Positions 1 to 34,048 of a DNA stretch of 34,048 bases are shown here, piece after piece. A model generated the notes under the pieces. It saw only the letters and a program-made list of their open reading frames with translations. It was not told where the DNA came from and did not search any database. The stretch is from the NCBI GenBank assembly GCA_021821045.1, contig JAKACW010000047.1:1-34048 (forward strand), read 5' to 3'. Source of the stretch: Pseudomonadota bacterium. Lineage in GTDB: Bacteria; Pseudomonadota; Gammaproteobacteria; JAADHS01. The position numbers were made by a program, and so were the translations under genes. How positions within the stretch are numbered: position 1 is the stretch's first letter; each line of letters opens with the position of its first letter.

Positions 1-1300
1 CCCGCTTGCCAAGATCAGTATCCCCACGCCAACCGTTCACCTGCGCCCAGCCGGTAATGCCCGCCTTGACCATGTGCTTCTTCATATACAACGGGATTTC
101 GTCTTTGAACTGATCCACAAAGATCGGGCGCTCGGGACGTGGTCCCACGATTGACATATCGCCCTTGAGAACATTTAGAAATTGCGGTAGCTCATCAAGA
201 CTCGTGCGCCGTAAAAACGCGCCGAAACGGGTGGCGCGGACCTCGCCTTTGCGGGCCCACACCGGGCCGGTCTCCGCTTCGACAGTCACCGGCATCGATC
301 GGAACTTCAGCATCATAAATCGCTTGTTGTTCCAGCTCACGCGTTCTTGTCGATAGAACACCGGGCCCGGCGAGCTGAGTTTTACGCCAATCGCAATGGC
401 CAACATGAGCGGACTGATCGCCGCCAAAATCAACAACGCAAGGAACCGATCCCCCAGATCCTTGATGAACCCGTTGACGCCCTGCAACGGCGACGCGCTC
501 AAATTGAGTATGGGCACACCGGCCACTTCGCCGATAGAGTGATTGACCAGGTTGAAAGCGAAAATATCGAGCACGTAACGAATTTCGACCGTATGGTGAC
601 GAAGTGCATGGAGGACCGCTTTGACTTTATCTTCCGCCTTCAGCGGATAGACCACCCAGACCTGATCCACTTCGTGGCCATCGATGTAGCGGCTAACGTC
701 GGCAATGGCTCCAAGGTACGGCAACTTGGGGTCGGACACCTCTCGCCGCGCCGGCGATCGATCGTCGAAGTAACCGAGGACGCGCAAACCGGTCCAGTTC
801 GCCTTGCTGATCTGATCGGCAATCTGAACGCCCCGCTCGCTCAGCCCAACGATGATGACGCTGCGTTGATTGTAGCCGCGGCTTCGGAGTACGCGCAGGA
901 CGACGCGCAGAAGGGCTCGAAAACCGGTGAGCAGAACCCAGCCTGCAATGAACCAACTGACTAGCCACTGCGGAAACAGCGGCAGACCGGCGCCGGAGAT
1001 TGCATAGACGCTGCCCAGCGCCGCAAACACGGCAAGCCAAGCGCCGCTTACCACGCGCAACTCCATCGCCGTGGACGTGCCGCGCCACGCGCGATAAAGC
1101 AAGAAATGATTAAAGAAAACGATGGTACAAACCAGGCCGAGAGCGATCTGCAATTTATATGAGTAACTTAACGTCCAGTTTCCCGACGTCCACCAGTAGG
1201 ATACCCAGCCGGCAACGCCGACGGCGATCAAGTCTAGCGACCGCATGATAAACAGTAGGAGGCTGGAGTGTTCTCTCAGTACACCTTCCCGCGCAATCAT
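1..1300 (-). CDS. Polyprenyl-phosphate sugar-1-phosphate transferase (WcaJ/EPS sugar transferase family), 3' end missing
   Basis: Integral membrane enzyme expected to start exopolysaccharide repeat synthesis by moving a sugar 1-phosphate from a UDP-sugar to undecaprenyl phosphate. The frame is open from ATG at 1298-1300 to the window edge, giving 433 residues; the C-terminal few dozen residues are outside. Hydrophobic segments fill roughly residues 7-110, a central Rossmann-like region follows, and a further helix lies near residue 300 (FLALLILAAISPLMLAIAI). The catalytic domain carries the hallmarks RRTSLDELPQ and GDMSIVGPRPE (Met at residue 382), then KAGITGWAQVNG. An AAGG lies directly before the ATG, so a slightly later Met (near 1252) is possible. 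It is separated from the main eps operon by a plus-strand lipoprotein gene, so it is probably its own transcription unit. The sugar is not predictable from sequence. Confidence 0.93.
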   Translation of the reverse strand, partial: MIAREGVLREHSSLLLFIMRSLDLIAVGVAGWVSYWWTSGNWTLSYSYKLQIALGLVCTIVFFNHFLLYRAWRGTSTAMELRVVSGAWLAVFAALGSVYAISGAGLPLFPQWLVSWFIAGWVLLTGFRALLRVVLRVLRSRGYNQRSVIIVGLSERGVQIADQISKANWTGLRVLGYFDDRSPARREVSDPKLPYLGAIADVSRYIDGHEVDQVWVVYPLKAEDKVKAVLHALRHHTVEIRYVLDIFAFNLVNHSIGEVAGVPILNLSASPLQGVNGFIKDLGDRFLALLILAAISPLMLAIAIGVKLSSPGPVFYRQERVSWNNKRFMMLKFRSMPVTVEAETGPVWARKGEVRATRFGAFLRRTSLDELPQFLNVLKGDMSIVGPRPERPIFVDQFKDEIPLYMKKHMVKAGITGWAQVNGWRGDTDLGKR

Positions 1301-1633
1301 CCTTGTTATCCCGGTTGGTTTGCGACTTGTCTCCGCCTGTCCCGTTAACTGCGTCGAGAAAAGGCGGTGCCCGTAACAGCATCCTGCATGGTTTATGTAA
1401 GGATCCGCTCACGGGTTCCGTGTGAGGGTGATGGTCGTCGTGATTGCAGCAAACCGCCCGCAACCACCACGAGGGCATAAGAATAGCGTGGAACAACGAA
1501 GCCACAATACGTGAAAACCCGAGGCCGGAGGAAGGTCGGTCGGTCGCGCGGCAATGTCGCGTCGAATTCGTATATCCTCCACCGCTCGCCGTCACATAGA
1601 CTACCGTAGCGATTGGTTGAGTAGGATCTCACC
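1301..1633. other. Divergent intergenic region
   Basis: This 333-base stretch lies between the sugar transferase (minus) and the lipoprotein (plus) and must hold both start regions. I see no convincing coding sequence: short frames here overlap the neighbours out of frame. A weak imperfect hairpin (CTCA-CGG / CCG-TGTGAG, near 1409-1425) and a TATTCT-like minus-strand -10 near 1482 are present, but neither is strong enough to annotate alone. Confidence 0.5.
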
Positions 1634-2962
1634 GTGGTCAGTCTTGGATCGACACGACGTGCCCCCAAAAAACTGCGGCATTTTGGCTGCGTGTTGCTGT
1701 TGTGCCTTGCCGCAGGTTGTGGTGGGCAAGGCAAAACAGGCGATTCGCCCGCGGACGATGCCGTTCGGACCGCCCCGTCGCCCCACGGCGCAGGCCCGGC
1801 CACCTTAAACGGTGCGATCGTCAAAGGTCCGCTGCGCGGAGCAAAAATCACCGTACACCGTGTCGATACCGATCAGATCCTGTACTACGACCCCGCCAAT
1901 GTCGATACAGCAGCGACATCCGACGATAGGGGTGCATTTCTCGATCTGAGACTCACGGCGCCCGTCTCCGCGCCTCTCGTACTCGTCGCCGATACAACGG
2001 CCAGCACCGACGTCTCCACAGGCGTTCGTCCCGTGCTTGACCAACTTGTGGCACTGATTACTAACGAGCACATCGCGCAAGCTTTGCCGGTATATGCCAC
2101 GCCTCTGACGACGTTGGCGTTTCAACTCGCCAAGCTCGATCCGCAATCGCGCCGCTCGCCGCAAGCGTTTCAGGCCGCTTACCTCGATGCCGGCCGAAGG
2201 GTTGCCCATACGTTTCCCTTGCTGGACGAGTCGGGTATCGATATTTTGAACGATCCACCTGTACCGACACCGGCGACGACAACGGCGACGGCCCAACAGC
2301 GCGTATTGCGGCACCGGCTAATCATCGAGGCATTTGCCGACGTTCTAACGGAAACGGGCGCGCGGTCGCAGGCGGTCGGGCTGATCGCATCTACTCCCGC
2401 CGACATCCTGTCAGCCGTCGCCCTGGACGTGCACAGCGACGGCGTCCTCAACGGCTATGCGGCAAAACGTCGCATACCCACGGTGGTTCCCGACCTGTTC
2501 GCGCGCTCCGTGGCGACTCTGAAGCTGCCCGCCACTACGATTCCGCTCAGTTCGCTTCCGCTTTACATCGACCGCGAATCGCGATGGGTCGGTGCGCCGT
2601 CCCTTACACCCTATGCGCGCTGGAATCTCGATGTGACCGGTCCGCTGGCCGTGGTACACCCGCCAGCAGTGCCACCGGACGACCCGCTGAACACATCGGC
2701 GATCCAATCCTGGACATTGCGCTGGCCGGCGACGGGCGACCCTGTGACCGGTTATGTCATCTACTTTGGCGCCGCGCCCGATGCCGTATTCACGGAAGTG
2801 CTGTGGTCGAAAAAGCGCAGCGGCACGACCGATTTCACCGCGTCATTTGATCCCGTGTTCGATTTCAATCTGCGGCCCGGCGATCAGGGTTGCTTCCGCA
2901 TCCGCAGCTATAACGATGCCGGACTCTCGCCCTTTTCGAGTACAGTGTGCGCGGTTCTATAA
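1634..2962 (+). CDS. Predicted lipoprotein with C-terminal fibronectin type III-like domain
   Basis: 442-residue protein starting at GTG 1634, with GGA in TAGGATCT about 8 bases upstream. The N-terminus is basic (RRAPKKLRH), then hydrophobic, ending in a lipobox LAAGC with Cys29, so export and lipidation are expected. Residues about 58-120 (LNGAIVKGPLRGAKITVHRV...) resemble a carboxypeptidase-regulatory-like beta-sandwich. The middle is alpha-helical with no recognised motif. The last about 90 residues (WTLRWPATGDPVTGYVIYFG... CFRIRSYNDAGLSPFSS) look like a fibronectin type III fold. It is the only plus-strand gene in the first 17 kb and sits between the sugar transferase and the GT genes, so a role with the polysaccharide at the cell surface is plausible, but this is inferred from position. 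Its 3' end is 23 bases from the convergent GT gene. Confidence 0.8.
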   Translation: MVSLGSTRRAPKKLRHFGCVLLLCLAAGCGGQGKTGDSPADDAVRTAPSPHGAGPATLNGAIVKGPLRGAKITVHRVDTDQILYYDPANVDTAATSDDRGAFLDLRLTAPVSAPLVLVADTTASTDVSTGVRPVLDQLVALITNEHIAQALPVYATPLTTLAFQLAKLDPQSRRSPQAFQAAYLDAGRRVAHTFPLLDESGIDILNDPPVPTPATTTATAQQRVLRHRLIIEAFADVLTETGARSQAVGLIASTPADILSAVALDVHSDGVLNGYAAKRRIPTVVPDLFARSVATLKLPATTIPLSSLPLYIDRESRWVGAPSLTPYARWNLDVTGPLAVVHPPAVPPDDPLNTSAIQSWTLRWPATGDPVTGYVIYFGAAPDAVFTEVLWSKKRSGTTDFTASFDPVFDFNLRPGDQGCFRIRSYNDAGLSPFSSTVCAVL

Positions 2963-2985
2963 CGCAGGCACTTGAAGACGCGTCG

Positions 2986-4149
2986 TCAAATCCCGCTCGT
3001 CTCACCGGCCCTAACGCCGGCAACCGCCGCGCCCCGACCAATGTTCTTCGGCACCGACGACGTCAAACCGTACAGCGCGGCCCATTCGGCAATGAAACGC
3101 CGTTCTGAGAAGCGGCTTCGTGCGTGAGTGGCGGCCTGGCGCCCGATTTCACTGCGCAACTCGGCATCGCGCACCAAACGCGCAAGCTGAGTGACGCCGT
3201 CCTGTTCATTCTTGAAAACGAAGCCTGTCGCGCCGTGTGTCACAGTGTCCCGGTTTCCCACCACATCGGAAACCACGACCGGCAACCCCATCATCATGGC
3301 TTCAATGACGGAGATGGGCATGCCTTCCCAACGGGAGGTCTGCAGGTAGATGTCGCCGGCGGCAATTTCTCTTAGCGCCTGCTGCCGAGGCAACCAACCC
3401 GTCACCCTGACCCGGCTGCCCAACTCGGACGCGAGCTGTTCTTGCCCCGCGGCGGTGGTTCCGACCCACACAAACTCGGCGTCCACGCCGTCAAATGCCG
3501 CGGCCATCTTGGCGAAGAGTCCAGGATTCTTCTGGTATGAGATGCGCCCGGCTGTTACCACACGCACCGGCAGGCGTCGGGAATACTCGGCCTTCGGAAG
3601 ATCAAAATCGGCGATCGCATTCTCGACGACCGCGATTCGCCGTCGCCCGAGCTTGTCCCGCGCCACGTCGCCTTCTCCCTCGGAGCATCCGACCACGGTG
3701 CCGCCACAGACATACGCCAGTCTCTCCAAACTCAAATAAGCGAACCGCTCGCCCTTGCCGAGGTTCTCCTGCAAAAAGGAAAACCCGTGGGGCGAGTAAA
3801 ACAGCCGCCCTTGCTGACCCAGGAGTCGTGCCACGCGCCACGCCAAGCGGCCCAGAAAACCCGCCTTCGACGAGTGAAGATGGACGACGTCGGGCTTGAG
3901 CTGCCGCATGAGGCGAAATATCGCAGCGATGCCTTTGAGGTCTTTACGCAGATCGAGACCGCGCGCCAGATCCAGTTCGTGGAAGTGGACGCCCTCGTCG
4001 AATCCGCACGCGAAATCCGCCGGGGTCTCCAGGCGTCTGGAGAAGGCGATGTGAACGTCGGCATCGAGCTGCCGTGCCCCGTTCGCCAACAGCTCGACAA
4101 CATTCAGTACGCCTGTTGCGAAACTCTCGACAATATGCAGTACACGCAC
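2986..4149 (-). CDS. Glycosyltransferase family 4 (GT-B fold)
   Basis: Cytoplasmic GT4 enzyme expected to add one sugar to the lipid-linked repeat unit. I chose GTG 4147-4149 (MRVLHIVESF..., 387 residues): GAGGAG lies 9 bases upstream, while a TTG two codons earlier would touch the preceding stop codon. The N-terminal half has a typical GT4 opening and LKPDVVHLHSSKAGFLGRL. The C-terminal half has VTAGRISYQKNPGLF and the EGMPISVIEAMMMGLPVV segment, the EX7E motif that binds the nucleotide sugar. The SD lies inside the 3' end of the upstream GT4 gene, so translation is probably coupled. It appears to be the last gene of the eps operon. Donor and acceptor are unknown. Confidence 0.92.
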   Translation of the reverse strand: MRVLHIVESFATGVLNVVELLANGARQLDADVHIAFSRRLETPADFACGFDEGVHFHELDLARGLDLRKDLKGIAAIFRLMRQLKPDVVHLHSSKAGFLGRLAWRVARLLGQQGRLFYSPHGFSFLQENLGKGERFAYLSLERLAYVCGGTVVGCSEGEGDVARDKLGRRRIAVVENAIADFDLPKAEYSRRLPVRVVTAGRISYQKNPGLFAKMAAAFDGVDAEFVWVGTTAAGQEQLASELGSRVRVTGWLPRQQALREIAAGDIYLQTSRWEGMPISVIEAMMMGLPVVVSDVVGNRDTVTHGATGFVFKNEQDGVTQLARLVRDAELRSEIGRQAATHARSRFSERRFIAEWAALYGLTSSVPKNIGRGAAVAGVRAGETSGI

Positions 4150-4155
4150 CGGCAA

Positions 4156-5283
4156 CTACTCCTCCACCGAAGACAATACTGCCGCTCGCTTCTGACCGAG
4201 TTCTACGGCAACCTCTTCCGCCACATTGAGCAACGCCAGAGCGCTGCGCTTCCACGTGTACGCATCGGCCCGCGACTTGCCGGCCTGTGCCAACGCGTCC
4301 CTTAGACCCGGATCGGCCACCAGTCGGCGGATAGATGCCGCAATTTCGTCAGGGCGTTCCGGATCACAATAGAGCGCCGCGTCACCGCAGACTTCCGGCA
4401 TGGAGGCGCGCCTGGAGACGATCACGGGGCATCCCAACGCCATCGCTTCCAGTGGCGGAAGCCCGAAGCCTTCGTAGAAAGACGGGTAGATGAATGCGGT
4501 GGCGCTCTCGTACAGCGCGCGCAATTGCGCGTCCGAAACGTAGCCCAGATGAATGACGCGATCGGGCAACGCCTGGCCGCCGCGAAATACCCGCGGGTCC
4601 GTGCCGCCTGCCACGACCACTTTGCAGTCAATGCCGTCGAGCAAGTCAACCGCCTTGACGACCGCTTGGAAATTCTTGTTGGGGTTGACGCTGCTGACGG
4701 CGAGAACGAACCGCTGGCCGCGAAGCCCATGGCGTTCGATGAGGCTCGGGTCCGCCGGTACCTGCAAGACGTGTTCTTTGCCTTCCGGTATAACGCGCAG
4801 CTTTTCCTCTTTAACCCCGCAATAGCGCATCAGCTCCCGCTTCGAGAATTCGCTCACGGTAAGAACTCTGTGAGATCGGCGCGCCAGCAGCGGCATGAGA
4901 ATCTTGTACCACAGCCTGAACGTCCTGGAGAATGCAAACGGCACGCCGTAAACGGAAGCATCGTGCATAACGACAAGTTGACGCTTTGCAGCAAGCGATC
5001 CGATTTGGCACAGGCTGACCAAGAGATCGCCACCGACGGCCAAGGGAAGATCCCATTGCTCCCACGCGTGCCCGGTTCGCTTCCCCACCACGTCGACTGC
5101 GATGTTCTTCAAATCGGGAACGGCAGAAACGTTCTTGGGGATAAGCAGCCGCGCATCCTTAAACACGCCGCGATGACGATCTTTGGACAACAACTCGTCC
5201 AGCGCCTTGGTTACCTCCAGCGCAAACCGCTGCACCCCGGTGATCCGCTGGCTCAAAAAGCGGCCATTGATTAGAAGTTGCAT
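4156..5283 (-). CDS. Glycosyltransferase family 4 (GT-B fold)
   Basis: Second GT4 enzyme of the operon, 376 residues from ATG 5281-5283 ([10 protein letters not shown]). A TTG six codons upstream directly follows the stop of the beta-helix gene and is less likely. The protein has N-terminal [18 protein letters not shown], typical of mannosyl/rhamnosyl-type GT4 enzymes, then [29 protein letters not shown] in the donor domain, and [20 protein letters not shown] with the EX7E motif, followed by [14 protein letters not shown]. This architecture is canonical and complete. The gene ends in GAGGAGTAG, which also gives the ribosome binding site of the next GT4 gene. A mannosyltransferase is a reasonable guess by similarity, but the sugar cannot be read from sequence. 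Confidence 0.93.
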
Positions 5284-5301
5284 CGGTATGATTCTTTTCA
5301 A

Positions 5302-6735
5302 TTACCCTGGCAGGATTTCCGCTGCCGCGGGCGCGGCCGGCGTCTGCATGCGTACCGGCGCGGGAAACGTCAGCCCCGGAGTACTGCTATTTTCGATCCG
5401 CACTCCCTGACCATCCACCGTGGAGAACAGAACGCCCGTCACCGTGCCGCGCTGGCCCGGCCCCGCACCGATAATGTTGCCCAATGTAGAAGCACGCGTA
5501 TCAACCACGACCAAACGATTGGCGCTGATCTGACCATTGCCGTCGAACCAGATGGCGCGCGGCAGATCGAAACTGGCCGCCGAATCGACGACAGTCACGT
5601 CATCCAGCCTGACGTTGGGCGTATTGGCGATGTAAACACCGTAACGCGGCGCGCCCTCGATTCTCATTCCGTTAATGGTGACATCGGCCGCGCGAATCTC
5701 CGCGCCGGAGTTTCTACGCGTGCCGGATATTTTTATGTCGCGCAGGACGATCCGTCCTTGGGGCGAGGAGACCGACAGCCCCCGGTCTTCGCTGTCGACG
5801 ATATCGAGATTGTCGAACGTTACGGCGCCGGTTGTATCAATCTCGGCGCCGTAGCGATTACCCTTGGTTGGCGTTACGACGCCGCTGCGCTCGATACGCC
5901 CGTTGGCAAAAATGACATTGTCGGGAACCCGGGTGTTGTAGGACGCATCATAAGCGCAAAGTACCCCCGAGGACGCCGTGTCGTAAACGGAAAAGTCCCG
6001 GACTTCGACATTGGACTGACCGACGACGGTGATGCCGCGCGCCTTCGATGCCTGGACGGTGATGTTTCGCGCGACGCCGCCCGTATTGTTGGCGCCGGTC
6101 GCGTAATTTACAAAGGCCACGCCATCGTCACCGGTGTTCGTCGTGCGGCTGTTTTCCACGACGGGCGAGTCGCAATTGGCAAAATGAATGCCGTCGGCCA
6201 GCGTATTGCTCACCACCGCGCCGATCACCTGGGGCCTAATGCAGTGATAAAAAATGATGCCGGCCGAATTGCTGCTATCAATGATGGGACTTTCCAGATG
6301 GGGATCCAAGGCGTCCTGAAACTCGATTCCGCCGCCCGCAAGCAGACGGGTGACGGGCACATCGCGCCAACCCGCGCGATAGTTCAGTATTTGGGCGTTG
6401 GCACCCCCGCTAAAGGTCAAACCCGGCCGAGTTCGATCGGCGAAGCGCAACATTGCGCCGACTTCGAACAGAATCGTTCCGCTGAAATCTCGAATGGTCA
6501 GCGGATTGCCGATCAAGTAGGTGCCCGCCGGCACTCTGAGGACGCTGTCCCGCAAGTCGTTGCAGGCGGCCAACAGAGCCGGGCCGTCATCGGTCGTCCC
6601 ATCGCCCACGGCCCCATAGGCCGTGATGCTGTCCCCAATCTGGGGCGTTACAGTCTGCGCCGCCGGTCGCCGCATGCCTAACACAAGCAAGCCGCCCGCC
6701 GCGGCGCAAAACGACACGAATGCGCGACGTTTCAT
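5302..6735 (-). CDS. Tat-exported right-handed parallel beta-helix protein (pectate lyase-like fold)
   Basis: 477-residue exported protein. The N-terminus KRRAFVSF followed by a short hydrophobic stretch and AAQ at about residue 27 fits a twin-arginine signal. Next comes SITAYGAVGDGTTDDGPALLAAC, the usual opening of pectate-lyase-3/GH28-like beta-helix proteins, and then many short strand repeats (e.g. VENSRTTNTGDDGVAF, IVDSEDRGLSVSS). This fold is used by polysaccharide lyases, hydrolases and epimerases. Its ATG overlaps the stop of the Wzy-like gene (ATGA), so it is co-translated with the polymerase, which suggests it modifies or trims the exopolysaccharide in the periplasm. I cannot assign catalytic residues with certainty. 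It may match a described family of Tat-translocated beta-helix repeat proteins. Confidence 0.87.
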   Translation of the reverse strand: MKRRAFVSFCAAAGGLLVLGMRRPAAQTVTPQIGDSITAYGAVGDGTTDDGPALLAACNDLRDSVLRVPAGTYLIGNPLTIRDFSGTILFEVGAMLRFADRTRPGLTFSGGANAQILNYRAGWRDVPVTRLLAGGGIEFQDALDPHLESPIIDSSNSAGIIFYHCIRPQVIGAVVSNTLADGIHFANCDSPVVENSRTTNTGDDGVAFVNYATGANNTGGVARNITVQASKARGITVVGQSNVEVRDFSVYDTASSGVLCAYDASYNTRVPDNVIFANGRIERSGVVTPTKGNRYGAEIDTTGAVTFDNLDIVDSEDRGLSVSSPQGRIVLRDIKISGTRRNSGAEIRAADVTINGMRIEGAPRYGVYIANTPNVRLDDVTVVDSAASFDLPRAIWFDGNGQISANRLVVVDTRASTLGNIIGAGPGQRGTVTGVLFSTVDGQGVRIENSSTPGLTFPAPVRMQTPAAPAAAEILPG

Positions 6736-8033
6736 AGCCCATCTCCCGTCACCGCGTTGCGGTTGGTTTTCATCCTTTTCCAGTCAGGGCGCCGTTGCGA
6801 CAACAACCACACTCCCGTCAACGTCCCGACCACCACCAAGAAGAATCTCGATTCCGTGACATAAAGAACGCGCATCAATTCAAGAATGGAAACGAAAATC
6901 GCCGGATAGAGGAAACGTCCGATCCCACGCTGTTCGACAAATTGAACATACAACACGCCGATGACACAGCCGTATATCCAGGCGAAAAGCAACGCCCCTA
7001 CGATGCCAAGATCGAAGAAAACCGTGAAAATGCCCGACATGTTGTTGAATTCCGGATCGGCATACTGGGCGAGAAAGGCCGGCGAGTGCGGCGGCGCCAA
7101 TTCGAGGATATGGGCCGCGATGCCGCCGAGCAGCGGCGTCTTGTATAGCCAGCCCAACACGTTCTGGTAGTCATTGGCCGGCCAAGACATCGTGGCCAGC
7201 AGGCCTGCGCCGTTGTTTAAGGCGGTGTAATAGTAAGTCGTGACCCGTGAAATCACGAATGGCCAGAACTCGTAGCGATCTTGATAAAACGTCCACGAGC
7301 GGAAGGCCTCGGTGACAGCGAAATATCCAAGCAGCGCGCCCACACCAAGAAAAGGCGCCCAGGTAACGACGCCTCCCATGAACTTTCGCCTGTGCAAAAT
7401 CCCCGAGGCGACGGCAATCACGGCCACCGGAATAACGACCTCGATCAGTGCCAGACGCTCGCCCCACACAAAAACCCTAAATACGGTCAACGCCATAAGC
7501 GCCGCCGCCATGAGGTGATGACGCCGCGACAACGCCTGATCAGATCGCCACCATGCATCAAAATAGAACACGAAAAACACGATGCCCAATTGAGTAAATG
7601 ACGTGATACCGGGAATGTTGCCGTGCTCGGAACGCGTTACGAAAATATTGGCTTCACCGGTAAATATTTGCAGGAGATACCACGGCCGCAGCAACAGCTC
7701 GTGAAACCAGATGATATACGCGCCAATGGCAATCATGCCGACGACGTCCAAGAACGGCACCGGCGTGCCCTCCGCGGGAACACTGGCTTGGGTGTTGCGC
7801 CTTCTCAAGAGCAAGCCATTGGAGACGCCGACGGCGAACACACTGATATAGGCAAGACCCAACAGGAAATAATCCATCGTAAAAAAGGTCGCTCCGCGCA
7901 ACAGCAAGCTGTCCTGGCCCAACAGCAGCGGCGCGCAAAACACCAGCAAATAAACGGGCAGCACGAAGCCGAGCACCAACCACAGAGGATTGGTCCACCA
8001 CACTTCGGTCGTTTTGTTCACATTGCCAGCCAT
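6732..8033 (-). CDS. Wzy-like oligosaccharide repeat-unit polymerase (multi-pass membrane protein)
   Basis: 433-residue inner-membrane protein. I chose ATG 8031-8033 (MAGNVNKTTEVWW), 8 bases after the upstream GT stop; a longer version would run across that GT gene. About 11-12 hydrophobic helices are visible, starting at LWLVLGFVLPVYLLVFCAPLL. A large loop late in the protein has HILELAPPHSPAFLAQYADPEFNNMSGIF followed by FFDLGIVGALLFAWIYGCVIG. That layout is typical of O-antigen/oligosaccharide repeat-unit polymerases, which join flipped lipid-linked units in the periplasm. Position among GTs, a flippase and chain-length genes supports the call. Sequence conservation in Wzy proteins is poor, so the assignment rests on topology and context. 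Confidence 0.82.
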   Translation of the reverse strand: MAGNVNKTTEVWWTNPLWLVLGFVLPVYLLVFCAPLLLGQDSLLLRGATFFTMDYFLLGLAYISVFAVGVSNGLLLRRRNTQASVPAEGTPVPFLDVVGMIAIGAYIIWFHELLLRPWYLLQIFTGEANIFVTRSEHGNIPGITSFTQLGIVFFVFYFDAWWRSDQALSRRHHLMAAALMALTVFRVFVWGERLALIEVVIPVAVIAVASGILHRRKFMGGVVTWAPFLGVGALLGYFAVTEAFRSWTFYQDRYEFWPFVISRVTTYYYTALNNGAGLLATMSWPANDYQNVLGWLYKTPLLGGIAAHILELAPPHSPAFLAQYADPEFNNMSGIFTVFFDLGIVGALLFAWIYGCVIGVLYVQFVEQRGIGRFLYPAIFVSILELMRVLYVTESRFFLVVVGTLTGVWLLSQRRPDWKRMKTNRNAVTGDGL

Positions 8034-8041
8034 TTGCCAGA

Positions 8042-8890
8042 TCAACCTATCGCCGCGGTGAGGCCTTTTATCCGACCCAGGGCGCGCGCCAGGTAAAACT
8101 GCGATTCGGCGATACGCCCTTTCGCGGCAGCCAAACAGGCGCCACCGATCGGCCGCAACACCGCTCGTCCCCGATACCACAACGGATAGCGATGTTTACG
8201 GAGCACCCGGCCCATCCCGCACCCATAGAGAAACCCTTTGTGCCGCGACTTTTCATCGAATAGGAGGCCCGTCTCGGGATGGTGCACCACGTGCTCGGGC
8301 AGATACTCCAACGCCGCCCCGGCTTCGACGGCCCGGATAAGGTAGTCGGTCTCCTCGCCCGAGCCGAACTCGGTCCCCGACCCCACGCCGAGGGACTCGT
8401 CAAACTCACCGATTCGCCGCACCACCTCCCCGCGCAAAAAAATCGTGTAGGAGATGCCCTGCGCCCACACCGCCATCCGATCGACACGCGATCGATCGCA
8501 CGCGAAACGTCCCTGCGTAGTCCGCCCTGCCTCGTCGACCGATCTGCCGGTGATGCCGTCCACGAACGGATTGGCCAAAAGGAAATCGGCGACGGCACGC
8601 AAACAATCCGGCGGGTACCAGCAATCGTCATCGGGAAACGCGACCACGTCGCCGGTGACGTGACGCAGTCCAAGATTACGTGCCCGCGATAGTCCTCGCT
8701 GTGTCGAGCGCAGATGAAGCACCTTCAACGCCGGCTCGAAATCCGCCAACAGCGGCGCCAATCGTTCATCCCCATTCTGGTCGACGACAATTAACTCGCA
8801 ATCCTTATATGACTGGCTGCGCAGCGATGCGAGAAAGCGTTTCAGCTCTTCGACGCGGTCGACCGTTGCCAGAACCAATGAAAACCGCAT
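8042..8890 (-). CDS. Glycosyltransferase family 2 (GT-A fold)
   Basis: 282-residue cytoplasmic enzyme starting at ATG 8888-8890, with GGAGAGG just upstream. Domain order is canonical for GT2: MRFSLVLATVDRVEELKRFL at the N-terminus, ELIVVDQNGD, then LSRARNLGL and the metal/nucleotide-binding DDD of VAFPDDDCWYP near residue 90. GSGEETDYLIRAVEAG in the acceptor half holds the likely catalytic acidic residues. It closely resembles GT2 enzymes that add a sugar to lipid-linked EPS intermediates. It lies between a second GT2 gene (76 bases upstream) and the polymerase gene (8 bases downstream). The sugar specificity is unknown. Confidence 0.92.
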   Translation of the reverse strand: MRFSLVLATVDRVEELKRFLASLRSQSYKDCELIVVDQNGDERLAPLLADFEPALKVLHLRSTQRGLSRARNLGLRHVTGDVVAFPDDDCWYPPDCLRAVADFLLANPFVDGITGRSVDEAGRTTQGRFACDRSRVDRMAVWAQGISYTIFLRGEVVRRIGEFDESLGVGSGTEFGSGEETDYLIRAVEAGAALEYLPEHVVHHPETGLLFDEKSRHKGFLYGCGMGRVLRKHRYPLWYRGRAVLRPIGGACLAAAKGRIAESQFYLARALGRIKGLTAAIG

Positions 8891-8966
8891 AACCTCTCCA
8901 CATAACCGAATTATTGTTGATTTCGTTGCCCGTTGCGTACGCAGAATCCCGCGCCGACGCAGCCGC

Positions 8967-9968
8967 TCACGAGACGCTTTTCGTCGCGATTGTCCCGGAA
9001 TCCGCTAACAAGGAGCGAAACACAGTGCCCACACCCTTGAGCGTTCCTTGCGCCCGCTCCCATCCGGTCGAACGCCGGGCGAGAACGGTCTTCGCCACGG
9101 CCCCCGTACCATGAAGCACGGCGAATCCCAGCGCAGTCCACAGAAAACCGCCCATTCTCGCCGCGCCCGCACCGCGCGCCTTGAGCAGCAGGAAATGATT
9201 CACAATGCGGGTGCGGGCTACATCCTCTTCCCGGTCGCGAGCCGTCGCGGCCTGATGATGCTTCACCAGCAACTGGGGATCGACGAGCAGTGATCCCGCG
9301 CGCGACGCACAGTTGGAAACATACATGTCTTCGCCGATGCTGTAGCTATTGAACCATGCCGCGGACTTTAACTCGCTCAATGCGCTCCGGCGAAAAGACA
9401 TGTTGCAACCATAGAGAAAATCGACCTTGAACGGTCGCGGTTGGAAGCGCCACGCGTCCATGCCGCCGCCAAACCCGCTCCAGCTGTAGCGACCCAACTG
9501 GAAGGAGCGGAACAAAATGACATACTCGAACAATCGCCTAAGCAGGGGAGCGCGCGGCTCCAGGACATCCACGCCGCCGGCGCCGGCGAGCGTGGCATCA
9601 CTGCGGTAGTGGGTCATGAGCCGCGCGAGATACCCCGGCAGCAACTCGACGTCATCGTCGAGAAAAAGCACGATCCCGTAACGCGCGTGACGAAGCGCCT
9701 CAACCCGCGACTGCAGCAGACCAGCGCGTTCGCGCTTGTTCGCGTACGCGAATGCGAACCCGGCTTTCTTCGCCTGTGACTCAATGTCGTGCAGCGTCTG
9801 CTCGTCGAGCAGACCATCATCGACGATCAGCAGTTCGACGGGAAAGTCCGCCTCTTGTCCCTGCGTCACCGACTTGACTGCGGCAAGCAGCTCTTGCGGG
9901 CGATTTCGCGTACAAAACACAACCGACAGTGCCGGCTCAACTTTGCTAAGCCGTTCATTCGTTTTCAT
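8967..9968 (-). CDS. Glycosyltransferase family 2 (GT-A fold)
   Basis: 333 residues from ATG 9966-9968 (MKTNERLSK); an in-frame GTG at 10001 would add 11 residues but has no better ribosome binding site. GT2 signature segments: ALSVVFCTRNRPQELLAAV, VELLIVDDGLLDEQ, and the metal-binding LFLDDDVELLPGYL, then NMSFRRSAL and SIGEDMYVSN, which would supply the catalytic acid region. The C-terminus is moderately hydrophobic (GFLWTALGFAVLHGTGAVA) and may contact the membrane. It is 52-85 bases downstream of the flippase gene and 76 bases upstream of the next GT2, so it is part of the same operon. Confidence 0.91.
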   Translation of the reverse strand: MKTNERLSKVEPALSVVFCTRNRPQELLAAVKSVTQGQEADFPVELLIVDDGLLDEQTLHDIESQAKKAGFAFAYANKRERAGLLQSRVEALRHARYGIVLFLDDDVELLPGYLARLMTHYRSDATLAGAGGVDVLEPRAPLLRRLFEYVILFRSFQLGRYSWSGFGGGMDAWRFQPRPFKVDFLYGCNMSFRRSALSELKSAAWFNSYSIGEDMYVSNCASRAGSLLVDPQLLVKHHQAATARDREEDVARTRIVNHFLLLKARGAGAARMGGFLWTALGFAVLHGTGAVAKTVLARRSTGWERAQGTLKGVGTVFRSLLADSGTIATKSVS

Positions 9969-10053
9969 CGCTGCCACAACCCTCGCCTCTCCAACGCGCA
10001 CTCGTGCATTGGAGACGAATATCGTTAACTCTTCCCAGGATCGACTAGGCCAT

Positions 10054-11319
10054 CTAGGCCGTCGCCTCCCGGCTGTATTGTTTGTTTCTTGCGTAGAGAA
10101 TTGCGATTGTCATCGAGACGGCCAACACGGACTCCGACGCCAAAGCCGCCCAACACGCCCCCATGATTCCATGGGCACCGATCAACCAGTAACACAACCC
10201 CACATTGAAAGCCGCCACGGCGATCTGAATGGTGCTACGAACATATTGCAGATTGGCGCCCGTCAGCGTATCCGCAAGAACAAAATGCAACGCCTGCAGC
10301 ACGGGCAGTACGGACAGCCACTTTAGTACCTCCACAGATCCTACGTAGTCATCCCCCAGGATCATGGGTATCAGCGGGGCGCCTAAGTAGATGCCAACGG
10401 CGACCACCACGCCATAGCCAATCGCAAACGGCAGCAGGCGCCGGCCCCACTGCAAGGCCGAAACCACGCCTTTTTCGCCCATTCGAAAAAAGCGTGATGC
10501 GCCCGCATATAGCACGGCGCTAACGGGAACAAATGCCATGGCCACCAGACGGTACGCCGCGGTATAGGTTCCCGCCGCCTCGAACGTCGCCAAGCGGCCG
10601 AGCATCGCTTTGTCGATGTCGGAATAGACGGTCTTCGCTCCGAGGCCGATCGAAAAATGCACGCCGTGCCGTATCTCGCGCAAAGCACGCCAGGGTTCGG
10701 TCCGCGGTCGACCCAGCATTGTAATCGTGATCCAGACCGTTGCGATCATCGCCAATCCGTTCAATGCCACCAGCCAGAGTATCCACTGTTCCGCCGTGGA
10801 TCCCCCCGCCGACATGAACACCACGGCGCCGGTGGCGCGGGCCGCACTCATGAGGAAAAAGATGTGGGCGGTGTAGCGGTGCCGATCCAACGCGACAAAG
10901 GCTTGAGCACACTGCTCCATGCAGCGGGCGAATATGAATTCGGAAACGATCAACCCGACAATCAGTGTCGTGGACGCGGTGCCCGGCAGCATCCACGCCG
11001 CCGTAGCCGCAAACAACACGCCAAGGGGCAAACTCGAAACCACCGTTGTCAGCAACGCATTGCCGAAATAGACGGGGTACACTGCCGGCTGTCGCGCCAC
11101 CCTCATGACCAGAACATCACCGCTGCCCATGCCCGAAAACGTTCCGAAAATCGCCGCTAGCGCCGCCGTCGCCGCCAACACGCCGAACTCTGACACCCCC
11201 AGGGTTCGCGCCAGCACAATGAAGTACGCCGCCTGCAGCACGAGCCGTCCGCCCTGCCCGTACAGCATCCAAGCCGCATTGCGCACGACGGGACTGGAAA
11301 TCGATGACTGAAAGCGCAT
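10054..11319 (-). CDS. Wzx-like lipid-linked oligosaccharide flippase (polysaccharide transporter family)
   Basis: 421-residue membrane protein from ATG 11317-11319. It has about 12 hydrophobic helices and the typical opening RNAAWMLYGQGGRLVLQAAYFIVLARTLGVSEFG of MATE/PST-type flippases, followed by FGNALLTTVVSSLP and LSAARATGAVVF. Members of the family move undecaprenyl-linked repeat units from the cytoplasmic to the periplasmic face. Its position between epsI and the GT2 genes in an EPS operon agrees with that role and completes the Wzx/Wzy pathway together with the polymerase at 6732-8033. Gap to epsI is 59 bases. Substrate identity is not predictable. Confidence 0.92.
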   Translation of the reverse strand: MRFQSSISSPVVRNAAWMLYGQGGRLVLQAAYFIVLARTLGVSEFGVLAATAALAAIFGTFSGMGSGDVLVMRVARQPAVYPVYFGNALLTTVVSSLPLGVLFAATAAWMLPGTASTTLIVGLIVSEFIFARCMEQCAQAFVALDRHRYTAHIFFLMSAARATGAVVFMSAGGSTAEQWILWLVALNGLAMIATVWITITMLGRPRTEPWRALREIRHGVHFSIGLGAKTVYSDIDKAMLGRLATFEAAGTYTAAYRLVAMAFVPVSAVLYAGASRFFRMGEKGVVSALQWGRRLLPFAIGYGVVVAVGIYLGAPLIPMILGDDYVGSVEVLKWLSVLPVLQALHFVLADTLTGANLQYVRSTIQIAVAAFNVGLCYWLIGAHGIMGACWAALASESVLAVSMTIAILYARNKQYSREATA

Positions 11320-11378
11320 GGCTGTTGGCCCTTATCCCATCTGACCTGAATGATTGCCGCCCTCGGCGCAGCGTCCAA

Positions 11379-12113
11379 CTAAGACTTACCCCGAAGCGGC
11401 AGACGATCCGCCCTGTCGCTGAGCGGGTGTAATTCGCCGAGAAGAAACTCTCCCCGCTCCTGCAGGGCAAGCATTAAATCATTTACAAAGGCTTCGTGCT
11501 TCTCGAACTCACTGTCGAGTTTGTCGGTGTTCAGGGCGGCTGCGCTGGAGACCCGCACCATGACGCCGTCGGGCAGCCTCCCAGCCATTCCCTCTTTCAG
11601 GAGTTCCCAGCGCATTTCCCAACCGTTGCTGACGAAACTGTCGCCAATGCGAATCCAGTAAGAAACGGGTTCCAGCCACCGATCATTGCTGGTCACCAGG
11701 CGAACCAGGGGAATCCCGCCACCATCATAGGCGATCGCATCTTGGGTTCGACTCAGCACGCGAAACCCCTGAGAGACATAGCATAACTCGGGACGGTGAA
11801 TCTTTATTTCCTGGCGTTGTTGCGCGCCGAACGCAACGGCCAGCATTATCTCATCTCCGCGCCCGTTGCGGTATGTTCGCATCACAGTCTGATCATAAGG
11901 TTGGTTGAGCGTTTGCTCGCCAAGTTCCTGCTGCGGAACCAACGACATCGGCAGGGCCGCGCCGCCCGCCATCGCCCACTCGCCGAATTGCTGGGGTATT
12001 AGCGCCTCCAAGTCGGGCGCGACTGCAACGGCGTGCGGCTGCGGCACGTACGTCCAAGCAATCAGCGCCGCAAGCATCATTCCCAATCCGCTCAGCCGCA
12101 CCCCGCCGTTCAT
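11379..12113 (-). CDS. epsI: EpsI family exosortase-associated protein
   Basis: 244 residues, starting at an ATG that overlaps the xrtB stop (ATGA), so the two are translationally coupled. One N-terminal hydrophobic segment (GLGMMLAALIAWTYVP) anchors a periplasmic domain. The family signature is visible: PQQFGEWAM near residue 45, then IHRPELCYVSQGFRVL with the conserved Cys near residue 110, and WEMRWELLKEGMAGRLPDG. EpsI proteins occur as partners, or as C-terminal domains, of exosortases in PEP-CTERM/exopolysaccharide loci such as the methanolan cluster of Methylobacillus, but their biochemical role is unclear. Order xrtB-epsI matches that cluster. Confidence 0.93.
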   Translation of the reverse strand: MNGGVRLSGLGMMLAALIAWTYVPQPHAVAVAPDLEALIPQQFGEWAMAGGAALPMSLVPQQELGEQTLNQPYDQTVMRTYRNGRGDEIMLAVAFGAQQRQEIKIHRPELCYVSQGFRVLSRTQDAIAYDGGGIPLVRLVTSNDRWLEPVSYWIRIGDSFVSNGWEMRWELLKEGMAGRLPDGVMVRVSSAAALNTDKLDSEFEKHEAFVNDLMLALQERGEFLLGELHPLSDRADRLPLRGKS

Positions 12114-13036
12114 CGGAAGCCTCGGTTTACGCGCTGTTCGACATTTCTAAGCAGCAAGGTGTAAAGCGCCATAAACGCACCAAAAGCAAACGCAATCTCC
12201 AAGTATCCGGCAATGTCGTGGAAACGCTGGCCAGCGGCATCGCCGAAGTGATACGTGGTCAACACCAACACGATGACGCGCAGGAGATTTGCCACCAGCG
12301 CCACTGGAAACAGTCCGATAAGCAGGAGCCAGCCCATGAGACGGCCATGGAACCCGGCCAAGTAGACGAATACCGATCCCACCGCGGTCAGCGCGATCAT
12401 CGAATTAAGCCCGGCACACGCATTGGCAATAAGCAATTGATACGGACCAATGGTCAAAACCACACCGCTGCGCGCTATGGGATACCCGAGCGCATAGAGA
12501 AGTTCATCGACTACAACGGAAACAAACTGCTTCAGAGGCAGCAACAGCGCATCGAGCAATGAGCCGGGCCACGGCACCAGAAACAGCAGATACGCCAGCG
12601 GAAACCACAACGTGCGCGCGCCTTCTGCTCCGCGCACCAACAAGATCAGGCCGAACAAGAGTGGTATCTGCGACCCCGCCTCAAAGACCAGCAGGCCTTG
12701 CGTGCGTCCCATGACGTATAGAAACAAGGCGCCGACAATCAGGACGGCGCCTGTTCGCGGCATGGGCCGGTCGAATGCCGTAGGCGTAAAGTCCCGGCGT
12801 TGCCGCCAGAGCAGCCACAGGACAATCGCGAGGATCACGGGGCCGTGAGCGCCATACTCTTGGCGCCAAAACGTGCGCGCCAAATCAAAATAGGTTGGCC
12901 CGTACATGAGCACAAAACCCGCGATGATCGGCCACCACAGTCCCAATGCAGACGCTGCAACGGGCGCCGGCACTGCTGTCTGTCTAAGTTGACGCTGGTG
13001 CTGTGCGCTGCTTCCACCGAACATGTCTTCGTCCAC
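12110..13036 (-). CDS. xrtB: Exosortase B (EpsH-type), PEP-CTERM transpeptidase
   Basis: 308-residue multi-pass inner-membrane protein expected to cleave and process PEP-CTERM proteins. About eight hydrophobic helices. The family triad is visible: Cys207 in IANACAGLNSM, Arg253 in ANLLRVIVL and His273 in FHDIAGY. YGAHGPVILAIVLWLLW near residue 61 is typical of the XrtB/EpsH branch, and gene context (epsD-E-FG before, epsI after) agrees. Start is GTG 13034-13036, three bases after the epsFG stop; ATG 13022-13024 (MFGGSS) is an alternative with a GGTGGA sequence upstream. The likely substrate in this window is the PEP-CTERM protein at 17776-18264. Confidence 0.95.
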   Translation of the reverse strand: MDEDMFGGSSAQHQRQLRQTAVPAPVAASALGLWWPIIAGFVLMYGPTYFDLARTFWRQEYGAHGPVILAIVLWLLWRQRRDFTPTAFDRPMPRTGAVLIVGALFLYVMGRTQGLLVFEAGSQIPLLFGLILLVRGAEGARTLWFPLAYLLFLVPWPGSLLDALLLPLKQFVSVVVDELLYALGYPIARSGVVLTIGPYQLLIANACAGLNSMIALTAVGSVFVYLAGFHGRLMGWLLLIGLFPVALVANLLRVIVLVLTTYHFGDAAGQRFHDIAGYLEIAFAFGAFMALYTLLLRNVEQRVNRGFR

Positions 13037-13039
13037 CCA

Positions 13040-15643
13040 TTACGACACTTTGCGCGGCTCTGGTCGAGACTCGCGATCGATGTCCCAAAACAGATCGTAG
13101 TCCGCCTCGACCGTTTTTGGGGCGCCGCGGTCGATCTCAACCTTCGCGGCGGGCCGCTCAGGCTGGTAGGTCAGCAGTTTTGGCTTGTCGTTTTCGCGAC
13201 GCTTTTTGAAGGCTTCGCGGACGCGTTCGGCGACACCTTTTACTCGGGCGGTCAACCAAACATCTACGGACCGCCTTTCCTTCTTCGATGGCGGCTCCGC
13301 CTCCGCGGCGGGCTTGGGAAGTACCGGAGACGGCGCGCTTACCCGCGCCGGCTGAGCCGCCGCAGTGAATTCGGTCAGGACCGATCCGACCAATACCGTC
13401 TTCGTTCGTTCAAGTCGCTGCTCGAGCTGCTGCAACATCTTCATGCGCGTGACGTCGCGCCGCGCCACGAGCAACGCACCGCCGGCGCGAACCGCGACAG
13501 TCTCGGCGTCCGCGCCGGTCATGCACGCCGGCGTATCAATCAAGATAACGTCGTAGAGCTTACCGAGTTCGTTCAACAGATCACGAAAGCGCGGAACAGT
13601 GAGCAGTTCAAGCGGATTGGGTGGAACGGGACCGCTCGGCAGCACCCACAGATTGGGAAAATGCGGCACGCTCACGGCGACAGTGTCCACGGACAACATG
13701 GTGCCGACCGCCACGCCCCCGGCGCGCCCGGATAGCACGCCAGCCATCCCCCGGTCATTGCGCGCCTTGAATAGTTTGTGCATTCTTCCGCCCCGCAGAT
13801 CGGCGTCCACGATCAGGGTGCGTTGCCCGAGCTGCGCGAAAACAATGCCAAGATTGGCAGTCAAGTAACTGCGCCCAGCGTCATGGTCCGGTCCGATCAC
13901 GGCAAGCGACTTGCGACCCTTCTCGAACCACCGCAGCAGCAATTGGGCACGCAAGCGACGAAACGCCTCGACTTCCGGATTAAAGGGCTGGTAGGCCGCA
14001 ACCAATTCGTTCGAATACCCGCCTTCGCCCGGTCGCAAACAGGAGTAATCGTATTGCCGCGCGAGCGTGTACATCACGTCCTCCCGCGACAGCAGCCCCA
14101 ACGAGACCGCGGCCTCGCCGAACCGTTCGCCGCTCGCCCGTTGCCGCGCGAGGATGGCGACAACGTCGTCCAAAAGCAGCGTGCGTTCGGACAAGAGAAT
14201 TTGCCCCAGCGCTTTGCGTGGCGTGGGCATCGGCTGTTCGCCAAGCGTTTCGGATGCGCCGCGGATTCCCTGTTCGTGGGCCGGCCGATCGCCGTGGGCC
14301 ACGACGGCCAACAGCGGCGCGCGCACCCCCAGCGCAAGATCATCCTCGCTGCGCACGCGGCGATCGTACAGCTCTCTTGCGATGCTTAGGTTTATGCCAA
14401 GGAACAGCCCGATAAACAATGCAACGCTCATGTTGAGCATGGGACGGGGGCGCGAGGGGTCCACGGGCGCCACGGCCGGTGTCAGCACGGCAACGTTGGT
14501 CTGGTTGACGCGACTTTGCAGTGTGTTTTCGTTAACGCGGGCCAATGCCGCATCATAGGAGCGTTGCGCACTGTCCACCTCGCGCAGAAGCGCCGGGAGC
14601 GTGTCACGCTGCTCGCGCAAGTTGAGCACCTTCTCTTTCTGGGCCTCGACCATGCGGCGAAGTTCATGTTCGCGCTGTTCCGCCAGTTTCGCGTCATTGC
14701 GCATGCCCGCCATAACAGTCCGCATTTCGGTCTTGAGCTTGGTCTTCAGACTCGTCAGCTCAGACTGAGCGGCTTTATATTCCGGATGATTCCGACCCAT
14801 GCTCTGGGCAAACTCGGTCAGTCTCGACTCTTGCTGCAAAATTTGTCCCTTGAGCGTCTGGATGAATGAATTCGACATGATGGCAGGAAGCGTTTCTGGA
14901 TCCCCTCCCTTGGCGATTATCTCTTCCATCTGCAGGATGCGCTCGTTGGCGTTTTGCGCTTCGAGTTGGCCCATGGCAAGCTGATAGCTGAATTCGTTCA
15001 AGCGCGATGTCTCGAGGTCCACCCGCTCGTCGGTGGCCACGATGCCTTGCTCTTTCTGATACACCGTCAATCGCCGCTGACTCTCCTCGACGCGCCGTCG
15101 TAAATCATCCAACTGGCTATCGAACCATGCCACGCTCTGTCGCGCCGGCTCCACCGCCAGTTTGAGCGTCGTCTCGATGTACGCCTGAGCGAAGGCATTG
15201 GCCGTTTGCGCCGAGAACTCCGGATCAAGGGAGTCAAAACTGATGTCGATCACGCGACTCTCGCGCGCCGGCATCACGGTCATATCTTGAAGCAGCGCCT
15301 CGGCGAGCCAATCCTCGATGCGGCCGCGTCCCTGCGTTTTTTCGATGAACTGATCACGCGCCGCGGGGGAATTGGACAGGTCCATGATTTCAACCACGCG
15401 CCGTGCCACCGCCATGCTGCGCACAATATCGACCTGGGTAGCCAAATAGCCGCTCTGTGCTTGGGCAGGTGACGCCCCGGCAGCAAGCGGTTCGCTGTAA
15501 TCAAGGACCAAAGACACCGTCGCCCTGTATTGCTTGGGCATGAGATAGGTTATAGCCGCGCCCAACAGAAGCGTCGCCGCCGTTACCAGCGCTATGAATC
15601 GAGCGCGAGCCCGCAGAATGGCCAGAATCTGAGTTAACGTCAC
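13040..15643 (-). CDS. EpsF-EpsG fusion: Wzz-type chain-length determinant joined to BY-kinase-like domain
   Basis: 867 residues in one uninterrupted frame. Residues 1-450 are EpsF-like: helix 14-34, a Wzz/GNVR coiled-coil periplasmic region, a PSRPRPML proline-rich segment near 397-403 and a second helix near 405-422. Residues 472-760 are EpsG-like: an MshEN-like segment (ALGQILLSERTL... RFGEAAVSLGLLS), then a ParA/BY-kinase fold with a P-loop-like GPDHDAGRS (584-592), Walker A' TLIVDADLR (609-617) and Walker B DVILIDTP (698-705). The usual P-loop Lys is Arg591, which I recall as common in EpsG. A basic 100-residue tail with few tyrosines follows. In the methanolan-type cluster epsF and epsG are separate genes; here they are fused as in Wzc. 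The protein would set polymer length and couple polymerisation to export. Met472 (ATG near 14230) could be a relic EpsG start. Confidence 0.93.
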   Translation of the reverse strand: MTLTQILAILRARARFIALVTAATLLLGAAITYLMPKQYRATVSLVLDYSEPLAAGASPAQAQSGYLATQVDIVRSMAVARRVVEIMDLSNSPAARDQFIEKTQGRGRIEDWLAEALLQDMTVMPARESRVIDISFDSLDPEFSAQTANAFAQAYIETTLKLAVEPARQSVAWFDSQLDDLRRRVEESQRRLTVYQKEQGIVATDERVDLETSRLNEFSYQLAMGQLEAQNANERILQMEEIIAKGGDPETLPAIMSNSFIQTLKGQILQQESRLTEFAQSMGRNHPEYKAAQSELTSLKTKLKTEMRTVMAGMRNDAKLAEQREHELRRMVEAQKEKVLNLREQRDTLPALLREVDSAQRSYDAALARVNENTLQSRVNQTNVAVLTPAVAPVDPSRPRPMLNMSVALFIGLFLGINLSIARELYDRRVRSEDDLALGVRAPLLAVVAHGDRPAHEQGIRGASETLGEQPMPTPRKALGQILLSERTLLLDDVVAILARQRASGERFGEAAVSLGLLSREDVMYTLARQYDYSCLRPGEGGYSNELVAAYQPFNPEVEAFRRLRAQLLLRWFEKGRKSLAVIGPDHDAGRSYLTANLGIVFAQLGQRTLIVDADLRGGRMHKLFKARNDRGMAGVLSGRAGGVAVGTMLSVDTVAVSVPHFPNLWVLPSGPVPPNPLELLTVPRFRDLLNELGKLYDVILIDTPACMTGADAETVAVRAGGALLVARRDVTRMKMLQQLEQRLERTKTVLVGSVLTEFTAAAQPARVSAPSPVLPKPAAEAEPPSKKERRSVDVWLTARVKGVAERVREAFKKRRENDKPKLLTYQPERPAAKVEIDRGAPKTVEADYDLFWDIDRESRPEPRKVS

Positions 15644-15668
15644 GATTGATCTCGCTCTATACGACCCG

Positions 15669-16475
15669 CTAGAACAGGCGCTCTTTTACGCGGATCACAT
15701 CATCCGCCAAGACCTGCGTTTCCAAACTTGCCTTGATCACTGCATTCTTGCCGTCAGCACCCATCCGATGTATCTCGATGTTGTTTTCCGAACCTTCGGC
15801 CCGGGAACCCTCGACGTAGAGGCCGCCCGCCAAGGCAAGCGCCTGCATCACGGTCATATTGCGCTTCAGTCGGAAGGCGCCGGCGTTATCCACGGCGCCA
15901 TAGATAAAAAACTGGCGCATCGGGGGCACAAAGAGCACGTCATTTGGCTTTACCTCGCGGTTATCCTCCTGACGGCCGGCAGCGAGAATGGGAATCAAAT
16001 CGACTTCATAAATCTCGCCCGTCTCATGGCGCGTCAGCACGACCCGATCATCACCGTCGTCTTTGATGCCTCCCGCCAGGGCAACCAAGTCCACGATACG
16101 GCCGCTGCGAGGAATAATGTATTTGCCGGGCTCATTGACGTAACCGAGCACGGACGCTTGCCGGCTCCCGTACTCTTCAATACTCACGGTTACCTGCGGA
16201 TTCTTGACGAATCCACCGCTCGAAAGACGTTCGGCGATCGTTTCCTCCGCCTCCCGCTCCGTCAGACCTTCCAGTTGCAGGCTTCCCAGCAAAGGCACAC
16301 TGATGTTGCCTGACGGACCAATGCGTATGAGTGTTTCCAAGTCGGGATGTTTGAATACGGCGATCCGCACTTTATCGCCCGATCCGAGCGTGTAGGGCTC
16401 CTGTGCGGACAATGCCGCCCCAGCGCCGATGGCCAGCAAGAAGAATCCGCAGACGATTCGAAGTAGATGTCTCAT
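15669..16475 (-). CDS. epsE: EpsE outer-membrane polysaccharide export protein (Wza/OPX family)
   Basis: 268 residues from ATG 16473-16475, which overlaps the epsD stop by one base (TGATG) and has AGAGGG six bases upstream; a GTG one codon earlier is less likely. A signal peptide ends near LSAQ (about residue 24). YTLGSGDKVRIAVFKHPDLE opens the polysaccharide-export domain, and VLGYVNEPGKYIIPRSGRIVDLVALAGG plus IYGAVDNAGAFRLKRNMTVMQALALAGG are two SLBB repeats. The protein would form the export channel, working with the EpsF part of the fusion in the inner membrane. No lipobox Cys is seen, unlike Wza, and the large C-terminal helix of Wza is absent, as is usual for short OPX proteins. Confidence 0.94.
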   Translation of the reverse strand: MRHLLRIVCGFFLLAIGAGAALSAQEPYTLGSGDKVRIAVFKHPDLETLIRIGPSGNISVPLLGSLQLEGLTEREAEETIAERLSSGGFVKNPQVTVSIEEYGSRQASVLGYVNEPGKYIIPRSGRIVDLVALAGGIKDDGDDRVVLTRHETGEIYEVDLIPILAAGRQEDNREVKPNDVLFVPPMRQFFIYGAVDNAGAFRLKRNMTVMQALALAGGLYVEGSRAEGSENNIEIHRMGADGKNAVIKASLETQVLADDVIRVKERLF

Positions 16476-17392
16476 CACAAGCCCTCTAGCCCTCGCTCTA
16501 TGTGCTTGCTCTTGGTCGCAGTCTTGTCCGCTCCCTCATCGCCGGCGTGAGATTCGGACGAAAAGGCGCCTTTCCACGCGACTCGTGCCGACGCCTTCAC
16601 GCGTTCTATCTCCGAGTCCACCGCACCCTGCTGGGCCTGCGCGAACAGCAACTCGCCGATCTGCTCCTGCACGGCTTCATAACTCAGCGGCAAATCCACC
16701 GCGTCGATAAGCTGCACGGCGTGCACGCCATCGGTCGCCTCAACCAGCGCCATCTTGGATTGCTGTAATTCGCGCAGCTCCGCCAGAACCGCAGGGCTGA
16801 TCAACTCAGCGGGCGCATACACTTCGCGGGTGGCGAATACGGCGTTTTTTTCCTTTAGCCATCCCACGAGGCCGTCCATGGTGCCGTGTTGCGCGACAGC
16901 ACTTCGGACCTCATCGGCGGTAATAGGTTCTCCCGCAATCATTTCCATAAAATGGTAGCCGCGGCGTTGGGCAAACAGCTCAGGATGGGCCGCGTAGTAG
17001 TCGCGTCGCTGTTCCTCGCTCGGAGGCGTAACGTTGTTTACCGTTCGATTTAGATAGGCGTCCGCCAGCACTTGATCCCGCGCGGAGCGAAGCGCATACA
17101 CGACCGTCGGATCGCGATCAAACTCCATCTTGATGGCATGTTGGGCAAGCAGGGCGCGCTCCACCAGAGAGACCGCAACCTCACGCCCCGCCGGCGACGT
17201 CGGTTCGTCGCTCATGCCTAGACGCGCCAACTCATAGTCCAGTTCATGCACCGTGAGTTCCCGATCGTTCACTTGCGCAACGGCTTGACTTGTTGCTTCG
17301 TCGACCCGGTCGCCGCAAGCGGCGAGCGCCGCGAATGGCAACGCGCACAGTAATAGCCGGACGTTTGCGAATCTTCTTTGGAAAGTGCCCAT
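16475..17392 (-). CDS. epsD: EpsD family peptidyl-prolyl cis-trans isomerase-like lipoprotein
   Basis: 305 residues from ATG 17390-17392; a TTG 22 codons upstream would spoil the signal peptide and is rejected. MGTFQRRFANVRLLL plus ALPFAALAAC gives a type II signal with Cys26. The body is helical and SurA/PrsA-like: AVAQVNDRELTVHELDYELARLG, ERALLAQHAIKMEFDRDPTV, then the parvulin-like part PSEEQRRDYYAAHPELFAQRRGYHFMEMI. This matches the EpsD family found in exosortase-linked EPS loci. It likely helps fold exported components at the periplasmic side of the membrane. The C-terminus is charged (HAGDEGADKTATKSKH). It is the first gene of the operon and is coupled to epsE. Confidence 0.9.
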   Translation of the reverse strand: MGTFQRRFANVRLLLCALPFAALAACGDRVDEATSQAVAQVNDRELTVHELDYELARLGMSDEPTSPAGREVAVSLVERALLAQHAIKMEFDRDPTVVYALRSARDQVLADAYLNRTVNNVTPPSEEQRRDYYAAHPELFAQRRGYHFMEMIAGEPITADEVRSAVAQHGTMDGLVGWLKEKNAVFATREVYAPAELISPAVLAELRELQQSKMALVEATDGVHAVQLIDAVDLPLSYEAVQEQIGELLFAQAQQGAVDSEIERVKASARVAWKGAFSSESHAGDEGADKTATKSKHIERGLEGL

Positions 17393-17775
17393 TCGAATCC
17401 AGTTCCGTACCCGTGAAGCCAGTCGCGTAATCGAACTCGTCTTACGTTGCCCGTGCAAAAACGCAGTGGACGACGGACAAGACGTAGGAACACGTGGGGA
17501 AGACCCTGCAGATCCTTTGCGCGTGCCTAACTCAACACACCCAAACGGGGGAAGCGGAGAAGATTCGCGGTATCGCCCGCCTCGAGTCCATGCGCCGTGG
17601 AGAGAATACCGCTGTGCGATCCAGACTAAGCTGGTGCCGAATGACGTTTATCGTCTGTTGTTTTGATCGTTCGCGCTGCCACCGGCCTGCATTATAACCG
17701 AGTGATCGGATCTAAGACAGACCAAGCGGCAGCCTGGGAAAAACATCTCTGAGGAGGTAGGGCCTGGGGAGTACC
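17393..17775 (-). promoter_or_regulatory. eps operon leader and putative promoter
   Basis: 383 bases between the PEP-CTERM gene and epsD, without a credible gene. On the minus strand a perfect TATAAT -10 hexamer lies at 17691-17696. No good -35 is found at 17 bases, so the promoter may need an activator or be read weakly. If used, it leaves a leader of roughly 290 bases before epsD, long enough for RNA control, though I see no known riboswitch fold. Confidence 0.4.
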
Positions 17776-18264
17776 CTAAGCCACGACGCTTAGGCGTTGG
17801 GATCGTCGGCGAGCGAACCAACCGAGCGCCCCGATACCGCCGACCATCATGAGCCAGGTTTCGGGTTCAGGAACAGCGCCCACCATTCCGGGCCGCTTCT
17901 TTGGGCCGCCCCCGGTGCTCCAGGCTGGACCACCCACTTTCAGCTTATTCTTCGAAAGAAAGGCGTGACTGAATTTACCCGCAACAGAATTAGCAATCGG
18001 CGGGAGCGAACTCGGAAACTTGGGCAGACCCTTGAATTGCGCGACACCACCTTGCGTAGCGGACGATCCGAAAACCTTCCATCCACTCTGCGACGGCTTA
18101 ACGGCTGGAGTGCTGCTATAACTGGACTGATTGAACTTCAGGCTTCCGCAGGTTCCAACGGTTGAACCCCAACTACAGTTCGTTCCACCCGCGGCTGCAG
18201 TACCCGCGGTACACAGCAGACCGACTGCGATGGTGAATCCGGCCACACGAAGACGGGACAACAT
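17776..18264 (-). CDS. PEP-CTERM sorting domain protein (probable exosortase substrate)
   Basis: 162-residue secreted protein. Start ATG with SD AAGGAGGG just upstream. Signal peptide: MLSRLRVAGFTIAVGLL to about AAAGG (residue 27). The mature part is short, rich in Gly/Ser/Pro, with Cys30 and Cys39 as the only cysteines, and no recognised domain. The C-terminus is a textbook PEP-CTERM tail: VPEPETW at 131-137, hydrophobic LMMVGGIGALGWF, then ARRRSQR. XrtB encoded in the same window would be expected to cleave at or near PEP. It is the gene just upstream of the eps operon on the same strand, and divergent from the large GT-C/glycosidase gene. The role may be as a surface or matrix protein tied to the polysaccharide. 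Confidence 0.94.
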   Translation of the reverse strand: MLSRLRVAGFTIAVGLLCTAGTAAAGGTNCSWGSTVGTCGSLKFNQSSYSSTPAVKPSQSGWKVFGSSATQGGVAQFKGLPKFPSSLPPIANSVAGKFSHAFLSKNKLKVGGPAWSTGGGPKKRPGMVGAVPEPETWLMMVGGIGALGWFARRRSQRLSVVA

Positions 18265-18300
18265 ATACCCTCCTTGAACGCGCTTTTGAATGTTTCGCGT

Positions 18301-18328
18301 ATCTTAATCTGATTGCGGCAAAATGCAA
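18301..18328 (-). promoter_or_regulatory. Putative promoter of the PEP-CTERM gene
   Basis: On the minus strand TTGCAT (18323-18328) and TAAGAT (18301-18306) are separated by 16 bases, about 40 bases before the start codon. Both hexamers match the sigma-70 consensus only partly, so this is a weak candidate. Confidence 0.3.
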
Positions 18329-18389
18329 CAACTCGCGGGAAATCCGCCAACAACTGCGGCGCGACAGGACTCAATTGGAAAGATGCTAA

Positions 18390-18405
18390 TAGGTAGTTAT
18401 ACCTA
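18390..18405. promoter_or_regulatory. Perfect inverted repeat, candidate operator between divergent genes
   Basis: TAGGTA-GTTA-TACCTA forms a perfect 6+4+6 inverted repeat. It lies in the 288-base gap between the PEP-CTERM gene (minus) and the 1120-residue protein (plus), in an AT-richer patch. The arms resemble half-sites of NarL/LuxR-type response regulators, but this is only a resemblance. A regulator bound here could act on both genes. Confidence 0.4.
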
Positions 18406-18552
18406 CTCTTATGGATATAACTCCTAGCACGCTGCAGCCTTCACCTTGCACCGCTGAGATCCGTTGCGCAAAATAGCGCGACCGTTTGCATTCGCCCATG
18501 ACAACATAATTAATAAGCGTCCGAACGCAATACGACGCCGGGACTCTTTCAC

Positions 18553-21500
18553 GTGGACAACCACATCGGGCCGCTCCGCCGCCACTTGCCGGCTGACGGC
18601 GCCCCGCTCATCCGCCGCGCACTCGAACACGCTCTAACCTCTTGGCGTTGGTTAGTCGACGCGTTGCGTACGGACTGGCTGTCGTTAACGGTCCTCGGAC
18701 TGACCGTCGCGGCCGCTGCGCTCTACTTCCATAACCTTTCCGGAAAACTGCCGGCGATTCTGTACGAGTCCGACCAACTACTGGAAAATGTGTGGTTCGA
18801 GGCTGACCTTCATCGCGTCTTCGACAATATGACGGATCGGGCCAGCGACCATTACCGCACCAAGGTGCATCCAATTTTTTCTCTTGCTGCCTTTCCCCCG
18901 GTGCATGCACTGACGATGCTCGGATTCACGAAGCTTGATGCCGTTCGTTTGTTTGTGGCGGCCGCGGCGGGTTTGTGGGCCGGACTATTCTTGCTTACAT
19001 TGCGGGCGGTCGGACTGCCTCGGCTCGACGCGGTGTTGTTCACTCTGCTCGCCTGTGCCAGCGCCGCCGCCACATTTTTCGCCTCGGTTGCCGAAACCTA
19101 CCTGTTTGGCTCAATCACCTTACTAGTGGTCATGGCCGTGGCCGCGCGCGCGCACGCGCATCCTCCCCCGCCACTCATTCAGACGGTCGTGAGCGCCGGT
19201 TCGCTGAGTATGACGGTAACCAACTGGATGGCGGGTCTCGCCATGGCATTTGCGCTGAACCGCCCGCGCGGTGCGCTGGCAATCACGCGCGATGCGTTCC
19301 TGCTGATCGTGGCGGCATGGTGCGTTCAGAAGCTTATTTTTCCGTCTGCCGAGTTTTTTATTTCACGCGAAGAGCTGAAGTACACGACGTTCGCGATGAC
19401 GGATACCGGAGGTCCGCTGGAACGTTTCATGGTTCTGCTGTCCCATGGCATGGTCATGCCGGCCATCGCAACCGTCGACAACCCGCTTAACCATAACTGG
19501 CCGCTGCTGACCGTGCAGCGTCAAATGCTCACCACCCATACGCCGTCGGGCGCCGTGGCAGTGGTGTTGTGGGCTGTGCTCCTCGTCGCAGGCACCGTTA
19601 CCATGCTCAGACGCATGGACGGCCGGATACTCGCCGCGGTCATCGGGTTAACCGTTGTCGGGCAGGCGGGTCTGCATCTGGTCTACGGCAACGAGTCATT
19701 TCTTTACACATTGCACCTCACTCCGCTCCTGGTTCTGCTTGCAGCGATGGGTGCGCTGTCTCGCATCCGTCCGTGGGTATTGGTTGCGGCCGCGGCGCTC
19801 ACTGTCCTGGCGGGTGTTAACAACCTGACCCGTTTGGACAGCGCCGTAGAAATCATCGCATCGGCGGATGAACAAGCCGGCGCGACACAAGGAGTCAACG
19901 AGCGACGACGCCTCGCCGCCATGGCCCGTTCCCATCCGACGGCCGATTGGCCAAAGTCCTCGGGTCACGTTGTGCTCGCCCCGGCCCACGCGCCGCTGGA
20001 AGGCAAGGGTTATCACGTGCCAGGGGGAAGTTTCAGCCCGGGCTTCGGCAGCTTTGGCATTTCGATCGCTCTGTTCAACGGCGACGGATCAATGCGCGCT
20101 TCGTCCAACAGCATCGCGCCGGAAGACATTCGCCAGCGGCTGCTGGAATCGGAATTGCCTGGCCGATACGCGATTGAGACGACGACGCCAAACTATGACG
20201 CCGTGTGGACAAGCCGCGATCCGGGCGAGTGGGAGCTTGAACTCACGCCCGCGCCGATAATCCACGGCAAGGTCGCATTGCGCATCACCAGCGCCGGACC
20301 TGCCGGCGGGCGTCTGCGTTCGGTTGTGCGAAGCGGCCACGATGTCATCGTTAATGACCGATGGCGCATGAGAATCGATCCACCGCCTCTTGATCTCGCC
20401 TACCAAGCGGAATGGGATGCCCCTCGGTGGTCCACAGCGGATAAAGCGCTGACGTCCGATACGTGGCGCCACGGTTTCGGCGCCGCCGTCATCCTCGTGG
20501 ATTCCATGGCGCGAACTCGAATAATCGTCACGGACACAGCGCTGCCGCGCGAGCAAGCACGTCAGCACTCTGCCCAGCACGCCTCCGACCTGCGTATTGA
20601 TCTGCCCGACGCCGCGTTCGCCTCCAGCTTCCACGCACAGATCGCCCATCTGCGCATGGGTCTGATCGACAATGAAACGCGTCCCGGTGATCCCGGTAAC
20701 TACGATCAGCCCTGGACCCGCGATGGCGGCTACACCATCGTGGCACTGGCGCGCGCCGGCGACCAAATGCTAGCGGAGTCCTTGGCCTTGGACTATGGCC
20801 GTGAGGACTTTTTCGGCGGCTTCGGTGCCGAGGCGGACGCACCGGGCATTGCCAATTGGGCGCTGGGCGAAGTGGCGTTGCGAACGACCGATCCCACGGT
20901 GCTTGCCGCGCTCTGGCCGCACATGATGCGCAAGGCGGAACTGACACTTGAGATGCTCAATACAAGCACGTCCCTTTACAAAGAGTTTGCGGGAACGGTT
21001 ATTCCGGAACTGAGACGCGAGAAACACGCCGATATCACCCACGTGGCCGCCCCGGGTACGGATGGTTTGATCAACGGCACGATGGACCATCACCGCCCCG
21101 TGCTCTACGTCACCGCCATGAACTACTTGGGGCTGCGGCACGCCGCGGCAGTCGCCTTGCGACTCGGCCACCCTCAACAGGCCGCCGCGTGGCAAAGTGC
21201 CGCCGATAAAATGCGAACGTCCTTCGTCGCGCAGCTCGGGACTCATCCCGACCGATACAACGACCGTACGGCGATCTCCGCGTTATGGCCCAGCGGCATC
21301 GTCAATGCTGACAATCGCGATTTTCACCACGTCCTCGACCAACGCTGGCGGCAAACTCGAACGGCGGGCGGCGATTTTCACGAGGTGCCGCTTTGGACGT
21401 ACTTCGAGCTGGCCAACGCCCATCAACATCTGATGACGGGTCAAGTGAGCCGCGCATGGGAAACCCTGCACTGGTTCTGGCACAACCAGGCATCGCCAGG

Positions 21501-21915
21501 CCTCTACACCTGGTGGGAAGGCAATGGCGAAGAAAATAGCGCGGGTCTGTGGCAGAAAGTGCGTGGCTGGATCGCGCCGCAGCACGTGACACCACACTAC
21601 TGGACAGCGGCCGAGATGCTGCTGTTGCAGCTGGATATGCTGGCGATGGAAAATCCAGGTTTCGATCCGGCCGACTGCGGCAATGTCCAACTCACCATCG
21701 GCCAGGGCGTTCCCGCCGACTGGCTGGCGGAGACGGTCCGCATCGAAGGCATGCCCTTACGCTGCGGCCGCATTGACTGGACATGGCAGAATGGCGTCGT
21801 CACCGTAGCGTGGCGAGGACAAGCGAAGCCCGTGGTGAAGCTGGGCCCCGGATTTCCGCAGAACACGCCGGTTGTGCTGCACCACGTTACGCCGCACGCA
21901 AGCGGGCAAGGCTAA
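18553..21915 (+). CDS. Large membrane protein: GT-C-like membrane half fused to six-hairpin glycosidase-like domain
   Basis: 1120 residues from GTG 18553. Residues 43-425 hold about 10 hydrophobic helices. An acidic loop (YESDQLLENVWFEAD, 71-85) and KVHPIFSLAAFP (104-115) recall GT-C enzymes such as PMT/ArnT-type transferases, which use a lipid-linked sugar. Residues about 465-660 look like periplasmic beta-sandwich sequence. From about 690 the protein resembles alpha/alpha-toroid glycosidases (GH15/GH63-like): NYDQPWTRDGGYTIVALARAGD (716-737), DGLINGTMDHHRPVLYVTAMNYLGLRHAA, and a late TWWEGNGEENS (986-996) with possible catalytic acids. I know no standard name for this combination. The reading frame is intact. 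A role in adding to and trimming cell-surface glycan is inferred. It is divergent from the PEP-CTERM gene and convergent with a small transporter gene. Confidence 0.85.
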   Translation: MDNHIGPLRRHLPADGAPLIRRALEHALTSWRWLVDALRTDWLSLTVLGLTVAAAALYFHNLSGKLPAILYESDQLLENVWFEADLHRVFDNMTDRASDHYRTKVHPIFSLAAFPPVHALTMLGFTKLDAVRLFVAAAAGLWAGLFLLTLRAVGLPRLDAVLFTLLACASAAATFFASVAETYLFGSITLLVVMAVAARAHAHPPPPLIQTVVSAGSLSMTVTNWMAGLAMAFALNRPRGALAITRDAFLLIVAAWCVQKLIFPSAEFFISREELKYTTFAMTDTGGPLERFMVLLSHGMVMPAIATVDNPLNHNWPLLTVQRQMLTTHTPSGAVAVVLWAVLLVAGTVTMLRRMDGRILAAVIGLTVVGQAGLHLVYGNESFLYTLHLTPLLVLLAAMGALSRIRPWVLVAAAALTVLAGVNNLTRLDSAVEIIASADEQAGATQGVNERRRLAAMARSHPTADWPKSSGHVVLAPAHAPLEGKGYHVPGGSFSPGFGSFGISIALFNGDGSMRASSNSIAPEDIRQRLLESELPGRYAIETTTPNYDAVWTSRDPGEWELELTPAPIIHGKVALRITSAGPAGGRLRSVVRSGHDVIVNDRWRMRIDPPPLDLAYQAEWDAPRWSTADKALTSDTWRHGFGAAVILVDSMARTRIIVTDTALPREQARQHSAQHASDLRIDLPDAAFASSFHAQIAHLRMGLIDNETRPGDPGNYDQPWTRDGGYTIVALARAGDQMLAESLALDYGREDFFGGFGAEADAPGIANWALGEVALRTTDPTVLAALWPHMMRKAELTLEMLNTSTSLYKEFAGTVIPELRREKHADITHVAAPGTDGLINGTMDHHRPVLYVTAMNYLGLRHAAAVALRLGHPQQAAAWQSAADKMRTSFVAQLGTHPDRYNDRTAISALWPSGIVNADNRDFHHVLDQRWRQTRTAGGDFHEVPLWTYFELANAHQHLMTGQVSRAWETLHWFWHNQASPGLYTWWEGNGEENSAGLWQKVRGWIAPQHVTPHYWTAAEMLLLQLDMLAMENPGFDPADCGNVQLTIGQGVPADWLAETVRIEGMPLRCGRIDWTWQNGVVTVAWRGQAKPVVKLGPGFPQNTPVVLHHVTPHASGQG

Positions 21916-21932
21916 CTCTAAGCTCGCCGGTG

Positions 21933-22310
21933 TTAGGAACGCGCCACCAAACTTACCCCGACCACAACCAACAGGGTGCCGATAAGACGGGGCACCGTTA
22001 CCGATTCTTGCAGCAGTAAAATGCCGAGAATCATGGTGACGAGGAAGCCCAGTCCCACGAAGGGATAGGCCTGGCTGACGTCCAGCCGGGCCAGCACCAG
22101 CAACCACACCACGGCTCCGATCCCGTAGGTCAACAGGCCAAGCAGCACATAACCATTACCGCCGTACGCCAGGAGCGTACTCAACATCCCCATTGGGTCC
22201 GCGGCCGGCCGCACGGCTTCGACTTTCGACACGCCAAACTTCAACGCGATTTGGGCAAGAGCGGACAAGGTTACGCTGAACAGAATCAGCAGCAGTATTT
22301 TTAGGGTCAT
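21933..22310 (-). CDS. EamA/SMR-type small membrane transporter (four helices)
   Basis: 125-residue membrane protein with four hydrophobic segments: LKILLLILFSVTLSALAQIAL, GYVLLGLLTYGIGAVVWLLVLA, AYPFVGLGFLVTMILGILLL and LIGTLLVVVGVSLVA. The size and the segment WLLVLARLDVSQAYPF fit the drug/metabolite transporter superfamily, near ArnE/ArnF-like half-transporters that flip lipid-linked aminosugars, or SMR drug exporters. AGGA lies about 8 bases before the ATG. Beside the GT-C-like gene, a role in moving a lipid-linked sugar is attractive but not shown. The two stop codons are 17 bases apart, with no strong terminator between them. Confidence 0.87.
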   Translation of the reverse strand: MTLKILLLILFSVTLSALAQIALKFGVSKVEAVRPAADPMGMLSTLLAYGGNGYVLLGLLTYGIGAVVWLLVLARLDVSQAYPFVGLGFLVTMILGILLLQESVTVPRLIGTLLVVVGVSLVARS

Positions 22311-22551
22311 GTGTGTGTCCTAAGAGCAAGCGCTACGAAAATTCAACCGATACAAAAGCGCGGTCGCGGCAGCATCAATGCCATTACGGACAGCTAATCT
22401 AGGCGCATTACCCGCCGTCCGCTGGGTTAATTTGATTATTTTTGGCGCCGGAACAGGCGTGAGTCCTCTTACCCGAGACTCTTTGGCGAAATGATACCAG
22501 AGTACAGCTACGCCACCGCCTCAGCGTGATACATTCGTGACGAGTGGTGTC

Positions 22552-22557
22552 TATACT
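22552..22557 (+). promoter_or_regulatory. Possible -10 element of msrA
   Basis: TATACT lies 37 bases before the msrA ATG in the 283-base gap from the divergent transporter gene. No convincing -35 accompanies it. Nothing else in the gap (22311-22593) is recognisable. Confidence 0.25.
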
Positions 22558-22593
22558 GTTAGACAGATCATCCTAAACAGGTGGCATTTGCTC

Positions 22594-23184
22594 ATGAATT
22601 TCAAACCGATGCTCATCCTTCTCGCCAGTGCGCTAGCCTACACACCCAACGCGTCCGCTGACAAGGCCGTTTTGGCCGGTGGGTGTTTCTGGTGCATGGA
22701 GTCGGATTTTGAACCGGTCGAAGGCGTCAGCGATGTAATATCAGGCTTCACCGGCGGCACGCTCGAAAATCCGACCTACAACGGCAACCATACCGGCCAC
22801 TACGAAGCCGTTGAGATTACCTACGACCCGGCAAAAATCAGCTACGCCCAGCTTCTCGAGCACTATTGGAAGAACATCGATCCGTTCGACGATGGGGGCC
22901 AGTTCTGCGATCGAGGTCATAGCTATCTGAGCGCGATTTTTGTCGCCAACGACAGCGAGCGCAAAATCGCCGAGGCATCTCGCCAGAAAGTGATCGAACA
23001 GTTTCCGGGTAAAAAGGTCGTTACCCCAATTCTGGCTGCATCCACCTTCTATCCCATCAAAGGCTCAGAAAACTACCACCAGGATTTCTACAAGAACAAC
23101 CCTGTGCGATACAAATTCTATCGCTGGAACTGCGGGCGCGATCAACGCCTGAAAGAAATCTGGGGCGAGCAAGCGGGACACTAG
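22594..23184 (+). CDS. msrA: Peptide-methionine (S)-S-oxide reductase MsrA, exported form
   Basis: 196 residues from ATG 22594, chosen because AGGTGG lies 9 bases upstream; a GTG at 22537 lacks this. MNFKPMLILLASALAY and cleavage near ASA|DKA suggest a Sec signal, so the enzyme acts in the periplasm. The catalytic motif GCFWCME has Cys31, followed by FTGGTLENPTYNGNHTGHYEAVEITYDP, FDDGGQFCDRGHSYLSAIF and ENYHQDF, all diagnostic of MsrA. The late Cys in WNCGRDQRL is a candidate resolving residue. The enzyme reduces methionine sulfoxide in oxidised proteins with thioredoxin-type electron donors. KatG encoded next door fits an oxidative-stress theme. No MsrB partner is seen here. Confidence 0.95.
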   Translation: MNFKPMLILLASALAYTPNASADKAVLAGGCFWCMESDFEPVEGVSDVISGFTGGTLENPTYNGNHTGHYEAVEITYDPAKISYAQLLEHYWKNIDPFDDGGQFCDRGHSYLSAIFVANDSERKIAEASRQKVIEQFPGKKVVTPILAASTFYPIKGSENYHQDFYKNNPVRYKFYRWNCGRDQRLKEIWGEQAGH

Positions 23185-23201
23185 GCGTCGGACGTAACAA
23201 A

Positions 23202-23239
23202 CCGCGACCAGGCCGGGAATTACCTCGGCTCGGTCGCGG
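23202..23239 (-). terminator. Strong hairpin, probable katG terminator
   Basis: CCGCGACC (23202-23209) pairs with GGTCGCGG (23232-23239), with a further GCCG/CGGC pairing inside. On the minus strand the stem is followed by TTTGTT, fitting an intrinsic terminator of katG, 12 bases past its stop. It may also stop msrA transcripts coming the other way. Confidence 0.7.
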
Positions 23240-23250
23240 CTGCAGTCAAA

Positions 23251-25506
<2,256 letters not shown>

Positions 25507-25556
25507 TTCGTTTTATGGATTGACGCGATTGATTTTCTGAATCGCACCGAATTTGT

Positions 25557-26231
25557 CTATTTTTCGAACACGAGACTCTGTGGACGCGCGCCGAGATCCT
25601 TTAGCGCCGCGGTAATGGCCTCCATGAACTTCTTAGGCCCGCATAAATAGAAATGCTGATCGAACCGGTCGATGGTTTCAGCCAATACTGCTTTATCGAT
25701 GCGACGATTCAAATAGCCCGTCCCCGCTTCGGCGGTGCAAGTCAAAATGCAATGCTCGCCCAAATAATGCCGCAACTCCCGTTCGCAAATCACGTCGGCA
25801 GGGGTCTTGTTGGAAAAAAGCAGAACATTTTTGTCGACATCGACCGTCTTGGCGCGTTGGCGGAAGATGGCGAGAAAAGGCGTGATCCCCGCGCCGCCGG
25901 CAATAAACACGCCCGGCCCTTGATATTTAATTGTGCCGAACGGATTCGACATCAGCAACTTCGCGCCCGCTTCGAGTTTGTGCAGTTTCCGCGTGACGCC
26001 GCCTTCATGATCGGCGTAGCCCTTGATGGTGAACTCGAGCACGTCATCTTCGGGCAAATTGGTAGGCGTGAACGGACGGCCTTTGTCCGCCCAGCCCGGC
26101 GCGTCGATCGCTAGTTCAACGCCTTGACCGGGCTCAAATGTAAACCCCTCCGGTCGGCTCACCACGAATTGCTTGACGTCATGAGTGATAAACCGCGTCA
26201 TCAAGATTTTTACGGAGTGTGTGTCGGCCAT
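25557..26231 (-). CDS. Ferredoxin-NADP reductase-like flavin oxidoreductase
   Basis: 224 residues from ATG 26229-26231, with GAGAGG eight bases upstream; an in-frame extension to 26414 is rejected because it is low-complexity basic sequence without family similarity. The flavin domain carries GRPFTPTN (51-58), the RxYS/T-like FAD-binding motif, and EGGVTRKL (76-83). The nucleotide domain carries FIAGGAGITPFLAIF (109-123) and YLCGPKKFMEA (195-205). No iron-sulfur domain is present, so it is a stand-alone reductase that passes electrons between NAD(P)H and a small carrier such as ferredoxin or flavodoxin. Its place upstream of katG suggests a redox-stress link, though the genes are separated by a probable promoter. 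Confidence 0.9.
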   Translation of the reverse strand: MADTHSVKILMTRFITHDVKQFVVSRPEGFTFEPGQGVELAIDAPGWADKGRPFTPTNLPEDDVLEFTIKGYADHEGGVTRKLHKLEAGAKLLMSNPFGTIKYQGPGVFIAGGAGITPFLAIFRQRAKTVDVDKNVLLFSNKTPADVICERELRHYLGEHCILTCTAEAGTGYLNRRIDKAVLAETIDRFDQHFYLCGPKKFMEAITAALKDLGARPQSLVFEK

Positions 26232-26253
26232 GGTGGTGTCCTCTCGCGTTTTG

Positions 26254-26281
26254 GATCTCGATTGTAGGACATCGCGAGATC
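26254..26281. promoter_or_regulatory. Inverted repeat upstream of the reductase gene
   Basis: GATCTCG (26254-26260) and CGAGATC (26275-26281) are perfect inverted arms with a 14-base gap, 23 bases before the reductase start. It could be a repressor site or a leader hairpin. Function not known. Confidence 0.3.
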
Positions 26282-26386
26282 GGCGTGGTTGCGAAACCGT
26301 AATCCGTACATTGCCGACGATTTGGCCGGTCTCGCTCCCATCTCGACCTTTGGATCTCACAACGCTATCCTTACGCCTGGAGCGCA

Positions 26387-26392
26387 TATAAT
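26387..26392 (+). promoter_or_regulatory. Candidate -10 for the secreted-protein gene pair
   Basis: A perfect TATAAT lies 60 bases before GTG 26452. The -35 position shows no consensus. It is the best promoter candidate for the two-gene unit 26452-27595. Confidence 0.4.
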
Positions 26393-26451
26393 TTGAACAA
26401 CGAATCAAACGCATACGTCGCTTTATTCAACCGCAGCAGAGGGAGAGCACA

Positions 26452-27117
26452 GTGAATCGCACACGTCTAACAGCAGTTGGTGTCTTTGTGTCACTTGCAG
26501 CGTTCGGAGTAACCGGTGCCGCGCTCGCTAAAGATCCGGATATGACGTTTTTCGTAACCAGCATCGGCAAAGGCGACGGCGCCAATCTCGGCGGACTCGA
26601 GGGCGCCGATGCTCACTGTGCATCACTCGCCAAGGCAGCAGGATCATCTCACGCGAATTGGCGCGCCTATTTGAGCACGACGGCGCCGGGCGGCGAGGCC
26701 GGCGTCAACGCACGGGAGCGTATCGGCAAGGGCCCCTGGCATAATGCCAAAGGCGTGCTCATCGCGCAGAACATCGACGAGCTTCATTCAGCCGCCAATA
26801 ACCTCATCAAAGAAACCGCGCTGACCGAGAAAGGCGAAGTCGTGAGTGGACGCGGCGATCCGGTGAACCTTCACGACGTTCTGACCGGCTCCGACCCGAC
26901 CGGCATGTACTCCACAGCGGGCGGCGACACAACCTGCGCCAACTGGACGAGCAACGGCGAGGGTTCGGCCATCGTCGGTCATCACGACCGCGTCGGCCTG
27001 AAGGATACGCGCCACATGAAGTCATGGAACTCGTCCCACGGCACGCGTGGCTGCAGCCAGGACGGCTTGAAAAGCACAGGCGGCGCCGGACTGTTTTACT
27101 GCTTCGTTGCCGAATAA
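26452..27117 (+). CDS. Secreted protein with C-type-lectin/endostatin-like fold
   Basis: 221 residues from GTG 26452 with AGAGGGAGA upstream. A Sec signal ends near ALA|KDP (residue 26). The mature part starts MTFFVTSIGKGDGANLGGLEGADAHCASLAKAAG and continues NWRAYLSTTA, NARERIGKGPWHNAKGVLIAQNIDELH and ends GGAGLFYCFVAE. This pattern, with widely spaced Cys pairs, resembles secreted proteins whose domain resembles the collagen NC10/endostatin C-type-lectin fold. No catalytic motif is visible. Binding to surface glycans or proteins is a guess from the fold. It forms a unit with the small gene that begins 16 bases downstream. Confidence 0.82.
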   Translation: MNRTRLTAVGVFVSLAAFGVTGAALAKDPDMTFFVTSIGKGDGANLGGLEGADAHCASLAKAAGSSHANWRAYLSTTAPGGEAGVNARERIGKGPWHNAKGVLIAQNIDELHSAANNLIKETALTEKGEVVSGRGDPVNLHDVLTGSDPTGMYSTAGGDTTCANWTSNGEGSAIVGHHDRVGLKDTRHMKSWNSSHGTRGCSQDGLKSTGGAGLFYCFVAE

Positions 27118-27133
27118 TCCGTAGAGGGAGAAG

Positions 27134-27595
27134 ATGTCTACCCGTGGCTTGACTCTATTCGTACTTTTCTCGCTGGCGCTACCCGCTGGGGCGAACTATG
27201 ACGCCGAAGAATTGAAACGACTCATTACCGAGCAACAGAGTCTGTTTCAAATCACGGAGTGGAATGGTAACGATCAGGACGAGCGCTGGAGCGCAAGCTC
27301 GGCCATCAAGTGGCTGAGCGTGGAGATAAACGCTCAAATGACGGAAGTCGGCTCCCCCTATTTCAGTCCTCCACAAAGGACCGCGGCACAGGAGCGCTGT
27401 AAGGCCATCGCCTCACTCGCACTGCGACTCGAGACGAACGAGCACATGAAAGCCATCGAGAACGTTTTGACCAAAGCGACGCAACATCACCAGAACTACT
27501 CTTTCGAGCTCAACAACGTGCGTTTCGAAGCCATCCCCAGACTCAACGGCGCGTTTGTGCGCTTGTTCTGCTCGGTGCGGCCGCTTGTCAATTGA
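27134..27595 (+). CDS. Small secreted protein of unknown function
   Basis: 153 residues from ATG 27134, with GAGGGAGAAG just upstream. The N-terminus MSTRGLTLFVLFSLALPAGA is a Sec signal. The mature protein is mostly alpha-helical and charged, with Cys residues at about 96 and 147 (CKAIASLALRLE and FCSVRPL) and no recognised motif. It follows the lectin-fold gene at 16 bases and is likely co-transcribed with it. The stop lies in a palindrome GTCAATTGAC that also ends a decayed minus-strand frame. I do not recognise the family. Confidence 0.72.
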   Translation: MSTRGLTLFVLFSLALPAGANYDAEELKRLITEQQSLFQITEWNGNDQDERWSASSAIKWLSVEINAQMTEVGSPYFSPPQRTAAQERCKAIASLALRLETNEHMKAIENVLTKATQHHQNYSFELNNVRFEAIPRLNGAFVRLFCSVRPLVN

Positions 27596-27698
27596 CAGCG
27601 ACGCGCAAGTCCTTCAATTGCGCCCATGGCACGCCCGGCAGCACCTCGTCGGCGATGCTGTCATTGTCGGTGTCGCGCTCGACGCTGGAATCCGGGGG
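27588..27698 (-). pseudogene. Short decayed fragment with thrombospondin-3-like calcium-binding segment
   Basis: The minus-strand frame ending at TGA 27588-27590 reads PDSSVERDTDNDSIADEV followed by LPGVPWAQLKDLRVAVN. DTDNDSIADE resembles the calcium-binding repeats DxDxDGxxDxxE of thrombospondin type 3 domains. There is no start codon, and the similarity ends where the first 131-bp repeat begins. It looks like the C-terminal remnant of a gene cut by the repeat. The short length keeps this tentative. Confidence 0.3.
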
Positions 27699-27824
27699 AA
27701 TCCGGGTCGCACCACGCCAACCCTCTGATCGTCATTCTAATCCTTCATCACAACGGGCACATTTCGACTTTAAACCGGCCATTTCGCCTTCAAAACGGCT
27801 GCCCATGACGCGCACGCACCGCAC
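27694..27824 (+). repeat. 131-bp RAYT-associated tandem repeat, copy 1
   Basis: The unit runs from GGGGGAATCCGGG to CGCACCGCAC and is repeated once, directly, with 6 differences. Its last part matches the sequence before the RAYT gene at 31500 and includes that gene's ATG and first codons (M T R T H R), after which the match stops. It therefore looks like a non-autonomous end fragment of the RAYT element. Confidence 0.9.
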
Positions 27825-27955
27825 GGGGGAATCCGGGTCGCACCACGCCAACCCTCTGATCGTCATCCCAATCCTTCATCACAACGGGCACATTTCGACT
27901 TTAAACCGGCCATTTCGCCGTCAAAACGGCCGCCCATGACGCGCACGCGCCGCAT
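27825..27955 (+). repeat. 131-bp RAYT-associated tandem repeat, copy 2
   Basis: Second direct copy, immediately adjacent to the first and about 95% identical. It ends two bases before the stop codon of the histidine kinase gene. An imperfect hairpin (GCCATTTCG / CAAAACGGC) before the ATG corresponds to the better stem in the RAYT copy. Confidence 0.9.
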
Positions 27956-27957
27956 GA

Positions 27958-28752
27958 TTACGCTTTAGCTTGTGGAAATGGACCCGGCGAGCCGGGCGAC
28001 ACGGTCGGCGGCGGCAGCGCCAAATAAAACGTCGCACCCTGCCCTGGCTTGACTTCAGCCCACACACGGCCGCCGTGCCGTTCGACGATGCGTTGCACGG
28101 TGGCCAACCCGACGCCGGAACCGGGGAATTCGTCCTTGCCGTGCAGCCGCTGAAACGGCTTGAACAGCTTGTCGTAGTACTGCATGTCGAACCCCACACC
28201 GTTGTCGCGAACGTAATGAACGTTATCCCCGCCCACCCGCGTAGTAGCGATCTCGACTTCGGCGCGCGGCTTTGATGCGGTATATTTGAACGCATTGCCG
28301 ATCAGGTTCTCCATGACCAGCGACAGCAGTCGCCGGTCGCCGTGCACGGTCATGGCCGGTTGAACGGCCCACTTGATGTTGCGTTTCGGTTCGGTCTCGG
28401 CAAACTGGCGCGCGATGTTTTCGCTCAGGGCGCTCAGATCCACCAACTCGGTCTGCATGTCCACACGGGTGACGCGCGAGAGTTCGAGAATCTCGTCGAT
28501 GAGCTTGGCCATGTGCGCACCCGCATTGGCAATGCGCCGCAAGCTGTCCTGTTCCTGGGCGTTCAATTTGGGTCCCGCATCCGCCAGGAGAATCTGGCTG
28601 AAACCGGTGATCGCACGCAGCGGCGTGCGCAGATCGTGCGCAATCGAGTAACTGTAGGCCTCCAATTGGTTGTTGGTCTGGGTAAGCTGCAAGGTGCGCC
28701 GCCGGACTTGCTCCTCGAGGTGGTCGCGCGCATTCATCAGCGATTGGCTCAT
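27958..28752 (-). CDS. Histidine kinase catalytic protein (HisKA + HATPase_c), split from its sensor
   Basis: 264 residues from ATG 28750-28752, which overlaps the stop of the membrane gene upstream (ATGA). A coiled coil (LEEQVRRRTLQLTQTNNQLE) leads into the H-box SYSIAHDLRTPLRAITGFSQIL with His39. The ATPase boxes follow: N-box MENLIGNAFKYT (Asn153), G1 VRDNGVGFD, F-box KLFKPFQRLH, G2 GSGVGLATVQ. The HisKA/ATPase set most resembles bacteriophytochrome-type kinases. No sensor domain and no receiver are in this protein. Two readings are possible: a real two-protein kinase coupled by ATGA, or one gene split by a frameshift or deletion. No response regulator gene is in the window. Confidence 0.9.
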   Translation of the reverse strand: MSQSLMNARDHLEEQVRRRTLQLTQTNNQLEAYSYSIAHDLRTPLRAITGFSQILLADAGPKLNAQEQDSLRRIANAGAHMAKLIDEILELSRVTRVDMQTELVDLSALSENIARQFAETEPKRNIKWAVQPAMTVHGDRRLLSLVMENLIGNAFKYTASKPRAEVEIATTRVGGDNVHYVRDNGVGFDMQYYDKLFKPFQRLHGKDEFPGSGVGLATVQRIVERHGGRVWAEVKPGQGATFYLALPPPTVSPGSPGPFPQAKA

Positions 28753-29294
28753 GGACCACTCGCGTAGGAAATGGCAAAGCCAATGTACAGAGCGGACTCC
28801 TGCGACTGGGAGATCTGCGGATAGAGAATGACGCTGCTGACAATGATGACGGTGCAGACGATGATCCCGAGATTGCCAATCTGGATCTGGGTCACATAGC
28901 GGACAGAATGGGTGTCGCGGAAATAGAAGATCCCCACCATGACCGCCAGCGCGAAGCCGGTGAACAGCACGTCCGCCACCGACGGATACGGCGTGACGAT
29001 CCCGCCGACCAGCTCCATGTAGTCCCAGACCAGCATGCCCGTAAACCACAGCAGCGCGCCCATCCCAAAGGCATACCAGGCGCGGCGCTCGTTCACTCTC
29101 GCAAGCATGCGGGCGGTGTGCAGACACTTCAGACCGGCGGCGAGCGAAATGATGGTCCACGCCATGTCCGACCACCACAACGGCGCGGAACCTTTCAGTA
29201 TCCCGCTGTATGCAACCAGCGCGTATATAACGACGTAGGCCGCCAACGCACTTGCCGTCACTGCGCGCGATTCGGATAAAGAGGTCATCTGCAT
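28749..29294 (-). CDS. Membrane sensor protein, probable N-terminal part of a split histidine kinase
   Basis: 181 residues from ATG 29292-29294 (a second Met two codons later is also possible). About six hydrophobic helices: ALAAYVVIYALVAYSGIL, WWSDMAWTIISLAAGL, AFGMGALLWFTGMLVWDYM, VADVLFTGFALAVMVGIFYF, IGNLGIIVCTVIIVSSVIL and LYIGFAISYASG. This layout resembles the multi-helix sensor domains of membrane kinases and diguanylate cyclases. It ends abruptly inside or just after the last helix at TGA 28749, with the kinase ATG overlapping. The abrupt end suggests a missing helix or frameshift. If real as it stands, the two proteins would be made in a fixed ratio. Confidence 0.75.
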   Translation of the reverse strand: MQMTSLSESRAVTASALAAYVVIYALVAYSGILKGSAPLWWSDMAWTIISLAAGLKCLHTARMLARVNERRAWYAFGMGALLWFTGMLVWDYMELVGGIVTPYPSVADVLFTGFALAVMVGIFYFRDTHSVRYVTQIQIGNLGIIVCTVIIVSSVILYPQISQSQESALYIGFAISYASGP

Positions 29295-29399
29295 GCGGAA
29301 AATATAGACGATCGAGTTCGGGAAACCCAGAGTCGTTGCGCGATGGCCGCCGTAGACTGGGGATGGTACTGCGCTGGCGAGGATTGGGAACGTTTGGAT

Positions 29400-29429
29400 G
29401 TGGAAATTCCACCGCCGCGGGCATATGAT
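29400..29429 (+). promoter_or_regulatory. rlhA promoter overlapped by a palindrome
   Basis: TGGAAA (29401-29406) and TATGAT (29424-29429) are 17 bases apart, 20 bases before the rlhA ATG. The -35 lies inside a perfect palindrome GTGGAA-A-TTCCAC (29400-29412), which suggests an operator. The leader would be only about 14 bases. Confidence 0.45.
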
Positions 29430-29449
29430 AGCGCCCGTCGGTTACCCAT

Positions 29450-31423
29450 ATGGCACACCCTACTTCTCATCTCGAATTACTTGCACCGGCCAAAACGGCG
29501 GAAATCGGCCGCGCGGCGGTGTTGCATGGCGCCGATGCCGTGTATATCGGCGGGCCGTCGTTTGGCGCCCGCGCCAATGCCTGTAACAGCGTGAGCGATA
29601 TCGCCGGGTTCGCGGAATTTGCCCATCGCTATCACGCCCGCATTTTCGTGGCCCTCAACACGATCCTCCACGATGCGGAACTGGATGCGGCGCGCAAGCT
29701 CATTTGGGAACTCTACGATGCCGGCGTCGATGCGTTGATCGTGCAGGACATGGGCTTGCTGGAGCTGGATTTGCCGCCGATTCAACTCCACGCCAGCACG
29801 CAGACCGATATCCGTACGGTGGAGAAAGCGAAATTTTTGTCCGATGTCGGCTTTTCGCAGATCGTACTGGCCCGGGAGTTATCCTTGCCCGAGATCCGCG
29901 CCATCGGTGACGCCGTGGACGCGACATTGGAACACTTCATCCACGGCGCACTGTGCGTCGCATTTTCGGGTCAGTGCTACATCAGCCACGCCCACACCGG
30001 CCGCAGCGCCAATCGCGGCGATTGTTCGCAAGCGTGCCGCCTGCCCTACACGCTGACGGATGCGCAAGGCGGCGTGGTCGCCTATGAAAAGCATCTGCTT
30101 TCGATGAAGGACAACAATCAAAGCGCAAATCTCAACGCGCTTATCGATGCCGGTGTACGTTCGTTCAAGATCGAAGGGCGCTACAAAGAAATAGGCTATG
30201 TGAAAAACATCACGGCCCACTATCGCCAGCTGCTCGATGAGATTCTCAAACAACGGCCGGAGTTGGCGCGCGCCTCCAGCGGCCGCTGCACGTTTCGTTT
30301 CCAGCCCGACCCGGACAAAACCTTTCACCGCAGCGCGACGGACTACTTCACCAACGGCCGTCAACCCGACATCGGCGCCTTCGATTCGCCCACGTTCATG
30401 GGCGTGCCGGTGGGCACGGTTACGCGCATCGGCCCGGACTGGTTCGAGATGGACAGCGCCGAAACGCTGCATAACGGGGACGGCCTTAGCTATTTGAATA
30501 AGCGCACTGTGGTGGGAACACGCGTGAACCAAGTGGAGCGCGCCGGCGATTTCTGGCGCGTATTCCCCAACGAGGCGATTGCCCAGCTTGCTGGGTTGAA
30601 AGTCGGTACGTCGATCTCTCGCAACCGGGACCATGCCTGGGAGCAAGCGCTGCTGCAACACAATTCGGCGGAACGCCGTATCGGCGTGGATGTACGACTC
30701 ACGGAAACCGCGGATGGCCTGGCACTGACGCTCAGCGACGAGAACGGTTGCAACGCCACCGCTCGCGCGTTATTAGCATTCGAGCCGGCCCGCTCGCCCG
30801 ATCAGGCGGATGCCAACCTGCGCCAACACCTGAGTAAATTCGGAAACACGCTGTTTGTCGCGCGCAAGATCGAACTGGCGCTATCACGTCCGTGGTTCGT
30901 CCCGGCCTCGACACTCAACGCACTGCGCCGCGAAGCCGTAACGCAACTCGAAGCGGCACGCAACGCAGCGTGGCAACCGCCGCCCCGCAAGGCGCCAGTC
31001 GAACCGCCAGCGACCTATCCCGAAGACACGCTGAGCTATCTCGCCAACGTGTACAACCACAAAGCGCGCGCCTTCTACGAGAAACACGGCGTCAAACTCA
31101 TCGCCGCCGCGTATGAAGCACACGAAGAAGCGGGTGAAGTCTCACTCATGATCACCAAGCATTGCCTGCGCTTCTCGTATTATCTCTGCCCCAAGCAGGC
31201 CAAAGGCGTCACCGGCGTCCAAGGCCACGTGCGCGCCGAGCCGATGACGCTCGTCAACGGCAACGAGAAACTGACACTGCGCTTCGACTGCAAGGCCTGC
31301 GAGATGCACGTCATGGGGAAGATGAAGAAACATATTCTGGTTTCGCCGCCGCCTTCGGGTGTGCCAGTGACGTTTTTCCGCAATCCGGGCCGCAATCCGG
31401 GTCGCACCACGCCAACCCGCTGA
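29450..31423 (+). CDS. rlhA: U32 family protein RlhA (23S rRNA C2501 hydroxylation)
   Basis: 657 residues from ATG 29450; no strong SD is seen. E. coli RlhA (YdcP) is of the same length and is needed for 5-hydroxycytidine at position 2501 of 23S rRNA. The N-terminus LELLAPAKTAEIGRAAVLHGADAVYIGG and the signature EHFIHGALCVAFSGQCYIS are U32 hallmarks. Cys169, Cys176, Cys192 and Cys196 lie in the conserved core and may bind a metal or Fe-S cluster. MKDNNQSANLNALIDAGVRSFKIEGRYKEIGYV follows. The last domain holds KHCLRFSYYLCPKQ and FDCKACEMHV. The C-terminal tail NPGRNPGRTTPTR and the stop codon lie inside the RAYT-type repeat, so the native end was probably altered. Confidence 0.93.
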   Translation: MAHPTSHLELLAPAKTAEIGRAAVLHGADAVYIGGPSFGARANACNSVSDIAGFAEFAHRYHARIFVALNTILHDAELDAARKLIWELYDAGVDALIVQDMGLLELDLPPIQLHASTQTDIRTVEKAKFLSDVGFSQIVLARELSLPEIRAIGDAVDATLEHFIHGALCVAFSGQCYISHAHTGRSANRGDCSQACRLPYTLTDAQGGVVAYEKHLLSMKDNNQSANLNALIDAGVRSFKIEGRYKEIGYVKNITAHYRQLLDEILKQRPELARASSGRCTFRFQPDPDKTFHRSATDYFTNGRQPDIGAFDSPTFMGVPVGTVTRIGPDWFEMDSAETLHNGDGLSYLNKRTVVGTRVNQVERAGDFWRVFPNEAIAQLAGLKVGTSISRNRDHAWEQALLQHNSAERRIGVDVRLTETADGLALTLSDENGCNATARALLAFEPARSPDQADANLRQHLSKFGNTLFVARKIELALSRPWFVPASTLNALRREAVTQLEAARNAAWQPPPRKAPVEPPATYPEDTLSYLANVYNHKARAFYEKHGVKLIAAAYEAHEEAGEVSLMITKHCLRFSYYLCPKQAKGVTGVQGHVRAEPMTLVNGNEKLTLRFDCKACEMHVMGKMKKHILVSPPPSGVPVTFFRNPGRNPGRTTPTR

Positions 31424-31519
31424 TCGTAATCCAAATCCTACGCCACAACGGGCACATTTAGACTTTAAATGCGCCGTTTTGCCGTCAAAATGGCAGCCCA
31501 TGACTCGCGCGCATCGCAT
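31394..31519 (+). repeat. RAYT-associated repeat, copy 3 (upstream of the transposase)
   Basis: This stretch matches copies 1 and 2 at roughly 80-85% and carries the intact ATG of the RAYT gene. It holds a 9-bp hairpin GCCGTTTTG-CCGT-CAAAATGGC (31473-31494) just before the start and a smaller CATTTA/TAAATG hairpin. The 3' end of rlhA overlaps its left part. Confidence 0.85.
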
Positions 31520-32234
31520 TTTCATTCCTGGGCTGGTTTGGCATCTCACTCAACGCTGCCACAAGCGCGAGTTTCTGCTCAAATTCCACCGCGATCGCGT
31601 GCGTTGGCGCCAGTGGCTGTTCCAGGCGGTGAAGCGCTTTGATCTGTGCGTCCTGAACTACGTCGCGACCAGCAATCACATTCACCTGCTCGTGGTGGAC
31701 GGCGGCGACGGCAACATTGCCAAGGCCATGCAACTCATCGCCGGTCGTACCGCGCAAGAGTTCAACCTTCGCAAGCGGCGCTCCGGCGCGTTCTGGCAAG
31801 ACCGCTACCATGCCACCGCGATCGAGACCAACGAGCATCTCGCGCGCTGCCTGACATACATTGATCTCAACATGGTGCGCGCCGGCGTGGTCGAACATCC
31901 GAGCCAATGGCCCGTCAGCGGATTCAACGAGATCCAATTACCGCCGCAGCGTTGCCGCATCATCGATCAGGAAACGTTAGCGAAACTGTGTGGCTTTGAT
32001 CACATCAAGAGGCTACGGGCCGCCCACCTTCAATGGACTGAGAGTCAACTGCGCAGCGGTGTACTCGCCAGGCAAGCGCACTGGTCCGAGGCCATCGCGG
32101 TCGGAAGCGAATCGTTCGTGAACGACGTTCAAGGAAAACTGGGCGTGCGCTTTCGCAACCGATCAATCGAACGTGACGGGGAGTACTCGGCATTGCGGGA
32201 AGGTCCAGGGTTGTACGACCCATTTTCGCGATGA
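31500..32234 (+). mobile_element. RAYT-type (IS200/IS605-like) Y1 transposase gene
   Basis: 244 residues from ATG 31500, the start shared with the repeat copies. TnpA_REP-type HUH transposases nick and join single-stranded DNA at REP hairpins. The HUH pair is His60 and His62 in SNHIHLLVVDGG, and the likely catalytic Tyr120 lies in LTYIDLNMVRAGVV. GLVWHLTQRCHKREFLL at the N-terminus and SGAFWQDRYHATAIE are typical of this family. The C-terminal extension (about 150-244) has no known fold. No accessory TnpB gene is next to it. The frame is intact, so it may be active on the REP-like copies at 27694-27955. Confidence 0.93.
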
Positions 32235-32258
32235 AATGGTTTGTTTAAGCGATTTTTG

Positions 32259-32280
32259 GCTGCGTTATTAAGCAGCTTTT
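32259..32280 (+). terminator. Weak hairpin followed by T-run after the transposase
   Basis: GCTGC (32259-32263) and GCAGC (32272-32276) enclose an 8-base loop and are followed by TTTT. The stem is short, so terminator activity is uncertain. Confidence 0.3.
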
Positions 32281-32289
32281 GGCAACGAA

Positions 32290-32784
32290 TCAGGGAATTG
32301 GTGGGGTGCGACCGGACTCTGGGTGACGCTCTTCCAGCAGGAACGCCATTACCGGCGCATCATCGACGGGTAGTCTGTCTAAGACGGACGTGGTCTTTCT
32401 TCCGCCCTCCTGCGTCACTCGTCGCAATTCAACGATCTTTTGGGAGATAGTGTGGAAAGGCACACCTTGCCCGGCCCACAGCACCTCACCGTTGATCGAA
32501 ACTACACCCTCTAATGGTGATGGATACAGTTCGATTTTCTCGCCTGGCTTCGCTCTATCGTCAACCCGCGCGTAAACGTGTACCAAGTCCGAATTGACAC
32601 CGAAAATATTCTTCGTGGAGACCCCGGTGAACCAAATGGCGCAGGCACCGACAACGAGTGCAGAAAAGACGCCCCAGAACGTTCTCTTGATGAAATCCTT
32701 GGGTGCCTCATCGATGACTTCCCTGAGGATGCTCCTTTCCGGCTTCTCGGGGGTTTTGGACTGTTCTGGCTTTTTCCGTGCCAT
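32290..32784 (-). CDS. Small single-pass membrane protein of unknown function
   Basis: 164 residues from an ATG with a near-perfect SD (AAGGAGGTGG). The N-terminus is very basic and charged (MARKKPEQSKTPEKPERS), one helix follows (WGVFSALVVGACAIWFTGVS, about residues 37-56), and a beta-rich exported domain comes after (VYARVDDRAKPGEKIELYPSPLEGVVSINGEVLWAGQGVPFHTI). I do not recognise the family. The gene lies 93 bases downstream of the subtilisin-like protease gene on the same strand, so they may be co-transcribed; it could be a partner or inhibitor of the protease, which is a guess. Confidence 0.78.
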   Translation of the reverse strand: MARKKPEQSKTPEKPERSILREVIDEAPKDFIKRTFWGVFSALVVGACAIWFTGVSTKNIFGVNSDLVHVYARVDDRAKPGEKIELYPSPLEGVVSINGEVLWAGQGVPFHTISQKIVELRRVTQEGGRKTTSVLDRLPVDDAPVMAFLLEERHPESGRTPPIP

Positions 32785-32877
32785 TTACCACCTCCTTATC
32801 TGGCCTTGTATTTTCGTTCGCCCGCTACCCCAAGATGCATCGCATCGCCGAAACCGCGCCTCATAGAACAATGGACA

Positions 32878-34048
32878 TCACGTGTTTGCTGCTATCCACT
32901 GGTCCAGAGTTTTGTTAACTGCTGCCTTCAAAAAGTTCGAACTTAGGTCGGAGCGCAACAGGATGTCCATAAACTGCGCCCCGACATCCTCCCGGCAGCT
33001 CGCAACGTTCTCGGCGGTTGGACGTTTGCCGCAAGCCGTCTGTTTGTCCAATAAGTCCTGGGCGGATGCTGATTCAAAAATCACCTGCTGAATTTCTGTC
33101 GCCAACATTTCCTCTAGTGCCGGGGTAAGGAGAGGGTCCGCAATGACTCGCAGCAAATCCCAGGAGCGAACGAGATCCCAGATCCATTGGATACCGATGG
33201 TTGCAACTGCACGCGGTTGTAGCTGCGTCGGATCAATCTTTGTTTCCAACAGCTCGCCCGCATTCAGCACCCCTTCGCCCATATGCTCAACGGTGTATTC
33301 AGCCGGTTTTTTTGCCGACCGAATGAGAGCTTGGTACACCGCCTCCGCTTTGCGCCAGTCTCTCCAAAGACCCTTCTGCTCCAGGTCATCGCGATTAAAC
33401 TGGAGCCATAGCGAAGCGGCGGCAGCCACCTGCGGGGTTGCGTGTGACGCCCCGCCTCCGTCTAACGCCACAGCAGCCCTGTCGGATGTCGACGGCCATG
33501 AGTGGAGGATATTCGGAACGTAGGCCACCAGAACATGACCTTCCATAACCGAGGCGGGTCCAAAGTTGCCTCGAAACATCCACGGCAACAAATACTGGTT
33601 CCATTTCCAAAACTTCAATAGGCAGCCGTAACAGGGTGCCTTGCCGTAACTTCTTCCACGCTCGGTGATTCCGGCCACACCAATCACTCGATTAAATCGC
33701 GCAGGGAACCCCACTGTGCTAGGCGTTAACGTGAAACTGGTAAAAGGAAACACGAAAAAGTCGCCTGTTGCCGCAATGATTGCCGTGCCCTTGTTATATG
33801 CCTTGTTGACAGCCTTGCGCTGGGCGATCGACGGCAACCCACCGGCACTTAGAGATATCACATCGGCGCCTTCGTCGACCGCGCGCGCGATCGCAGCCGA
33901 CATCTCACTCGGGTTCAAATGAACGTAACCGGTCACTTTCCGACGTTCTTCCCTCGCGCGCCTCTCGCGCGTAAAACGTGAAGCCCAATTCGGCGACATT
34001 GTTTTGCAAGGGGGCGTGATGAGCAAAGGGAAACTGCGCAAGGTGTTT
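32878..34048 (-). CDS. Subtilisin-like serine protease (S8), 5' end outside the window
   Basis: The minus-strand frame is open to the right edge; first in-frame start in the window is TTG 34041, giving 387 residues. It corresponds to the C-terminal part of an S8 protease: AIARAVDEGADVISLSAGG, KGTAIIAATGDFF, PARFNRVIGVAG and the serine motif GGGASHATPQVAAAASLWL (Ser199 counting from that start). The Asp and His of the triad must lie beyond the edge. Where classic subtilases have Asn (AAGN) for the oxyanion hole, this has Asp94 in AATGD. A long helical C-terminal tail of about 150 residues follows. Whether it is active is uncertain. Residues before about 36 do not look like S8 and may mark a different start. 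Confidence 0.8.
   Translation of the reverse strand, partial: NTLRSFPLLITPPCKTMSPNWASRFTRERRAREERRKVTGYVHLNPSEMSAAIARAVDEGADVISLSAGGLPSIAQRKAVNKAYNKGTAIIAATGDFFVFPFTSFTLTPSTVGFPARFNRVIGVAGITERGRSYGKAPCYGCLLKFWKWNQYLLPWMFRGNFGPASVMEGHVLVAYVPNILHSWPSTSDRAAVALDGGGASHATPQVAAAASLWLQFNRDDLEQKGLWRDWRKAEAVYQALIRSAKKPAEYTVEHMGEGVLNAGELLETKIDPTQLQPRAVATIGIQWIWDLVRSWDLLRVIADPLLTPALEEMLATEIQQVIFESASAQDLLDKQTACGKRPTAENVASCREDVGAQFMDILLRSDLSSNFLKAAVNKTLDQWIAANT

Follow-up and report, generated by a model that had tools for sequence, protein, structure and literature searches.

A 1120-residue protein joining a putative GT-C-type membrane transferase to a toroid glycosidase-like domain beside an exopolysaccharide cluster of a gammaproteobacterium

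Results

A fused gene lies next to an EPS/exosortase cluster

The window, which is the whole 34,048-nucleotide stretch of DNA analysed here, comes from a gammaproteobacterial genome of 4.50 Mb in 140 contigs that is 98.5% complete; the assembly is not closed. It carries a long gene whose product consists of a membrane half, a linker and a toroid glycosidase-like half (Table 1). As the earlier note had described, the reading frame is intact, and its third-position GC stayed at 0.66-0.76 across ten blocks covering both halves, so that there is no hint of a chimaera or a shadow frame. The motifs PWTRDGG and TWWEGNGEE occupy residues 720-726 and 986-994, respectively. Both neighbours pointed out in that note, a PEP-CTERM protein and a flippase-like transporter, were recovered as well; the flippase gene shares no operon with the fused gene. 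In addition, the fused gene adjoins a full EPS/exosortase cluster encoding EpsD, EpsE, EpsF-G, DUF3485, an exosortase and glycosyltransferases. A single 867-residue frame at 13040-15643 on the minus strand of the window matches both the EpsF-type chain-length determinant and the EpsG-type tyrosine kinase models.

Table 1. Coordinates of the fused gene, its parts and the associated genes (window positions unless a contig is given)
Feature	Position	Strand	Basis or remark
Whole fused gene	18553..21915	+	1120 residues, GTG start, uninterrupted frame
Membrane half, residues 43-440	18679..19872	+	Relatives and operon setting suggest a GT-C-type transferase
External loop after TM1, residues 78-115	18784..18897	+	Invariant F82, D85, R88, H100, H106, P107 (four-sequence alignment)
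Linker, residues 450-660	19900..20532	+	Between the halves; no family match
(alpha/alpha)6 glycosidase-like domain and tail, residues 661-1091	20533..21825	+	Profile matches to relatives
Altered loop after hairpin 3, residues 838-859	21064..21129	+	Alignments to relatives
E989 of WWE, candidate general base	21517..21519	+	Invariant in 15 relatives
EamA/ArnF-like small flippase	21933..22310	-	Convergent with fused gene; homology to flippases of polyprenyl-phosphoribose synthase (PPPRS) loci
PEP-CTERM protein	17776-18264	-	E 2e-7; divergent from fused gene
3' end of HAD-UbiA PPPRS gene	G000:C28 (L007) 1-328		Abuts repeat end

Relatives of the two halves were found separately. Stand-alone relatives of the membrane half are proteins of 401-436 residues, and residues 667-1091 matched, by HMM and hhalign, a family separate from these. 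The two-part architecture proposed earlier is thus genuine, and the sequence comparisons support a different ancestry for each half. Neither the fused protein nor its pieces matched a Pfam model, the whole protein matched no NCBIfam model, and the fused protein alone found nothing significant among PDB sequences. The statement that neither half belongs to a named family therefore holds, and such proteins would be annotated only as hypothetical. AlphaFold returned a mean pLDDT of 38.5 for the full protein from its single sequence and of 36.9 for the membrane half with one relative; with both values under 40, the folds assigned to the two halves derive from homology and gene context.

Two relatives of the membrane half follow a polyprenyl-phosphoribose synthase (PPPRS) and a small flippase

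Many hydrophobic peaks were observed from residue 49 to residue 419. The membrane half (about residues 43-440) had no Pfam match, and a PDB sequence search with its profile found nothing. When about 85,000 species genomes were scanned with 8-residue patterns, which reach close relatives only, a single locus (L002, in a Pseudomonadales MAG) was obtained, with 39% identity over residues 78-432. This relative is a complete protein of 401 residues, 38-39% identical to the membrane half, and its gene stands directly after those for a HAD-UbiA protein and a 121-residue flippase-like protein. The identical three-gene order was present on a Haematobacter plasmid (L008, Alphaproteobacteria), where the third gene product and the window protein share 30% identity; hence a HAD-UbiA synthase and a small flippase directly precede a membrane-half relative in two different classes. 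Both HAD-UbiA proteins matched NF006088 at 618 and 540 bits (NCBIfam cut-off 351), and they also matched decaprenyl-phosphate phosphoribosyltransferase models below cut-off. A third stand-alone relative, on a Chloroflexota plasmid (L017), has 27% identity and is without synthase or flippase neighbours. A weak match in genome G492, partial and within a 242-residue ORF, was rejected as chance. Viral contigs contained no match to the membrane half or the toroid half.

In an alignment of four divergent sequences, the external loop after TM1 holds a conserved acidic residue, D85, a candidate catalytic residue of the membrane half. Judged from the alignment, the six invariant residues of this loop are as expected of a working GT-C site. 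Furthermore, EamA or GtrA flippases recur at other plasmid-borne PPPRS loci while the transferase varies, being PMT_2 in Rhodovulum, GT22 in a sphingomonad and an unmatched protein in Vibrio. On an Azospirillum ramasamyi plasmid (L054, 3438-6362), a GT87 domain forms the N-terminus of a 974-residue PPPRS, so that donor synthase and GT-C transferase are a single protein. The presence of GT-C families (GT87, PMT_2 and GT22) at these loci supports a GT-C reading of the window's membrane half. The GT-C-like half of the earlier note is in this way both retained and given a setting, as its family occurs with PPPRS and small flippases, where GT-C enzymes act as the transferase; by analogy, we infer a GT-C fold. 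In the Vibrio alfacsensis plasmid (L052), the unmatched protein of the PPPRS-EamA operon has 486 residues, and a gene annotated as an exosortase A-associated O-glycosylation ligase lies about 5 kb away.

Compared with the flippases of four PPPRS loci, that of the window showed identities of 51% (Azospirillum), 47% (Vibrio), about 45-46% (L002) and 36% (Haematobacter); its match to the NCBIfam ArnF model (E 8e-14) was below cut-off.

The only PPPRS trace in the genome is a fragment

The full gene set of HAD/UbiA synthase, flippase and transferase is present at L002 and L008; the window locus carries the flippase and transferase only, and the synthase is an apparently interrupted 3' fragment elsewhere in the genome. 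This sole PPPRS trace covers the last 78 model positions on contig C28, with a stop codon just before it. Copies of the first ~96 bases of C28, 99-100% identical, stand at six other places, and the sequence after them differs each time. This pattern resembles the end of an insertion element; this synthase copy thus appears to be interrupted. The assembly contained neither its 5' part nor an intact PPPRS, suggesting that the pathway may be incomplete in this genome. A 27-base, 96% match to the insertion-element-like end also occurs at 33924-33950 of the window, within a subtilase-like ORF near the contig end.

The second half is related to toroid glycosidases

In a single comparison (E 6e-12), residues 616-1120 matched a protein from genome G196 with a discoidin domain, and this protein in turn gave weak matches to Bac_rhamnosid6H, GDE_C and GH15, all below cut-off. 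A profile including the window sequence retrieved discoidin-type proteins as a strong group and, in the class, a second one whose members have about 750-800 residues. To search the PDB, we used a profile of 16 relatives from which the window protein was left out. With E values up to 1 accepted, it found 21 PDB sequences, the best being rhamnosidase B (E 5.9e-7); MmpH, dextran dextrinase, glycogen debranching enzymes, glucoamylase, glucodextranase and beta-D-arabinofuranosidase were also among them. These enzymes share the toroid fold, and toroid-type glycosidases were the profile's only PDB matches. The same profile aligned with the toroid half of the window protein at an hhalign probability of 99. 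These comparisons bear out the earlier assignment by homology: at the sequence level, homologues of the second half are found in the (alpha/alpha)6 toroid glycosidase superfamily.

The discoidin-(alpha/alpha)6 proteins (L005, L013, L015, L016, L031-L042) share W-x-RD, ExD and H-x-W with the window's toroid; they begin with a discoidin domain where the window protein has a membrane enzyme. Three of them (L005 7491-14581, L013 3526-8009 and L016 960-7418) adjoin GH94-like, SOGP-like or glucoamylase-family genes, and these proteins are possibly a beta-1,2-glucan enzyme family for whose catalytic domain Pfam has no model. The second toroid family (L043-L050) is distant from the discoidin group and carries the motifs YWDD, EWDANG and WPEAIHP. 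Elsewhere in the source genome (G000:C135:46592-47866), a GH94 domain lies in a 2890-residue frame that is probably a cyclic beta-glucan synthase.

The altered residues of the toroid cluster in one loop

Members of the (alpha/alpha)6 superfamily commonly carry their general acid on the loop after hairpin 3. An alignment with 15 relatives gave a set of invariant residues, most of which the window protein retains, among them P711, G712, Y717, W721, R723, D724, E760, D762, D904, Y950, E989, H1015 and W1017. Its main difference is one cluster of changes in the hairpin-3 loop, namely S to D845, E to H847, W to Y852, D to V853 and D to T854. The W-D pair of this loop was present in 22 of the 22 relatives inspected and is Y852-V853 in the window protein; relatives in the first alignment had been pre-filtered for the WDD motif, and the remaining relatives with loci, read afterwards, all had W-D. 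The profile alignment breaks off at this loop. The HMM and hhalign alignments concur in placing no acid at the W-D position. The loop carboxylates conserved in the nearest relatives, including the discoidin-type proteins, are thus absent, while E989 is retained. The alignments behind this apparent loss of catalytic acids have 20-27% identity, and D845 lies nearby.

The earlier note had seen the making and trimming of a glycan in one polypeptide. With the clustered invariant carboxylates lost (E to H847, D to V853) and the other invariants kept, this part of its claim has become doubtful; by analogy, a toroid with most of its pocket but without the loop acids is likelier to be a binding domain. 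With an alignment this distant and D845 in the vicinity, the toroid may nevertheless be active.

The fusion was found once, and its exosortase link is positional

No second fusion was detected in 369 genomes of the class or 398 of the phylum (overlapping samples), nor with the 8-residue patterns, limited to close relatives, in the about 85,000 species genomes. The fused gene was absent from the other two of the three genomes searched in its order. In the literature on GT-C/glycosidase fusions or on GT-C enzymes with exosortases, we found no description of such a fusion.

A tie to exosortase, suggested earlier from the gene neighbourhood, was not supported: among the genes checked beside the membrane-half relatives, no exosortase or PEP-CTERM gene was identified, and a genome of the same family (G002) has two exosortases and no fused protein. 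Co-occurrence was followed in few genomes, and the association was seen once. The exosortase link is positional only. The polysaccharide of the adjoining EPS cluster is a plausible acceptor.

Discussion

Three-component pentofuranose systems consist of a PPPRS with a HAD phosphatase domain, a flippase and a GT-C transferase, the prototype being Citrobacter youngae ORF15/14/12, with a HAD-UbiA synthase (ORF15), a MATE flippase (ORF14) and a GT136 transferase (ORF12) whose last TM helix is followed by a glycan-binding CBM (PMC11127046). The operons of the window protein's relatives (L002 and L008) share this HAD-UbiA/flippase/GT-C layout, although their flippases, like that of the window, are of the EamA/SMR type rather than MATE. 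ORF12 and the window protein both have an added periplasmic C-terminal domain, which is a beta-rich CBM in the former and a relative of toroid glycosidases in the latter; the likeness to GT136 is one of layout and description. The C. youngae system includes its synthase, whereas an intact one was not found in the window genome. The mycobacterial arabinofuranosyltransferases EmbA/B/C and AftD, which also carry CBMs, use a lipid-linked pentofuranose supplied by DPPRS, a UbiA-type synthase, and Rv3789, an SMR-type flippase (PMC11127046). The likeness again lies in the UbiA-type synthase, the SMR-type flippase and a GT-C enzyme with extra carbohydrate-binding domains; the window transferase, however, has no detectable sequence relation to a solved structure, and a toroid replaces the binding module.

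On this basis, we consider that the fused protein may act last in a three-component glycosylation pathway of the periplasm, with the toroid holding the acceptor, a tentative reading to which we give a probability of roughly 0.45. A PPPRS would transfer a pentofuranose from PRPP to polyprenyl phosphate, the adjoining small flippase would bring the lipid-linked sugar to the outer face, and the membrane half, of GT-C type with D85 as candidate, would transfer this sugar to a glycan at the surface, for which the exopolysaccharide made by the adjacent cluster is the most plausible candidate. At the C-terminus, the toroid would be a former glycosidase that has lost its loop carboxylates, kept much of its other conserved surface, and holds the acceptor glycan; it stands where GT136, Emb and AftD carry their carbohydrate-binding modules. 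We infer the pentofuranose donor, the identity of the acceptor and the binding role of the toroid, the last by analogy.

A truly bifunctional protein, in which the GT-C half adds a sugar and a catalytically competent toroid with a rearranged acid (e.g. D845) acts as a hydrolase or transglycosylase that removes sugars from, or edits, the same periplasmic glycan, appears unlikely. Such an enzyme would agree with the retention of W721-x-R723-D724, E760-x-D762, E989, H1015 and W1017, and cyclic beta-1,2-glucan synthases likewise join a transferase and a toroid in a single polypeptide, although theirs are GT84, not GT-C, and GH94, another family. However, H847 and V853 replace the E and D that are invariant in this loop after hairpin 3, in the stretch where the profile alignment breaks off. 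If the toroid were competent, side-chain density would be set within a single polypeptide.

The lack of an intact PPPRS in the genome can be read in two further ways. The protein could be a relic of a decaying pathway, left without donor in this strain after an insertion element entered the synthase gene, with its toroid drifting. The PPPRS fragment, abutting a repeat end seen at six other places and lacking a 5' part in the assembly, fits such decay, but neither the 1120-codon frame, with its even codon bias, nor the flippase is disrupted, and the toroid changes are concentrated in one loop rather than spread; moreover, the assembly is unclosed and the C28 synthase copy may never have served the fused protein, so that we regard a relic as quite improbable. 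Equally improbable to us is a GT-C transferase that uses another lipid-linked sugar, for instance an undecaprenyl-phosphate-bound hexose or aminosugar, together with a small flippase of this type and a binding toroid. The resemblance of the flippase to ArnE/ArnF models as well would suit this, yet a PPPRS is encoded in both operons of membrane-half relatives, and the window flippase is similar to those linked with a PPPRS.

The fusion, known from one genome, is a new variation on a recently described pathway. It would extend the periplasmic pentofuranosylation pathway by an unnamed transferase family with members in Pseudomonadota and Chloroflexota, and it offers a case in which a glycosidase fold has apparently been recruited for holding the acceptor of a GT-C enzyme.
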